Source: Bradyrhizobium sp. AZCC 2176
GTDB lineage: Bacteria > Pseudomonadota > Alphaproteobacteria > Rhizobiales > Xanthobacteraceae
Reading direction: 5' to 3'
DNA length: 64,000 bases
Assembly: GCF_036924645.1 (NCBI RefSeq)
Contig: NZ_JAZHRX010000001.1
Span: 5,607,501 to 5,671,500, forward strand
Shown here: positions 1 to 64,000 of the stretch, piece after piece
How positions within the stretch are numbered: position 1 is the first letter of the stretch
Layout of the letters: each line of letters starts with the position of its first letter
Translations under genes and position numbers: made by a program
The notes under the pieces: generated by a model
The model's input: the letters and a program-made list of their open reading frames with translations, nothing else
Told to the model about the DNA's origin: nothing
Database searches by the model: none

Positions 1-989
1 ATGAGGAAATGATCACCGAGATCTTTCGCGCTTACGTCAAATCCTACCGAAGCCTGCCGCTCAACCTCTATCACATCCAGTGGAAGTTCCGCGACGAGCA
101 GCGCCCGCGTTTCGGCGTGATGCGCGGCCGCGAATTCCTGATGAAGGACGCTTACTCCTTCGATATCGACGAGGCGGCGGCGCGCCGTTCCTATAACCGG
201 ATGTTCGTGGCTTACCTGCGCACTTTCGCGCGGATGGGATTGAAGGCTATCCCGATGCGCGCCGAGACCGGCCCGATCGGCGGCGATCTCAGCCACGAAT
301 TCATCGTGCTCGCGGAAACCGGCGAGTCCGGCGTGTTCTGCAATAGCGACGTGCTCAATCTGCCGATTCCGCCCGACGACGTCGACTATGACGGCGATCT
401 CACCGACATCATCAAGCAATGGACGTCGGTCTATGCCGCGACCGAGGACGTCCACGACGCCGCGCGTTACGAGCGCGAAGTGCCGGCCGACAAGCGCGTC
501 AATACGCGCGGCATCGAGGTCGGCCAGATCTTCTATTTCGGTACCAAATATTCCGATGCGATGAAGGCGCTGGTCGCCGGTCCCGATGGCGTCGATGTGC
601 CGATCCATGGCGGCTCCTACGGCGTCGGCGTCTCGCGCCTGGTTGGCGCCATCATCGAGGCCTGCCATGACGACGCTGGCATCAAATGGCCGGAAGCAGT
701 CGCACCGTTCACCGCCGTGATCTTGAATTTGAAGCAGGGGGATGCGGCCGTCGATGGCGCGTGCGAGAAACTTTATCGCGAGCTTCAGGCCAAGGGCATC
801 GACGTGCTCTATGACGATACCGACCAGCGTGCGGGCGCGAAGTTCGCGGCCGCCGACCTGATCGGTATCCCCTGGCAGATTCTGGTCGGGCCGAAAGGCC
901 TTGCCGAGGGCAAGTTCGAGATCAAGCGGCGCAGCGATGGTTCGCGCGAGAATCTCAGCCCGGCGGAAGTGGTGGCGAAGATCGCGTGA
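1..989 (+). CDS. proS: Prolyl-tRNA synthetase, C-terminal part (5' truncated by window)
   Basis: Class II aminoacyl-tRNA synthetase that charges tRNA-Pro in the cytoplasm. The reading frame is already open at base 3 (E-E-M-I-T), so the true start lies upstream. Motif 2 is visible as [17 protein letters not shown], motif 3 as [14 protein letters not shown], followed by a C-terminal anticodon-binding domain (from about PFTAVILNL). Only about 80 residues separate the motif 2 region from [12 protein letters not shown], so the roughly 180-residue INS editing domain of E. coli-type ProRS is absent. This is the short ProRS type usual in Rhizobiales. It lies 72 bp upstream of the lolC/E gene on the same strand. 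Mis-made Ala-tRNA-Pro would then need a separate deacylase; a YbaK-domain protein is at 11174. Confidence 0.97.
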
Positions 990-1061
990 TAAGATATCCA
1001 CCGCGGCTGTAATGTTGGCCATTAAGGCCACATTTGGCCCGAATCATGGGATTATCGAGTA

Positions 1062-2342
1062 ATGGATGAGACCATGAACGAGACAGCCCGAACCCCGCCT
1101 TTTGCGCCCTTCGAATGGCTGTTGTCCGGACGTTACCTGCGCGCGCGTCGCAAGGAAGGTTTCATCTCGGTCATCGCCGGCTTTTCGTTCCTCGGCATCA
1201 TGCTCGGCGTCGCCACGCTGATCATCGTGATGGCCGTGATGAACGGCTTCCGCAAGGAACTCCTGGACAAGATCCTCGGGCTGAACGGCCATCTCCTGGT
1301 GCAGCCGCTGGAATCGCCGCTGACCGACTGGAAGGACGTCGCCGAGCGCATCAGTCAGGTCGACGGCATCCGCCTTGCGGCGCCTGTCGTGGACGGCCAG
1401 GCGCTCGCGTCCTCGGCCTTCAACGCCGCCGGCGTGCTGGTGCGCGGCATGCGCTCTGCGGACCTCAACAGCCTCACCTCGATCGCCAAGAACATCAAAC
1501 AGGGCACGATGGAAGGTTTTGACGAGGGGCAGGGCGTCATCATCGGACGCCGGCTCGCCGATCAATTGTCGCTGCACGCCGGCGACACCATCACGCTGGT
1601 CGCGCCCAAGGGAGCGGTGACCCCGATGGGAACCACGCCGCGTATCAAGCCTTACAAGGTGGCGGCCGTGTTCGAGATCGGCATGTCAGAATATGACGCC
1701 AGCTTCGTGTTCATGCCGCTGCCGGAGTCGCAGGCCTATTTCAACCGCAAGGACGACGTGACCGCGATCGAGGTGTTCACGACCAATCCCGACAGGATCG
1801 ACACCTTCCGCAAGCTGGTGACGGAAGCGGCCGGGCGGCCGGTGTTCCTGGTCGACTGGCGGCAGCGCAACTCGACCTTCTTCAACGCGCTTCAGGTCGA
1901 GCGCAACGTCATGTTTTTGATCCTGACCATGATCGTGCTGGTTGCCGCGCTCAACATCGTCTCCGGCCTGATCATGCTGGTCAAGGACAAGGGGCAGGAC
2001 ATCGCGATCCTGCGGACCATGGGCGCCTCGCAGGGCTCGATCATGCGGATATTCCTGATTACGGGTGCGGCGATCGGCGTAGTCGGCACGCTGACCGGCT
2101 TCTTCGTCGGCATGCTGATCTGCCTCAATATCGAATCGATCCGGCAGTTCCTGTCCTGGATGACCAACACCGAATTGTTCTCGCCGGAACTCTATTTCCT
2201 CTCGCGGCTGCCCGCCGAGATCGATTTCGGCGAGACCACCGCGGTCGTGATCATGGCGCTGACGCTGTCGTTCCTGGCGACGCTCTATCCGTCCTGGCGC
2301 GCCGCGCGCCTCGATCCCGTCGACGCGCTCCGGTACGAGTGA
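1062..2342 (+). CDS. lolC: Lipoprotein-releasing ABC transporter permease LolC/LolE
   Basis: Inner-membrane subunit of the Lol system, which extracts outer-membrane lipoproteins and hands them to LolA. The 426-residue protein has the family layout: one N-terminal membrane helix (about residues 34-62), a large periplasmic MacB-like core domain, then three helices in the C-terminal FtsX-like part, starting near [20 protein letters not shown]. It ends in the typical [18 protein letters not shown]. Alphaproteobacteria usually have a single LolC/E-type permease (sometimes called LolF) working as a homodimer, so the C-versus-E name is nominal. The start at 1062 is chosen over an in-frame ATG at 1074; neither has a strong ribosome binding site. 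lolD follows after 7 bp, so the two are surely co-transcribed. Confidence 0.93.
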
Positions 2343-2349
2343 GGACGAG

Positions 2350-3049
2350 ATGGCCGAGGAGGCGGAAGACGTACCAGTTATTTATCTCCACGAGATAAAA
2401 CGCGAGTACAGGCAGGGCGAGGCGACGCTGACCATTCTCAACGGCGCCAAGCTCGCGCTGTGGGCCGGGCAGTCGGTGGCGCTGGTGGCGCCGTCGGGGT
2501 CGGGTAAATCGACGCTGCTGCATATCGCCGGCCTGCTCGAAAGCCCCGACGACGGCGAGGTCTATGTCGCGGGCACGCCGACGTCGCAATTGTCCGATAT
2601 CGACCGCACCCAGATTCGCCGCTCCGACATCGGCTTCGTCTATCAGTCGCACCGGCTGCTGCCGGAATTCACCGCGCTTGAAAACGTCATGCTGCCGCAG
2701 ATGATCCGCGGGCTCAAACGTTCCGAGACGATCAAGCGCTCGGAGGAGATCCTGGCCTATCTCGGCCTCGGCGATCGCGTCACGCACCGGCCGGCCGAAC
2801 TCTCCGGCGGCGAGCAGCAGCGCGTCGCCATCGCGCGTGCGGTTGCCAATGCGCCGCGCGCGCTATTGGCCGACGAGCCGACCGGAAACCTCGATCCGCA
2901 CACCGCCGATCACGTGTTCAAGGCGCTGATGCAACTTGTGAAGGCGACGCAGGTTGCGATGCTGATCGCCACCCATAATATGGAACTGGCCGGCCGGATG
3001 GACCGGGCGGGTGTCGCTGGTTGACGGCCAGGTCGTCGAACTGGAATAG
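2350..3049 (+). CDS. lolD: Lipoprotein-releasing ABC transporter ATP-binding protein LolD, frameshifted near C-terminus
   Basis: ATPase of the LolCDE complex. Walker A ([11 protein letters not shown]), signature ([16 protein letters not shown]), Walker B ([11 protein letters not shown]) and the switch His (ATHN) are all present. In the sequence as given the frame stops at 3024 with the odd tail MDRAGVAG. Removing one G from the GGG run at 3005-3007 restores the family ending [16 protein letters not shown] and a TAG stop at 3047-3049, which is the end used here. The shift lies after all catalytic motifs, so the product could work even if it is real. A single-base sequencing insertion is the simplest explanation. 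The gene follows lolC/E by 7 bp. Confidence 0.9.
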
Positions 3050-3075
3050 CGCGTGGTCGGGCTTTTCCTCGCGAA

Positions 3076-3093
3076 AAACGCGGAAACGCGTTT
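3076..3093. terminator. Hairpin between convergent lolD and DUF3551 gene
   Basis: Perfect 7-bp stem AAACGCG/CGCGTTT with a GAAA loop. It is followed by TTT on the plus strand, and the minus strand reads into TTTTTCGCG after the stem. It lies between two converging genes, so it probably acts in both directions. Confidence 0.5.
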
Positions 3094-3127
3094 GCGCGGT
3101 GATCTTGCTCAACCAAAGAAGAAACGC

Positions 3128-3394
3128 TCAGTAGCCGTTGCGGTACCGCTTGTAGCGGCGTGCCGACGGGTCTTGAGATGCATGTGCGAAATAGGGATTG
3201 AGTATGCATTGCGCCGCGCGGCCCGACGCCGACATGTTGCATTGAGGCAGGGAGGTATAGCTGCATTCGTAATAGTTGATCCTGCCATAAACATGCAGGC
3301 AAACCGGATAATTGGGATCGTAAGTCTGTGCCTGCGCCGGTGCCGCTGCCGAGGCCGCTCCGATTGCCAAAATTGCCACAGCCAGAATGCGCAT
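3128..3394 (-). CDS. Secreted DUF3551-family protein
   Basis: Small exported protein of 88 residues with an N-terminal signal peptide (hydrophobic residues about 3-20, likely cleavage after AQA at 22). The mature part carries four cysteines in the pattern YPxCL..C(S/T)xxxxC..ASGRxxxC..NPY(F/Y), shared with the neighbour at 3539-3832. This matches DUF3551, a family abundant in Bradyrhizobium and of unknown function. Four cysteines in a periplasmic protein suggest two disulfides (inference). It converges on lolD, with a hairpin at 3076-3093 between them. Confidence 0.8.
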   Translation of the reverse strand: MRILAVAILAIGAASAAAPAQAQTYDPNYPVCLHVYGRINYYECSYTSLPQCNMSASGRAAQCILNPYFAHASQDPSARRYKRYRNGY

Positions 3395-3538
3395 CAGAAT
3401 CTCCTTCGGGATTGGCGGCTGCGATCGGTCCAGATCCGCCCTTCAGTCACTAACCAGACGATCCACCCATGTCCGCGTCAAATCACGTTCGCGCGTTGGA
3501 TGTTTCTTCGCGTCCGCACAATTGCGCACGCGGGCTGC

Positions 3539-3832
3539 TCAGTATCTGCCGTAGCCGGGGGCAGGCGGCAGCGCGCGGCCAGGCAGCGGGCGATACGCGG
3601 TCGGCGGCGGTTCGCGCTCGCCGATATAATAGGGATTGGCGATGCAGGTGAGAAAACGTCCCGAAGCCGTCGCCTGGCATTGCTCGTAACTCGTGAAAGT
3701 GCAGTGGCTCAGCCCCGGATACTCGTCTCCCTGAAGGCAGAACGGATATCGGGTGCCGACCGCTTCGGCAGGCGCGGCGCCGAGTGCGGCCAATCCACTC
3801 GCGGCCAGCACGGCTAGAATCGCTTTACGCAT
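3539..3832 (-). CDS. Secreted DUF3551-family protein, paralogue of its downstream neighbour
   Basis: 97-residue exported protein, second member of a tandem DUF3551 pair. The start at 3832 is chosen because the minus strand shows AGGAG a few bases before this ATG; a longer frame opening at 3862 lacks this. The signal peptide is about [24 protein letters not shown]. The four-cysteine ASGR core is conserved with the 3128-3394 protein, but the tail differs, being proline- and tyrosine-rich (PPPTAYRPLPG, PAPGYGRY). The 144-bp gap to the next gene leaves co-transcription possible. Function is unknown; the pair looks like a local duplication with divergence. Confidence 0.8.
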   Translation of the reverse strand: MRKAILAVLAASGLAALGAAPAEAVGTRYPFCLQGDEYPGLSHCTFTSYEQCQATASGRFLTCIANPYYIGEREPPPTAYRPLPGRALPPAPGYGRY

Positions 3833-4102
3833 CTCGAATCTCCTCATCGACACAAGCCGCACCCGCGCAGTCCCGTCAAGCGACTCTACCTTGCAAAACC
3901 GTCAGCAAAGCTGAATGTGAATTTTTTGCGGCGGGCGGCGGCGCAAAGTTTCGAAAAATGCCTGCAACACAACATTAACTTAGGTTCACACTGAGGCCGT
4001 TTCATGGGCGCTGTTGCCGTGAGGTTACAGCAATTCGAACCAACGATGCTATGAGCATGCCACGGCCTTGGGGGCTGTCAAAATGGAACGGGAATACAAA
4101 GA

Positions 4103-4852
4103 ATGAAGAAGGTTTTGCTTGTTACGGCCAGTCTGATCGCGCTCGGCGCGACTGCGCCGGCTGTTGCTGCGGATCTCGCTGCGCGTCCTTACACCAAGGC
4201 GCCTCCGATGATCGCCGCTCTGTATGACTGGAGCGGATTCTACATCGGCGCCAACGGCGGTTGGGGTTCGAGCCGTAACTGCTGGGACTTCCTGCCGGTT
4301 GCCGGCGGCGTTGCTTCCGATGGTTGCCATGACGCGTCGGGCGGCACAATCGGTGGCCAGATCGGCTATCGGTGGCAGGCCGGCACTTGGGTGTTCGGCG
4401 TTGAAGCGCAGGGCAACTGGGCCGACTTCGAGGGCAGCAATGTGGCTCTGTCCGATCCGAGGTTCCGCAACGAGTCGCGGATCGACGCGTTCGGCCTGTT
4501 CACTGGCCAAGTCGGTTACGCCGCCAACAATGTCCTGTTCTACGTCAAGGGCGGCGCGGCTGTGACCTCGAACGAGTACCGTGCGTTTGCGGTCGCCACC
4601 AACACGCTCGCTGGCACCACCAACGACGACACCCGCTGGGGTGGCGTGGTCGGCGTCGGCCTCGAATACGGCTTCGCTCCGAACTGGTCGGTTGGCGTCG
4701 AGTACAATCACCTGTTCATGCAGGACCGTACCTACACCTTCACCAACCCGGCTGGCGGCTTCTTCGCCAACGAACGCATCAGTCAGGACGTCGATCTCGT
4801 CACGGCCCGCCTGAACTACAAGTTCGGCGGCCCGGTCGTCGCGAAGTACTGA
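4103..4852 (+). CDS. Outer-membrane beta-barrel protein (Omp25/RopB-like porin family)
   Basis: 249-residue outer-membrane protein. A signal peptide (MKKVLLVTASLIALGATAP, cleavage after VAA) is followed by the family opening DWSGFYIGANGGWG. Glycine- and aromatic-rich alternating strands follow, such as GGQIGYRWQAGTWVFGVEAQ, and the C-terminal strand is LVTARLNYKFGGP. This is the rhizobial Omp25/Omp31/RopB type, an eight-stranded barrel with a structural or host-surface role. It is monocistronic, with a strong intrinsic terminator at 4880-4909. I could not assign a confident promoter in the 270 bp upstream, which otherwise holds nothing I recognise. Confidence 0.88.
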   Translation: MKKVLLVTASLIALGATAPAVAADLAARPYTKAPPMIAALYDWSGFYIGANGGWGSSRNCWDFLPVAGGVASDGCHDASGGTIGGQIGYRWQAGTWVFGVEAQGNWADFEGSNVALSDPRFRNESRIDAFGLFTGQVGYAANNVLFYVKGGAAVTSNEYRAFAVATNTLAGTTNDDTRWGGVVGVGLEYGFAPNWSVGVEYNHLFMQDRTYTFTNPAGGFFANERISQDVDLVTARLNYKFGGPVVAKY

Positions 4853-4879
4853 TCTCGCGCGAAGTTTGCGAAAACAGAG

Positions 4880-4909
4880 AAGCCCCGGGCGCTGTCCCGG
4901 GGCTTTTTT
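4880..4909 (+). terminator. Rho-independent terminator of the outer-membrane protein gene
   Basis: Perfect 10-bp stem AAGCCCCGGG / CCCGGGGCTT with a 6-base loop, followed directly by a run of six T. It begins 27 bp after the stop codon and is the clearest intrinsic terminator in the window. Confidence 0.9.
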
Positions 4910-5046
4910 GGTTGAGGCCGGGCCCGGTTAGCCATCGCGAATGTGTCCGCGAAAGCTGTTCTGCCGCCCCTTGGGTAGTGGGTCAGTTTGATTCTGGCAG
5001 GTTTCCGGGACTGGAAAACGGGCGGTTCCAGGCGCATATTTCGCGG

Positions 5047-5253
5047 ATGGCGACAATTGTTCAATGCAATTGCGGCGCCGAGTACAGACGCACTGAAGAG
5101 AAGTTCTTGGTACCGCAAACGGGTGACGCGGTCTGCGCAATCTGCGGCGCTGCGCTGGAATCGTGGTTGGAGTCCACCCACGTTCCCTCATACGAACTTA
5201 TTGAACGTCCACAGACCGAAGGTCGGCAGGACAAGCCGCCCGAAGCGCCGTAG
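5047..5253 (+). CDS. Small zinc-ribbon-like protein of unknown function
   Basis: 68-residue cytoplasmic protein starting MATIVQCNCGAEYRRTEEKF. A CxC pair near the N-terminus and a CAIC pair about 30 residues later look like the two knuckles of a zinc ribbon. The C-terminus is acidic and proline-rich. The start is set at the internal ATG because upstream codons of the longer frame (from 4912) overlap the terminator region and do not look coding. I do not recognise a named family; small proteins of this kind are common in Bradyrhizobium. Confidence 0.65.
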   Translation: MATIVQCNCGAEYRRTEEKFLVPQTGDAVCAICGAALESWLESTHVPSYELIERPQTEGRQDKPPEAP

Positions 5254-5319
5254 GGCGAGTCTCGTTAACTAAGCGAAACATTTCGGGGTCACTTCTCAAA
5301 CCTGACCCGCTGCGGACGC

Positions 5320-5347
5320 TTGACTCCAGGAACAAAAAAGGAACAAT
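5320..5347 (+). promoter_or_regulatory. Predicted sigma-70-type promoter of the SOS microprotein
   Basis: TTGACT (5320-5325, five of six to TTGACA), a 16-bp spacer and AACAAT (5342-5347, four of six to TATAAT). The spacer and -10 lie inside the LexA operator at 5330-5362, so bound LexA would block RNA polymerase. Position and overlap are seen; activity is inferred. Confidence 0.5.
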
Positions 5348-5362
5348 GTTCCTCATATGTTC
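5330..5362. promoter_or_regulatory. Double LexA operator (two inverted alphaproteobacterial SOS boxes)
   Basis: Two complete boxes lie back to back. The first is GAAC-N7-GAAC at 5330-5344, which is a minus-strand GTTC-N7-GTTC. The second is GTTC-N7-GTTC at 5348-5362, three bases later. The four half-sites start at 5330, 5341, 5348 and 5359. GTTC-N7-GTTC is the established LexA-binding consensus of alphaproteobacteria, and the same motif occurs upstream of lexA in this window (44286-44300). Confidence 0.8.
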
Positions 5363-5381
5363 TCAAATGTGGAGTCGGACC

Positions 5382-5480
5382 ATGTTGCGGATGTTCGTGG
5401 AAGAGGCGGCGGCGCTGGCGTCGATTGCGCTGTTTGTCGGGATGATCGCGGTCTGGGCGCAGGTGATTCCCCAGCTTTGA
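5382..5480 (+). CDS. 32-residue single-pass membrane microprotein under LexA control (SidA-like candidate)
   Basis: A short frame begins MLRMFVEEAA and ends AVWAQVIPQL before TGA at 5478. It has a short charged N-terminus (one Arg, two Glu) followed by about 22 hydrophobic residues, enough for one membrane helix. GGAG at 5371-5374 is a suitably placed ribosome binding site. Directly upstream are a promoter and two LexA boxes. In Caulobacter, SidA is a 29-residue SOS-induced inner-membrane protein that stops division through FtsW/FtsN. Size, topology and control agree with a protein of that kind, but homology is not shown. dnaE begins 186 bp downstream on the same strand. Alternative: a small stress membrane protein unrelated to SidA. 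Confidence 0.7.
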   Translation: MLRMFVEEAAALASIALFVGMIAVWAQVIPQL

Positions 5481-5539
5481 TGTGCGGGCAGATCCGACCT
5501 CGATACGTCCCAGCGGACGGGTTGGGGAAAAGCCGGATG

Positions 5540-5556
5540 GCGGGCGCTGAGCCCGC
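5540..5556 (+). terminator. GC-rich hairpin between microprotein and dnaE
   Basis: Stem GCGGGC/GCCCGC with a 5-base loop, no clear T-run. It may weaken read-through from the SOS promoter into dnaE. The rest of 5481-5666 shows nothing else I recognise. Confidence 0.3.
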
Positions 5557-5666
5557 GTTCCGCGTGGACTCGGCGAAGCTGAGGCATCACCATTGCGGTG
5601 CGAGTCGGCACGCATCAGCGGCCGATGATCGCTCCCCGCCATGATGCAAGAGCCCGTTAAGCGACC

Positions 5667-8600
5667 ATGTCCAGTGCCGGATTCGTTCATCTCCACGTTC
5701 ATTCGGCCTATTCGCTGCTGAAGGGCTCCATCAAGATCGCCAAGCTCGGCGAACTGGCCAAGGCCGACCGCCAGCCGGCGCTGGCGCTGACCGACACCGA
5801 CAACATGTTCGGGGCGCTGGAATTCTCCGACAAGATGGCGGGCTACGGCATCCAGCCGATCGTCGGCTGCGAGCTCGCGGTCGATTTCGGCGACCAGGAT
5901 CCGAACGCGCGCAATGCGCTGGCCGCGACGCCATCGCGAATCGTGTTGCTGGCGGCGCGCGAGCGCGGTTACCGCAGCCTGATGCGGCTGAACTCGCGGG
6001 CGTTTCTGGAAACGCCGGTGCATCAATCCCCGCATATCAAGCTCGAATGGCTGGAAGGCGACGCCGAGGATCTGATCGCGCTGACCGGCGGCCCCGACGG
6101 GCCGATCTCGCTGGCGCTGCATGCCGATCACGCAGCTCTTGCGAGCGCCCGTTGCGAGCGGCTTGCGAGCCTGTTCGGCGATCGCCTCTATATCGAATTG
6201 CAGCGCCACGGCATCGACAAGGAGCGCCGCACCGAAACCGGCCTGATCGATCTCGCCTATGCCAAGGGATTGCCGCTGGTCGCGACCAACGAGCCATATT
6301 TCGCATCGAATGACGATTACGAAGCCCACGACGCGCTGCTCTGCATCGCCGGCGGCAAGTTGATCGCCGAGACCGACCGCGAGCAGCTCACGCCCGATCA
6401 CCGCTTCAAGACCCGCGCCGAGATGGCGGTGCTGTTTGCCGACATTCCGGAAGCGCTGGCCTCTACTGTCGAGATTGCGGAGCGCTGTTCGTTTCGCCCG
6501 AAGACGCGAAAGCCGATCCTGCCGCGCTTCACGGTCGGCGCCGGCTCAGGCTCTGACGCGGCAAGCGAGGAGGCCGGGGAGCTGAAGCGCCAGGCCGAGG
6601 AGGGGCTCGCCAGGCGCCTGCAGGTTCATGGCCTGTCGCCCGGCACAACGGAAGAGGAGTACCAGAATCGTCTCGCCTTCGAGATCGACGTCATCAACCG
6701 CATGAACTATGCGGGCTACTTCCTGATCGTGTCGGACTTCATCAAATGGGCCAAGGCCCACGACATTCCGGTCGGTCCCGGCCGCGGTTCCGGCGCCGGT
6801 TCGCTGGTCGCCTATTCGCTGACCATCACTGACCTCGATCCGATTCGTTTTGGCTTGCTGTTCGAGCGCTTCCTCAATCCCGAGCGCGTCTCGATGCCGG
6901 ACTTCGACATCGACTTCTGCCAGGACCGCCGCGGCGAGGTGATCGATTACGTGCAGCAGCGCTACGGCCGCGATCAGGTCGCGCAGATCATCACCTTCGG
7001 AACGCTGCAGGCGCGCGGCGTGCTGCGCGACGTCGGCCGTGTCCTGCAGATGCCGTATGGCCAGGTCGACAAGCTGACAAAACTGGTGCCGCAAAATCCG
7101 GCCGCACCGGTGACGCTGGCGCAGGCGATCGAGAGCGAGCCCAAGCTGCAGGCGTTCCGCGACGAGGATCCGGTGGTGGCGCGCGCCTTCGACATCGCCC
7201 AGCGCCTCGAAGGCCTGACGCGCCACGCCTCGACCCACGCGGCCGGCATCGTGATCGGGGACCGCCCGTTGAGCGAACTGGTGCCGCTCTACCGCGATCC
7301 CAAATCCGACATGCCGGTGACCCAGTTCAACATGAAATGGGTCGAGCCGGCCGGGCTGGTGAAATTCGACTTCCTCGGCCTGAAAACGCTGACCGTCCTC
7401 GACGTCGCGGTAAAACTGCTCAGGCAGCGCAACATCCAGGTCGATCTGGCGACGCTGCCGATCGACGATGCGCCGAGTTACCAGATGCTGGCGCGCGGCG
7501 ACGTGGTCGGCGTGTTCCAGGTGGAAAGCCAGGGCATGCGGCGCGCGCTGATCGACATGCGGCCCGACCGCTTCGAGGACATCATCGCGCTGGTGGCGCT
7601 CTATCGCCCGGGCCCGATGGCCAACATCCCGACCTATTGCGCGCGCAAGCATGGCGACGAGGAGCCGGAATATCTGCACCCGATCCTGGAGCCGATCCTG
7701 AAGGAGACGTTCGGCGTCATCATCTACCAGGAACAGGTGATGCAGATCGCGCAGGTGATGGCCGGCTATTCGCTCGGCGACGCCGACCTGCTGCGCCGCG
7801 CGATGGGCAAGAAGATCCGCGCCGAAATGGAAAAGCAGCGCGCGGTGTTCGTCGCCGGCGCGGTCAAGAACGGCGTGCCGAAGGGGCAGGCCGACACGAT
7901 CTTCGAACTGCTCGCAAAATTCGCCGACTACGGCTTCAACAAGAGCCACGCCGCGGCTTACGCGCTGGTGTCTTATCACACCGCCTACATGAAGGCGCAT
8001 TACCCGGTGGAGTTTTTGGCCGCGTCGATGACGCTCGAACTCAACAACACCGACAAGCTCTCGGAATTTCGCGCCGAGGCGCAGCGGCTCGGCATCAAGG
8101 TCGAGGCGCCGAACATCAACCGTTCCGGCGCCACCTTCGAGGTCGGCGAAAATACGATCTATTACGCACTCGCTGCGCTCAAGGGCGTCGGCCCGCAGGC
8201 GGTGGAGTTGATCGTGGAAGAGCGGAAGAAGGGCGCCTTCACCTCGCTCGCGGACTTCGCGGCGCGGGTCAATCCGCGTGCCATCAACAAGCGCGTGATC
8301 GAAAGCTTGGCGGCCGCCGGCGCCTTCGACACGCTCGACTCGAATCGCGCGCGGGTCTTTGCCGGCGCCGATGCCATTCTCGCCGCCTGCCAGCGCAGCC
8401 ACGAAGCCGCAACGATCGGTCAGAACGACATGTTCGGCAATGCGTCCGACGCGCCGACCATCATGCTGCCGCAGATCGAGCCGTGGCTGCCGGCGGAGCG
8501 GCTGCGGCGCGAATACGACGCCATCGGCTTCTTCCTGTCAGGCCATCCGCTCGACGACTACGCGACCGTGCTGAAGCGGCTGCGGGTGCAGTCCTGGGCG

Positions 8601-9173
8601 GAATTCTCACGCGCCGTGAAGACCGGCGCGACGGCGGGGAGGGTCGCCGCGACCGTGGTGTCGCGGATGGAGCGGCGCACCAAGACCGGCAACAAGATGG
8701 GCATCATGGGGCTATCAGATCCGACCGGTCATTTCGAAGCCGTGCTGTTTTCCGAAGGCCTTGCGCAATATCGCGACGTATTGGAGCCAGGGGCTGCCGT
8801 ATTGCTGCAGCTCGGCGCCGAACTGCAGGGCGAAGATGTGCGCGCCCGGGTGCTGCATGCCGAGCCGCTGGACGACGCCGCCGCCAAGACGCAAAAGGGC
8901 CTGCGTATTTTCGTGCGCGACACCAAGCCGCTCGAATCGATCGCGCGACGGCTCAACATGCCGGAAGCCGCGCCAAACGGTGCGGCAAAGGGCCTGCCGG
9001 CGAAGCCCGCGCCCGCGCCATCGGGTGGTGCCGATGGCGACGTCTCGCTCGTCATGATGCTCGACCTCCAGACCGAGGTGGAGATGAAGCTGCCGGGCCG
9101 CTTCAAGGTCTCGCCGCAGATCGCCGGTGCGATCAAGGCGGTGGCCGGCGTGGTGGACGTGCAGACGCTATAG
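5667..9173 (+). CDS. dnaE: DNA polymerase III subunit alpha, replicative type
   Basis: 1168-residue catalytic subunit of the replicase. An N-terminal PHP domain opens with HLHVHSAYSLLKGS (residues 8-21). The palm carries PDFDIDFCQD near residue 411 and VKFDFLGLKT near 567, which supply the three catalytic aspartates. GPGRGSGAGSLVAYSL and RPGPM.NIPTYCARKHG are typical C-family motifs. Tandem helix-hairpin-helix and an OB-fold follow in the C-terminal 350 residues. Length and motifs fit DnaE1 rather than the shorter mutagenic DnaE2/ImuC, and no imuA/imuB is nearby. An SOS-controlled microprotein lies 186 bp upstream on the same strand, so some SOS-induced transcription could read into dnaE. The ribosome binding site is weak. 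Confidence 0.97.
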   Translation: MSSAGFVHLHVHSAYSLLKGSIKIAKLGELAKADRQPALALTDTDNMFGALEFSDKMAGYGIQPIVGCELAVDFGDQDPNARNALAATPSRIVLLAARERGYRSLMRLNSRAFLETPVHQSPHIKLEWLEGDAEDLIALTGGPDGPISLALHADHAALASARCERLASLFGDRLYIELQRHGIDKERRTETGLIDLAYAKGLPLVATNEPYFASNDDYEAHDALLCIAGGKLIAETDREQLTPDHRFKTRAEMAVLFADIPEALASTVEIAERCSFRPKTRKPILPRFTVGAGSGSDAASEEAGELKRQAEEGLARRLQVHGLSPGTTEEEYQNRLAFEIDVINRMNYAGYFLIVSDFIKWAKAHDIPVGPGRGSGAGSLVAYSLTITDLDPIRFGLLFERFLNPERVSMPDFDIDFCQDRRGEVIDYVQQRYGRDQVAQIITFGTLQARGVLRDVGRVLQMPYGQVDKLTKLVPQNPAAPVTLAQAIESEPKLQAFRDEDPVVARAFDIAQRLEGLTRHASTHAAGIVIGDRPLSELVPLYRDPKSDMPVTQFNMKWVEPAGLVKFDFLGLKTLTVLDVAVKLLRQRNIQVDLATLPIDDAPSYQMLARGDVVGVFQVESQGMRRALIDMRPDRFEDIIALVALYRPGPMANIPTYCARKHGDEEPEYLHPILEPILKETFGVIIYQEQVMQIAQVMAGYSLGDADLLRRAMGKKIRAEMEKQRAVFVAGAVKNGVPKGQADTIFELLAKFADYGFNKSHAAAYALVSYHTAYMKAHYPVEFLAASMTLELNNTDKLSEFRAEAQRLGIKVEAPNINRSGATFEVGENTIYYALAALKGVGPQAVELIVEERKKGAFTSLADFAARVNPRAINKRVIESLAAAGAFDTLDSNRARVFAGADAILAACQRSHEAATIGQNDMFGNASDAPTIMLPQIEPWLPAERLRREYDAIGFFLSGHPLDDYATVLKRLRVQSWAEFSRAVKTGATAGRVAATVVSRMERRTKTGNKMGIMGLSDPTGHFEAVLFSEGLAQYRDVLEPGAAVLLQLGAELQGEDVRARVLHAEPLDDAAAKTQKGLRIFVRDTKPLESIARRLNMPEAAPNGAAKGLPAKPAPAPSGGADGDVSLVMMLDLQTEVEMKLPGRFKVSPQIAGAIKAVAGVVDVQTL

Positions 9174-9193
9174 TAGTCAACCGACCGCGCGGC

Positions 9194-9565
9194 TCATGCC
9201 GCCGCCGGGACGAACACGCGCAGGCGATGGCCATCGGGATCGGCCGCGACAAAGGTGGTGCCAAAATCCATTTGCACGGGCTGCTGCAGGATGTTCAGCC
9301 CGCGCTTCTTCCAGTCGGCAAAGGTCGCCTCGACCGCGGCGGCATCATCGACGGTGAACGCAACTTCGCCGGCGCCGGGTTGCGCGGCGGCTGCCGGCTC
9401 CACGGTCTTGCGCGACCACAATCCCAGCATTACGCCTTCCGACAGCGGCAGCATCGCAAAGGTCGGCGAGCTTTCGACAATGGGCCGGCCGAGCAAATCG
9501 GAATAGAAGCTGGCGCTGGCCGGCGGGTTCTCGACGTAGAGCAGAACGAAGCTGAAATTTGGCAT
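9194..9565 (-). CDS. VOC family (glyoxalase/bleomycin-resistance fold) protein
   Basis: 123-residue cytoplasmic protein with the vicinal oxygen chelate fold. The opening FVLLYVENPPASASFYSDLLG and the closing TTFVAADPDGHRLRVFVPA are the usual paired beta-alpha-beta-beta-beta ends of these small dimeric enzymes. Substrate cannot be told from sequence. It lies 105 bp downstream of the WYL regulator on the same strand, an arrangement often seen for YafY-type regulators and a glyoxalase-like partner, so the regulator may control it. It converges with dnaE. Confidence 0.85.
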   Translation of the reverse strand: MPNFSFVLLYVENPPASASFYSDLLGRPIVESSPTFAMLPLSEGVMLGLWSRKTVEPAAAAQPGAGEVAFTVDDAAAVEATFADWKKRGLNILQQPVQMDFGTTFVAADPDGHRLRVFVPAAA

Positions 9566-9670
9566 TGGCAGGCTCCCGTTTGAACATCGCCGCCGAGCCG
9601 CCTTGCGACGTCCGGCATCAGTTCAGCGTAGGGCATGACCCTGCCAAAAACCGTCAGCAGTGAAATCGGT

Positions 9671-10360
9671 TCAGCGCTCGGCAATTCCCTCGCTCGCACG
9701 CCAATCCTTCAGCAGAACCTGACGGCGGCGTGGATAGCGCTTGTCGAGCGCGTGCACCTTGCCGATGCGGTCGGTCCGGAAATGCCGAAAACCCTCACGG
9801 AGTTCGCACCACGCCACGACGACACGCACGCGGTCGAAAAAGCCGAGGGCGAAAGGCCAGATGGTCCGCTTTGAACTGCGTCCGCTGCCGTCGATGTAGC
9901 CAATTCGCAACTTGCGCTCGGTCCGGATCGCCTGGCGAATGAGCGGCAGTTCGGCATCTCCTGCGGCGATCGCTTGTGCCGGCCCGATCAAGAGGCCCGA
10001 GGTATCGAGACCATCTTTCAGGTCGCGCGGAAGCACGGCCGCGATCTTCGCCAATGCGCTGCGTGCGGCGCCGCTCAAGGCCGCGTCGGTGCGGTCCGCC
10101 ACCCAGCGCGAGCCAAGCACGATCGCCTCGATTTCGTCTTCCGAGAACATCAGCGGCGGCAGCATGAATCCCGGACGCAGCACGTAGCCGACGCCCGGCT
10201 CGCCATCGATAGGCGCCCCCTGCGCATTGAGTGTTTCGATGTCGCGATAGAGTGTGCGCAGCGAAATCCCAAGTGCCTCGGCCAGCACCGCGCCGCTGAC
10301 GGCACGTCGATAGCCACGCAAAAGCTGAATGAGATCGAGCAGGCGCTGCGCGCGCGACAT
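9671..10360 (-). CDS. YafY-family transcriptional regulator (HTH-11 plus WYL domain)
   Basis: 229-residue DNA-binding regulator. An N-terminal winged helix-turn-helix (about residues 5-60, RLLDLIQLLRGYRRAVSG and ISLRTLYRDIETL) is followed by a C-terminal WYL ligand-sensing domain (about 135-215, LRIGYIDGSGRSSKRTIWPFALGF read in parts). WYL domains bind nucleotides or nucleic-acid fragments in several systems. The likely target is its own operon with the VOC gene. The 270 bp upstream (10361-10630) is shared with the divergent CBS-protein promoter region. Confidence 0.88.
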   Translation of the reverse strand: MSRAQRLLDLIQLLRGYRRAVSGAVLAEALGISLRTLYRDIETLNAQGAPIDGEPGVGYVLRPGFMLPPLMFSEDEIEAIVLGSRWVADRTDAALSGAARSALAKIAAVLPRDLKDGLDTSGLLIGPAQAIAAGDAELPLIRQAIRTERKLRIGYIDGSGRSSKRTIWPFALGFFDRVRVVVAWCELREGFRHFRTDRIGKVHALDKRYPRRRQVLLKDWRASEGIAER

Positions 10361-10557
10361 TAATCCGCCCCGTTACCAAGCCGACCAAAGTCTATCAGGG
10401 CACGCTGCCAAAACGTGTCAGCATCAGGCGCCATTGCCGGCTTGAGGGTGGGGACGGCGTAGCGCGCGGACCCGCTTCCGTCTACGCGCTACGGCGCCAT
10501 CGCCGACTTCAAGAAGTTGTCATTGCCTTTTTCGATTCCGTCCCAGCCGATCTGGCG

Positions 10558-10597
10558 TATAATCGAATCCAGGGGGAACTGTGCTGCATCACGTGAT
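10558..10597 (+). promoter_or_regulatory. Perfect TATAAT and CACGTG palindrome upstream of CBS gene
   Basis: TATAAT at 10558-10563 is a perfect -10 hexamer, unusual in such GC-rich DNA, although I see no good -35 at 16-18 bp. About 25 bp downstream is the perfect palindrome ATCACGTGAT (10588-10597), in the likely 5' leader. GGAGGT sits just before the CBS start codon. Confidence 0.4.
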
Positions 10598-10630
10598 TAT
10601 CACCTGAAATCGCAGTAACGGAGGTCCGCC

Positions 10631-11050
10631 ATGAAAGTTAAAGACGCGATGCACAAGGGCGTCGACTGGGTCAATCCCGACACCCCCATCACTGAAATCG
10701 CCAAGCTGATGCGAGAACATGACATCGGCTGTATTCCGATCGGAGAGGACGACAAGCTGATCGGGATGGTGACCGATCGCGACATCGTCTGCAAAGGACT
10801 TGCAAACGGCAAATTCGATCCCAGCCGTGCCCAGGCGCGTGACGTGATGACCGAAGGCATCCATTGCTGCCGGGAGGACGATGACCTTGCCAAGGCAGTC
10901 CATCACATGGAGACGCTGAAGGTTCGCCGGTTACCGGTGATCAACAAGAGCAAACGCATGGTCGGCATGATCAGCCTGGGTGACATCAGCCATTTTACGT
11001 CGGGCGAGTTGATGTCCGGCTACGTGAAGAGCGTTGCGGCCCATCACTGA
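10631..11050 (+). CDS. Tandem CBS-domain protein
   Basis: 139-residue cytoplasmic protein made of two CBS motifs (about residues 1-60 and 70-130) and nothing else. The first includes DTPITEIAKLMREHDIGCIP and the second DDLAKAVHHMETLKVRRLPV. Paired CBS domains form a Bateman module that binds adenine nucleotides or S-adenosylmethionine and acts as an energy sensor or partner protein. A good ribosome binding site (GGAGGT) precedes the ATG. It is monocistronic, with a strong hairpin downstream at 11090-11115. Its partner cannot be told from the neighbourhood. Confidence 0.88.
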   Translation: MKVKDAMHKGVDWVNPDTPITEIAKLMREHDIGCIPIGEDDKLIGMVTDRDIVCKGLANGKFDPSRAQARDVMTEGIHCCREDDDLAKAVHHMETLKVRRLPVINKSKRMVGMISLGDISHFTSGELMSGYVKSVAAHH

Positions 11051-11089
11051 AGCGGCGGCCTCTTGCGATCGAAGCGTCTTGAACGGCTT

Positions 11090-11115
11090 GCGCCTGTTCG
11101 ACCGCGAACAGGCGC
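11090..11115. terminator. Bidirectional hairpin between CBS gene and YbaK-domain gene
   Basis: Perfect 11-bp stem GCGCCTGTTCG / CGAACAGGCGC with a 4-base loop, between two convergent genes. A few Ts follow on the plus strand. It most likely ends both transcripts. Confidence 0.55.
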
Positions 11116-11173
11116 GGGGCGTTCTTCTTGAAATCGTTCGACCGCAGCGGCGCAGTCCGCAGGTCGAGCGACA

Positions 11174-11641
11174 TCAATCGTGCGTGCTGAAGTGGCCGCG
11201 CCAGGCCTTCGCCGTCAATCGCGCGAACTGCGCGCCTTCCATGCGGATCAGCGTGGCGTGATCGCCGCCTTCCATGTAGATGTGCCGCCGCGCATCGATG
11301 CTGTCGTCGACGATGACGTCCAGCCCGTAGCACTCGCCAACCGCCGGGATGGCTCCGATGTCGCAATCGACAAATATCTCGGCGATCTCCTTTTCGCTCG
11401 CCAGGTCGACCTTATGGCCGAGCTGACTTTTCAGGGTCGACAGATGCAAATGATGGGAGGCCGGAAGGACGGCCATCATGTAGCCGCCGTCACGGCGGAG
11501 CACGACGGCCTTGGCCAGCGCCTCGCCCGGCACATGGCAGGCCTCGGCTGTGCGGGTTGATGACATCGTAGGGGCGTGGGGGATCAGGTCGTAGGTGACG
11601 CTCTGATCCAGGTACTTCTGCAAGGTCGGGGCAACGGTCAT
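11174..11641 (-). CDS. YbaK/EbsC-domain aminoacyl-tRNA deacylase
   Basis: 155-residue stand-alone homologue of the ProRS INS editing domain. The conserved lysine lies in GEALAKAVVLRRDGGY, and the substrate-pocket glycine-proline region appears as GAIPAVGECYGLDVIVDDS. Family members (YbaK, ProXp types) hydrolyse mischarged tRNAs such as Ala- or Cys-tRNA-Pro in trans. Because ProRS at the start of this window lacks its own INS domain, such an activity is expected in this organism; whether this paralogue supplies it or has another specificity cannot be decided here. It converges with the CBS gene. Confidence 0.82.
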   Translation of the reverse strand: MTVAPTLQKYLDQSVTYDLIPHAPTMSSTRTAEACHVPGEALAKAVVLRRDGGYMMAVLPASHHLHLSTLKSQLGHKVDLASEKEIAEIFVDCDIGAIPAVGECYGLDVIVDDSIDARRHIYMEGGDHATLIRMEGAQFARLTAKAWRGHFSTHD

Positions 11642-11882
11642 GGCAGTTCCTCCATTGAATGGGCAATCCGCACACCGGGAGGAACTCGCGCAGTCGCCTC
11701 ACGATGCGGGCGAACACGATCTGGAGAGAAGGATACGCCCGTCGCGACGCCGCGACAATGCGAATTTCGGTGCCGGAACCGGGTGGAGCGGGGCGCCATG
11801 CCTTGTTGAGAGCGTATTTGTTCAAGAAACGTTCAGGTCAACGCGCGTTCTATGCGTTCGGGCGGTGACAGGGTGGGATCCC

Positions 11883-14276
11883 ATGCGGGTAGCAAGAAGT
11901 TTGTCGATCCTCTCGGTGTGTCTCGTCGCGATGTCCGGACTGGCGGGACATCCGAACACCGCCGCCGCGCAGCAGCCGGAAAAACGCATTGCGCTGGTGG
12001 TCGGCAATGCCGGCTATGTGAAGTCGCCGCTGGCGACGGCAGCCAACGATGCCGGACTGATCGCGCAGACCTTGCAGGCGGCCGGCTTCGATGTGATCGG
12101 CGCGCGCGATCTCGACGGCGACACGCTGCGCAAGAGTTTTCGCGATTTCATCCAGAAGGCCGAAAGCTCCGGGCCGGACACGGTCGCGATGGTGTACCTG
12201 GCCGGTTACGGGCTGCAGCTCGCGGGCGAGAACTATTTCGTGCCGGTCGATTCCGCGATCAACCGCGATACCGACGTGCCGATCGAGGCGCTGCGGACCG
12301 GCGACTACATCCGCCAACTCGCCTCGCTGCCGCTGAAGGCCGGAATCGTCGTGCTGGATGCGGCGCGGCAGCAGCCTTTCGTCAACGGACAGATCGCAGG
12401 CGGTCTCGCTTTGGTCGAGGCGGACCCGCATATGCTGATCGCGTTCAACGCGGCGCCCGGAACGGTGGCGCCGGCCGAGCAGGGATCGTACGGCATCTAC
12501 GCCCAGTCGCTGGCCGAGATGATCCGCACCGGCGGATTGCCGCTGCCGGAGGTGTTCAATCGCGTGCGACTTCGCGTCAACGAAGCGAGCAAGGGCGCGC
12601 AGGTGCCTTGGGACAGCCAGAAGGTCGATGCGGCCTTCACGTTCTTCGAGCGCGCCCCGGATGCGCCTGCCGCGGCGGCGCCGGATCAGGTCGCGGCCAT
12701 CCGCGACAAGCCGATCCGCGATCTCGGCGTGCAGGATGCCTACGCCGCCGTGCTGGAGCGCGACACGCTGCAAGGCTATGAGGATTTTCTCGCGGCCTAT
12801 CCCGGCGATCCCATGGCAAAGCGGGTGAGGGCGATCGCGGCGGCGCGGCGCGAAGCGATCACGTGGCGGCGCACCTACCGCGCCGACACGCCGAACGCCT
12901 ATTGGTCATATCTGCGACGCTATCCGAATGGGCCTCACGCCGCCGACGCGCGCCGCCGCCTTGCCATTCTCACCGCGCCGCTCGAGCCGCCACCGACGTT
13001 CGACGTCATCGACTACGACGTGCCGCCGCCACCGCCGGAGGAGATCATCTATGTCGACCGGCCGGTATTAGCCTTCGGCGATCCCGAGTTTGATTTTGTC
13101 GCGCCGCCACCGCCGCCGGTCTATTACCTGCCGCCGCCGCCGGATGACTTTGTGGTGCTGGAGCCACCGCCGCCGCCGATCGGCCTGTTCATCCTGCCGC
13201 AGCCTTTCTTTGTGCCGATACCAGTCTATGTGAGGCCGCCGCGCTATGTGGCGCCGCCGCCGAACAACATCATCTTTGCCAATATCCACAACAGAGCCGT
13301 CATCAACAACGTCATCAACAGACCGCCTCAAGCAGCTCAACCCGTGGCCGGGATTGGCGCCAAGGGTATCGGACCCGCGGGCGCCCCGGCGGCGGCAGTC
13401 GCGCCGAGGCAAGGTGGCGCCACCCCGACGTTGCCGCCTGCGGTCGCGCAACGGGCTACGCTGATCCAGCAGGGCAAAGCACCGGTGCCGCCGAGCGCCA
13501 CGATCAATCCTGCGGTGAAGGCTGGTTTGCCCGGTGCTCCGGCAGGGCAGACCGGAAGGCCGAACGCGACGCAGCCGGCGAATGCGCCGGGTACGCTACC
13601 TTCGACCCAGCCTTTGCCGAGGACCAATGCGCTGCCGGTTCCCGGCGCCCGGGGCGCGCCGCCTGCGCCTCCAAGCGCTGCGGTATCGCCGGGGGCAGTC
13701 AATCCGAACGCAAGGCTTGTGCCGGGAGCGTCGCCGCCAGGATCTGCCGCGCCGACCGCGCCCCGTGGCGCTACCGGGGCGGCTGCTCCGACGGCTCCGG
13801 CAGGCCAGCAGCCAAGGGTCGCAGCGCCGCCGCCCGGCGCCGCCGCGTCGCCAAAGCCCACCGCTGCAGTTGCACCGAAACCCCAATTGCAGCCTGAGCT
13901 GCGGCGAGCCCCGCCACCGTCCGCGGTGCACGTGGCAAGGCCACCACCGCCAGCAGCCCGCGTCGCTCCGGCGCCTCCACCACCGCGTATGGCCGCCCCG
14001 CCGCCGAGAATGGCCGCGCCATCCCCGCCAGCCGCGCGTATGGCCGCGCCGCCTCCACCGAGGATGGCTGCGCCATCCCCGCCACCCGCGCGTATGGCCG
14101 CGCCACCTCCACCGAGGATGGCTGCGCCATCCCCGCCACCCGCGCGTATGGCCGCGCCACCTCCACCAAGGATGGCCGCACCACCGCCGCCCCGGATGGC
14201 TGCGCCAGCGCCGCGTCCGGCTGCGCCTCCGCCGGCGGCGGCAGCCAGGAAGTGCCTGCCGGGCGCTCGATGCTGA
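11883..14276 (+). CDS. Secreted caspase-like (peptidase C14) protein with both catalytic residues lost, proline-rich tail
   Basis: 797-residue exported protein. The ATG at 11883 (MRVARSLSILSVCLVAMSG) is preferred over a longer frame from 11640 because it gives a clean signal peptide ending at AAAQQ. The caspase p20 fold covers about residues 35-260 (KRIALVVGNAGY, ENYFVPVDSAINRD). At the usual GHG position the sequence reads YLAGYGLQ, and at the usual DxCR position VVLDAARQQPF. Thus His is replaced by Tyr and Cys by Ala, and the protein should be proteolytically dead. Residues about 370-440 look like a short repeat or adaptor region. From about residue 365 onward it becomes proline-rich, with PPPPP stretches and an 18-residue tandem repeat near the end (13986-14213). 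Likely periplasmic or surface scaffold or decoy; role unknown. Confidence 0.82.
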   Translation: MRVARSLSILSVCLVAMSGLAGHPNTAAAQQPEKRIALVVGNAGYVKSPLATAANDAGLIAQTLQAAGFDVIGARDLDGDTLRKSFRDFIQKAESSGPDTVAMVYLAGYGLQLAGENYFVPVDSAINRDTDVPIEALRTGDYIRQLASLPLKAGIVVLDAARQQPFVNGQIAGGLALVEADPHMLIAFNAAPGTVAPAEQGSYGIYAQSLAEMIRTGGLPLPEVFNRVRLRVNEASKGAQVPWDSQKVDAAFTFFERAPDAPAAAAPDQVAAIRDKPIRDLGVQDAYAAVLERDTLQGYEDFLAAYPGDPMAKRVRAIAAARREAITWRRTYRADTPNAYWSYLRRYPNGPHAADARRRLAILTAPLEPPPTFDVIDYDVPPPPPEEIIYVDRPVLAFGDPEFDFVAPPPPPVYYLPPPPDDFVVLEPPPPPIGLFILPQPFFVPIPVYVRPPRYVAPPPNNIIFANIHNRAVINNVINRPPQAAQPVAGIGAKGIGPAGAPAAAVAPRQGGATPTLPPAVAQRATLIQQGKAPVPPSATINPAVKAGLPGAPAGQTGRPNATQPANAPGTLPSTQPLPRTNALPVPGARGAPPAPPSAAVSPGAVNPNARLVPGASPPGSAAPTAPRGATGAAAPTAPAGQQPRVAAPPPGAAASPKPTAAVAPKPQLQPELRRAPPPSAVHVARPPPPAARVAPAPPPPRMAAPPPRMAAPSPPAARMAAPPPPRMAAPSPPPARMAAPPPPRMAAPSPPPARMAAPPPPRMAAPPPPRMAAPAPRPAAPPPAAAARKCLPGARC
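13986..14213 (+). repeat. 54-bp tandem repeats encoding RMAAPPPPRMAAPSPPPA units
   Basis: Four in-frame units of 51-54 bp: the first at 13986-14036, full ones at 14037-14090 and 14091-14144, then a degenerate unit to about 14213. Each encodes two RMAAP-type half-units joined by prolines. The two middle units are nearly identical in DNA, which points to recent slippage or recombination. Confidence 0.85.
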
Positions 14277-14283
14277 TTGAATA

Positions 14284-14311
14284 ACGGGCCAGCCCCCTAA
14301 GTCTGGCCCGT
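14284..14311 (+). terminator. Hairpin after the pseudo-caspase gene
   Basis: Perfect 9-bp stem ACGGGCCAG / CTGGCCCGT with a 10-base loop, a few bases after the stop codon and upstream of rpsB. There is no T-run, so termination strength is uncertain. Confidence 0.45.
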
Positions 14312-14361
14312 GGCGGCCCTAAATCGCGGGGCTGGAAGGGTGAAAATCCGGCCGTATTTCC

Positions 14362-14389
14362 TTGCTTCTGGCTGGAATCCGGCTATATA
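14362..14389 (+). promoter_or_regulatory. Candidate rpsB promoter
   Basis: TTGCTT (14362-14367), a 16-bp spacer and TATATA (14384-14389), about 110 bp before the rpsB start codon. This would leave a leader long enough for autoregulation by S2, which is known in other bacteria; no specific leader structure was identified here. Confidence 0.4.
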
Positions 14390-14501
14390 GCGCGCCATCT
14401 CACACGGAAACATGGCTCTCAAAGGCCGTCCGGTGGCAGCCGGGCCAGTCAGGCTCGTTTGCTCACACGTTTCCGGAGGAACCAACCGGAGAACTATCAC
14501 T

Positions 14502-15500
14502 ATGGCGCTACCCGATTTTTCCATGCGTCAGCTCCTTGAAGCTGGCGTGCACTTTGGCCACCAATCGCACCGCTGGAATCCTAAGATGCAGGATTACATC
14601 TTCGGTGCCCGCAACAACATCCACATCATCGATCTCGCCCAGACCGTGCCGATGCTGCATCGCGCGCTGCAGGCGGTGTCCGACACCGTCGCCAAGGGCG
14701 GCCGTATCCTGTTCGTCGGCACCAAGCGCCAGGCGCAGGACGGCGTCGCCGAAGCGGCCAAGCGCTCGGCGCAGTATTTCGTCAATTCGCGCTGGCTCGG
14801 CGGCACGCTGACCAACTGGAAGACGATCTCGGGCTCGATCAAGCGCCTGCGTCATCTCGATGAGGTGCTCTCGTCCGGCGAGGCCAACTCCTACACCAAG
14901 AAGGAGCGGCTGACGCTGCAGCGCGAGCGCGACAAGCTCGACCGTTCGCTCGGCGGCATCAAGGACATGGGCGGTCTTCCCGACATGATCTTCGTGATCG
15001 ACACCAACAAGGAAGACATCGCGATCCAGGAAGCGCAGCGGCTCAATATTCCCGTTGCCGCGATCGTCGACACCAATTCCGACCCCAAGGGCATCACCTT
15101 CGTGGTGCCGGGCAATGACGACGCCGGCCGCGCCATTTCGCTGTATTGCGACCTGATTGCCCGCGCCGCCATCGATGGCATATCGCGCGCCCAGGGTGAC
15201 CACGGCATCGACATCGGCGCCGCCGTTCAGCCGGCCCGCGAGGAGATTCCGGCAGCTCCCCAACCGACCGGTTTCCAGGGTCTGGCCGGTCCGCGCGGCA
15301 CCGCCGACAACCTCAAGAAGCTTACCGGCGTGTCGGGTGCGATCGAGAAGAAGCTCAACGACCTCGGCATCTTCCATTACTGGCAGCTCGCCGAGCTCGA
15401 CCACGATACCGCCCACAAGATCGGCGAAGAGGTTGGCCTTCCGAGCCGGGCCGATGCCTGGGTCGCCCAGGCCAAGACCCTGACCGCGGAAGCGGAATAA
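14502..15500 (+). CDS. rpsB: 30S ribosomal protein S2 with C-terminal helix-hairpin-helix extension
   Basis: 332-residue S2, which sits between head and body of the 30S subunit and is needed to recruit S1. The core (about residues 1-235) opens [20 protein letters not shown] and includes [15 protein letters not shown] and [12 protein letters not shown]. It is about 90 residues longer than E. coli S2 (241). The extension contains [28 protein letters not shown], which looks like a helix-hairpin-helix (HhH5/DUF4332-like) domain of the sort found at the C-terminus of some rhizobial proteins. The start at 14502 is fixed by alignment and a preceding GGAGA; a longer frame from 14412 is rejected. First gene of the rpsB-tsf-pyrH-frr run. 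Confidence 0.97.
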
Positions 15501-15634
15501 TTGGTACGCCGCGTGGCCGGGTCTTCCGGCCACCGGTTCTGCTCCCCAGATTACGGCATTCCCTGGAGCTGACGGCGGCACGGCGCAAAGCGCGCGCCGC
15601 GCCCGCGGCTAGCAGGCAAGAAGGATATTCGACG

Positions 15635-16561
15635 ATGGCAACGATCTCTGCGGCGATGGTCAAGGAACTGCGCGAGTCGACCGGCGCAGGCATGATGGAC
15701 TGCAAGGCAGCGCTGACCGAAACCTCCGGCGACATGCAGGCTGCCCAGGATTGGCTGCGCAAGAAGGGCCTGTCGAAGGCCGCCAAAAAGGCTGGCCGGG
15801 TGGCGGCTGAAGGCCTGATCGGCTCGGTGACGTCGGGCACCAAGGGCGTCGTGGTCGAGGTCAACTCCGAAACCGATTTCGTAGCCCGCAACGAGCAGTT
15901 CCAGGGCCTCGTCAAGATGATCGCGCAGGTCGCGCAGCGCGTCGGCGGCGATGTGGAAGCGATCAAGGCCGCGAAGGTCGGCGACGTCACGGTCGAGACC
16001 GCCATTTCGGACGCCATCGCCACCATCGGCGAGAACATGACGCTGCGCCGTGCGGCTTTGCTCGAAGTGGGCAAAGGCGTGGTGGCAAGCTACATCCATG
16101 GCGCCGTGATCGATGGCGCCGGCAAGATGGGCGTGCTGGTCGCGCTCGAATCGGCCGGCCAGACCGATGAGCTCACCCATCTCGGCCGTCAGTTGGCGAT
16201 GCATGTGGCCGCGACCAACCCGCAGGCGCTGGATCCGTCCGGCCTCGACCCCGCGGTCGTAAAGCGCGAGAAGGACGTACTGGCCGACAAGTATCGCCAG
16301 CAGGGCAAGCCGGAGAACGTGATCGAGAAGATCGTCGAGTCCGGCCTGAAGACCTATTACAAGGAAGTCTGCCTGCTGGAGCAGGCGTTCATCCACGACG
16401 AAAAGGGCAAGTCGGTAGCCCAGGCGGTAAAGGAAGCCGAAGGCAAGATCGGCGCGCCGGTGAAGATTACCGGATTTGTGCGCTATGCTCTCGGCGAGGG
16501 AATCGAAAAGCAGGAAACCGATTTCGCAGCCGAGGTCGCGGCGGCCAGCGGCAAGAAGTAA
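15635..16561 (+). CDS. tsf: Translation elongation factor Ts
   Basis: 308-residue nucleotide-exchange factor that recycles EF-Tu-GDP. The N-terminal UBA-like helix bundle reads [19 protein letters not shown], and the exchange core carries the diagnostic TDFV motif ([12 protein letters not shown]). Length fits the family. It follows rpsB by 134 bp, the classic pairing for co-expression with ribosome synthesis. The spacer shows no obvious promoter or T-run terminator. Confidence 0.97.
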
Positions 16562-16580
16562 CCGCTGCGGTCACAGTCTT

Positions 16581-16598
16581 CCGGCGCAATCGCGCCGG
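16581..16598 (+). terminator. Hairpin between tsf and pyrH
   Basis: Stem CCGGCGC/GCGCCGG with an AATC loop, no T-run. It could be a weak terminator or RNA processing signal separating rpsB-tsf from pyrH-frr. Confidence 0.4.
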
Positions 16599-16632
16599 AG
16601 GTCACCTGCGCGGGACAAGGAAGCGATAAGCA

Positions 16633-17349
16633 ATGGCTGAGCCGGTCTATCGTCGCGTCGTGATCAAGCTCTCGGGCGAGTATCTCGCGGGCAGCCACTC
16701 CTTCGGTATCGACCAGCCCACCATCGACCGCATCGCCGACGACCTGATCGCGGCCCAGAAGCTCGGCGTCGAGGTGGCTGTCGTGATCGGCGGCGGCAAC
16801 ATCGTTCGTGGCGTGGAAGTTTCCTCGCGCGGCGTGTCGCGCCCGACCGGCGATACCATGGGCATGCTCGCCACCGTGATGAACTGCCTGGCGCTGGAGG
16901 CGGCCGTCGAGCGCAAGGGAACGCCGGCGCGGACCCTGTCGGCGTTCGTGATGCCCGAGATTTCCGAGCTGTTCACCCGCAGTGCAGCGCACAAATATCT
17001 GTCCGAGGGGCGAATCGTGCTGCTCGGCGGCGGAACCGGCAATCCGTTCTTCACCACCGACACGACAGCGGTGCTGCGGGCGGCCGAGATCGGAGCGCAG
17101 GCGGTGCTCAAGGCGACCAATGTCGATGGCGTTTACAGCGCCGATCCAAAAAAGGACCCGTCGGCGAAGCGCTTCGACCGGCTGACGCACTCGCAGGCGA
17201 TCGCCGGCGACTACAAGGTGATGGATGCGACCGCATTCGCGCTTGCCCGCGAGACGTCACTGCCTATCATCGTATTCTCGATCGCCGAGCCGGGTTCGAT
17301 CGGCGCGATCCTGCGCGGGACCGGCCACGGCACGGTGGTTGCCGGCTGA
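16633..17349 (+). CDS. pyrH: UMP kinase
   Basis: 238-residue bacterial UMP kinase, which converts UMP to UDP and is hexameric with allosteric GTP/UTP control in known members. Amino-acid-kinase fold motifs are visible: [10 protein letters not shown] (phosphate-binding), [29 protein letters not shown] and [12 protein letters not shown]. Length is typical. It lies 71 bp after tsf and 70 bp before frr, matching the conserved rpsB-tsf-pyrH-frr order. Confidence 0.97.
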
Positions 17350-17419
17350 TATGGCAGTGCTGCTTCGAACCGCGGGCTTTAAGACGCCGGCGGCTGGTTT
17401 CTAAGGAGGGGAGAGTGTT

Positions 17420-17983
17420 ATGCCCACGCCCGGTTTTGACATCAACGAATTGAAGCGCCGCATGCAAGGCGCGACCCACTCGCTCAAGCACGAGCTGGGC
17501 GGCCTGCGGACCGGCCGCGCGGCGGCATCCATGCTGGAGCCGGTGCAGGTCGAGGCGTACGGCTCGCACATGCCCCTCAACCAGCTCGCGACCGTCAGCG
17601 TGCCCGAGCCGCGCCTGCTTTCCGTCCAGGTATGGGACAAGTCCATGGTGAAGGCCGTCGAAAAGGCGATCGTCGATTCCAATCTCGGCCTCTCGCCCGC
17701 GACCGAAGGACAGGTGCTGCGCCTGCGGATTCCCGAGCTCAATGAGGAGCGGCGCAAGGAACTGGTGAAAGTCGCGCATAAATACGCCGAAGCCGCCAAG
17801 GTTGCGGTCCGCCATGTCCGTCGCGACGGACTGGATATCGTCAAGAAGCTCGAGAAGAATCACGAGATTTCCGAAGACGATCAGGAACGGCTCGCCCACG
17901 AGGTGCAGAAGGCGACCGACGGAACGATTGCGGAAATCGATCAGTTGCTTGCGGCGAAGGAAAAGGAAATCCTCACCGTTTGA
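17420..17983 (+). CDS. frr: Ribosome recycling factor
   Basis: 187-residue factor that, with EF-G, splits the post-termination ribosome. The whole chain is the RRF domain: a three-helix bundle with [20 protein letters not shown] near the N-terminus and [20 protein letters not shown] in the long helix. A strong AGGAGGGGAG-type ribosome binding site lies just upstream. uppS follows after 42 bp. Confidence 0.96.
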
Positions 17984-18025
17984 TGGCAACGTTCAAGAGT
18001 TGAGACTGGCCCTGGATTTCAGATA

Positions 18026-18781
18026 ATGCCGAACGCCGCCGCCCCCGCCACGGAAGGACCGGATCGATCCGTCCCGTTGCATGTGGCGATCATCATGGAC
18101 GGAAACGGGCGCTGGGCGGCAGCGCGCGGCTTGCCGCGTGCCGAAGGCCACCGCCGCGGTGTCGAGGCACTGCGTCGCGTCGTTCGCGCCGCCCATGAAC
18201 TCGGCGTGCTTTACCTCACGATCTTCTCGTTCAGCTCCGAGAACTGGTCGCGGCCGGCGACCGAAATCGGCGATCTGTTCGGACTGCTCCGCCGCTTCAT
18301 CCGCAACGATCTGGCGACGCTGCATCGCGACGGCGTGCGCGTGCGCGTGATCGGCGAGCGGGAAGGGCTGGAGCCCGATATCTGCACGCTATTGAACGAA
18401 GCCGAGGAACTGACCCGGGCCAACACCGAGCTCAATCTCGTGGTCGCATTCAATTACGGATCGCGCCAGGAGATCGCCGGCGCCGCGCAACGGCTGGCGC
18501 GCGAAGTGGCGGAAGGCAAGCGCGATCCCGCCTCGATCGACGCCGATGCGCTCGGCCGCTATCTCGATGCGCCTGACATTCCCGATCCCGACCTGATCAT
18601 CCGCACCAGCGGCGAGCAGCGGTTGTCGAACTTCCTGATGTGGCAGGCGGCCTATAGCGAACTCGTGTTCGTGCCGATCCACTGGCCGGATTTCGACAAG
18701 GCCGCGCTGGAAAGCGCCATTGCCGAATACGCCAGACGGGAACGCCGTTTCGGCGGTCTGGCCGCGAAAACCGGATCGTGA
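18026..18781 (+). CDS. uppS: Undecaprenyl diphosphate synthase (cis-prenyltransferase)
   Basis: 251-residue soluble enzyme making the C55 lipid carrier for peptidoglycan and O-antigen by adding isopentenyl units to farnesyl diphosphate. Catalytic Asp lies in [25 protein letters not shown] and [20 protein letters not shown] are the other conserved substrate-binding blocks. Its last codons overlap cdsA by four bases (GTGA), so the two are translationally coupled. Confidence 0.96.
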
Positions 18782-19644
18782 CCGAACGCGAAGCCGCGCC
18801 GGCGGCAGCGAGCCCGCCCGATCCGCGAATTCGCGAATCTGAGTCGCGCAACCTCGTCATGCGCATCGCCGCAGCCGCCGTGCTGATTCCGCTTGCGGTT
18901 GCGATCGCCTATGCCGGCGGCTGGCTCTGGGCCACGCTGGTGACGCTGGCCGCCATCGGCCTGTTTGCGGAATGGCTCGCGATCGTCGGTCTCAGCGCGA
19001 TGCGCGTGACGGTGCCGGGTGTGGCCGCGCTTGCGATCGCCGGGCTTTGTTTTGCGATTGGCCGCCTCGATGCCGCGCTGATCGTGCTCGGCGTCGGCTT
19101 CGTTGCCGTGGTGTCGATCGCGCCGGAGCGGCGAAGCTGGGCGGCGGCGGGATTTTTGTACGCGGCGGCGGCCGAGATCGCGTCGGTGCTGCTGCGCCTC
19201 GATCCCGTCAAGGGATTCGCCGCGCTGATGTTCGTGCTGCTGATCGTATGGGTGACCGACAGCGGCGGCTATTTCGCGGGTCGCCGCATTGGCGGTCCAA
19301 AACTTTGGCCGCGCGTCAGCCCGAAAAAGACCTGGGCGGGCGCCGCCGGCGGGTTCGCCGCCAGCCTCGCCGTGGCGTGCGGATTTGCCGCGTTCGATCT
19401 GGGCAGAATCGGGCCGTTATTGATGCTTTCCGGAGCCCTTTCGGTCGTTTCGCAGCTCGGCGATCTCTTCGAATCCGCCGTGAAGCGGCGTTTTGACGTA
19501 AAGGACTCAGGTCACATTATTCCCGGCCACGGCGGGCTAATGGATCGCCTGGATGGATTTGTCGCAGCCGTCGTCGTGGCGGCTCTTTTCGGTCTTCTGC
19601 GGGGCGGCGCCGATGGCGTCGGCCGCGGTCTTATGGTTTGGTGA
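18778..19644 (+). CDS. cdsA: Phosphatidate cytidylyltransferase
   Basis: 288-residue inner-membrane enzyme that forms CDP-diacylglycerol from phosphatidic acid and CTP, the precursor of all phospholipids. Several membrane helices are predicted from about residue 25 on. The CdsA signature is intact: [12 protein letters not shown] and [20 protein letters not shown] with LMDRLDGF. The start is GTG at 18778, in a four-base overlap with the uppS stop. dxr starts four bases after its stop codon. Confidence 0.95.
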
Positions 19645-19648
19645 AACG

Positions 19649-20872
19649 ATGAGCGCAGTTCCATTGCGTAACAACAAGGCCGCGGTAGCGGATGCGCGCA
19701 CTGTGACGGTGCTTGGCGCCACCGGTTCGATCGGCGACAGCACGATGGATTTGCTGCGCGGCGCGCGCGACCGCTATACCGTCGAGGCGCTGACCGCGAA
19801 TTCCAATGTCGAAGCGCTGGCCAAACTCGCCAAGGAATTCGGCGCGCGATTCGCGGCGATCGCCGACCCGGCGCGACTCGGCGAACTGAAAGCCGCTTTG
19901 GCAGGCACAGGCATCGAATGCGGCGCCGGCGAAAGCGCCATCATCGAGGCCGCCGCGCGTCCCGCCGACTGGGTAATGGCGGCGGTGAGCGGTGCGGCCG
20001 GGTTGAAGCCGGCGCTCGCCGCGGTCGACCGCGGTGCGGCGGTCGCGCTCGCCAACAAGGAGTGCCTGGTCTGTGCCGGCGATTTCTTCATGCAGCGCGC
20101 GGCCAAAGCCGGCGCCTGCATCCTGCCGGCGGATTCCGAGCACAACGCACTGTTTCAGGCGCTCTCTTCCGGCAATCGCGAGGAACTGGTGCGCGTGATC
20201 ATCACCGCCTCGGGCGGGCCGTTCCGCACCTGGGCGCCGGCCGACATCGAGCAGGCGACGCTGGAGCAGGCTCTGAAGCATCCGAACTGGAGCATGGGCC
20301 AGAAGATCACCATCGATTCGGCCTCGATGATGAACAAGGGCCTTGAAGTCATCGAAGCCTCCTACCTCTTCGCGCTTTCGGCCGACGAGATCGACGTTCT
20401 CGTGCATCCGCAGTCGATCATTCACGGCATGGTCGAATTCTCCGATCGTTCCGTGGTGGCGCAGCTCGGCGCGCCCGACATGCGCATTCCGATTGCGCAC
20501 TGCCTTGGATGGCCCGAACGAATCGTTGGCCCCTCGGCAAGGCTCGATCTCGCAAAAATCGGACAGCTCACCTTCGAGGCGCCGGATTTCGAGCGGTTCC
20601 CGGGCTTGCGGCTGGCCTACGAAGCGTTACGTACGGGACGTGGTGCGACCACGGTATTCAACGCTGCCAATGAGGTGGCGGTGGCGGCGTTCATTTCCGG
20701 AAAGATCAAGTTCGGGTCGATCGCACGCCTTGTCGAAGCCACCATCAACGACTGGATTCGCGCCGGGAACCTTGCGCCCTTGAGCTCGGCCGACGACGCG
20801 ATTTCCGTTGACCATAACGCGCGAAACAGAGCCGCCTCCCTATTGCCTCAAATTGCCTTAAAGGCATCGTAG
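19649..20872 (+). CDS. dxr: 1-deoxy-D-xylulose-5-phosphate reductoisomerase
   Basis: 407-residue NADPH enzyme of the MEP isoprenoid pathway, converting DXP to MEP. The Rossmann motif is [35 protein letters not shown] and [14 protein letters not shown] give metal and substrate binding. The ATG at 19649 ([17 protein letters not shown]) is chosen because it lies just after the cdsA stop; an upstream frame from 19553 overlaps cdsA. Co-location with uppS couples isoprenoid precursor supply to lipid-carrier synthesis. Confidence 0.96.
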
Positions 20873-20915
20873 AGGCTTGGGGACGGAGCCTTTGGCTCTT
20901 GTCGAGGGGAACCTG

Positions 20916-22091
20916 ATGTCAGAGTTTTTTCTAAGCAGTTTCAATACGTTGGGCCATGGGCTCATTGGTTACATCATTCCCTTTTTGTTTGTTCTGACCA
21001 TTGTCGTGTTCTTTCATGAACTCGGCCACTTCCTGGTCGCCCGATGGGCGGGCGTGAAGGTGTTGACGTTCTCGCTCGGCTTCGGGCCGGAACTCGCGGG
21101 CTTCAACGACCGTCATGGCACCCGCTGGAAGATCTCCGCGATCCCGCTTGGCGGCTATGTGAAGTTCTTCGGCGACGAATCGGAAGCCTCCACGCCTGCC
21201 TCGGCCGAAACGCTGGCCGGCATGACAGAGGAGGAGCGGGCGGGCAGTTTCCATCACAAGAAAGTTGGAGCGCGCGCGGCCATCGTGGCCGCCGGTCCGA
21301 TCGCGAATTTCATTCTGGCGATAGTCATCTTCACCTGTCTCTTCACCTTCTTCGGCAAGCCGAGCACGACGGCGCGGGTCGACAAGATCGAAGCCAGCAG
21401 CGCCGCCGAGCGGGCAGGCTTTCAGGTCGGCGATATCGTTACCGCCATCGACGGCAAGAAGATCGGCAGCTTCTCCGACATGCAGCGCTTCGTCAGCGTC
21501 CGCGCCGGCGACACTATGACCTTCACCGTCAAGCGCGGTGATTCGACGCTGCAATTGAAGGGCACGCCGGAACTGCGCGAAGTGAAGGATCCCTTCGGAA
21601 ACACGCAGCGGCTCGGGATTCTCGGCATCACCCGCGCGACCTCGCCGGGCGAAGTGACGACGGAGAAGGTCGATCCGGCCAGCGCGTTTTGGCTCGGAAT
21701 CAAGGAAACTTGGTTCGTCATCGACCAGACGCTCTCCTATATCGGCAACATCTTCACCGGACGGGCGAGCGCCGACCAGATCGGCGGACCGATTCGGATC
21801 GCGCAAATTTCGGGCCAGGTCGCCACGCTGGGGCTGATTCCGCTGCTACATCTGGCGGCGGTACTGTCCATTTCGATCGGACTGCTCAATCTGTTCCCGG
21901 TGCCCTTGCTCGATGGCGGCCACCTTTTGTTCTATACGGCCGAGGTGCTGCGGGGCCGTCCTTTGTCGGAAAAATCCCAGGAATACGGGTTCCGCGTGGG
22001 GCTGGTTCTGGTGCTGATGTTGATGGTGTTCGCTTTCTATAATGACTTCCATCAGGTGCCTTGGCTGAAGGGGTTGTTCGGGAGATCTTAG
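20916..22091 (+). CDS. rseP: Site-2 (intramembrane) zinc metalloprotease RseP/MmpA
   Basis: 391-residue inner-membrane protease that cuts anti-sigma factors or other single-pass proteins within the membrane; the Caulobacter orthologue MmpA cleaves PodJ. HExxH is seen as FFHELGHFLVARW, one PDZ domain spans about residues 120-205 (AAERAGFQVGDIVTAIDGKK), and the second active-site motif is NLFPVPLLDGGHLL. The ATG at 20916 is preceded by GAGGGGA and is preferred to an in-frame TTG at 20877. bamA follows after 172 bp. Confidence 0.95.
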   Translation: MSEFFLSSFNTLGHGLIGYIIPFLFVLTIVVFFHELGHFLVARWAGVKVLTFSLGFGPELAGFNDRHGTRWKISAIPLGGYVKFFGDESEASTPASAETLAGMTEEERAGSFHHKKVGARAAIVAAGPIANFILAIVIFTCLFTFFGKPSTTARVDKIEASSAAERAGFQVGDIVTAIDGKKIGSFSDMQRFVSVRAGDTMTFTVKRGDSTLQLKGTPELREVKDPFGNTQRLGILGITRATSPGEVTTEKVDPASAFWLGIKETWFVIDQTLSYIGNIFTGRASADQIGGPIRIAQISGQVATLGLIPLLHLAAVLSISIGLLNLFPVPLLDGGHLLFYTAEVLRGRPLSEKSQEYGFRVGLVLVLMLMVFAFYNDFHQVPWLKGLFGRS

Positions 22092-22263
22092 AAGCGGCTT
22101 TTTTGTGACGTTGCCCATTGGCAACGTCTTGGAATGAAAATGGAATCGCACCGGATGTCTGGTTTGCCGCCCTGTCGAAATTGGCTACAAGCAATGCAAC
22201 TTTGGGATTCTGTCGGTTCGTAGGGGTACGAGCCGGCACGGCAATGACGAGGGCGCGTTGCGC

Positions 22264-24816
22264 ATGATGTTGGGAATGCGAGTGCGGGGGGCTCTGCTGG
22301 GCGCTCTGATCATGGTGGCCGCGCCGATGGGGAGCGTGCTGGTGTCTGTGCCGGCTTCGGCCCAGACCGTGGCGTCGATCTCCGTTGAGGGGAACCGGCG
22401 CGTTGAGGTCGAAACCATCCGTTCCTATTTCAAGCCGGGTCCCGGCGGCCGCCTCGGGCAGGCCCAGATCGACGACGGCCTGAAGGCGTTGATCGAAACC
22501 GGCCTGTTCCAGGACGTGCGAATAAACCAGGTGGGCGGCCGGCTGGTCGTGACCGTGGTCGAAAACGCCGTGATCGGGCGCATCGCCTTCGAAGGGAACA
22601 AGAAGGTCAAGGACGAGCAGCTTTCGGCTGAAATCCAGTCCAAGCCGCGCGGCACGTTCTCGCGCCCGATGGTCCAGTCGGACGCCCAGCGCATCACCGA
22701 AATCTACCGGCGCTCCGGCCGCTATGACGTGCGCGTCACGCCTGAAATCATCGAGCAGCCGAACAACCGCGTCGATCTGATCTTCACGGTCACCGAAGGC
22801 ACCAAAACGGGCGTCAAGTCGATCGAGTTCGTCGGCAACGTCGCCTATTCGGCCTATCGCCTGAAGGACGTCATCAAGACCCGTGAATCCAACCTCTTGA
22901 GCTTCCTCGGCGGCGCCGACGTCTATGATCCCGACCGGGTCGAGGCCGACCGCGACCTGATTCGCCGCTTCTATCTCAAGAACGGTTATGCCGACGTGCA
23001 GGTGGTCGCCGCGCTGACCGAATATGACCCGGACAAGAAGGGTTTCCTCGTCACCTTCAAGATCGAGGAGGGGCAGCAATATCGCGTTGCTTCCGTCGAC
23101 TTCCAGACCTCCATCGCAACCCTCGATACCGCCACGCTGCGCAGCTTCTCGCGCGTCAGCGTCGGCTCGGTCTACAACGCCGAGGCGCTTGAGAAATCCG
23201 TCGAGGAAATGCAGATCGAGGCCTCGCGGCGCGGTTATGCCTTCGCCGTGGTGCGTCCGCGCGGTGATCGCAATTTCGAACAGCACACCGTCTCGATCGT
23301 GTTCGCCGTCGACGAGGGCCCGCGAACCTATATCGAGCGCATCAACGTCCGCGGCAACACCCGCACCCGCGACTACGTGATTCGCCGAGAGTTCGACCTT
23401 TCCGAAGGCGACGCCTACAACCGCGCGCTGGTCGATCGTGCCGAGCGCCGGCTGAAGAACCTCGACTTCTTCAAGAGCGTGAAGATCCTGACCGAGCCGG
23501 GCTCGTCGACCGATCGCGTGATCCTGATCGTCGATCTCGAAGAGAAGTCGACCGGCGACTTCTCGGTGTCGGGCGGCTATTCGACCACGGACGGCGCGCT
23601 GGCCGAAGTCAGCATCTCCGAGCGCAACTTCCTCGGTCGTGGCCTGTATGCGAAGGCAGCCGTGACCTACGGTCAGTATGCGCGCGGCGGTTCGCTGTCG
23701 TTCGTCGAACCCTACCTGCTGGACTACCGCGTAGCCCTCGGCCTCGATCTGTTCTATCGCGAGCAATTGGCCAACAGCTACATCTCCTACGGCACCAAGA
23801 CGCTGGGCTTCAGCCCGCGGCTCGGCTTCACGCTGCGGGAAGATCTTGCGCTGCAGTTGCGCTACTCGATCTATCAGCAGGAAATCTCGCTGCCGAACGC
23901 GCTCGCGAACTGTAACAACAACACGTCGAACTCGCTGCTCGCGTTCAATCCGACGCCGGCATTCGTGAACTCCGTCGGCGGGCCGGGTGGGTTGCCAGCT
24001 CCCGCGACAGACGCCTCCGGCATCGGCCTGTGGTGCTTCAGCGACGGCGAAGCCTCGCTGCCGGTTCGCAGGGAACTGCAGGGTGGCAAGGCACTGACCT
24101 CGTCGGTCGGCTATTCGCTGAACTACAACACGCTGGACAACAACAAGAACCCGACCGACGGCTTGCTGATCGACTGGAAGCAGGACTTCGCCGGTGTTGG
24201 CGGCGACGTGAAGTACATCAAGTCGGCGATCGACGCGAAGTACTACACCCCGCTGGTTGCCGATATCGTCGGCCTGATCCATCTGCAGGGCGGCATGCTC
24301 AACCAATTCGGCGGCAGCGAACTGCGGATGCTCGATCACTTCCAGATGGGCCCGAACCTGGTTCGTGGTTTTGCGCCGAACGGCATCGGTCCGCGCGATT
24401 TGAATCCGTTTGGCACACGTGACGCGCTGGGCGGCACCAAATATTGGGGCGCTTCGTTCGAATTGCAGATGCCGTTCTGGTTCCTGCCGAAGGAAGTCGG
24501 GCTCAAGGGCTCAGTCTATGCCGACGCTGGCGGACTGTTTGATTACAAGGGGCCGACGTCCTGGGCGCAGACGGGCGAAGTCAATGTGCCTGGCTGCGTG
24601 CCGCCGACGCAGGCGACGGCGACCACCCCGGCCAATGCCGGAACTTGTACGGGATTGCAGTTCGACAATGGCAATGTGGTCCGCACCTCGGTCGGTGTCG
24701 GCTTGATCTGGGCCTCGCCGTTCGGTCCGCTGCGCTTCGACTATGCGGTTCCGCTTACCAAGGGTCAGTTCGACCGCGTGCAAGAATTCAAGTTTGGCGG
24801 CGGCACATCGTTCTAA
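22264..24816 (+). CDS. bamA: Outer membrane protein assembly factor BamA
   Basis: 850-residue Omp85 protein that folds and inserts beta-barrels into the outer membrane. A signal peptide (ends PASAQT) is followed by about five POTRA domains (residues about 38-440) and a C-terminal barrel. The barrel holds the conserved loop-6 motif VRGF (LVRGFAPNGIGPRD) and ends in an aromatic residue (KFGGGTSF) as expected for the family. Adjacent ATGs at 22264 and 22267 are both possible starts. No skp gene lies between bamA and lpxD. Confidence 0.96.
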   Translation: MMLGMRVRGALLGALIMVAAPMGSVLVSVPASAQTVASISVEGNRRVEVETIRSYFKPGPGGRLGQAQIDDGLKALIETGLFQDVRINQVGGRLVVTVVENAVIGRIAFEGNKKVKDEQLSAEIQSKPRGTFSRPMVQSDAQRITEIYRRSGRYDVRVTPEIIEQPNNRVDLIFTVTEGTKTGVKSIEFVGNVAYSAYRLKDVIKTRESNLLSFLGGADVYDPDRVEADRDLIRRFYLKNGYADVQVVAALTEYDPDKKGFLVTFKIEEGQQYRVASVDFQTSIATLDTATLRSFSRVSVGSVYNAEALEKSVEEMQIEASRRGYAFAVVRPRGDRNFEQHTVSIVFAVDEGPRTYIERINVRGNTRTRDYVIRREFDLSEGDAYNRALVDRAERRLKNLDFFKSVKILTEPGSSTDRVILIVDLEEKSTGDFSVSGGYSTTDGALAEVSISERNFLGRGLYAKAAVTYGQYARGGSLSFVEPYLLDYRVALGLDLFYREQLANSYISYGTKTLGFSPRLGFTLREDLALQLRYSIYQQEISLPNALANCNNNTSNSLLAFNPTPAFVNSVGGPGGLPAPATDASGIGLWCFSDGEASLPVRRELQGGKALTSSVGYSLNYNTLDNNKNPTDGLLIDWKQDFAGVGGDVKYIKSAIDAKYYTPLVADIVGLIHLQGGMLNQFGGSELRMLDHFQMGPNLVRGFAPNGIGPRDLNPFGTRDALGGTKYWGASFELQMPFWFLPKEVGLKGSVYADAGGLFDYKGPTSWAQTGEVNVPGCVPPTQATATTPANAGTCTGLQFDNGNVVRTSVGVGLIWASPFGPLRFDYAVPLTKGQFDRVQEFKFGGGTSF

Positions 24817-24945
24817 GGTGTCTTGAAGCGAAACGGACTCGGATCAGGTCCGCGTGACGAGAATGCCAGGGAACAAGAGGGGTCGGCTCCGTTTCTTCGG
24901 AGCCGGCGCTCCGGTGTGAACACCGGCCGAACTGCGACGGGTGGA

Positions 24946-26013
24946 ATGGCGCAGCCGATATTCTTCAAGCAACCCCCTTCGTCGACGCTGGCCGAGATTG
25001 CAGCGCTGACGGGAGCGGTATTGGTCGACCCCGTGCGGGGTAGTCACGTGATCAGGGCTCTGGCTTCGCTCGACGAAGCCGGCCCGATGCATCTGGCGTT
25101 TTTCGACAACCTCAGATACGCCGATCAGCTCAAGGCAACAAAGGCCGGCGCCGTTCTGGTCAGCCCGCGCTTCGAGGCCCAGGTGCCCGCCCATGTGGCG
25201 GTGCTGCGGGCCACCCAGCCGTTCCGCGCCTTCGTGAAGCTGGCGCGCGAATGGCACGCCGATGCGCTTCGTCCGCAATCCTGGTTCGACAATGACGGCA
25301 TCGCGCCGTCGGCCATCATCGATCCGTCGGCCCACCTGGAAGACGGCGTGATCGTCGATCCGCTGGCGGTGATCGGGCCCCGGGTCGAGATCGGCGCCGG
25401 GACCGTGATCGGCGCCGGTGCGGTGATCGGCGCCGACGTCAAGATCGGCCGGGACTGCAATGTCGGCGCCCGCACGGCCATCCAGTTCGCCCTGATCGGC
25501 AACAACGTCCTGATCCATCCCGCCTGCAGCATCGGCCAGGATGGCTACGGCTTCATTTTCTTCGGCCCCGACGGCCACCTCAAGGTGCCCCAGACCGGCC
25601 GCGTCCTGATTCAAAACGATGTCGAGGTCGGCGCCGGCACCACCATCGACCGCGGCAGCCTGCGGGATACCGTGATCGGCGAGGGCACCAAAATCGACAA
25701 TCAGGTCCAGATCGGCCACAATGTGACCATCGGCAGGCACTGCCTGCTCGCGGCCCAGATCGGGCTCGCGGGCAGCCTGACGATCGGTGACAACGTCGCG
25801 CTGGGGGCGAAGGTGGGCATCAACAACCACCTCAAGATCGGCGACGGCGCCCAGGTAACAGCCATGAGTGCGGTCAAGGACGACATTCCGCCCAATGGCC
25901 GCTGGGGTGGCCATTTTGCCAAACCGACCAAGCAGTGGTTCAGGGAGATTGTTGCAGTGGAGCGACTGGTGCAGGGCGGCACGGCCGGTCCGAAAGGCGA
26001 AGGACAGGAGTGA
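24946..26013 (+). CDS. lpxD: UDP-3-O-(3-hydroxyacyl)glucosamine N-acyltransferase
   Basis: 355-residue lipid A enzyme adding the second, N-linked 3-hydroxyacyl chain. An N-terminal uridine-binding domain (about 1-100) precedes a left-handed beta-helix of hexapeptide repeats, for example [20 protein letters not shown]. The catalytic His is in [14 protein letters not shown]. The start is set at the ATG at 24946 ([18 protein letters not shown]); the longer frame from 24823 begins within the bamA spacer. Its stop shares one base with the fabZ start (TGATG). Confidence 0.95.
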
Positions 26014-26471
26014 TGGAGGAGGCAGCGGTCAGATTCGAGCTCGTGGACATCAACGAGATCCTCAAGACGCTCCCGCACCGTTATCCGATGCTGCTGATCG
26101 ACCGGGTGATCAATATCCGGACCGATTACAGCGGCATCGGCATCAAGAACGTCACCTTCAACGAGCCGCCGTTTCTCGGCCATTTTCCCGAGCGTCCGGT
26201 CTATCCCGGCGTGATGATGATCGAAGCCATGGCACAGACCGCCGGCGTCATCGGCATCAAATCGGTCGAAGGCACCGAGAAGCCGCGTGCGGTTTATTTC
26301 CTCACCATCGACAAGTGCAAATTCCGCAAGCCCGTGATGCCTGGCGATACCATCGAGTATCACATGCGCTCGATCGGCCGCCGCAAGGCGATGTGGTGGT
26401 TTCACGGCGACGCCAAGGTAAACGGCAGCGTGGTCGCGGAAGCCGACGTCGGCGCGATGCTGACGGATTGA
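26013..26471 (+). CDS. fabZ: 3-hydroxyacyl-ACP dehydratase FabZ
   Basis: 152-residue hot-dog-fold dehydratase of fatty-acid elongation. The active-site His and Glu are in [20 protein letters not shown], and [13 protein letters not shown] is the usual N-terminal block. The start at 26013 overlaps the lpxD stop by one base and has AGGA upstream, so it is coupled to lpxD. In most relatives lpxA follows directly; here two other genes and a palindromic repeat intervene. Confidence 0.96.
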
Positions 26472-26616
26472 ACCGGATTGCATTCATCCGTCACACAACC
26501 GACGTCTTCCTGATGTCCTTATTCAATCGTTGGTAGTGGAACCCGCGCCCTCGGCATTGAAGAAATTTGCAGATTAAAATCCGCTTCGGGTCCGCGCTTT
26601 TTTGACGGAGGCGTCC

Positions 26617-27252
26617 GTGAACATGCTTGCGTCCGTTATTTCGTGCTTGGTCATTTTTTTGCTGATGTCGCCGCAAAGTTACGCGGCTGAACTGGATGGT
26701 CTCGTATCGTCTCTCAAGGACGGTGGCTACGTCGTCGTGTTTCGACACGGCGCCACCGACGACAGCCAGAAGGACGTCTACCCCTTCAAGTTCGACGACA
26801 TGAGCGCGCAACGGCAACTGAGCGAGAAGGGCCGCACGCTGGCGCGCGAGCTTGGAGCTGCGCTGAGTAAATTGGGCGTGCCGATCGGCGAAGTCTACAC
26901 AAGCCGGCTGAATCGGGCGGTTGAAACCGGCAAGCTCATCGGCGGCAAGGATGTGGCGCCCGTGGACGAGTTGACCGACAGCAGCGCCGGCAGCGCGTCT
27001 GGAATGGCCAATCCCGACGGCAAGAACGACAAGGCCGGCCGGGCCGTGCGCGACCTCGTCAATGCGCCTCCCAAAGCCGGCGTCAACAATCTGGCGGTGA
27101 CGCACAAGACCAATGTCACTGATGCCTTCGGAAAGGAATTTGCCGACATCCGCGAAGGCGAGGCGCTGGTCTACAAAACCAGCAACTCGGGCTCTGCCGT
27201 CCTGGTCACACGCGTGCAGGCCGGCGAATGGATCGCGCTGGCCGGCAGTTAG
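26617..27252 (+). CDS. Secreted histidine-phosphatase-superfamily protein
   Basis: 211-residue exported protein of the histidine acid phosphatase/phosphoglycerate mutase clan. A signal peptide of about 22 residues ends at SYAAE. The catalytic RHG is present (VVVFRHGATDD), the second Arg lies in VYTSRLNRAVETG, and the second His in NLAVTHKTN. GTG at 26617 is favoured by GGAGG five bases upstream; ATG at 26623 is possible. Substrate unknown. It interrupts the usual fabZ-lpxA linkage and is followed by a large palindromic repeat. Confidence 0.8.
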   Translation: MNMLASVISCLVIFLLMSPQSYAAELDGLVSSLKDGGYVVVFRHGATDDSQKDVYPFKFDDMSAQRQLSEKGRTLARELGAALSKLGVPIGEVYTSRLNRAVETGKLIGGKDVAPVDELTDSSAGSASGMANPDGKNDKAGRAVRDLVNAPPKAGVNNLAVTHKTNVTDAFGKEFADIREGEALVYKTSNSGSAVLVTRVQAGEWIALAGS

Positions 27253-27254
27253 CC

Positions 27255-27411
27255 ATAGCGTTTTCGAGCCCCGGACTTGATCCGGGGTGAGTACCGGTTC
27301 ACGTAGCAATCAAGTTTACGTAGATTAGATGACGTAGACTTATCTGCGGCAGAAAACGCGTTAAAACAAGAGTCTAGAGCTTCAGTTCTGATTCAATCAG
27401 AACCGAAGCTC
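27255..27411. repeat. Composite rhizobial palindromic intergenic repeat, copy A
   Basis: Outer arms GCGTTTTC (27258-27265) and GAAAACGC (27352-27359) enclose a nested palindrome CCCCGGA-CTTGA-TCCGGGG and the core ACCGGTTC. Three ACGTAG motifs lie at 27301, 27318 and 27332. A separate 3' hairpin follows (27377-27411), with 17-base arms carrying one mismatch. Similar modules occur at 42379 and 46401. Confidence 0.75.
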
Positions 27412-27496
27412 CAGATTTGGTTTCGCCACGAGGGAACTTCGACCCGCCCTCAGGTTTGTAGTTCCGGTGGAAGAGGTTGTTGCGGAGACGGGCCGC

Positions 27497-27850
27497 ATGA
27501 AATTTCTCAGAGTTGCGGTTGCGCTGATAGCCTCAGCCGCTGTTTTCGCTGGAAGTGCGGTGGCCCGCGATGACGGCCGCTACGCCAACTCCCCGCTCAA
27601 GCCCTGGTTCGACAGCCTCAGAAGCGGGAAGGGGCCATGCTGTTCGGATGCCGATGGCTCCGTCGTTTCCGATGTCGATTGGGAATCGAAGGACGGTCAC
27701 TATCGCGTCCGGCTCGAGGGCCAGTGGATCGACGTACCCGACGATGCTGTCATCACCGTGCCAAACCGCGCCGGCCGGACCATGGTTTGGCCTATAAAGG
27801 GGGCATCCGGGATTTCGATCCGCTGCTTCCTGCCTGGCAGCATGATCTAG
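27497..27850 (+). CDS. Secreted hypothetical protein
   Basis: 117-residue protein with a signal peptide (MKFLRVAVALIASAAVFAGS, cleavage near AVA). The mature part starts with PLKPWFDSLRSGKGPCCSDADG, then a basic and acidic region (WESKDGHYRVRLEGQWIDVP) and ends RCFLPGSMI. A vicinal CC pair plus one later Cys is notable for an exported protein. No named domain recognised. It lies between a repeat element and lpxA and may be co-transcribed with neither. Confidence 0.7.
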   Translation: MKFLRVAVALIASAAVFAGSAVARDDGRYANSPLKPWFDSLRSGKGPCCSDADGSVVSDVDWESKDGHYRVRLEGQWIDVPDDAVITVPNRAGRTMVWPIKGASGISIRCFLPGSMI

Positions 27851-27925
27851 CGACGGCTTGCCTCGACTCTCGTCATGGGAATCAGGCTGGCGGCAGGTGA
27901 ATTTGCAGCCGGACGCGCCGACACA

Positions 27926-27943
27926 TGACGTAACCATACGTCA
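27926..27943. promoter_or_regulatory. Dyad TGACGTA-ACCA-TACGTCA upstream of lpxA
   Basis: Perfect 7-bp inverted repeat with a 4-base spacer, about 80 bp before the lpxA start codon; a further TACGTC lies at 27958-27963. It could be an operator or an RNA hairpin in the leader. Confidence 0.35.
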
Positions 27944-28021
27944 CTGGACAGCGTTGGTACGTCGCGCTAACCACCCGAAAACGCGAGGTATTCGCGTCCA
28001 ATCGATGGGCTGGGCAGGTTA

Positions 28022-28825
28022 ATGAGTACGATCGATCCAACCGCGCGGGTTGAGGATGGCGCTGTGATCGGCGAGGGGACGACGGTCGGTCCCTATTGCA
28101 TCATCGGCCGCAACGTCGTTATCGGCGCCAACTGCAATCTGATCGCGCATGTTCACGTTACCGCGCAGACAACGATCGGGGCCGGCTGCACGATCTATCC
28201 GTTCGTTTCGCTCGGTACGCCGCCGCAATCGCTGAGCTACAAGGGTGAACTGACCCGGCTCGAGATCGGTGCGGGCTGTACCATCCGCGAATCCGTCACC
28301 ATGAACGCCGGCACGCTTGCCGGCGGCGGCGTGACGCGGGTTGGCGAGCGCGGCTACTTCATGAATTGCAGCCATGTCGGGCATGATTGCCAGGTCGGCA
28401 ATGAGGTGATTTTTGCAACCTCCGCCACGCTGGGCGGTCACTGCGAGATCGGCGACTTCGTCTTCATCGGCGGGCTGTCGGCGGTGCACCAGTTCACCCG
28501 AATCGGACCGCAGGTGATGGTCGGCGGCGTCTGCGGCGTGCGCGGCGACATCATTCCATTCGGGCTCGTCAACGGCCAGTATGCGAGCCTCGAAGGGCTG
28601 AACATCATCGGCATGAAGCGCCGCAAGTTCACCAAGGAGCGGCTGGCGACGGTGCGCGCGTTCTACCAAAAGCTGTTTCACGGTCCCGGCATCTTTGCCG
28701 AGCGGCTGAATGCGGTGCAGCCGCTGGCCGCAGAGGATCCGGCGATCGCCGAAATCCTCGCCTTCATCGCGCAAGGCAAGCATCGCGCGCTCTGCCTTCC
28801 CGCCGGCGACGGCAACAAGCAGTGA
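28022..28825 (+). CDS. lpxA: UDP-N-acetylglucosamine O-acyltransferase LpxA
   Basis: 267-residue first enzyme of lipid A synthesis, transferring a 3-hydroxyacyl chain from ACP to UDP-GlcNAc. The left-handed beta-helix is built of hexapeptide repeats (VEDGAVIGEGTTVGPYCIIG). The catalytic His is in NCSHVGHDCQVGN. A helical C-terminal domain (from about residue 190) completes the trimeric fold. lpxI begins 19 bp downstream. It is separated from fabZ by 1.55 kb, unlike the compact cluster in many alphaproteobacteria. Confidence 0.96.
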   Translation: MSTIDPTARVEDGAVIGEGTTVGPYCIIGRNVVIGANCNLIAHVHVTAQTTIGAGCTIYPFVSLGTPPQSLSYKGELTRLEIGAGCTIRESVTMNAGTLAGGGVTRVGERGYFMNCSHVGHDCQVGNEVIFATSATLGGHCEIGDFVFIGGLSAVHQFTRIGPQVMVGGVCGVRGDIIPFGLVNGQYASLEGLNIIGMKRRKFTKERLATVRAFYQKLFHGPGIFAERLNAVQPLAAEDPAIAEILAFIAQGKHRALCLPAGDGNKQ

Positions 28826-28844
28826 TGACGGGATCGCCGCAGCC

Positions 28845-29702
28845 ATGAATTCAGCGGCTTCCGACATTTCTTCGCCCGTCGGCGTCATCGCAGGCGGCGG
28901 CGCCATGCCGTTCGCGGTGGCGGATTCGCTCAGCCAGCGCGGGATCGCGCCGGTGCTGTTCGCGCTCCGCGGCGCCTGCGATCCTGATCGCGTCGGGCGC
29001 TTTCGCCATCACTGGATCTCGGTCGGTCAACTCGGCCGCGCGACAAAACTGTTCCGCAGCGAGGGCTGCCGCGACCTGATCTTCATCGGCACGCTGCTGC
29101 GCCCGGCGCTGTCGGAAATCAGGCTGGATTGGGGAACGATCCGCGTTATGGGCCGAATCCTGGCGGCATTTCGTGGCGGTGACGATCATCTGTTGTCGGG
29201 AATCGGCCGCATCCTCGAACAGGACGGTTTCCGGATGGTCGGTATCCGGGAGGTCGCCCCCGATATCCTGATGCCGGAGGGCAACATTGCCCGCGCCACG
29301 CCCGATTCCGCTGCTAGCGCTGACATCGCCATAGGGCGGGAGGTGCTCGGCGCGCTCGGGCCGTTCGACATCGGCCAGGCCGTGGTCGTGATCGACGGGC
29401 ACGTGGTCGCGGTTGAGGACATCGAGGGCACCGACGGGCTTTTGGCGCGCGTGGCGCGGCTGCGCGAGGCGGGGCGCATTCGCGCCAAATCCGGCCGCGG
29501 CGTGCTGGTGAAGGCGCCGAAGCGCGGACAGGATTTGCGCTTTGACCTGCCGGCCGTGGGCGCGAAAACCATCGACGGCGCAGCGACGGCCGGGCTCGCC
29601 GGTATCGCGGTGATTGCCGGCCACACGATTACCGCGGACTCGCAAGCCATGATCGAGGCTGCGGACAAAGCCGGCCTGTTCGTCCAGGGCTTGTCAGCGT
29701 GA
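28845..29702 (+). CDS. lpxI: UDP-2,3-diacylglucosamine pyrophosphatase LpxI
   Basis: 285-residue enzyme replacing LpxH in many alphaproteobacteria; it hydrolyses UDP-2,3-diacylglucosamine to lipid X. It matches the DUF1009/LpxI layout: an N-terminal domain opening VGVIAGGGAMPFAVADS, and a C-terminal catalytic domain including VVVIDGHVVAVEDIEGTDGLL. Start at the ATG at 28845. Its stop overlaps the lpxB GTG start by four bases. Location between lpxA and lpxB supports the assignment. Confidence 0.93.
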   Translation: MNSAASDISSPVGVIAGGGAMPFAVADSLSQRGIAPVLFALRGACDPDRVGRFRHHWISVGQLGRATKLFRSEGCRDLIFIGTLLRPALSEIRLDWGTIRVMGRILAAFRGGDDHLLSGIGRILEQDGFRMVGIREVAPDILMPEGNIARATPDSAASADIAIGREVLGALGPFDIGQAVVVIDGHVVAVEDIEGTDGLLARVARLREAGRIRAKSGRGVLVKAPKRGQDLRFDLPAVGAKTIDGAATAGLAGIAVIAGHTITADSQAMIEAADKAGLFVQGLSA

Positions 29703-30889
29703 CGCCGTCTCGCGCCACCGCCGGGATGGAGCGGAGGGTATTTCTGATCGCGACGGAAGAGTCCGGCGATCGCCTCGGCGCCAATTTGATGAAGGTGCTG
29801 CGCCAGCGCCTCGGCGACGCGGTGCAGTTCGAAGGCGTCGGCGGCCGCGCGATGGCGCGCGAAGGCCTGGAGTCGCTGTTTCCGATCGAAGAGCTCTCGA
29901 TCATCGGGCTTGCCGCCGTCGTCAAGGATCTGCCGAAGATCCTCGGGTTGATCAAGGAAACCGCCATCGCGGTGACGGAAGCCGCGCCGGATATTCTCGT
30001 CATCATCGACAGCCCGGACTTTACCCATCGCGTCGCCAAGCGCGTTCGCGCCAAGAATCCCAGGCTGCCGATCGTCAATTATGTATCGCCCTCCGTCTGG
30101 GCGTGGCGGCCCGGCCGGGCGCGCGCGATGCTGAAATATGTCGACCACGTGCTGGCACTGCTGCCGTTCGAGCCCGAGGCCTATCGCAGGCTGCGCGGGC
30201 CGCCCTGCAGCTATGTCGGCCATCCCCTGACCGAGCAGTTGTCGTCGCTGCGCCCGAACCCCGAGGAAGCCGCGCGGCGGGCGCAATCGCCGCCGGTGCT
30301 CCTGGTGCTGCCGGGCAGCCGGCGCAGCGAAATCCGCCATCACATGGCGGTGTTCGGCCAGGCGGTGGCGCGGCTGCAGGATCAGGGCGTCGGGTTCGAA
30401 CTGGTGCTGCCGACCATGCCGCATCTGCAGGAGGCGGTGGTGGAGGCGGTGAAGGGCTGGCCGGTGCAGCCCCAGGTCGTGATCGGCGAGCAGGAGAAGC
30501 GGGCGAAGTTCCGGATCGCGCATGCGGCGCTGGCCAAATCCGGCACCGTGACGCTGGAGCTGGCGCTGGCCGGGGTGCCGATGGTGACGGCCTACCGAAC
30601 CGGCTCGGTGGAGGCGTGGATATTGCGCCGGGCCATCAAGGTGAACTCGGTGATACTGGCCAATCTCGTGATCGGCGAGAATGTCATTCCGGAATTCCTG
30701 CAGGAGGATTGCACCCCGGAAAAGCTCGCGGCCGCGCTGCGTGACGTGCTCGGCGACACCGAGCCTCGGCAGAGGCAACTCGAGGCCTTCGGCAAGATCG
30801 ACGGAATCATGTCGACCGGCAACCAGCCGCCGAGCGCGCGCGCCGCCGATATCGTGCTGGCAACGATGTGGCAGGCGCGGCGGGGGTAG
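29699..30889 (+). CDS. lpxB: Lipid A disaccharide synthase
   Basis: 396-residue GT-B glycosyltransferase (family GT19), joining UDP-diacylglucosamine to lipid X. Conserved blocks are ATEESGDRLGANLMK, YVSPSVWAWRPGRA, GHPLTEQL and KSGTVTLELALAGVPMV. The GTG at 29699 gives a four-base overlap with lpxI; an in-frame ATG at 29726 is an alternative start. Last gene of the lpxA-lpxI-lpxB operon, ended by the hairpin at 30899-30932. Confidence 0.95.
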   Translation: MTPSRATAGMERRVFLIATEESGDRLGANLMKVLRQRLGDAVQFEGVGGRAMAREGLESLFPIEELSIIGLAAVVKDLPKILGLIKETAIAVTEAAPDILVIIDSPDFTHRVAKRVRAKNPRLPIVNYVSPSVWAWRPGRARAMLKYVDHVLALLPFEPEAYRRLRGPPCSYVGHPLTEQLSSLRPNPEEAARRAQSPPVLLVLPGSRRSEIRHHMAVFGQAVARLQDQGVGFELVLPTMPHLQEAVVEAVKGWPVQPQVVIGEQEKRAKFRIAHAALAKSGTVTLELALAGVPMVTAYRTGSVEAWILRRAIKVNSVILANLVIGENVIPEFLQEDCTPEKLAAALRDVLGDTEPRQRQLEAFGKIDGIMSTGNQPPSARAADIVLATMWQARRG

Positions 30890-30898
30890 GTTTCGTAC

Positions 30899-30932
30899 GA
30901 AAGCCGGACGCGACGAACCGCATCCGGCTTTC
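30899..30932. terminator. Hairpin between convergent lpxB and gltA
   Basis: Perfect 10-bp stem GAAAGCCGGA / TCCGGCTTTC with a 14-base loop. The arms start with A-rich and end with T-rich sequence, suitable for termination from both sides. Confidence 0.6.
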
Positions 30933-30955
30933 AATCTGTCGTATACGCGACGTGC

Positions 30956-32260
30956 TTACTTCCGCTTGTCCATCGCGACGTAGTCGCGGCGGCCGACGCC
31001 GGTGTAGAGCTGGCGCGGACGGCCGATCTTCTGCTGCGGGTCCTCGATCATCTCGCTCCACTGGCTGATCCAGCCGACGGTGCGGGCGACCGCGAACAGC
31101 ACGGTGAACATCGAGGTCGGGAAGCCCATCGCCTTCAGCGTGATACCCGAATAGAAGTCGACGTTCGGATAGAGCTTGCGGTCGATGAAGTACTGGTCGG
31201 AGAGCGCGATCTTCTCCAGCTCCAGCGCCACCTTCAGCATCGGGTCGTCGCCATGGCCGGTCTCGGCGAGCACGGCATGACACATCTTCTGCATGATCTT
31301 GGCGCGCGGATCGTAGTTCTTGTAGACGCGATGGCCAAAGCCCATCAGGCGGACTTCGCTGTTCTTGTCCTTCACCTTGGCGATGAATTCCGGAATCTTG
31401 TCGACCGAACCGATGTCGGCGAGCATCGCAAGCGCGGCTTCGTTGGCGCCGCCATGCGCCGGGCCCCACAGGCAGGCGATGCCGGCGGCGATGCAGGCGA
31501 ACGGGTTGGCGCCCGAAGAGCCGGCGATACGCACTGTCGAGGTCGAGGCATTCTGCTCGTGGTCGGCGTGCAGGATGAAGATCTTGTCAAGCGCGTCAGC
31601 GAGCACCGGATTGATCTTGTATTCCTCGCAGGGCACCGCGAAGCACATGTGCAGGAAGTTCTCGGCAAAGGAGAGCGAGTTCTTCGGATACATGAAGGGC
31701 TGACCGACGGTGTACTTGTAGGCCATTGCGGCCAGCGTCGGGACCTTCGCGATCATGCGCATCGAGGCGATCATGCGCTGCCGCGGATCGTTGATGTCGG
31801 TCGAGTCGTGATAGAACGCGGCGAGCGCGCCGACGGCGGCGACCATGATCGCCATCGGATGGGCGTCGCGGCGAAAACCCTGGAAGAAGCGGGCCATCTG
31901 CTCGTGAACCATGGTGTGATGGATCACGCGGCTGTCGAAATCCTGCTTCTGGGCGGCGGTCGGAAGCTCCCCATAAAGCAGCAAATAACACGTTTCGAGG
32001 AAGTCGCCGTTTTCGGCGAGCTGTTCGATCGGGTAGCCGCGGTATTCCAACACGCCGGCGTCGCCGTCGATATAGGTGATCTTCGACTGGCAGCTACCGG
32101 TGGAGGTGAAGCCGGGGTCGTAGGTGAACATCCCGGCCTGGGCGTAAAGCTTGGCGATGTCGATGACATCTGGCCCCACCGTGCCGCTGAGGATCGGGAA
32201 ATCGTAGGTCTTGTTACCTACCGTGAGCGTTGCAGTTTTGTTGCTGGATTTTGCGTCCAT
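30956..32260 (-). CDS. gltA: Citrate synthase (type II)
   Basis: 434-residue TCA-cycle enzyme condensing oxaloacetate and acetyl-CoA. Catalytic His residues are in [20 protein letters not shown] and [26 protein letters not shown] and the active-site Asp region near the C-terminus are intact. The N-terminal beta-rich segment ([20 protein letters not shown]) marks the hexameric gram-negative type that is usually NADH-sensitive. It is transcribed toward lpxB, with gltX 159 bp upstream on the same strand. Confidence 0.97.
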
Positions 32261-32419
32261 CGTGAATCCCCGATGAAATCGTTACGAAAAACCGCGCCGA
32301 CCTTGGTGCCATTTTCTTGTCAGCAGCAAGGAAGCCGGATTGTCTAGAAGCGGCGCCAAAGGCGTAGCTTATTGCCCTGTGCACTGCAAGATGGCCACGG
32401 CCCCCCATATGGTAGGGGC

Positions 32420-33844
32420 TTATCTGGCCGCCTGATCGCCCAGACGAGCCAGGCATTCCTCCCGCCCCAGTACCGCCAAAACATCAAAAATTCCCGGCGA
32501 AGTCGTGCGTCCGGTCAGCGACACCCGGAGCGGCTGGGCGACGGCCCCAAGCTTGAGGTTGTTCTGCTCTGCGAAATTCCGCATGGCGGCTTCCGTGGTC
32601 TCGGCGTGCCAGTCAGTGACGGCCTCCAGCGCTATCCGGAGGTTTCCGATCAGCGCCCGGGTTTCCGGCGTCAGCAGGGCGGCCGCCTTGGGCTCGATCT
32701 GAAGCGGACGGTCGGCAAAGATGAAGTAGGCGCCCGATATCAGCTCGATCAGGGTCTTGGCGCGCTCCTTCAAGCTCGGCATCGCCCGCAACAATTGCGC
32801 GCGTGTGGTGTCGTTGAGTTTTGCCTTCAACTCGGCGCCTTCGGGGACGTAGTCGAGCACGCTCTCGAACTGGGATACCAGTTCGCGGTCGTCGGCGTGG
32901 CGGATGTAGTACCCGTTGAGGTTCTCAAGTTTCGCGAAATCGAACCGCGCCGCGGACCGCCCGATGGCAGGCAAATCGAAAGCGTCGATCATCTCCTGCG
33001 TCGAGAAGATTTCCTGGTCGCCATGGCTCCAGCCGAGCCGGACCAGGTAATTGCGCAGCGCCGCCGGGAGGTATCCCATGGCGCGGTAGGCATCGACGCC
33101 GAGCGCACCGTGGCGCTTCGACAGCTTTGAGCCGTCGGGCCCGTGGATCAACGGGATGTGGGACATGTTGGGGATGTCCCATCCGAGCGCGTCGTAGATC
33201 TGCTTCTGGCGCGCGGCGTTGATCAGATGGTCGTCGCCGCGGATGACGTGGGTGACGCCCATGTCATGGTCGTCGACCACGACAGCCAGCATGTAGGTCG
33301 GGTTGCCGTCGCCGCGCAGCAGCACGAGATCGTCGAGGTTCTCGTTCTGCCAGACCACGCGGCCCTGAACCTGGTCCTCGATCACGGTCTCGCCGGTCTG
33401 CGGCGCTTTCAGGCGGATGGTCGGCTTCATGCCGGCGGGCGCCTGAGACGGATCGCGGTCTCGCCACATCCCGTCATAAAGGCGGGTGCGGCCGTCGGCG
33501 CGCGCCTTCTCGCGCATCGCCGTCAGTTCCTCCGCGGTGGCGTAGCAGCGGTAGGCCTTGCCGCTGGCGAGCAACTGCTCGGCCACTTCACGGTGACGTA
33601 CGGCGCGGCTGAACTGATAGATGACGTCGCCGTCCCAATCGAGCCCGAGCCACTTCAGCCCGTCGAGGATGGCGGCAATCGCCGGCTCGGTGGAGCGCTC
33701 GCGGTCGGTGTCCTCGATCCGCAGCAGCATCTTGCCGCCGGTCTTCTTGGCGTAGAGCCAGTTGAACAGCGCGGTCCGGGCGCCACCGATGTGGAGGAAG
33801 CCGGTGGGCGAGGGGGCAAAGCGTGTGACGACGGAATCAGTCAT
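32420..33844 (-). CDS. gltX: Glutamyl-tRNA synthetase
   Basis: 474-residue class I synthetase. The HIGH motif is [18 protein letters not shown] and the KMSKS-type loop is [13 protein letters not shown]. The C-terminal anticodon-binding all-helical domain (about residues 320-474) is present, so it is full GluRS and not the truncated GluQ. It is divergent from glnS across 142 bp that must hold both promoters; I could not assign them. Presence of GlnRS next door suggests this enzyme need not mischarge tRNA-Gln. Confidence 0.97.
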
Positions 33845-33986
33845 TACCGGGACGGGGCCTATGCATGAGCGGCCGTGGTGTATAGCAGGAACGGTACATA
33901 ACTAAACCCTCGCTATGGGCAAAGCAGGCTTGGCTCGCAGGGGCGAATTTGGCAGAAGGTTCGCCAATCCCTAACAGGAACTCGGA

Positions 33987-35669
33987 ATGACCACAGAACC
34001 GGTAACGGCAGAAGCAGGGCGCGATTTCATCCGCGACATCGTCCAGGCGGATCTCTCTTCCAAAAAACACAGCCGGATCGTGACCCGATTCCCGCCGGAG
34101 CCGAACGGCTACCTGCATATCGGCCATGCCAAGTCGATTGCCCTTAATTTCGGCATCGCGCAGGAGTTTGCGGGAAAGTGCCACCTGCGCTTCGACGACA
34201 CCAACCCGACCAAGGAAGAGCAGGAATATATCGATTCCATCCAGGCCGACGTGCACTGGCTCGGCTATGACTGGGGAACCGATCTCTATTACGCCTCCGA
34301 TTATTTCGAGCGCCTGTACGACTGGGCAGAAGGCCTGATCAAGGCCGGCAATGCCTATGTCGACGACCAGTCGCAGGAGGAAATCCGGATCAACCGCGGC
34401 ACGCTGACGGAACCTGGCAAGAACTCGCCGTTCCGTGACCGCACGGTGGAGGAAAACCTCGACCTCTTCAGGCGCATGAAGGCGGGCGAATTCCCGAACG
34501 GCACGCGCGTGCTGCGCGCGAAAATCGACATGGCCGCGGGCAATATCAACCTGCGCGACCCCGTGCTCTACCGCATCCTGCATGCCGAGCACCCGCGCAC
34601 CGGCACCAAATGGTCGATCTATCCGAGCTACGACTACGCCCATGGCCAGTCGGACGCCATCGAAGGCATCACGCATTCGATCTGCACGCTCGAATTCGAG
34701 GACCACCGGCCGCTCTACGAATGGCTGCTCGACAAGCTGCCGGTGCCGTCAAAACCGCGCCAGTACGAATTCGCCCGCCTGAACCTGACCTACACGCTGC
34801 TGTCGAAGCGCGTGCTGACGCAACTCGTCCGCGACGGCCACGTTTCGGGTTGGGACGATCCGCGCATGCCGACCATTGCGGGCCTGAAGCGGCGCGGTGT
34901 GCCGCCGGCGGCGGTGCGCGAATTCGTCAAGCGCATTGGCGTGGCGAAATCCAACAGCGTGGTCGATGTCGGCATGCTGGAATTCTGCATTCGCGAGCAC
35001 CTCAACAAGACGGCGCAGCGGCGCATGGCGGTGCTGCGGCCCTTGAAGGTCGTGATCGAGAATTATCCGGAAGGACAGGTCGAGGAGCTCGAAGCCGTCA
35101 ACCATCCCGACGATCCTTCGTTGGGCACCCGAAAAATTTCATTCGGCCGCGAGCTCTACATCGAGCGCGACGATTTCATGGAGAATCCGCCGAAAAAATT
35201 CTTCCGGCTATCGCCGGGCAACGAGGTGCGGCTGCGCTATGCCTATTTCGTCAAGTGCACCGGCGTGATCAAGAACGATGCCGGCGAAGTCGTCGAACTG
35301 CGCTGCACCTATGATCCCGCCACCAAGGGCGGCAACGCCCCTGATGGACGCAAGGTCAAGGCCACCATGCACTGGCTGTCGGCCAAGGATTCGATGCCGG
35401 CGGAAGTCCGCGTCTACAATCAGCTCTTCGCGAACCCGAGCCCGAACGCCGCGAATTTCGCCGCCGATCTCAATCCGGAGTCGCTGGAAATCCTGCCCGA
35501 CGCCCGGATCGAGCCTTCGGTTGCATCAGACAATTCGGGCGAGGTGGTGCAGTTCGAACGGCAGGGCTATTTCGTGCGCGACCGGGATTCGGCGCCGGGC
35601 AAGCCGGTGTTCAATCGCACCATCGGCCTGCGTGATACGTTTGCGAAGGAAGTCGGCGGGAAGGGGTGA
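33987..35669 (+). CDS. glnS: Glutaminyl-tRNA synthetase
   Basis: 560-residue class I synthetase charging tRNA-Gln directly. The HIGH motif is [20 protein letters not shown]; the KMSKS-type loop is [12 protein letters not shown]; the C-terminal two-barrel anticodon domain starts near residue 345. GlnRS reached bacteria by ancient transfer from eukaryotes and is patchy in alphaproteobacteria, most of which use GatCAB; Bradyrhizobium relatives have it. Divergent from gltX. The following SnoaL-like gene starts 9 bp after the stop. Confidence 0.96.
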
Positions 35670-35678
35670 AGTCCAGCG

Positions 35679-36066
35679 ATGGGATCATCCGCGCGCAGCG
35701 GGACCGATGACATCGTGTCCGGCATCATGGGAAAATGGGCGACAGCGTTCAGCAGGCTGGACGCCAGTGCGCTAGCGTCGCTCTATTCGAGCAACGCGTT
35801 CTTCTTCGGCTCGAATCCAAACCTGTATCGCGGCAACGACGGTGTTGCCGCCTATTTCGACGCGTTGCCGAGGTGGCATTCTCCGACGGTCAAGTTCACT
35901 GACGTCAGGACCGCGCACGCCGCCCCCGACCTGATCAACGTCGCGGGCACGGCGTCTTTCGTCGTCGAGGAGGATGCTGAACCCCTGGGTGATTATTCGC
36001 GAAGGCGGCGAATGGAAGATCGTCAGCCATCACGTGTCGTCAAAGACCCCGCTGATTGACCCGTAG
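35679..36066 (+). pseudogene. SnoaL/NTF2-like protein gene with disrupted frame near the C-terminus
   Basis: The first 100 or so residues (SGIMGKWATAFSRLDASALA, LYSSNAFFFGSNPNLYRGND) match the opening of SnoaL-like cone-fold proteins. After VVEEDAEPLG the given frame turns into arginine-rich nonsense and stops at 36059. The adjacent frame encodes the expected family ending WVIIREGGEWKIVSHHVSSK and stops at 36066. The usual strand between EPL and WV seems to be missing, so a short deletion is more likely than a one-base error. Probably a decaying gene; it follows glnS by 9 bp. Confidence 0.65.
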
Positions 36067-36171
36067 GCAGGTTGCGCGTTAGTTGACGCGGTCGCTGCTA
36101 GGGCGTGAACCCAGAGATCAGAGGCGTTGGCGAACGTTCGCTTTGGAGCGCACTCAGTTCCGAGCATTACC

Positions 36172-37341
36172 TCAACGCGCGCTGAAGGTGAGGCCAGCGC
36201 GCTCCTTCAGACGCTTGCGCAACGCCGGACCCATCAGCGCGCCCGGCGTCCAGTTGCCGCCATCGCCCTGCACGTCGCGCACAAGGCAGAGAGCGCTCTC
36301 GGCGATCATCTTGCAGGTCGAGCCGTAGCCCGGATCGCGGTCTCCCGTGACTACCGTCTCGACCCGTTCGCCATCCGGCAGCTCGCCCAGGAAGAGGATG
36401 TCGTAGAAGCCCCTCTCGCGCTCTTCCCGAGTCGGGCCTGCGCCGGGTTTGAAACCGCGGGTCGCGAACAAGGAAATCATCGTGGCGAACGTCTCGGTCG
36501 CCACGCCAGCGACTTCCCCAAATGCCGGCGCGACCATCATCTCGTCGTAAATGAAGTCTGTGCCGTAGGGATGACCCAACAGGAAATTCGTGCGGTGCAC
36601 GTTCTTGGTGTTGATCGGCGCCATTGGGAACGGCACGAGCCACGCGTTCATGCTCGGGTCATATTCGGGGATGAGGCCCGACGGCTGAGACGGCCCGGTG
36701 AACCCCGGCGTCAACGCGAAGGGATCGGTCAGCAGCCGGATCAGGGCCGGGTCGCGCGCGGCGGCGGCTAACGTCGCCCCAGCGCTCGCCGCGGTGCCGC
36801 CAGACATGCCGCCTTTCACCTTGCGCAGGCGCGCTTTGACCCGCCGCGCCGGGCGTCCGAATTTCTCGCGCGCCTTCTCCTGCAACGTGAGCACGCCGAG
36901 ATCGAACGGGATGGAATCGAAGCCGCAGGAGAATACAATGCGCGCGCCTGTCCGTTTCGCTTCGTCGTGATGGGTGTCGATCATGCGCCGCATCCAAGCC
37001 GGTTCGCCGCACAGATCAACATAGGCCGTGCCCGTGGCCGCGCAGGCGGCCACAAGCTCGGGACCGTGGAGCTGATAAGGTCCGACCGCTGTGATGATCA
37101 CGGCCGCACGCTCGCACATCGAACGCAGGCTGGCCGGCTCGGCGGCATCCGCCTTAACCAAAGGCAAATCGTCTGGTGCGCCGATGTCGGCACGCACCTT
37201 CTGGAGCTTGTCAGTCGAGCGTCCTGCCATCGCCCAGGACGGAGCATCGTCGCCGCGATAGGACGTCGCCAGATATTCGGCGATGAGACGGCCAGTGTAA
37301 CCCGTTGCGCCGTAGACGATGAGGTCGAAGTCCCGCTTCAC
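36172..37341 (-). CDS. Saccharopine dehydrogenase-like / trans-acting enoyl reductase family protein
   Basis: 389-residue NAD(P)-binding protein. The Rossmann motif is at the very N-terminus (VYGATGYTGRLIAEYL), followed by TAVGPYQLHGPELVAACA and CGFDSIPFDLGVL, a pattern shared by saccharopine-dehydrogenase-like proteins and mycobacterial trans-acting enoyl reductases. A C-terminal segment with KMIAESALCLVRD follows. The substrate is unknown; family members in actinobacteria act in lipid synthesis, but this cannot be extended here. It sits alone on the minus strand downstream of glutamine synthetase. Confidence 0.82.
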   Translation of the reverse strand: MKRDFDLIVYGATGYTGRLIAEYLATSYRGDDAPSWAMAGRSTDKLQKVRADIGAPDDLPLVKADAAEPASLRSMCERAAVIITAVGPYQLHGPELVAACAATGTAYVDLCGEPAWMRRMIDTHHDEAKRTGARIVFSCGFDSIPFDLGVLTLQEKAREKFGRPARRVKARLRKVKGGMSGGTAASAGATLAAAARDPALIRLLTDPFALTPGFTGPSQPSGLIPEYDPSMNAWLVPFPMAPINTKNVHRTNFLLGHPYGTDFIYDEMMVAPAFGEVAGVATETFATMISLFATRGFKPGAGPTREERERGFYDILFLGELPDGERVETVVTGDRDPGYGSTCKMIAESALCLVRDVQGDGGNWTPGALMGPALRKRLKERAGLTFSAR

Positions 37342-37469
37342 GACGTTGGTCCTCCTCGAGACCCGGGAGAGTTATCTTCAGATCCGTGTGCAATCGCAGG
37401 ACACGACCGCGCGCCGCTTCATCAAACTCGCATCTACGAATTTGGCTACGCGCGAATGAGTCCATGCTG

Positions 37470-38900
37470 CTAGATATCGTAATACAAATGAAACTCGTAT
37501 GGGTGAGGGCGCAGCCGGATAGGATCGATCTCCTTCTTCCGCTTGTAGTCGAGCCAGGTCTCGATCACGTCGCCGGTAAACACATCGCCGCGGAGCAGGA
37601 AAGCGTGATCGCGCTCGAGCGCGTCAAGCGCCTGTTCCAGCGACCCGGGTGTCGACTTCACGTCCTTTGCCTCGGCGGGCGGCAGGTCATAGAGGTTCTT
37701 GTCGATCGGCCGGCCCGGGTCGATCTTGTTGTTGATGCCGTCAAGGCCGGCCATCAGCATCGCGGCGAACGCGAGATAGGGGTTGCAGGAGGGATCCGGC
37801 GAGCGAAACTCGACTCGCTTGGCCCGCGGGTTCGGCGAATACATCGGAATCCGGCAGCAGGCTGAGCGGTTGCGCTGGGAATAGACCAGGTTGATCGGAG
37901 CCTCATAGCCTGGCACCAGGCGCCGATAGGAGTTGGTGGTGGGGGCGCAAAGCCCGCATAACGCCCAGGCGTGGGTAAGGAGCCCGCCGATGTAGTAACG
38001 GCCCATCTCGCTCAGCTCGGCGTAATCAGCCTTGTCGTAGAACAGATTGGTCTCGCCCTTCCACAGGGACTGGTGAACATGCATCCCCGAGGCGTTGTCC
38101 TCGAACAGCGGCTTCGGCATGAACGTTGCGGTCTTGCCGTGCTCGCGGGCGGTGTTCTTCACCACGTATTTGTAGATCATCAGATTGTCCGCCATGCGGG
38201 TGAGCGTGGTGAAGCGCATGTCGATCTCGTTCTGGCCGCCGGTCGCGACTTCATGGTGATGGGCTTCGATCTGGATGCCCAGCTGTCCCATCGTCAGCAC
38301 CATTTCGGTGCGGAGAGCCTGCATGCTGTCGGTCGGGGGAACGGGAAAATATCCTTCCTTCGGGCGCGGCTTGTGGCCCAGATTCGGCGCTTCGTCCTTG
38401 CCAGTATTCCAACTGCCTTCGCTGGAATCGATTTCGTGGAAGGCGTAATTGATGTCCTGTCCATAGCGCACGTCGTCGAACACGAAAAACTCCGCCTCCG
38501 GGCCGAAGTAACTCGTATCGGCGAGGCCAGTGCCCTTCAAGTTGGTTTCGGCCTTCTGGGCTATGTAACGGGCGTCACGGCTATAGGGTTGACCGGTCAC
38601 GGGGTCCCTGATGTTGCAAATCAGGACGAGGGTCGATGCAGGCGAATATGGGTCGAGGAAGGCCGTTGCCGGGTCCGGCACGACCAGCATGTCGCTTTCC
38701 TGAATTTCCTGGAAGCCGCGGATGGATGAGCCGTCGAATCCAATGCCTTCGCTGAGAGCATCGATATCAGCTGCATCCGGCGGGACGGAAAAATGCTGCC
38801 ACACCCCAGGCAAGTCGGTGAAGCGCAGATCGATCATCTGCACTTTCTCTTCCCTGATCGCCTTCACGAGATCTTCGGCTGTCGCACACTTCGGAAACAT
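37470..38900 (-). CDS. glnA: Type I glutamine synthetase
   Basis: 476-residue enzyme making glutamine from glutamate, ammonia and ATP, a dodecamer in known members. [11 protein letters not shown] (substrate Asp), [13 protein letters not shown] (metal Glu), GMHVHQSLW and [14 protein letters not shown] are all present. Tyr404 in [11 protein letters not shown] matches the adenylylation site Tyr397 of E. coli, so GlnE control is possible. No glnB is adjacent, which suggests that this is a paralogue of the main glnB-glnA copy. The N-terminus [15 protein letters not shown] also differs from standard GlnA. Confidence 0.93.
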
Positions 38901-39014
38901 GGCTTCACTCCTGTCATGGAGAGCCGCATCTTGGAGGTCAGGTTGCCCTTCAGCCGCGACCAGGCGGATTGCGACGGAACCTGCTCCAGATCCTACCTGG
39001 CCGCGCCGGCAGCT

Positions 39015-39197
39015 TCAGCTTTGGTGCGGCCCGCGCATGAGCTTCATGGCGTCTTCGATATGCCGCCAGGTTCTGGCCAGCTCGACGTCGCCTTTTGCTT
39101 CGAGCTCGATGGCGTTCTGGGCGGCTTCCGCAATGGCCTTGGCGCCATGTGCTTCCAGCAATTGCCGCGCATAGTCGTGGATTTCGATTTCTCGCAT
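39015..39197 (-). CDS. Small conserved hypothetical protein
   Basis: 60-residue helical, charged cytoplasmic protein (MREIEIHDYARQLLEAHGAK, ending MKLMRGPHQS). The start at 39197 is supported by GGAGGA eight bases upstream on the minus strand; a frame opening at 39227 is less likely. No named domain recognised; I believe near-identical proteins are common in Bradyrhizobium. It lies upstream of glnA on the same strand (114-bp gap), so a joint transcript is possible. Confidence 0.7.
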   Translation of the reverse strand: MREIEIHDYARQLLEAHGAKAIAEAAQNAIELEAKGDVELARTWRHIEDAMKLMRGPHQS

Positions 39198-39261
39198 GGC
39201 GTCATCCTCCGCTCGTTCTGAGCGCAACCGTGAATTCCAGTTGGGCCGATAGCCGTAGACG

Positions 39262-39291
39262 TTGACACCTCGTCAAGCGCACACAGTGTGC
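39262..39291. promoter_or_regulatory. Two dyads in the promoter region of the 60-residue protein gene
   Basis: TTGAC-N5-GTCAA (39262-39276) is immediately followed by GCACAC-A-GTGTGC (39279-39291). On the minus strand the first dyad also offers a TTGACG -35 box with GCTATC 17 bp away. These are candidate operator and promoter elements; the regulator is unknown. Confidence 0.35.
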
Positions 39292-39376
39292 ATCCTGCTG
39301 CGGCGCACTTGCAAGAGCGCTTTCAAGCGCACTTTCCGGGCGGTGGGCTGCCGGGATTGGATGGTGGCGCCGGCGC

Positions 39377-39631
39377 CTAGCAGCCCCGGCAAATGCTGCG
39401 CAGGGATTTGGCGAGCAGGGCATCTTCCTGCGACACGGGCTCGTACGGTTTTTGCTGCGCCTGCTTGGCCTGTTCGTTTTTCTGCCGGGCGGCCCGGTCA
39501 GCATCCTGGCGCTTATAGCATGCCTCGCGCTCGGACTTCGCCTCGATGAAACGGCATTGTTCGGCTGTGGCAGCGGCAGTCGCCGAAGCGGTAATCACGA
39601 GGGCGAATGAAAGGCAGGCGGCAAATTTCAT
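39377..39631 (-). CDS. Small secreted hypothetical protein
   Basis: 84-residue protein with a signal peptide (MKFAACLSFALVITASATAA, cleavage near ATA). The mature part is charged and helical, rich in Lys, Gln and Arg (ADRAARQKNEQAKQAQQKPY), with Cys near both ends (EQC..., SICRGC). The start is placed at 39631 so that the signal peptide is N-terminal; the frame opens at 39661. No family recognised. Confidence 0.65.
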   Translation of the reverse strand: MKFAACLSFALVITASATAAATAEQCRFIEAKSEREACYKRQDADRAARQKNEQAKQAQQKPYEPVSQEDALLAKSLRSICRGC

Positions 39632-39702
39632 GCAGCGACTATAGCGCGAGCCGCAGCGCATTTCTTCAGATTTCTGCCTGAATACGCAAAGCGCAGGGAT
39701 CT

Positions 39703-39843
39703 TTAACGCAGGTCAATCAACGGCGGCGGAATGCTTCCGGTGACTTCCGATGTGTCACCGGAGATGCGCCAAGCGGCTACTCCGAAGCATGCCGTAAGCA
39801 TCAGAGCCGTCACAAGTAGAAGCGTGCAAGAAAACTGGCTCAC
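39703..39843 (-). CDS. 46-residue putative membrane or lipoprotein-like small protein
   Basis: A short minus-strand frame starts at GTG (39841-39843) and ends at TAA (39703-39705). The translation has a polar start (MSQFS), a hydrophobic stretch CTLLLVTALMLTACFGVAAW, and a tail RISGDTSEVTGSIPPPLIDLR read in parts. GGAG lies about six bases before the GTG. LTAC resembles a lipobox, although the spacing from the N-terminus is also compatible with a single membrane helix. Small proteins ending in TGSI-type tails are frequent in Bradyrhizobium (recollection). Evidence is composition and ribosome binding site only. Confidence 0.45.
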   Translation of the reverse strand: MSQFSCTLLLVTALMLTACFGVAAWRISGDTSEVTGSIPPPLIDLR

Positions 39844-40087
39844 GTCGTGCTCCGCAACCAGCCTGAATTTCAGTGAACGAGCACGCTCTGCCGAGTCGGA
39901 AAATGCAGTTGGGCTGACCTAACGATAGTTTTCCACGCTCAAGTGACGTCTTTGGCGCAAATCGGTCGGAGAGGTCGCGCGGGCGTCGCGGCCCGTTTCC
40001 CGAGGTTTCTGCATCCGTTCCGCTAGCGGCCGCAATACACCGTCCGGTAGTCTTGTGCTCTCCACGGGATTGCAAGGTGTAACCAGC

Positions 40088-42382
40088 GTGGCGGAGCAGG
40101 GCGACATTTCGGGCCGGAAGCGGGGCTATGCCGGGACCTGGCCGCCGCGCGCGGCGGCGCCTATCGGCGGCCTTGCGCCATCGCGTCCGGCCTTCTGGCC
40201 GCCGCTGATCGAAACACTGCGCACATGGGTGCGCGCGGAAGCCGGGGCCGGCCGCTTGCTGCCCTGGATACCGGTCGCCTTCGGCACCGGCATCGCCTTT
40301 TACTTTGCCGCCGATCATGAGCCGGTTTTGTCGGCGGCGGCCATCGTGGCCATCGCGCTATGCGCGGTCGCGGTGCTGCTGCGGCGGCAGAAATTCTTTC
40401 CTGTCGCCGTCATGGTCGCGGCGGTCGCGGCGGGCTTTGCGGTCGCGACGTGGAAGACCGCGCGGATTGCGCATGGCGTGCTGGCGCGGCCGATGTTTTC
40501 GGTATCGCTGACGGGCTTTGTCGAAACCCGCGACATTCGCGAGCGCACCGACCGTTTTGTGCTGCGCGTCGTCACCATGGAAAGCGCGCGTGGAACGACA
40601 AAGCTGGAACGCGTGCGGCTGTCAGTGAAGAAGGGCACGGCGCCCGCGGTCGGCAGCTTCGTCGAGCTGAAGGCGCGGCTGTTGCCGCCGCTTTCGCCGG
40701 TGCGGCCAGGCAGCTACGATTTCAGCCGCGACATGTTTTTTGCCGGCATCGGCGCTTCCGGATTCGTGATGGGTGCGATCAAGGCTGCGGAGCCGCCCGC
40801 CACCGGCGGCGGGCTGCGCCTGCGTTACTCGGCGTTCATGCAGGGCCTGCGCGACACCATCGACGGGCGGATCAGCACCGCGCTGGAGGGCGACAAGCGT
40901 GCCATCGCCACCGCGCTGTTGACCGGGCGGCGCGACGCGATCTCTCAGCCGGTGAACGACGCGATGTTCATCTCGGGCCTCGGCCATGTGCTGTCGATCT
41001 CCGGCTATCACATGGCCGTCGTCGCCGGCGTGGTGTTCTTCGCGGTGCGGGCGCTGCTTGCGCTGTTTCCCGCGCTCACGGCAGGCTACGCCATCAAGAA
41101 ATGGTCGGCGGCGGCAGCGTTTGCAGCCGCCGCGTTCTATCTGTTGCTGTCGGGCGCAGAAGTGGCGACGCAGCGCTCGTTCTTCATGACGGCCGTGGTG
41201 CTGATCGCGGTCATGGTCGACCGTCGGGCCATCACGTTTCGCACGCTCGCGGTCGCGGCCTTGATCGTGCTGGCGGTCGCGCCGGAAGCGCTGGTGCATC
41301 CGAGTTTCCAGATGTCGTTTGCGGCCACGCTGGGCCTGGTCGCGCTGGTGCAGATCGGCATGCCCGGCCTGTTCGCAACGCCCGATCACACCGCAACCGC
41401 CCGTGCGGCGCTGTGGGGCGGGCGCGAGCTTACGATGCTGCTGCTGGCCTCGCTTGTGGCGGGGCTCGCGACCATGCCTTACGCGGCCTTTCACTTCCAC
41501 CGGGTCACGCCCTATGGTGTGCTGGCCAATCTGGCGGCGATGCCGGTGGTCTCCGCGCTGGTGATGCCGGCGGGCCTGCTCGGCCTCGTCGCGATGCCGT
41601 TCGGTTTCGATCGCCCGTTCTGGATGATCATGGGTACAGGCATCGACTGGATGATTTCAGTCACGCAATGGGTCGCAGCCTTGCCGGGCGCGGTCGGCCG
41701 CGTGCCCGCCTTCGGCATCGGCCCGCTGATTGCGGCGAGCCTCGGCATCATCCTGCTCGGCCTATTGCGCACGCCGCTGCGCTGGTCGGGCGCGGTGCTG
41801 GTGCTGTCAGCGGCGCTCTGGGCGGCGAGGGTGCCGCAGCCGGATATTTTGATCTCCGCCGACGGCCGCCATGTCGGCGTCCGCGGCCAGGACGGCCGGC
41901 TGCATCTGATGCATGCGTCGAAGGGCTCCCGGGACGCCTTCCTGCTGAAGGAGTGGCTGGCGGCGGATGCCGACGCCCGTACGGCGGCGGACGCCTCGCT
42001 CACATCAGGTGTATCATGCGACGACCTTGGCTGCGTAATGCAATCCGCCGGTGGCGGCCTGGTCGCGCAGGCGCTCAGGCCCGAGGCGCTGGCGGACGAT
42101 TGCGAGCGCACGGCGCTGATCGTGACCCAGCGGCAGGCGCCTGCGGCCTGCGCGGCTTTGGTGATCGATGCCGACCGCCTGCGGCGGCAGGGTGCTATGG
42201 CGTTGCAGCGAAGCCGCGAGGGATTTGTCGTCGAAGCGGCCAAGCCGCGGGGCATCGACCGCCCGTGGTCGCCTGCCGCAGCCGAGAGCGAGGCCGACGC
42301 CACCGTTCTTATGCCGCGTATCGTGCTGCCTCGCGCAGTCGATGCGACGCCGGCCGAGGCCGACCTTCAGGCGGAGGAATAG
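40088..42382 (+). CDS. comEC: ComEC/Rec2 family competence channel protein
   Basis: About 764-residue polytopic inner-membrane protein of the DNA-uptake channel family. An N-terminal DUF4131 region (SLTGFVETRDIRERTDRFVL) precedes the competence domain (LTGRRDAISQPVNDAMFISG, HVLSISGYHMAVVAG, SFQMSFAATLGLVALVQIGM). The C-terminal metallo-beta-lactamase domain found in Bacillus ComEC is absent; only a short beta-rich tail (ISADGRHVGVRGQDGRLHLM) remains. The GTG at 40088 is preferred to one at 40055; both are uncertain. The stop codon TAG lies inside the edge of a palindromic repeat. lexA lies 1.1 kb downstream on the opposite strand. Confidence 0.9.
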   Translation: MAEQGDISGRKRGYAGTWPPRAAAPIGGLAPSRPAFWPPLIETLRTWVRAEAGAGRLLPWIPVAFGTGIAFYFAADHEPVLSAAAIVAIALCAVAVLLRRQKFFPVAVMVAAVAAGFAVATWKTARIAHGVLARPMFSVSLTGFVETRDIRERTDRFVLRVVTMESARGTTKLERVRLSVKKGTAPAVGSFVELKARLLPPLSPVRPGSYDFSRDMFFAGIGASGFVMGAIKAAEPPATGGGLRLRYSAFMQGLRDTIDGRISTALEGDKRAIATALLTGRRDAISQPVNDAMFISGLGHVLSISGYHMAVVAGVVFFAVRALLALFPALTAGYAIKKWSAAAAFAAAAFYLLLSGAEVATQRSFFMTAVVLIAVMVDRRAITFRTLAVAALIVLAVAPEALVHPSFQMSFAATLGLVALVQIGMPGLFATPDHTATARAALWGGRELTMLLLASLVAGLATMPYAAFHFHRVTPYGVLANLAAMPVVSALVMPAGLLGLVAMPFGFDRPFWMIMGTGIDWMISVTQWVAALPGAVGRVPAFGIGPLIAASLGIILLGLLRTPLRWSGAVLVLSAALWAARVPQPDILISADGRHVGVRGQDGRLHLMHASKGSRDAFLLKEWLAADADARTAADASLTSGVSCDDLGCVMQSAGGGLVAQALRPEALADDCERTALIVTQRQAPAACAALVIDADRLRRQGAMALQRSREGFVVEAAKPRGIDRPWSPAAAESEADATVLMPRIVLPRAVDATPAEADLQAEE

Positions 42383-42457
42383 AGCGTTTTCCAGCGAAGG
42401 AGGCCGGTTCGCGTCAAGAAAACGCGTCAAACCAAAAATCTAGAGCCCCAGGGCTCC
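42379..42457. repeat. Rhizobial palindromic intergenic repeat, copy B (supplies comEC stop codon)
   Basis: Arms GCGTTTTC (42384-42391) and GAAAACGC (42418-42425) enclose GGCCGGTTCGCGT. A short 3' hairpin follows, GAGCCC-CA-GGGCTC (42443-42456). It lacks the nested CCGGACTTGATCCGG palindrome of copies A and D. The comEC TAG at 42380-42382 is part of its ATAGAGCG border. Confidence 0.75.
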
Positions 42458-42466
42458 AGACTGATA

Positions 42467-42709
42467 TCAGTGCTCGTCGACCGAAGGAGTTGAGGGACTG
42501 GGACCGGCCGGTATTTCGAACGCGCCGAGGTGGAATTCCTCCGGCGCATCGGGGTCCGATGGCAGGTTGACCAGCGTGAACGACGCTTCGGGGAATTGCC
42601 GCCAGATCGCGAGATCTTCGGCCGTGATGGTGAGCCAGCCGTACCGAAACATGTACCGTCCGGGCTCAGTGACGCGTCCGGCTCTTTGCCATGTGACTTT
42701 ATTGACCAC
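42467..42709 (-). CDS. Conserved hypothetical protein
   Basis: 80-residue cytoplasmic protein (MVNKVTWQRAGRVTEPGRYM, then TITAEDLAIWRQFPEASFTL) with an acidic, proline-rich tail. No domain recognised. The tail reaches to within 10 bp of repeat copy B. It may share a transcript with the 138-residue gene 84 bp upstream. Confidence 0.65.
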   Translation of the reverse strand: MVNKVTWQRAGRVTEPGRYMFRYGWLTITAEDLAIWRQFPEASFTLVNLPSDPDAPEEFHLGAFEIPAGPSPSTPSVDEH

Positions 42710-42793
42710 CGACTGCCCCTCGGTGCCGAATTCTCAAAAACTATATCACGACGATCCGCCGGCCTGAACCGGCGGATCGCATCTGCGTGGTGT

Positions 42794-43210
42794 TTATCCG
42801 GTCACGATGGATTCGGCCGGAAGCGATTCCGCAGCCTTCGGCACACGTTCGCCCTCGGTCACCGGCAATTGCAGCACGGTCGCGCGCTGGCCTTCGCAAA
42901 GCTGGGTCACCAGCACATGGCTCCCGTCGGGAAATTCGATCGCGTCATGGTGACGGTCGGATACTTCAGGTTCGATCTGGTTGAATTTGCCGACCCGCCA
43001 GTCGGTGGTTCGCGTCCAGATCCAGCGGTTGTCGTATCTGACGTCCTCGGCGAACGCCAGTTCGGTGCCGGGAAGCATGCAGACCGCTACTGCAGGCTCG
43101 CGTTCGGACGCAAAACCGCGGGTTGATGTACCGCGGAATGTCGTGGTGATCAGCGTCTCGCCGACTTTGGCAGGCCGCGTCGCCACAGCGTGCAGGCTAT
43201 AGTCACACAT
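42794..43210 (-). CDS. Conserved hypothetical protein (138 residues)
   Basis: Cytoplasmic protein starting MCDYSLHAVATRPAKVGETL, with the start supported by GAGGGA upstream. The sequence alternates short strands and loops (TSTRGFASEREPAVAVCMLP, WTRTTDWRVGKFNQIEPEVS) without a signal peptide. I recognise no family; the regular strand pattern would fit a small beta-sandwich or barrel. It lies between the 80-residue gene and lexA on the same strand, so a lexA read-through transcript could include it. Confidence 0.65.
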   Translation of the reverse strand: MCDYSLHAVATRPAKVGETLITTTFRGTSTRGFASEREPAVAVCMLPGTELAFAEDVRYDNRWIWTRTTDWRVGKFNQIEPEVSDRHHDAIEFPDGSHVLVTQLCEGQRATVLQLPVTEGERVPKAAESLPAESIVTG

Positions 43211-43458
43211 CGGATGGCTCCCTCGTTTGAGATAGCGGACCCGTGTCTGGAAGGAGGCACAGGCCTCTATCAGAGTGGACTTGTTCAGAGCGGACTCTGG
43301 CGCAGAGCGTTCTCTTGTTTCTGGGCAATTCTGCGACTGGCGCACTGCGTATAAATCACAAACGCGCTAGCGCAGGTTGGTTCCAGGTACGGCACAAAAA
43401 ACCCCGGCCGTAGGCCGGGGCGGGTTGCCGTCGCAGTCGTATCCCACACAGCAAACCG

Positions 43459-44161
43459 TCAATACTTCCGGTACAGCCCGATCAGCTTGCCCTGAATCCG
43501 GACCCGGGTTCGGCGGCAGGATGCGCACTTCATAGGCGGCATTGGCGGGCTCGAGCGCAATCGAGGCGCCGCGGCGGCGGAAGCGTTTTAGCGTGGCTTC
43601 CTCCTCGTCGATCAGCGCCACCACGATGTCGCCGGTGTCGGCGGTCTCGTTGCGCTGGATCAGCGCCATGTCGCCATCGAGAATGCCGGCGTCGACCATG
43701 GAATCGCCGCGCACTTCGAGCGCGTAGTGCTCGCCGGAGCCAAGCATGTCGGGCGGCACGCTGATGGTGTGGCTGCGGGTCTGCAGCGCCTCGATCGGGG
43801 TGCCGGCGGCGATCCGGCCCATCACGGGGACGGCGACCGGGCGGTTGCCGTCGTCCTCGGCGGCCGGCGCGCTCACGGAGCGTTTGCCGAGCGTGCCTTC
43901 GATAACGCTCGGCGTGAAGCCGCGGCGGCCGTTGCCGGCGGCAGCCAGCTCCGGCAGCTTGATGACTTCGATGGCGCGGGCGCGGTTGGGCAGGCGGCGG
44001 ATGAAGCCGCGCTCCTCCAGCGCCGTAATGAGGCGGTGGATTCCGGACTTCGAACGCAGGTCGAGCGCGTCCTTCATCTCGTCGAAGGAGGGCGGTACGC
44101 CGGCCTCTTTCAGCCGTTCATTGATGAAACGCAGAAGTTCATACTGTTTGCGCGTAAGCAT
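43459..44161 (-). CDS. lexA: SOS repressor LexA, frameshifted near C-terminus
   Basis: Master repressor of the DNA-damage response; RecA-stimulated self-cleavage switches the regulon on. A winged helix-turn-helix ([38 protein letters not shown]) precedes a peptidase S24 domain with catalytic Ser ([14 protein letters not shown]) and Lys ([13 protein letters not shown]). As given, the frame runs on to 43367 with an unrelated tail after YEVRILPPN. Dropping one G from the plus-strand run 43506-43508 restores the family ending [15 protein letters not shown] and a stop at 43459-43461. Catalytic residues precede the shift. A LexA box at 44286-44300 indicates autoregulation. Confidence 0.92.
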
Positions 44162-44285
44162 CGCGAGCAATCCCCCGGTTGGCGTCGTCCTTGGTTCCGA
44201 ATCCTCAGGGCCCAGATCGCGGGAGTCCCCAAACTCCGGACCACAGACACTAGCAGTCGAAACAAATCATGAACGGACACTATAT

Positions 44286-44300
44286 GTTCGATATGTGTTC
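44286..44300. promoter_or_regulatory. LexA box upstream of lexA
   Basis: GTTC-GATATGT-GTTC, a perfect GTTC-N7-GTTC alphaproteobacterial SOS box about 125 bp before the lexA start codon. It implies autorepression and gives an internal standard for the double operator at 5330-5362. Confidence 0.8.
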
Positions 44301-44362
44301 CGCAACCACTTAATTTCAGGTGAACGCGTCGCGGCCTACCCTTAAAGGCACCGTTCGGGGCG

Positions 44363-45574
44363 TTATTCCGGCAGCCGGAGCAGTTCGCACCGCGACCCCT
44401 TTGCGGCAGCCGCCGCGAACGGCGGACGTATCACAAGTGCCCGTGCCGCAGCGAGATTTCCTAATAGCGATGAGTCCTGGTGGTTGACCGGCACCGCGAT
44501 CAGCGTGCCGTCTTCGCGCGCTTCGAGGCGGGCGCGAAGATAGTCTTCGCGCTGGTCGTTGGCAGCGAGATCGCGCCCGAGGAGAGCGCTTTCGCGCCGA
44601 TGATGGACGGTGTCGCGGCCCGATAGCGCCCGAATCAACGGCACCAGAAACAGGAAGCCGCAGACATAGGAGGAGACGGGATTGCCGGGCAGGCCGATCA
44701 CCCGCATCGCGCCCAGCCTTCCATGCATCATCGGCTTGCCCGGCCGCATCGCGATACGCCAGAACGTGATGGCCGTCCCCTCGGCCTCCAGCGACCGCTT
44801 GACGAGGTCGTGGTCGCCGACCGAGGCGCCGCCCATCGTGATCAGGATATCTGCTTCAAGCTCGCGGGCGCGGCGGATGCCCTGCGCGGTGGCGGCGACC
44901 GTGTCGGCAGCGATCCCGAGATCGACGACCTCGGCGCCCTCGGCGCGCGCCAGCGCACGGATCCCGTAGCCGTTGGAATAGACGATCTGGCCCGGCCCCG
45001 GGGTCGATCCCGGCATCACGAGCTCGTCGCCGGTGGCGAGCACCGCGACCTTCGGGCGGCGGCGAACGGAAAGCTCCGGATAGTTCATGCCGGCGGCGAG
45101 CGACAGGTCGCGGTCGGAGAGGCGCCGTCCGCCGGTCAACAACACGTCGCCCTCGCGGAAATCGACACCGGCGGCGCGAATATGCCGCCCCTTCACGGCG
45201 GCTTCGGTGACGGCGATGCAATCGCCGTCGATGGCGGTGTCTTCCTGGATGATGACGGCGTCGGCGCCGTCAGGGATCACGCCGCCGGTAAAGATCCGCA
45301 CCGCTTCGCCTCTGCCTACTTTCCGCTCGAACGGGCGGCCGGCCGCGACCTCGCCGATCACCTTCAGCCGCGCCGAGAGATCGGCGGCATCCGCCGCGCG
45401 CACCGCATAGCCGTCCATCGCCGACATCGCCTGCGGCGGTTGCGTCCGCCGCGCGGCGACGTCGCGCGCCAGCACGCGATGCCAGGCATCGTCGAGCGCG
45501 ATCAATTCCTCGGGCAGCGGTTCGGCGCCGGCAAGGATCGCAGCAAGCGCATCGGCGACGGGCATCAAGGCCAC
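44363..45574 (-). CDS. moeA: Molybdopterin molybdenumtransferase MoeA
   Basis: 403-residue enzyme inserting molybdate into adenylylated molybdopterin. Conserved blocks are SAMDGYAVRAADA, FTGGVIPDGADAVIIQEDT, LATGDELVMPG, YSNGYGIRAL and TMGGASVGDHDLVKR. The GTG at 45574 is chosen because AGGAGG lies seven bases before it. The longer frame to 45613 would translate a palindromic repeat. moaC for the earlier cofactor step lies at 55061, separated by unrelated genes. Confidence 0.94.
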   Translation of the reverse strand: MALMPVADALAAILAGAEPLPEELIALDDAWHRVLARDVAARRTQPPQAMSAMDGYAVRAADAADLSARLKVIGEVAAGRPFERKVGRGEAVRIFTGGVIPDGADAVIIQEDTAIDGDCIAVTEAAVKGRHIRAAGVDFREGDVLLTGGRRLSDRDLSLAAGMNYPELSVRRRPKVAVLATGDELVMPGSTPGPGQIVYSNGYGIRALARAEGAEVVDLGIAADTVAATAQGIRRARELEADILITMGGASVGDHDLVKRSLEAEGTAITFWRIAMRPGKPMMHGRLGAMRVIGLPGNPVSSYVCGFLFLVPLIRALSGRDTVHHRRESALLGRDLAANDQREDYLRARLEAREDGTLIAVPVNHQDSSLLGNLAAARALVIRPPFAAAAAKGSRCELLRLPE

Positions 45575-45588
45575 GGGCAGACCTCCTG

Positions 45589-45637
45589 GAGCATGATCCG
45601 GAAAAGTGGACACCGGCTTTCCGAAAAGATCATGCTC
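45589..45637. repeat. Palindromic intergenic repeat, GCATGATC family
   Basis: Perfect 10-bp arms GAGCATGATC (45589-45598) and GATCATGCTC (45628-45637) enclose CGGAAAAGTGGACACCGGCT and TTCCGAAAA. This is a familiar Rhizobiales intergenic element. It sits directly upstream of the moeA ribosome binding site. Confidence 0.75.
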
Positions 45638-45648
45638 AAATTAAAGAG

Positions 45649-45691
45649 ATAGAGCGGGATGTCGATTCGAAGAAAAGTCATCCTGCTCTAT
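45649..45691. repeat. Second palindromic element overlapping the HAD gene stop codon
   Basis: Arms ATAGAGCGGGATG (45649-45661) and CATCCTGCTCTAT (45679-45691) pair over 13 bp with one mismatch. The right arm contains the TAG stop (45688-45690) of the HAD gene. It is a different family from the repeat 11 bp away. Confidence 0.65.
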
Positions 45692-46320
45692 ACTTCGAGT
45701 GCGGTCAGTGCCCTCGCCACGTCATCCGTCGATGTCACGTGGATGGCACAAAGGCCGCGCGCCCGCGCACCTTCGATATTGGCGGCCGAGTCGTCGAAGA
45801 ACAGGATCCGCGACGCCGGCACGCCGATCGCTTTTACCACATGATCATAGGCTTCCGCGTCGGGTTTGCGCAAACCGATGCTCGAGGACAGGAATATCTC
45901 GCGGAAATGGCTGAGCAGGTCGGCATAGGTCTGTGAGAAATGCGCGACATGGGCCGGATTGGTGTTGGAAAAAGCATAAAGCGGCATGCGCTTCGCCGCG
46001 TTCGCCAGGAGCGGCGCAATGCCCGGCATCTCGCCGGTGAAGATCGCGTTCCAGCCTTCCAGGAACTGCGCGTCGGTGAGGCCGACGCCGAGCGACTGGC
46101 GCAGGCCCGCAAAGAACGCGGCGTCGTCGATCCGGCCGATCTCGTGATGCTTGAAACTGTCATCGACGACAAAGCGCCGGGCGAGGTCGGCGGGCTCGCA
46201 ACCGGCATGCCGGGCCCAGTTCGTCATCACCTGATCGAAACTGATGTCGAGCACGACACGGCCGAGGTCGAACAGCAACACGTCGACGGAGGAAGGCGCT
46301 GACGGCAAATTCATGGCCAT
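45688..46320 (-). CDS. HAD-IA family phosphatase (YihX-like)
   Basis: 210-residue cytoplasmic HAD hydrolase. Motif I is LLFDLGRVVLD, with a DLG form like YihX and other sugar-phosphate phosphatases. Motif II lies in LYAFSNTNPAH, the motif III Lys in IGLRKPDAEAY, and motif IV in ILFFDDSAANIEGA. Substrate cannot be told. The reading frame ends inside a palindromic repeat. It is upstream of moeA on the same strand but separated by the two repeats. Confidence 0.88.
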   Translation of the reverse strand: MAMNLPSAPSSVDVLLFDLGRVVLDISFDQVMTNWARHAGCEPADLARRFVVDDSFKHHEIGRIDDAAFFAGLRQSLGVGLTDAQFLEGWNAIFTGEMPGIAPLLANAAKRMPLYAFSNTNPAHVAHFSQTYADLLSHFREIFLSSSIGLRKPDAEAYDHVVKAIGVPASRILFFDDSAANIEGARARGLCAIHVTSTDDVARALTALEV

Positions 46321-46400
46321 CGTTTACAAAACTGGTCAGGCGTGGGCAACGGGCTGAATTCGGCCCGATCCGGCGCTTAAGCCGGTGCCCGAGCCGTGCT

Positions 46401-46473
46401 ATAGCGCTTTCGGCCGAAAGCCTGCCCTGGACTTGATCCGGGGTGGGATGCCGGTTCGCGTGAGGAAAAGCGC
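46401..46473. repeat. Composite palindromic repeat, copy D, with covarying arm
   Basis: Arms GCGCTTTC (46404-46411) and GAAAAGCGC (46465-46473) replace the GCGTTTTC/GAAAACGC of copies A and B. The same T-to-C change is seen on one side with A-to-G on the other, keeping the pairing. It contains the nested CCCTGGA-CTTGA-TCCGGGG palindrome as in copy A. Confidence 0.7.
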
Positions 46474-46526
46474 GTCAAAAATAGCGCCTTAAGTGCGCCT
46501 TGGGTCGCAAGAGAGGGAGTGATGGC

Positions 46527-46826
46527 ATGAAAATCCTGGGCCGAATTTTGGGCGCTACATGTGTGATCGCTGCGCTGACCGGGCCGGTCTGGGCCCAGAA
46601 TCCTGTTCCCAGATACGGTGAGGTCGACAAGGAAAAGTCGGCAACCGAAAAAGCGGCCGAAAGGGATGCCGAAAGGGCCTACAGGCGCTCGCTCGGCAAT
46701 ATCCCGGAGCAGAAGAGCACCGATCCCTGGGGCACCATGCGCAGCGACAGCGCGCCGCCGAAAGCCGCCGCCAAGGCGCCGCCGGCCAAGCCGAAGGCCA
46801 AATCCGCTGACGGCGCCGCAAAGTAG
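46527..46826 (+). CDS. Small secreted hypothetical protein
   Basis: 99-residue protein with a signal peptide (MKILGRILGATCVIAALTGP, cleavage at VWA-QN). The mature part is charged (KEKSATEKAAERDAERAYRR), then has a proline- and lysine-rich tail (PPKAAAKAPPAKPKAKSADG). GAGAGGGA precedes the ATG. The low-complexity tail suggests a disordered periplasmic protein. Just after the stop (46836-46868) lies another rhizobial repeat fragment of the GTGGATGACCGGCACAAG type. No family recognised. Confidence 0.65.
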   Translation: MKILGRILGATCVIAALTGPVWAQNPVPRYGEVDKEKSATEKAAERDAERAYRRSLGNIPEQKSTDPWGTMRSDSAPPKAAAKAPPAKPKAKSADGAAK

Positions 46827-47039
46827 GCCGCTAAAGACGTGGATGACCGGCACAAGGCCGGGCATGACGACTCCAAATGTAACGTGATGATTTCATTCAG
46901 ACTCTGAAAACGCCGTAATGGTCCGGGTCGGCGTGCCTTGATCCGACCAAAAAGCCATTGTGAGTTGGCGGGGCTGTGGGACAGGGGCGCCGATTCACGG
47001 GAATCGCGGGCATCCGTCAGCCAAAGGGGACGCCGCACG

Positions 47040-48374
47040 ATGCGCAGGAATTTTGCCTTTCTTCTCGGCACGGTGACGGGCGCATGTCTGACCGTTCTCG
47101 TGGTGGGACCGCAGGGGGCTAACCCGGTGGCGGCGGCAAAGGCCGCGGCCCGTTCCGACGCCTATACCCAGCTCAACCTGTTCGGCAGCGTGTTCGAGCG
47201 GATCAAGACCAGCTACGTCGAGAAGCCCGACGATTCCAAGCTGATGGAAGGCGCCATCAACGGCATGATCTCCGCGCTCGATCCTCATTCGCGCTACATG
47301 AATGAGAAGGGCTGGAGCGACATGCAGGAGACCACCCATGGCGAGTTTGGCGGGCTCGGCATCGAGGTCACGATGGAAGATGGCCTCGTCAAGGTGGTGA
47401 CGCCGATCGACGAGACGCCCGCGGCAAAGGCCGGCATCCTGTCGGGTGACGTGATCACCCAGATCGACGACGAGGTCATCCAGGGCATGAGCCTCGAACA
47501 GGCGGTGAGCCGGATGAAGGGCCCCGCCAACAGCAAGATAAGGCTGAAGGTCGCGCGCAAGGGTTCCGCCGCGCCGATCGATATCGCCATCGTGCGCGAG
47601 ATCATCCGGGTGCGGCCGGTCCGGCACAAGACCGACGGCGGCGACATCGGCTATATCAGGATCACCCGTTTCAACGAGCAGACCACCGATGGCCTGAAAA
47701 AGGCGATCGCCAGCATCGCCAAGGAGATTCCGGCGGACAAGCTCGCGGGCTATGTCGTCGACCTCCGCAACAATCCCGGCGGATTGCTCGACCAGGCCGT
47801 TTCCGTGTCGAGCGCCTTCATGACGAGGGGCGAGGTGGTTTCAACGCGCGGCAGAACCTCGGAGGAAACCCAGCGCTTCACCGCGCGCGGCGGCGATATC
47901 ACCAAGGGCAAGCCGCTGGTCGTGCTGATCAACGGCGGCTCGGCTTCCGCGTCCGAGATCGTCGCCGGTGCCTTGCGCGACCACAAGCGCGCCACGCTGA
48001 TCGGGACGCGCACCTTCGGCAAGGGCTCGGTGCAGACCATCATCCCGCTCGGATCAGGCAATGGCGCGCTGGCGCTGACCACGGCGCGCTACTTCACCCC
48101 GTCGGGCCGCTCGATCCAGGCCCAGGGCATCGCACCCGATATCGAAGTGCTGCAGGACGTGCCGGACGAACTGAAGACCCGTTCCGAGCTGAAGGGCGAA
48201 GCCTCGATGCGCGGCCACCTCGCCGCCGACGGCGCCGAGCAGGCCGGCTCGCAAGCCTACGTTCCGCCGAACGAGAAGGACGACAAGGCGCTGAACGCGG
48301 CGTTCAATCTGCTGCGCGGGGTTACGGTGAATGCGAATGCGCCGGCGGCTGCGAAGCGCACGGTGCCGAACTAG
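47040..48374 (+). CDS. ctpA: S41 family C-terminal processing protease (CtpA type)
   Basis: 444-residue periplasmic serine protease anchored or exported by its N-terminal hydrophobic segment (MRRNFAFLLGTVTGACLTVL). A PDZ domain spans about residues 95-175 (TPAAKAGILSGDVITQIDDE). The S41 core carries VVDLRNNPGGLLDQAV, the nucleophile region INGGSASASEIVAGA and the general-base Lys in GTRTFGKGSVQTI. Family members trim C-termini of membrane or envelope proteins. The start is the ATG at 47040, with AAGGGGA upstream; the longer frame from 46938 has no signal. Confidence 0.93.
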   Translation: MRRNFAFLLGTVTGACLTVLVVGPQGANPVAAAKAAARSDAYTQLNLFGSVFERIKTSYVEKPDDSKLMEGAINGMISALDPHSRYMNEKGWSDMQETTHGEFGGLGIEVTMEDGLVKVVTPIDETPAAKAGILSGDVITQIDDEVIQGMSLEQAVSRMKGPANSKIRLKVARKGSAAPIDIAIVREIIRVRPVRHKTDGGDIGYIRITRFNEQTTDGLKKAIASIAKEIPADKLAGYVVDLRNNPGGLLDQAVSVSSAFMTRGEVVSTRGRTSEETQRFTARGGDITKGKPLVVLINGGSASASEIVAGALRDHKRATLIGTRTFGKGSVQTIIPLGSGNGALALTTARYFTPSGRSIQAQGIAPDIEVLQDVPDELKTRSELKGEASMRGHLAADGAEQAGSQAYVPPNEKDDKALNAAFNLLRGVTVNANAPAAAKRTVPN

Positions 48375-48386
48375 AACGGTTCGTGA

Positions 48387-48414
48387 GGCGGATTAGCGGC
48401 AGGCGTAATCCGCC
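48387..48414. repeat. GGCGGATTA palindromic repeat downstream of ctpA
   Basis: Perfect 9-bp arms GGCGGATTA / TAATCCGCC with a 10-base loop. A degraded second copy lies at about 48495-48527 (CGATTACGCTTTCGCTAATC). This GGCGGATTACGC-type motif is a common rhizobial intergenic repeat and may also end transcription. Confidence 0.6.
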
Positions 48415-48529
48415 GCTGACTGTTTGCTGCAGAACGATCCTGCAATGCGACGCCGATGCGTCGTCAACGTCGTAAACTCGAGTCCTCATCGAAACGGCCG
48501 ATTACGCTTTCGCTAATCCGCCCTACGCA

Positions 48530-48922
48530 TTAGCCACCGCGCAGATCCTTCCTGAACTCGGAAACGCCGGTCGGCGGGATGATGAGTTGTGAGACATAAC
48601 CTGGATTGAGAATGACGCCGTAGCTTTCCGGCATCCTGAGGAAGAACTCCCTTCCATTCATTTGCAGAACGTACTCCGCCATGCGGCTGTGCAGCCCTGG
48701 CCGCGACAGGGCGGAAAAGACGGCGACAAAGGGATGGCCGCCGTTCTCGAACAGCAGCGGATCAAACCCGCTCCAATCAGATTGAACTTCTCCCTTGCTC
48801 GATACGAACAGCTTTGATCGGGCGATGATCCTCATCAGATCGGCAACCGGTCGAACGCCTTTTCTTGTATCCGCGATCGCGGTCTCCAGTTCGTTCTCGG
48901 GCTTGAACTCTTGCAACTGCAC
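48530..48922 (-). CDS. SseB-family (SseB N-terminal domain) protein
   Basis: 130-residue cytoplasmic protein. The layout FKPENELETAIADTRKG, then SDWSGFDPLLFENGGHPFVA, VFSALSRPG and GVILNPGYVSQLIIPPTGV follows the SseB N-terminal domain, a small fold of poorly known function also found in enhanced-serine-sensitivity protein SseB. It converges with ctpA across 155 bp that hold repeats. Identification rests on motif pattern only. Confidence 0.65.
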   Translation of the reverse strand: MQLQEFKPENELETAIADTRKGVRPVADLMRIIARSKLFVSSKGEVQSDWSGFDPLLFENGGHPFVAVFSALSRPGLHSRMAEYVLQMNGREFFLRMPESYGVILNPGYVSQLIIPPTGVSEFRKDLRGG

Positions 48923-49125
48923 AATGCGCCCCTGCGGCCAGTTGCCGACAATTCATTCCGAATTTGTGGCGCGCGGCGGGCAGGGCGAAGGCATCGGCAG
49001 GGCCGCAGCGGCGATCCGGAAACAAGACGTCTTTTTTGAAACTCCGTCTCCACCCAATCGTAGCTCACGGGCGTGATGGTTCACGATGCCGGTTCCACTC
49101 CATGCGCGTTCGAACGGAGTAAGTT

Positions 49126-50256
49126 ATGTCGAGAAAATGGACTTTGCTGACCGTGATATTGTCCCTCGGTTCGAGTGGCGCCCTGCAGGCAAATCCGCTC
49201 GATTCACCCGACGTCATTTATATCGATGGGCTGCCGTGCAACAGCGCGTGTCAGTCCTACATGGCCTGGTCTGCGCAGGCATTGTCTGCCCGGCACCGCG
49301 ACCAACGCGAGACCAGCGTGGTAGCGCCGGCTGAGGTGGAAATCGAAAGATTGGAGCCTGCGGCCCGTCCGCGCGTGGCAAGGCATCCCGTGCCGGTTTC
49401 CCGTTCGGGGCCGCACGCGGGCACGGCGGCATCGAATGCCAAGGCTTCAAACACTATGGCGCCGAACACCAAGAGGACCGCCGCCCGCAACTCGGCCTAT
49501 CCAACAACCAGGAAGCAAGTTCCGGCGGCCACGGCGACGGCGGCGCGAGAAAGGGCGGCAGAGAAGGCCGTCGCAGGAACTCAGGAGCCGGAGCGCAAAT
49601 CGCAAAGCTCCGACAGGCCGGAGCCGGCGAAGGAAATATCCGTCGCGGCGTCGCAGCCCACGGAGGCCCCCAAGTCCGAAGCGAAGTCCGAGGTCACCCT
49701 GCCGCCGCCGGCCACGCTCGAGATCGCCGCGACGCCCGCCGCATCCGCCGCAGCACCCGTCACAGCCGCCGCGGCTCCCGCCTTGGCGCCCCGCACAATT
49801 CAGCAGCAGGTCGTGGAAGCGACCGGATTGGCCGATCTCGTCACGGCAATCGGGACGGGACGGGAGCCGGCCAACAAATCGGACAATCCCGGAACGGCAG
49901 CCGGTGAGGCCAACGATACCGGCAAGACTGGGTCCGGATCGACAGACAGCTCGGACAACCTGGTGGCGCTGGTGCTGGCGCGTCCAGAGATCAATTCGCT
50001 ATCCGACCTGAACAACAAGAACATCGCGATCGAGGAGAAGCAATCCGCAGCGAGCGGACGCGTCAGCGCCGCGCTCATGGCGGCGGGCGCCGCGGAAGTC
50101 CAGTTCAGCGAAGCACAGCGAGGGGCGATCGAGCGGCTGATCAGCGGCGAAGTCCCGGCCGCGGTCCTGACGCTGGCCTCGCGCGAAGCGGCCGAGTGGT
50201 TTCCCGACATCGAAGGCTTCAGGACTTTTCGGGTGCCGCTGAAGGCGCGGCTGTAG
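49126..50256 (+). CDS. Secreted protein with disordered middle and substrate-binding-protein-like C-terminus
   Basis: 376-residue exported protein. Signal peptide MSRKWTLLTVILSLGSSGAL, cleavage near QANP. A short segment DVIYIDGLPCNSACQSYMAW with two cysteines follows, then about 170 residues of low-complexity Ala/Pro/Lys/Thr sequence. The last 100 residues (LARPEINSLSDLNNKNIAIE, AALMAAGAAEVQFSE, VPAAVLTLASREAAEWFPDI) resemble one lobe of a periplasmic substrate-binding protein of the TAXI or phosphonate type. Function unknown; the layout suggests a tethered ligand-binding half-domain. The start ATG follows a weak AAGT site. Confidence 0.65.
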   Translation: MSRKWTLLTVILSLGSSGALQANPLDSPDVIYIDGLPCNSACQSYMAWSAQALSARHRDQRETSVVAPAEVEIERLEPAARPRVARHPVPVSRSGPHAGTAASNAKASNTMAPNTKRTAARNSAYPTTRKQVPAATATAARERAAEKAVAGTQEPERKSQSSDRPEPAKEISVAASQPTEAPKSEAKSEVTLPPPATLEIAATPAASAAAPVTAAAAPALAPRTIQQQVVEATGLADLVTAIGTGREPANKSDNPGTAAGEANDTGKTGSGSTDSSDNLVALVLARPEINSLSDLNNKNIAIEEKQSAASGRVSAALMAAGAAEVQFSEAQRGAIERLISGEVPAAVLTLASREAAEWFPDIEGFRTFRVPLKARL

Positions 50257-50383
50257 TCGTCGCGAACAAGCACAGCCGCGGATCAGCCACGGATTGCGCG
50301 AATGCGGGCTCGATGAAGAGATCGCGACGTCCGGGAGCTGTCCTCGATATCGCCGCGTTCGTGCGGGTTATCTGTCGGGGAGC

Positions 50384-50697
50384 CTACGCAGCCAAGTCTG
50401 TCTTGCGCTTTCGCCAGTATGCAGTGAAGCCGAGACCGGCAAAGCCGAGGACCATCATCGCCCATGTGTAGCGCTCGGGGACTGCGGCTGAGCTAGTCAG
50501 GATGCAATCGGAGCTGACGCCTATTCCGCGTCCTCAATTTCCGAACATGCCCATTTGCGCAAACGTTCCGTCGGCGAAGAACACGGTGCCGCTTCCGCCC
50601 CACCCGTGCCGTGGTCGTAGCCGAGTCGGATCAGACCATAGAACAATGCGGCGGCATTACCCGGTTGGGTGTTGACCGGGAACAAATAGGTCTAGAT
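50384..50697 (-). pseudogene. Decayed PEP-CTERM sorting-domain protein gene
   Basis: On the minus strand three frames hold pieces of one exported protein. YLFPVNTQPGNAAALFYGLI and RLGYDHGTG come first, after an in-frame TAG. GSGTVFFADGTFAQMGMFGN follows in a second frame, ending at TGA (50534-50536). Then SSAAVPERYTWAMMVLGFAG continues LGFTAYWRKRK to TAG at 50384-50386. The last is a typical PEP-CTERM signal: VPE motif, hydrophobic helix and basic cluster, as recognised by exosortases. No start codon or intact frame remains. The rest of 50257-50824 shows no other gene. Confidence 0.65.
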
Positions 50698-50824
50698 AGT
50701 TGACCCAATGTTTTAGGTGGGCAGGCTTTCGATCCCTTCTCGCCGCTTTGCCTTTGTTGCCTTTCCGCAGAACGCGGCGTCTGCCGATCTCAGCAGTTTG
50801 ATCCAACCAATCCACTAAGGGACA

Positions 50825-51407
50825 ATGATGATCTTGCCGCTACGACCGCAAGCTATCCTTGCTTCACTGGCTATTGCCGCTTTTTTTGTACTTGCGACCG
50901 CATATGGGAATGGCGCCTACGCGCAGGTCCAGGTCGCCGTAATTGGTGATAGCAATGTTTACGGCAAGGGCGTCTCATCTTCGGAGAATTATCCGACCAA
51001 GCTGGAGGGCGGCTCTCCGAGCACGCGGGTTGGATGTTCGCGTCAGCAATGGTGGTGTGAATGGCGATACAAGCGCTGGTCTCGCAGCGCGGCTAGACTC
51101 TGCGGTGCCGGCGGGTACACGCGTTGCTGTTATTTGGGTTGGCATCAACGACGTGCTCCGGCACGGCAAGAGTCGCGCGGAAGTGCAAGCGAATGTAGCC
51201 GGCATTGTCAGTCGCCTTCGAGCGAAGGGTATTGAGAGCTATTTCATTCGTCCACCAGTTTACAATGTTGAGGACCACAAAAATCCCGCGCTCACCATTT
51301 CGGGAGACAACCATTTCAACGGCGCGGGCTATAGCCGAATGGTGGCAAAGACCATTGGCCCGATACAGGCTTTGGTAGTCAAAGCGAGAAAACAAAAGGG
51401 CTCTTAA
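50825..51407 (+). pseudogene. Secreted SGNH/GDSL-type hydrolase, frameshifted
   Basis: The N-terminal piece (50825 on) has a signal peptide (QAILASLAIAAFFVLATAYG) and block I AVIGDSNVYGKGVSS. After NYPTKLE the frame breaks. Removing one G from the run at 51007-51009 joins it to AALRARGLDVRVSNGGVNGD, block III WVGINDVLRHGKS and GDNHFNGAGYSRMVAKTIGP, ending at 51407. Joined length is about 193 residues, normal for TesA-like SGNH esterases. In block V the Asp is two residues before His rather than the usual three. One extra G in a GGG run may be a sequencing error rather than decay. Confidence 0.75.
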
Positions 51408-51687
51408 GGCTGCTATTTTATCGGCGTCGGATTCGCTGCGTATAATTACGAGCTACGGTCGCCGGTCGCGAATTACCGTGTCTCACTTATGGGGTGCAGT
51501 CCAGTGCACTTAACCCTTTGGCCCCGTCTCGAGCCTCGCTTGGCAGTCTCGAGAACGCGCTCCGTCTCGCGCTCGATCTACGCTCATGAAGCAGGGCCTT
51601 CGCGGGTATGACGATCTGTCTTGCCGCGACAGCGTCGCGTCGCTCGCAATGACGGAAAGAAGCTGTCGTGCAAAAATGCGAAAGTCC

Positions 51688-54483
51688 CTACGCCGTCCGC
51701 ACCACAGGCTTGCGTCGGCGCGCGCGGCTCGGGCGCACCGCCGCGGGCTCTTGCCGGTGTGCCGACAGCATCGGCCGGATCTCGGCGGCGGGCTTCGGCG
51801 GGCTGAACAGGTAGCCCTGCATTTCCGAACAGCCGAGTTCGCGCAGCAAGTCGCGCTGCTGCTCGGTCTCGACGCCTTCGGCGGTGGTCGTCATGTGGCG
51901 ATCGGCAGCGATGGTCACAACCGCCTGCACGATGCTGGACGATCCTTCCGGCTCGGCGATGTCGGTGATGAAGCAGCGGTCGATCTTGATCTTGTCGAAC
52001 GGGAAGCGCTGCAGATAGCTCAGCGAGGAATAGCCGGTGCCGAAATCGTCGAGCGCGATGCGGACCCCGATGGTACGAAGGTCGTGCAGGACGGCGAGCG
52101 CCGCCTCGTCGTCACGGATAAGGACCGCCTCGGTGATCTCGAGTTCGAGCCGGTCCGCGGCGAGGCCGGATGCGGCCAGCGCCGCCATCACCTTCAGCGC
52201 CAGCGTGCCGCTCCTGAACTGAACCGGCGAGACGTTGACCGCGAGCCTGATATTGCCGGGCCAGCCCGCTGCCTCCCTGCAGGCCGTGGTCAGCACCCAC
52301 TCGCCGAGCTGATTGATCAGGCCGGTGTCCTCGGCGAGCGGCACGAACTCGGCGGGCGAGATCATGCCGCGCTGCGGATGGCGCCAGCGCACCAGCGCCT
52401 CGCAGCCGGTGATCGCGTTGGTCTGCAGACTGAGGCAGGGCTGGTAGTAGACCTCGAAGCCACCGTCGACGAGCGCCTGGCGCAGGTCCATTTCCAGGCT
52501 GCGGCGGGCGCGGACCTCGGCTTCCATCTCGGTTTCGAAGAAGCGGTAGGTGCGGCGGCCGGCGGCCTTGGCCGCGTACATCGCCAGGTCCGCGTTCTTC
52601 AGGATCTGGTCGATATCGGAGCCGTCCCGCGGCGCCAGCGCGATGCCGATGCTGGCGTCGGTGGTCACCTGGTGGCCGAGGCACTGATAGGGGATGCGGA
52701 TCGCATCGAAGATGCGGCTGACGAGCATCATCACGTCGTCGGTATCCTCGATCCCGGTCTGGACGATAGCGAACTCGTCGCCGCCGAGCCGGGCCACGAA
52801 ATCGGTCTTGCGCGTGCAGCCGGCGAGGCTGGCGGCGACCGATTTCAAGAGTTCGTCGCCGATCATATGGCCAAGCGAATCGTTGACGCTCTTGAATTCG
52901 TCGATGTCGATATAGAGCACCGCCAGTTGCCGGTCCGGTGCGACGTGGGACAATTCGCGCTTGAGTTGGTCGTGGAACAGCGCGCGGTTTGGCAGATCGG
53001 TCAGCGCGTCGTAATGGGCGAGGTGGGTGATGCGCTCCTCGGCGCGCCGGCGCTCGGTGATGTCTTCATGGGTCGCCAGCCATCCGCCGTCCGCCACCGG
53101 CTCGTTGACGATCTGGATCGAGCGCCCGTCGGGCGTCGATATGACCATGGCGTTCCGGTGCGCGATGTCGCGCATCACCAGTTCGACGTAATGGTCGATG
53201 TCGCCGACGAACGAGCCGGTTTCCTTGCGATGGGCGATCACCTCGCGGAAGCTGCAGCCCGGCTTCACGACGTCGGCCGACAGGCCGTACATCTCGAGAT
53301 ACCGCTTGTTGCAGATGATGAGATGCTGCCTGGCATCGAACAGCAGCAGGCCCTGCGTCATGTTGTTGACGGCGGTGTCGAGACGCTGCTTCTCCAGCGT
53401 CAGCCGCTGTCTCGACGCGCGATGCTGCTGCGAAAGCTTGCGGACGACGAGAAACAGCAGGGCGGCGATCGCCAGCACGGAAAGTCCGCTGACCGCGATC
53501 AGGATTCCGATCTGCTCGCGCCAGTCGGCCAGGGCGGCCGACATCGTCGTCGATGCGATGATCACAACCGGAAAATTCGTCAGCGCACGCGACGAGATCA
53601 GCCGGTCCTCGCCGTCGATCGGGCTGGTGAGGCGCGAGGTGCTATTGGGCAGCTCGAATATCTGCCGTTGGGCGGCCGGACCGTTCTTGAAGTTCTTGCC
53701 GATCAGCTCAGCCACGTGCGGGTAACGGGCCAGCAGCGTACCATCGCTGTGGTGCATGGCGATGGTGGCGCCGGGTCCGAGCGCTACGGTTGCGAAGAAC
53801 TTTTCGAAATTGACGGGTTCGATGCCGCGGCCGATGGCGCCGAGGAATTCACCCTTCGTGCCGGTGACCTTGCGTGCGATCACCGTGGTCCAGGCGCCGG
53901 TGATGCGGCTGTAGACCGGCTCGACCAGCATCTCCGGGGATTGCGCGCCGGACTTGAAGGTCCTGAAGAAAGCGCGGTCCGCGGAGTTGACTGTTGGCGG
54001 CGGCCAGGCGGCCGATGCGTTGATCAAATTGCCGTCGGCGTCGAAGACGTTGATGCCGCCGACATAGGACAACGCGTCGATCTTGGATTTCAGCATCAGA
54101 TGGATGTCGTGGCCGGACATCCGGCGCTTGTAGTTCTCGGGCGTTGCGATCCCGCTGGAACGCATGAACGCGATCAGGTCCTTCTGCACGACCTGGAAGT
54201 CTTCGAGCTGCTGGTCGAAATGGCGGGCGAGCAGCAGCACGGTGTTTTCCAGCTCGCGTTCGCTGCTGCGCAGCGCGCGCTCGCGGGAATTGCCGGCCAT
54301 GATGGTCGCACCGATCGCGATGGTGGCAATCAGCAGCGTGCCGCCGAGGATCAACCAGCGGATCGGGCCGCCGCGGAAGGCGGACGCAATCCTGAAGGAA
54401 GTGCTGCCGGTCGAAGCCATTGAACGCGATCGCTGCCGAGAAAATGAACTTCCGGAAGCGGAGTCTCCCAACCCCCGGCTCAT
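51688..54483 (-). CDS. Membrane GGDEF-EAL protein with periplasmic sensor and PAS domains
   Basis: About 930-residue cyclic-di-GMP enzyme. Order: membrane helix (WLILGGTLLIATIAIGATIM), periplasmic Cache/CHASE-like sensor of about 270 residues, second helix (IGILIAVSGLSVLAIAALLF), PAS domain (VNNMTQGLLLFDARQHLIIC), GGDEF, EAL. The cyclase motif GGDEF is intact, with an RxxD inhibitory site (RKTD) five residues before it. The EAL domain keeps EALVRW, AVNVSPVQF, LEITEAVL, DDFGTGYSSL, KIDR and EGVET. Both activities are therefore possible. ATG at 54483 is used; ATG at 54420 and a TTG at 54522 are alternatives. No target operon adjacent. Confidence 0.93.
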   Translation of the reverse strand: MSRGLGDSASGSSFSRQRSRSMASTGSTSFRIASAFRGGPIRWLILGGTLLIATIAIGATIMAGNSRERALRSSERELENTVLLLARHFDQQLEDFQVVQKDLIAFMRSSGIATPENYKRRMSGHDIHLMLKSKIDALSYVGGINVFDADGNLINASAAWPPPTVNSADRAFFRTFKSGAQSPEMLVEPVYSRITGAWTTVIARKVTGTKGEFLGAIGRGIEPVNFEKFFATVALGPGATIAMHHSDGTLLARYPHVAELIGKNFKNGPAAQRQIFELPNSTSRLTSPIDGEDRLISSRALTNFPVVIIASTTMSAALADWREQIGILIAVSGLSVLAIAALLFLVVRKLSQQHRASRQRLTLEKQRLDTAVNNMTQGLLLFDARQHLIICNKRYLEMYGLSADVVKPGCSFREVIAHRKETGSFVGDIDHYVELVMRDIAHRNAMVISTPDGRSIQIVNEPVADGGWLATHEDITERRRAEERITHLAHYDALTDLPNRALFHDQLKRELSHVAPDRQLAVLYIDIDEFKSVNDSLGHMIGDELLKSVAASLAGCTRKTDFVARLGGDEFAIVQTGIEDTDDVMMLVSRIFDAIRIPYQCLGHQVTTDASIGIALAPRDGSDIDQILKNADLAMYAAKAAGRRTYRFFETEMEAEVRARRSLEMDLRQALVDGGFEVYYQPCLSLQTNAITGCEALVRWRHPQRGMISPAEFVPLAEDTGLINQLGEWVLTTACREAAGWPGNIRLAVNVSPVQFRSGTLALKVMAALAASGLAADRLELEITEAVLIRDDEAALAVLHDLRTIGVRIALDDFGTGYSSLSYLQRFPFDKIKIDRCFITDIAEPEGSSSIVQAVVTIAADRHMTTTAEGVETEQQRDLLRELGCSEMQGYLFSPPKPAAEIRPMLSAHRQEPAAVRPSRARRRKPVVRTA

Positions 54484-54685
54484 GACTTCGATAGCGCGCC
54501 GAGATGGAATTGACGTTAGCAAGCCTGGTTAATGAAGCGTTAGCCGGTGGCGACGGGTTCCGCCGGCAACCACAGGGAGCGTGGTTCAACGATGGAACCG
54601 GCCAAGCGCACAGAGAACCAAGCGCGATCGCGCAAGGAAATCGGCGGACCGGATGTTGCCGGTCGATGGCAGGAGATTTGCCGGA

Positions 54686-54952
54686 TCACTGCATGCGCGT
54701 CGCGGAAGTGCGTGCACGCTTCTTCACCACGCCGACCGCTTGAGTCCCGTCCGGCCTGAGGTCGCCCTGGCTGAAGCGCCGCGGGTCGGTATAGGGATTG
54801 CCAGGCCCTTTGTTCTGGCAGTTGGCGTTCGGATAGAAGAACGCGCAATAGCCGGGTTCGGAGATCACCTGCTGCGCCAGAGCAGGTGTCATGGCAGATG
54901 CGGTGATGAGGGCGAATGCAGCCGACGCGCCAACCAGCCTGTAGATCGACAT
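54686..54952 (-). CDS. Small secreted hypothetical protein
   Basis: 88-residue protein with a signal peptide (MSIYRLVGASAAFALITASA, cleavage at ALA-QQ). The mature part starts VISEPGYCAFFYPNANCQNK with two cysteines, then NPYTDPRRFSQGDLRPDGTQ and a basic tail. The start at 54952 is backed by CAGGAGGA eight bases upstream. Composition resembles small DUF-type exported proteins of Bradyrhizobium such as the pair at 3128-3832, but the ASGR motif is absent. Confidence 0.7.
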   Translation of the reverse strand: MSIYRLVGASAAFALITASAMTPALAQQVISEPGYCAFFYPNANCQNKGPGNPYTDPRRFSQGDLRPDGTQAVGVVKKRARTSATRMQ

Positions 54953-55060
54953 CGGATTCCTCCTGGTGAAGGTCCCGAACGAAACAACCCCGCAAGCAGG
55001 CAGCGCATTCCTCGCCGCGCCGGTCACACACGCGTGACTTCACCCGAGGCGGTGGCCGGT

Positions 55061-55594
55061 TCACTGCCCGGCGCGATAATGGCCGGACTTGCCGCCGATC
55101 TTCTCGACGAGATGGATGCCTTCGATGCGAACGCCGCGTTCGACCGCCTTGATCATGTCGTAGATCGTGAGGCACGCGACCGACACCGCTGTCAGCGCTT
55201 CCATCTCGACCCCCGTAGGGCCGGTGACCTTGACGGTGGCGCGAACGAGACAGCCCGGCAGTTTCCGGTCGGGCGTGATGTCCAGCGTCACCTTGGACAG
55301 CGCCAGCGGATGACACAGCGGGATCAATTCCGACGTGCGCTTGGCCGCCATGATGCCGGCGATGCGGGCCGCGCCCAGCACGTCGCCCTTCTTGGCGTTG
55401 CCGGAGACGATCAGATCGAGCGTCGTCTTGGTCATGATCACGCATCCCTCGGCGACCGCCGTGCGCTCGGTGGCGTCCTTGGCCGATACGTCGACCATCC
55501 GCGCTTCGCCGGACGCATTGATATGGGTGAGGACGGAGCCACCTTTGGAAGCTTTGCCCTTGGAAGCCTTGCCCTTGGAAGTCTTGCCGGCCAT
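55061..55594 (-). CDS. moaC: Cyclic pyranopterin monophosphate synthase MoaC
   Basis: 177-residue molybdenum-cofactor enzyme acting after MoaA to form cyclic pyranopterin monophosphate. Conserved blocks: [38 protein letters not shown] and [14 protein letters not shown]. An unusual lysine-rich N-terminal repeat ([14 protein letters not shown]) precedes the domain and is about 20 residues longer than E. coli MoaC. It starts 3 bp after the trpC stop, so it is part of the trpD-trpC-moaC operon. Confidence 0.95.
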
Positions 55595-55597
55595 CTG

Positions 55598-56419
55598 CTA
55601 GCCGGTCCCGGCGGCGCGCGGGCTATCGCTACGCGTCAGCAGCGCGCGGGTTGCCGCGGTGACGTCGGCCTGCCGCATCAGGCTTTCGCCGACCAGGAAG
55701 GTCGACATGCCGACGCGCTCGAGCCGGGCGAGATCGGCCGGCGCAAAGATGCCGCTTTCGCCGACCATCACGCGATCGCGCGGGATCAGCGGCGCCAGCG
55801 CCTCGCTGGTCGCCAGCGTGGTCTCGAAGGTCCGCAAATTGCGGTTGTTGACGCCGATCATCGGCGAGCGAAGCTTCAGCGCGCGATCGAGCTCGGCGCG
55901 GTCGTGGATTTCGATCAGCACGTCCATGCCGAGCGCAATCGCCGTGTCCTCAAGATCCTTCGCGGTGGCATCGTCGAGCGAGGCCATGATGACCAGGATG
56001 CAGTCCGCGCCGTGGGCGCGGGCTTCCACCACCTGATAGGCGTCGAACAGGAAATCCTTGCGCAGCACCGGCAAGTTGGTCGCTGCGCGCGCCGCGACCA
56101 TGAAGTCGAGATGGCCCTGGAACGAGGGCGTGTCGGTCAGGACCGACAGGCAGGCCGCGCCGCCGGCCTCGTAGGCCTTGGCCAGCACCGGCGGATCGAA
56201 ATCGGCGCGGATCAGTCCTTTCGAGGGCGATGCCTTCTTCACTTCCGCGATCAGTGCATAGTCACCACGCGCAAGCTTGTCGCGGATCGCGCGCAAAAAA
56301 CCGCGTGGCGGTGATGCTGTCTTGGCGCGGGCCTCGACCTCGGACAGCGGATGCGCCAGCTTGGCCGCGGCGATTTCCTCGCGCTTGTAGGCCTCGATCT
56401 TGGTCAGGATATCGGACAT
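55598..56419 (-). CDS. trpC: Indole-3-glycerol phosphate synthase
   Basis: 273-residue (beta-alpha)8 enzyme of tryptophan synthesis, closing the indole ring on CdRP. Active-site segments are [47 protein letters not shown] and [17 protein letters not shown]. It is the single-function form (not fused to TrpF). It lies 18 bp after trpD and 3 bp before moaC on the minus strand. Confidence 0.96.
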
Positions 56420-56437
56420 CTCTGGTGGCCCCTCGGG

Positions 56438-57451
56438 TCAGCCGCGCGAGACCGCGATCAGGTGTTTCAGCCGCGCCGCCGCAGCACCGCTGTCGAGCGA
56501 CTTGGCGCCGATCGCGACGCCCTCTTTCAAGTCCTTGGCACGGCCGGCCACGATCAACGCCGCCGCGGCGTTCAGCAGCGCGACGTCGCGATAGGCGCTG
56601 GGCTTGCCGTTGAGCACGCTCGATAGCGCCAGCGCGTTGGCGTCGGCATCGCCGCCCTTCAGCGCGTCGACATTGCAGCAGGTGAGGCCTGCATCTTCCG
56701 GTGTCACCTCGAAAGTGCTGATCTTGCCATTGTCGAGGCTGGCGACAAAGCTCGGGCCGGTGAGGGTGATTTCATCGAGCCCGTCGGAGCCGTGCACCAC
56801 CCAGACGGATTCGGAGCCGAGATTTTTCAGCACCTGCGCCAGGGGCTGCACCCAGTGCCGCGAGAACACGCCGACCATCTGCCGCTTGACGCCAGCCGGA
56901 TTGGAGAGCGGGCCGAGCAGGTTGAAGATCGTGCGGGTGGCGAGCTCGACCCGGGTCGGGCCGACGTTCTTCATGGCCGGATGATGCGCCGGCGCGAACA
57001 TGAAGCCGATGCCGGCCTCGGCCACGCAGCGGCCGACCTGGTCGGGCGTGAGGTCGATCTTGACCCCGAGGGAAGCCAGCACGTCGGCGGCGCCCGAACG
57101 CGAGGACAGCGCCCGGTTGCCGTGCTTGGCGACGGGCACCCCGGCGCCCGCGACGATGAAGGAAGCGCAGGTTGAGACGTTGACCGAACCGGAGCCGTCG
57201 CCGCCGGTGCCGACCACGTCGACGGCGTCCGCGGGCGCGTTGACCCGCAGCATCTTGCCGCGCATCGCCGACACCGCGCCGGTGATCTCGTCGACGGTTT
57301 CACCGCGGACCCGCAGCGCCATCAACAGCCCGCCCATCTGCGAGGGCGTGGCCTCGCCGGACATCATGCTGTCGAAGGCGGAGGCCGCCTCTTCACGCGA
57401 CAGCGTCGCGCCGGTGGCGACTTTTCCGATGATAGATTTGAGGTCGTCCAT
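56438..57451 (-). CDS. trpD: Anthranilate phosphoribosyltransferase
   Basis: 337-residue enzyme joining anthranilate to PRPP. The PRPP-binding glycine loop [19 protein letters not shown] and the anthranilate region [20 protein letters not shown] are intact. Single-domain form; no trpG gene is beside it, in line with the fused TrpE-TrpG enzyme of Rhizobiales encoded elsewhere. It follows the PpiD gene by 61 bp on the minus strand and leads trpC-moaC. Confidence 0.96.
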
Positions 57452-57512
57452 CGCGTGGGCCTTCAGGATTGGGTGTCGTCTTGAAGCAGGACCGGCTCGG
57501 GGCAGATCATGC

Positions 57513-59414
57513 TCAGTTGTTAGCGCCCGTCACCTGCGCGAAGGCGGCCTGGTTGATGGAGGTGCCGATCTCGGATTCGATCTTCGTCACATATTGCGCG
57601 ACCTGTTCGTCGGTCAGACCGCGCTGCAGGGTGTCTTTCAGCTTCTTGAACTCATCGGAGGCGACGTCGGCCGATGGCACGGTCACATCCGTGACGCGGA
57701 ACACGATCCACTCGCTGCCGCCGGCGCCCGGCGTTTGCCCGACGCCGTCCTTGGCCGTCCGGAATGCAGCCGTGATGGCGGCGGAAGGTACGTCTGACAG
57801 CGAGGCGTCGCGGCGGAAGCCGGTCGCGGTCTCGACCTTCGCTCCAATCGCAGCCGCCTCAGTGGCAAGGCTACTGCCTTGCTCGACCTTCTGCACCATC
57901 TCGGTGGCCTTCGCCCGCAGCTTGCTCGAAATCTGGTCTTCGCGCCATTTCGCCTCGACCTGGCTGCGGACCTCGTCAAGCGAGCGTTCGCGCGAGGGCG
58001 TGATGCCGAGCACGTCGTACCAGACATAGCCGCCGGCAAACTGGATCGGTTCGTTATCGACGCCGACATCGCTGTTGAAGGCCTGCGAGACCACGTCGAG
58101 GCCGCGCGGAATGTTGGCCACCGGCTGGCCGTCGGGCGCGCGGCCGGAGCGATCGACGGCGTCGATCGTGATCGCCGTCAGGCCGAGCTTCTGCGAAGCC
58201 TCGACCACATTGGCGCCGCCGCTGCGCTCGTCTTCCATCTTGTTCTGGATTTCGTTGACCTTGGCGCGCGCCCGTTCGGTCGCGATTTCCTTCTTCACCT
58301 GGGCTGCGACGCTTTCAAAGGTCGGCGTCGTGCCCGGCTCGATCTTGCCGATCTTGACCAGCGCCACGCCAAAGCGCCCCTGCACCGGCTGACTGACTTC
58401 GCCCGATGGCAGCGAGAACGCCGCCTCAGCAATCGCCGGATCGATGATCGCGCCCTTTGTAATCATGCCGAGGTCGACGTCGGCAAGGTTGAGATTGCGC
58501 TCCTTGGCGATGTCGTCGAACGATGTGCCCGACGTGACGCGTGCGCGCGCGGCCTGCGCTTCGCCTTCGTTGGGAAACACCATCTGCGACACTTCGCGCT
58601 TCTCCGGCGTGCCGAGCCGGTCGCGATTTTGCTCGAAGATCTTCTTTGCGTCCTCGTCGGAAACCTCGGTCCACTTGCCGATCTCTTCGGGACTAATCAC
58701 GACAAAGGACAGTTTGCGATATTCGGGCGCGCGGAACTGGGTCTTGCGATCCTCGAAATAGGCGGCCAGCGCCTCGGGCGAGGGAGGATCGATCGCGCCG
58801 GCCTGTGCGGCATCGAGTTTGACGAACTCGATCGAGCGCTGCTCGTTCTGGAAACGGGTCATGGCCTCGAGCAGGACCTTCGGCGGCTCCACCCCGGCCG
58901 AGACGGTGCCGGCGATCTGGCGCCGCAGTCCGACGCGCCGCTGTTCGGCCAGGTAGCGTTGCTCGGTGTAGCCAAACTGCCGGATCGTGGCCTGGAAACG
59001 GTTCGCGTCGAACTTGCCGCCCAATCCCTTGAAATTGGGATCGCTGTAGACCAGCCGCATGGTTTCTTCCTGGGACTGGGCAAGTCCCATGCGCCGGGCT
59101 TCCTCATCCAGCGCGGCTTCTGCGATGGTCTGCTGCAGCACCTGCCGATCGATCCCGAACGCACGGGCCTGTTCGGAGGTCAGCGGACGGCCGAAACTGC
59201 GGCCGAGCTGCTGCAGCTTTTCCGTGTAGATCTGGCGGAATTGCTCGGTCGAAATCTCGGTCTTGCCGACCTTGGCGAGCGACGACTGGCCAAACCCCTT
59301 GAAGATGTCGGCAATGCCCCAAACTGCGAAACTGACAATCAAAACGCCCATCACGGTGGCCATGACAATCTTGCCGAGCCAGTTTGATGAGGCTTTCCGC
59401 ATTCCTCGAAGCAT
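57513..59414 (-). CDS. ppiD: Periplasmic peptidyl-prolyl isomerase/chaperone PpiD
   Basis: 633-residue folding factor anchored in the inner membrane. One N-terminal helix ([20 protein letters not shown]) is followed by a SurA_N/PpiD chaperone region (about 40-230). A parvulin domain lies near residues 255-365 ([36 protein letters not shown]). A long C-terminal domain completes the PpiD layout. It acts on proteins leaving the Sec translocon. It is divergent from tpiA across 278 bp that otherwise hold nothing recognised. Confidence 0.92.
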
Positions 59415-59692
59415 GGGTCCAACTTGTTTTTTACAGGAGAGGGGAACCGGATCGTGCCCGGCGAAAATTCGATTCCGTTCAGGATCGACTTCCGCAACAG
59501 GGCGTCACCGAGTTGAAAACGCATCATAAAGTGGCCGCGCCCCCCTCGCAACCTCGCAGCGGCGGGCCATTTGAAGCGGTTAACGGCCAACGGATGAGTT
59601 AAGGGATCACTTGACCGGTATCTGGAACTGGCCGCGTGCCTCTGCTAGCGCATTTCCAGGCCACCACGTCTGACATTTGCGGGATAATTGAC

Positions 59693-60445
59693 ATGACCGA
59701 TGCCATCCGGCCGCTGATCGCCGGCAACTGGAAAATGAACGGCCTGAAATCCTCCTTGGCCGAGTTCGAAGCCATGATCGCCGGTGCTGGCGCGCTAGCC
59801 GGCAAGGCCGACCTGCTGGTTTGCCTCCCGGGAACTCTGATCGCCGATTTTGCCGACAAGGCCCTGGGTTCAAAACTGGCCGTCGGGGCCCAGGATTGCC
59901 ACCCGAAGGCCTCGGGCGCCCATACCGGTGATCTCTCGGCAGAAATGCTGGCGGATGCCGGCGCCAGCGCCATCATCGTCGGGCACTCGGAACGGCGTGC
60001 CGACCATGACGAGAGCGACGCGCTGGTCCGGCAAAAGGCGGAAGCGGCCTGGCGGGCAGGCCTTGTGGCCATCGTCTGCATCGGTGAGACCCAGAAGCAA
60101 CGCGATGCCGGCCAGACGCTGGATATCTGTGGCGGGCAGCTCGCGGGCTCGTTACCGGATGGCGCGACGGCGGCCAATCTGGTGGTGGCCTATGAGCCGG
60201 TCTGGGCGATCGGTACCGGGCTGACCCCCACACCTGGAGATGTCGAGCAAGTTCACCGCTTTATCCGCGGCGTTCTCACCAGCCGGTTTAAGGCTGAGGG
60301 GAGCAAGATCCGGATCCTCTACGGCGGCTCGGTCAAACCCTCCAACGCGGCGGAATTGATGGCAGTCACCGACGTCAACGGCGCGCTGGTCGGCGGCGCC
60401 AGCCTGAAGGCAACGGATTTTCTGGCGATTGCGGAGGCTTGCTAG
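59693..60445 (+). CDS. tpiA: Triosephosphate isomerase
   Basis: 250-residue TIM-barrel enzyme interconverting dihydroxyacetone phosphate and glyceraldehyde 3-phosphate. All signature elements are present: AGNWKMNG with the catalytic Lys, [15 protein letters not shown] with the His electrophile, [13 protein letters not shown] with the Glu base and flexible loop 6, and [13 protein letters not shown]. The start at 59693 is chosen over a longer frame at 59636. Its stop is one base from the stop of the convergent GNAT gene. Confidence 0.97.
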
Positions 60446-60446
60446 C

Positions 60447-60980
60447 TCAGGCAGGCGCGCCTTCCTGCAATCGCTTCCAGTAGATCAGCGTGCCCGTGAG
60501 GCCGCCATGCGGCTTGAACGCGTAGTCCGGAATGACGCCGGTCAGCTTGAATCCCATTCGCTCGTACAGGCCCGCCGCGCCTTCGTCCTCGGCGGTATCG
60601 AGCACCAACAGCCAGCGCCCGCGCGCGATCGCGATGCGCTCGGCCTCGCGCAGCAGCGCCGTGGCGATCCCGCGGTGGCGGTGACTGACGCGCGTCATCA
60701 TCTTCGCGATCTCGGCGCGGTGCGGCTGGTTCGGCGGAAGATCGAGCAACAGCGTGACTGTCCCGATCAGCCTATCGCCGTCAAAGGCACCGAGGATGAT
60801 CCGCTCGCCGCGGCCCGCGGCGCTCAGCGAGTTCGACCAGAACGCCTCGGCCGCCGCCTGTGACAGCGGATGCATGAAGCTGACCGAGCCGCCCTTCGCC
60901 ACCGTTTCGATCAGGATTTCACTGAGCATCGCCCGAATGTCGGGCGACGGGTCCAAGGCTTTGATCTCAATATCCGGCAT
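60447..60980 (-). CDS. GNAT family N-acetyltransferase
   Basis: 177-residue acetyltransferase. The acetyl-CoA-binding motif A is MMTRVSHRHRGIATALLREA (R-x-x-G-x-A type), with motif B near LLVLDTAEDEGAAGLYERMG and a closing FKLTGVIPDYAFKPHGGLTG. Substrate unknown. It is the last gene of a three-gene minus-strand unit with a 117-residue protein (21-bp gap) and an XRE regulator. Confidence 0.88.
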   Translation of the reverse strand: MPDIEIKALDPSPDIRAMLSEILIETVAKGGSVSFMHPLSQAAAEAFWSNSLSAAGRGERIILGAFDGDRLIGTVTLLLDLPPNQPHRAEIAKMMTRVSHRHRGIATALLREAERIAIARGRWLLVLDTAEDEGAAGLYERMGFKLTGVIPDYAFKPHGGLTGTLIYWKRLQEGAPA

Positions 60981-61001
60981 GAGGATGAATTTCCGCGAGG
61001 G

Positions 61002-61355
61002 TTACTTTTGGTAATTGATGGCGCGGCCAGTGCGCGCCCGCTTGATCTGTGCGATCCGTTCGACATCCTCGATCTGCAGGTGACGGCCACGCTCGAGAAT
61101 TTCCAATGTGTATTCTTCGAAGGTGAGGCCCAGCCGCTCGGCTTTCCGGATGCGGAACGCGACAATGCCGGGCGAGGGGTTGTGCCAGGCCGCACGATGT
61201 GCCGCCTTCCAGTAGAAATAATTCCCGATGCCGCCGTGCCCCCATTCTGGCCGGTGCTCTTCCTCAAGCGGCGGACCGCGATTGTGACCAGCCGGAATCG
61301 GGTCGTCAGCGCTTATTTGCTCGATCGCGTCATTCTTGCGGGGGATCTCCGGCAT
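61002..61355 (-). CDS. 117-residue hypothetical protein in XRE-GNAT operon
   Basis: Cytoplasmic, charged protein. N-terminal DDPIPAGHNRGPPLEEEHRP resembles the short GHNxGPPL motif seen in small phage or plasmid-like proteins of Rhizobiales. The rest (YFYWKAAHRAAWHNPSPGIV, RAERLGLTFEEYTLEILERG-like, then EDVERIAQIKRARTGRAINY) is helical. The start at 61355 lies 5 bp after the XRE stop, so translation is probably coupled. No function known; position suggests it works with the acetyltransferase. Confidence 0.7.
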   Translation of the reverse strand: MPEIPRKNDAIEQISADDPIPAGHNRGPPLEEEHRPEWGHGGIGNYFYWKAAHRAAWHNPSPGIVAFRIRKAERLGLTFEEYTLEILERGRHLQIEDVERIAQIKRARTGRAINYQK

Positions 61356-61360
61356 CAGCG

Positions 61361-61927
61361 TCAGCTCCGGGCAAGGGCAACGACATAGGTGCAGGGCGCG
61401 GCGCTCTCGTTGGCAAATGTCACTTCCGCCGGCGGACCGAATCCGAGGCAGTCGCCGGCACGCAGTTCGTGGCGCTCGCCGCCATCGATGAGGACAAGCG
61501 CGCCCGACAACACCCAGAGGATTTGCCGGATGTGTGCATAGGATGACGCCGGCAGCGTCACGCGCTGCTTCGCCGGCATCTCGACCTTGATGATCTCGAC
61601 GGGATGATCGGGCCGGTTGAACACCTGGCGCCGCAGGTAGCCGGTCTCGGGATCGCGCCACACTGGTTGGTCGGCGGCGCGCGAAAGACGTCCGCCCTGG
61701 CCTTCGGCCCGCAGCATCAGGCCGGCAAGGGTGAGGTCGAAGGCGCTGGCGAGCCGAACCAGCACCACCGCGGTCGGGCTGACCTCGGCGCGCTCGATCT
61801 TGCTGATGGTGGCCTTGGAAACCCCGGAGCGCCCGGCGAGGTCAGCGAGTGACCAGCCGCGGCTGTCGCGCTCGAGGCGTAGGCGGTGGGCGAGCCGGGT
61901 GCTGAGATCGTCTACTATAGTATCCAT
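61361..61927 (-). CDS. XRE-family regulator with C-terminal cupin domain
   Basis: 188-residue repressor/activator. Helix-turn-helix at about residues 15-65 (WSLADLAGRSGVSKATISKI, ERAEVSPTAVVLVRLASAFD) and a cupin sensor domain at about 105-185 (YAHIRQILWVLSGALVLIDG, GERHELRAGDCLGFGPPAEV). A perfect TATAAT lies six bases before the ATG, so the message is probably leaderless. A 10-base direct repeat with 20-bp period straddles the start codon and is a candidate operator for self-control. First gene of the XRE/117-residue/GNAT operon. Confidence 0.88.
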   Translation of the reverse strand: MDTIVDDLSTRLAHRLRLERDSRGWSLADLAGRSGVSKATISKIERAEVSPTAVVLVRLASAFDLTLAGLMLRAEGQGGRLSRAADQPVWRDPETGYLRRQVFNRPDHPVEIIKVEMPAKQRVTLPASSYAHIRQILWVLSGALVLIDGGERHELRAGDCLGFGPPAEVTFANESAAPCTYVVALARS

Positions 61928-61939
61928 TTGTCTATTATA
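61910..61939 (-). promoter_or_regulatory. Direct-repeat candidate operator over the XRE start codon
   Basis: On the minus strand TATAATAGAC (61939-61930) and TATAGTAGAC (61919-61910) differ at one base and are spaced exactly 20 bp start to start, i.e. on the same DNA face. The first contains the -10 box, the second lies in codons 3-6. Confidence 0.5.
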
Positions 61940-61962
61940 AGAGAAAATTTCCGCGACCTCAA
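61934..61962 (-). promoter_or_regulatory. Promoter of the XRE operon, leaderless
   Basis: Minus-strand TTGAGG (61962-61957), 17-bp spacer, TATAAT (61939-61934, perfect). The ATG begins six bases after the -10 box, so the expected transcript start is at or within a base or two of the start codon. Confidence 0.65.
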
Positions 61963-62154
61963 GTCCCGATGCGAACGCAAAGCAGCAGGTGCACGCGGCC
62001 TTGCCCTCGAGCCTGCGGCAATTATCTCCACGGCGGCGGTTGGGGGTGACAATGCCCCGTCCGATCGTGTAACACCGCGCAACTTCAGGAAAACCCGCAA
62101 GCTCTTGGTGCAGCCGAAGCCCGGCGCGCTTCGCTTGTGACGGAAGGTTTTAAG

Positions 62155-62532
62155 ATGCAGACCGTCATTATCGTCGTTCACCTCATGATCGTCTCCGTGC
62201 TGATCGGTGCCGTGCTGCTGCAGAAGTCGGAAGGCGGCGGCCTCGGCATGGGCGGCGGCGCCGGTTTCATGTCGAGTCGCGGCACTGCCAATCTCTTGAC
62301 GCGGACCACGGCGGTTCTGGCGGGGCTTTTCTTCCTGACCAGCCTGGCGCTGGCCTGGCTCGCCGGCGTCGACCGCAAGCCGGCTTCGATCCTAGGCGCG
62401 CCGGCGACGCAGTCGCAGCCGGGTGGCGCGACGCCGGTCGCTCCGCCGACTTCCGGCGGCGTGCTCGATACGCTCAAGAAGGTGGACGAACAGCAGGGCC
62501 AGTCCGGCCCGCAGGCGCCGCGTTCGCAATAA
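62155..62532 (+). CDS. secG: Preprotein translocase subunit SecG
   Basis: 125-residue inner-membrane subunit of SecYEG. Two membrane helices (VIIVVHLMIVSVLIGAVLLQ and TTAVLAGLFFLTSLALAWLA) flank the glycine-rich QKSEGGGLGMGGGAGF loop, the SecG hallmark. The C-terminal tail is proline- and glutamine-rich, as in other Rhizobiales. The start is the ATG at 62155. tpiA-secG-pyrG is the usual order in relatives; here the XRE/GNAT operon separates tpiA from secG. Confidence 0.95.
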   Translation: MQTVIIVVHLMIVSVLIGAVLLQKSEGGGLGMGGGAGFMSSRGTANLLTRTTAVLAGLFFLTSLALAWLAGVDRKPASILGAPATQSQPGGATPVAPPTSGGVLDTLKKVDEQQGQSGPQAPRSQ

Positions 62533-62546
62533 AGCAGGGTGGCTAT

Positions 62547-62570
62547 GCGGGACGGCCTCTACCGTCCTGC
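62547..62570 (+). terminator. Hairpin between secG and pyrG
   Basis: GCGGGACGG / CCGTCCTGC, nine pairs with one G-T wobble and a 6-base loop, 14 bp after the secG stop. No T-run follows. Confidence 0.45.
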
Positions 62571-62692
62571 ATCAGAACTTCCCATCAATGCTCTGAAATC
62601 GCTTCAAATTTAACGTCACCCACAGCCTGGCAAAATGTTTGCCCGCGCATGCGATTCGTTTTGGAGAATCGGGGCAGTGGCCTTAAAGGTAG

Positions 62693-64000
<1,308 letters not shown>

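Follow-up and report, generated by a model that had tools for sequence, protein, structure and literature searches.

A candidate LexA-controlled, SidA-type membrane microprotein gene upstream of dnaE in Bradyrhizobium

According to published work, SidA of Caulobacter (CCNA_02004; PMC10769358) has 29 residues, sits in the inner membrane and interacts with FtsW, as well as with FtsN in two-hybrid tests; its lethality is reportedly suppressed by ftsW or ftsI mutations, and the model put forward is that SidA promotes an inactive state of FtsW/I/N, with Z-ring assembly unhindered (PMC4211646). The gene is reported as an early SOS gene, and GTTCN7GTTC as the Caulobacter LexA motif (PMC12700426). DidA, a damage-induced single-helix division inhibitor of Caulobacter described as acting on FtsW/I/N (PMC4211646), is unlike SidA in having 71 residues and in being DriD-controlled and SOS-independent, without LexA control. 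YneA of Bacillus subtilis, which belongs to another phylum and is likened here by description alone, is an SOS-induced membrane division inhibitor with a reported FtsW interaction (PMC13396833). TisB and DinQ of Escherichia coli are also tiny SOS-controlled membrane peptides but are described as membrane-active toxins, DinQ being under antisense RNA control (PMC3567139, PMC8145889). Among the papers listed, titles and abstract openings describe no rhizobial SidA, and an earlier mention is possible. To our knowledge, for most alphaproteobacteria other than Caulobacter no protein has been established as the one that halts division in the SOS response.

The window (the whole stretch of 64,000 nucleotides from Bradyrhizobium sp. 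AZCC 2176 that was analysed) holds a short frame whose product resembles SidA in being tiny and single-helix, and whose gene resembles sidA in carrying LexA boxes and lying directly upstream of dnaE. It differs in its double palindromic operator, in its failure to match the SidA model NF033228, and in a sequence similarity that is weak but above decoys. The product has 32 residues against the 29 of SidA, with a conserved W25 and a PQL-type tail in its genus. We consider it likely that this gene, which is unannotated, encodes a divergent cell-division checkpoint protein of the SidA type.

The microprotein gene and its operator

Reading of the sequence and comparison of the locus with its relatives established the promoter anatomy, the conservation and the relatedness of the microprotein. 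The features of the locus are as follows.

5320-5325, plus strand: TTGACT, putative -35 element, the sole promoter-like site in 4850-5800 (0.2 expected)
5330-5344, minus strand: LexA box 1, GTTCCTTTTTTGTTC as minus-strand reading, an exact match to GTTCN7GTTC
5342-5347, plus strand: AACAAT, possible -10 element within the operator, weak and from a consensus scan alone
5348-5362, plus strand: LexA box 2, GTTCCTCATATGTTC, an exact match to GTTCN7GTTC
5371-5374, plus strand: GGAG, ribosome-binding site by direct reading, 7 nt ahead of the ATG
5382-5480, plus strand: gene of the SidA-like 32-residue membrane microprotein, a 99-bp frame with the stop codon included
5667-9173, plus strand: dnaE, replicative DNA polymerase III alpha subunit (Pfam PF07733, PF17657, PF02811, PF14579)

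The first-pass annotation had described a short frame with a ribosome binding site, one predicted membrane helix, two LexA boxes over the promoter and a distance of 186 bp to dnaE, and all four were recovered. The two exact boxes compose a 33-bp double operator (GAACAAAAAAGGAACAATGTTCCTCATATGTTC, 5330-5362), and the gap to dnaE, identified by Pfam, spans 5481-5666. In the 32-residue product (MLRMFVEEAAALASIALFVGMIAVWAQVIPQL), one hydrophobic helix follows a short N-terminal stretch whose third residue is R/K; with a maximal Kyte-Doolittle mean of 2.2 over 19 residues, this single hydrophobic segment predicts a membrane protein within the size range of SidA (about 29-32 residues with one helix). 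A longer start at 5346 (44 residues) was discarded, since conservation and the ribosome site both point to 5382. Just upstream of the operator, a small plus-strand frame (5047-5253) carries CxC and CxxC motifs (MATIVQCNCGAEY...VCAICGAAL) and, read by eye, looks like a small zinc-ribbon protein. The spacer between microprotein and dnaE (RNA fold of 5478-5670) folds somewhat better than its shuffles (z -2.42).

The frame was found by translated search in all 35 other genomes of the genus, with its helix retained, and so escaped the loss among close relatives that the first-pass annotation had named as refuting its SidA-like reading. Within the family, a threshold of E<=1 recovered it in 193 of 248 genomes, spread over 38 of 47 genera, with no microprotein match at that threshold in the other 55 genomes; among 24 genomes of other families, translated search recovered it in one (G054, 59% identity). 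In 79 related loci (L061-L139), every frame opens with ATG and encodes 31-33 residues, and the core of the ribosome site precedes the ATG in 79/79, compared with 7.4% of background 13-mers. Substitutions are strongly protein-like, with pN/pS of 0.14 among 40 distinct same-genus coding sequences and 0.23 among 76 family sequences, as compared to 1.5 and 7.4 for the shifted frames within the genus. Third codon positions carry 73% of the same-genus differences, and base conservation falls off directly past the stop codon. One of the 79 sequences in the selection test (L120, 31 residues) had a stop inside the 96-nt slice, where its frame ends. In 64 of the 76 family sequences the overlapping +2 frame is open as well, and its substitution ratio, 7.4 within the genus and 3.1 across the family, is not protein-like. 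Judged by this substitution pattern, 5382-5480 is a real gene under protein-level selection.

Exact single LexA boxes occur genome-wide at 100 forward and 99 reverse sites, near the 85 and 75 of the reversed-pattern control, so a single box alone is unimpressive. The 7.1-Mb genome has a single instance of the composite pattern GAACN7GAACN3GTTCN7GTTC, at this locus, while the reversed control of that pattern gave 0. The full exact operator is present in 149 of 248 family genomes (one copy each except G063 and G304, with two; reversed control none) and absent in its exact double form from 99. At all 64 comparable places, that is, those with a listed microprotein match, 11 further operator places being left out, the operator lies within 160 bp of the microprotein. 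Among the 79 related loci, 78 have an exact LexA box, 75 have box 1 and 68 have the two boxes offset by the same 18 bp; in L091 the boxes are approximate and contain mismatches. TTGAC stands just upstream of box 1 in 73 of the 75 loci that have it, and the distance from the end of the operator to the ATG is usually only about 10-30 nt. The operator is thus kept in relatives, and its conserved putative boxes over the promoter point to LexA control as described for SidA. The only match to a LexA DNA-binding domain in the genome (PF01726) lies in this same window (43973-44161, minus strand), and an exact LexA box at 44286-44300 upstream of lexA would be expected to serve autoregulation.

Place beside dnaE and relatedness to SidA

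Caulobacter-type genomes were located by CtrA. This gave 28 genomes at 97-100% identity, all of label g436 (other listed g436 genomes, 90-94%), and from this CtrA identity we take g436 to be Caulobacter. A LexA box followed by a membrane frame precedes dnaE in 17 of 18 g436 loci, sixteen of the frames having 29 residues and one (L402) 30; L401 has no exact LexA box upstream of dnaE, and several of the loci allow an alternative longer in-frame start (40 residues). The 29-residue frame of locus L390 scored 72.3 bits against NCBIfam NF033228, 'cell division inhibitor SidA' (cut-off 35), and the divergent gene on its other flank encodes an inosine-uridine nucleoside hydrolase (PF01156, E=4.6e-79). 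The frame of that hydrolase (2408-3631) has a possible start that runs antisense through sidA, and its Pfam match begins only at residue 91. Published labels agree, with CCNA_02005 given as an inosine-uridine preferring nucleoside hydrolase (PMC3667746), sidA as CCNA_02004 and dnaE as CC1926 (PMC1839093); together with the SidA match and the hydrolase neighbour, they place sidA between the hydrolase and dnaE. From offsets between the two numberings (recN being CC1983 and ccna_02062), we infer that CC1926 adjoins CCNA_02004. The first-pass annotation had suggested, as unconfirmed, that Caulobacter sidA lies near dnaE; the gene proves to lie directly upstream, LexA-boxed and with fitting neighbour labels.

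In the 79 related loci, dnaE lies within 1.5 kb downstream of the microprotein on the same strand in 77, at distances of 109-1101 bp. L106 and L134 keep operator and frame, and dnaE was not found within 1.5 kb downstream; in L106, nusG occupies the downstream stretch (2165-2755). A profile search of the order gave matches in 75 of 247 genomes at E<=0.1, several of them weak and just upstream of dnaE. A class-wide profile search with the 18-sequence alignment (139 of 387 genomes at E<=1) included two same-genus matches (G000 and G021) and otherwise gave mostly short partial matches; as these were treated as chance, retrieval anchored on dnaE was used instead. A locus was retained if its dnaE match was preceded by 300 bp of sequence (44/45, 72/72, 78/80 and 33/33 in the order, class, named-contig and Caulobacteraceae sets, respectively), and it was scored as positive when an ATG frame of 24-45 residues with a hydrophobic segment stood within 110 bp downstream of an exact LexA box.

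This arrangement was found upstream of dnaE in 40 of 44 loci of the order set, a proportion biased upward by the choice of loci through profile matches, mostly weak. The class-wide set, drawn from the upper part of a ranked list, gave 16 of 72 loci, or 13 of 69 without repeated genomes (L222/L273, L264/L274, L235/L275) and 12 of 68 strictly, leaving out L276, which entered after the f29 matches were known. The named-contig set, 80 loci from a query of family label f29 (chiefly alphaproteobacterial MAGs and Rhodobacterales) that shares four genomes with the class set (L293, L296, L298, L355), gave 14 of 78, of which 13 (L293-L305) belong to the MAG group of the query itself. In Caulobacteraceae (f78), 26 of 33 loci had the arrangement, these loci being the best-scoring 30 of 46 genomes searched plus three more. 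Among control segments it occurred in 0/227 opposite strands and 0/762 segments elsewhere. By this measure the arrangement extends over fifteen family labels in the order and nine outside it, and these occurrences need not all be homologous. The named Rhodobacterales loci (L308-L372, of which L339 has just 129 bp upstream) showed no exact LexA box in the 1 kb ahead of dnaE, so the arrangement may be missing from that order. A frame upstream of dnaE, which the first-pass annotation had proposed to seek in Rhizobiales and Caulobacterales, is present beside dnaE in other Rhizobiales and in Caulobacterales-like families.

The window protein (P0001) gave no match to the equivalog model NF033228 at E<=10, and so did not reach its cut-off of 35 bits; all five tested Caulobacteraceae sequences scored above the cut-off, and none of seven distinct other sequences matched. 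Pfam and NCBIfam also gave no match for the window protein. Profile-profile alignment of the window family with the Caulobacter-type family by hhalign yielded E=1.3e-4 and a probability of 54%; in a rerun, the score of 20.0 was reached by 0/300 full column shuffles and 1/300 shuffles within helix and tails. An HMM of 13 Caulobacteraceae sequences scored the window protein at 13.1 bits, a value reached by 1/3000 shuffled and 0/3000 hydrophobicity-preserving decoys, and placed 15 of 26 order sequences below the 1% decoy level, including L136 of family label f1. With the reverse HMM, built from the 26 order sequences, no more than 4 of 3000 decoys of each kind attained the real score for 9 of 13 Caulobacteraceae proteins, 1 and 6 of 3000 did so for Caulobacter SidA in L390, and L396 was lost among decoys (266 and 355 of 3000).

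The alignment with Caulobacter SidA that the first-pass annotation called for places the window protein above most shuffled decoys, a signal that, for the sequence by itself, is suggestive and gives weak support to common descent and to membership in a wider SidA family. Sequence, place, operator and length together make a strong case, and we regard it as very probable that the window protein is related to SidA. The earlier proposal of a SidA equivalent in the Bradyrhizobium lineage stands for a divergent SidA-type protein, by place, operator, helix and above-decoy relatedness, and not for a catalogued SidA, since NF033228 is blind to it.

Alternative readings

The alternative that survives best, though we judge it unlikely, is a SidA relative whose target has shifted to a different component of cell division or polar growth in Rhizobiales. 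The low similarity to SidA with no NF033228 match, the 32 rather than 29 residues, and a W25 that is invariant in the 18-sequence alignment of the window family, without a counterpart in the Caulobacter-type alignment, are consistent with such a change; against it, place, control sites and helix are all kept, which suggests the same job as SidA. SOS-controlled single-helix membrane peptides that act in another way are described in E. coli (PMC3567139, PMC8145889), and a further reading is a peptide that depolarizes the membrane in the manner of TisB or DinQ, rather than acting on the divisome. This is distinctly improbable for a microprotein related by place and sequence to a divisome inhibitor. 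The tisB gene has a long leader under antisense control, for which the 10-30 nt between operator and ATG in most loci may leave scant space.

Less probable again, and by our estimate very much so, is that the operator acts for dnaE, which the short frame would tune as a leader peptide. In 77 of 79 loci dnaE follows the microprotein in the same orientation, and the two may be co-transcribed; however, the frame is under protein-level selection (pN/pS 0.14), its spacing from dnaE is variable (109-1101 bp) rather than near-constant, and two loci keep operator and frame without dnaE in the next 1.5 kb. A chance frame next to chance LexA boxes, for which the frequency of single boxes and the open +2 frame might speak, is effectively refuted by the conservation of frame, start, ribosome site, -35 element and double operator, the substitution pattern of frame +2 and the empty control segments.

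Proposed function and significance

As a SidA-type checkpoint protein, the microprotein would be kept silent by LexA occupying its promoter through the double operator. Upon DNA damage, RecA would be activated and LexA cleaved, freeing the operator, and a short-leader mRNA would be produced from the promoter. The peptide would then insert into the inner membrane in N-in orientation, as the basic residue at position 3 suggests, and would keep the FtsW/FtsI/FtsN septal machinery inactive until the SOS response wanes. SOS induction and FtsW-mediated division arrest by the window protein are proposed by analogy with SidA, and we hold an FtsW-type mechanism to be fairly probable.

The first-pass annotation had stated that gene finders miss frames this short. 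The window gene is indeed unannotated, but databases hold relatives: 229 matches were obtained at E<=1, and the 120 listed (P0002-P0121) are unnamed or called 'hypothetical protein'. Among these 120, 113 are longer than 33 residues, in a search whose 44-residue query included 12 upstream codons and so favours longer entries; in many of the long entries the assigned start probably extends the frame into the LexA operator. The family would have stayed hidden through its length and fast sequence change, and would be traceable by place and operator.

There is a good chance that the Rhizobiales and Caulobacterales lineages share an ancestral checkpoint in the form of an SOS-controlled, SidA-type microprotein encoded upstream of dnaE, far wider than curated SidA. 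If so, it would supply an SOS division inhibitor for rhizobia and many other alphaproteobacteria, in the form of a 99-bp candidate gene hidden in many alphaproteobacterial genomes. Genomic place and operator together can bring to light microprotein families that escape profile models, and the natural variation of this microprotein would reveal which residues a septation-stalling helix requires.
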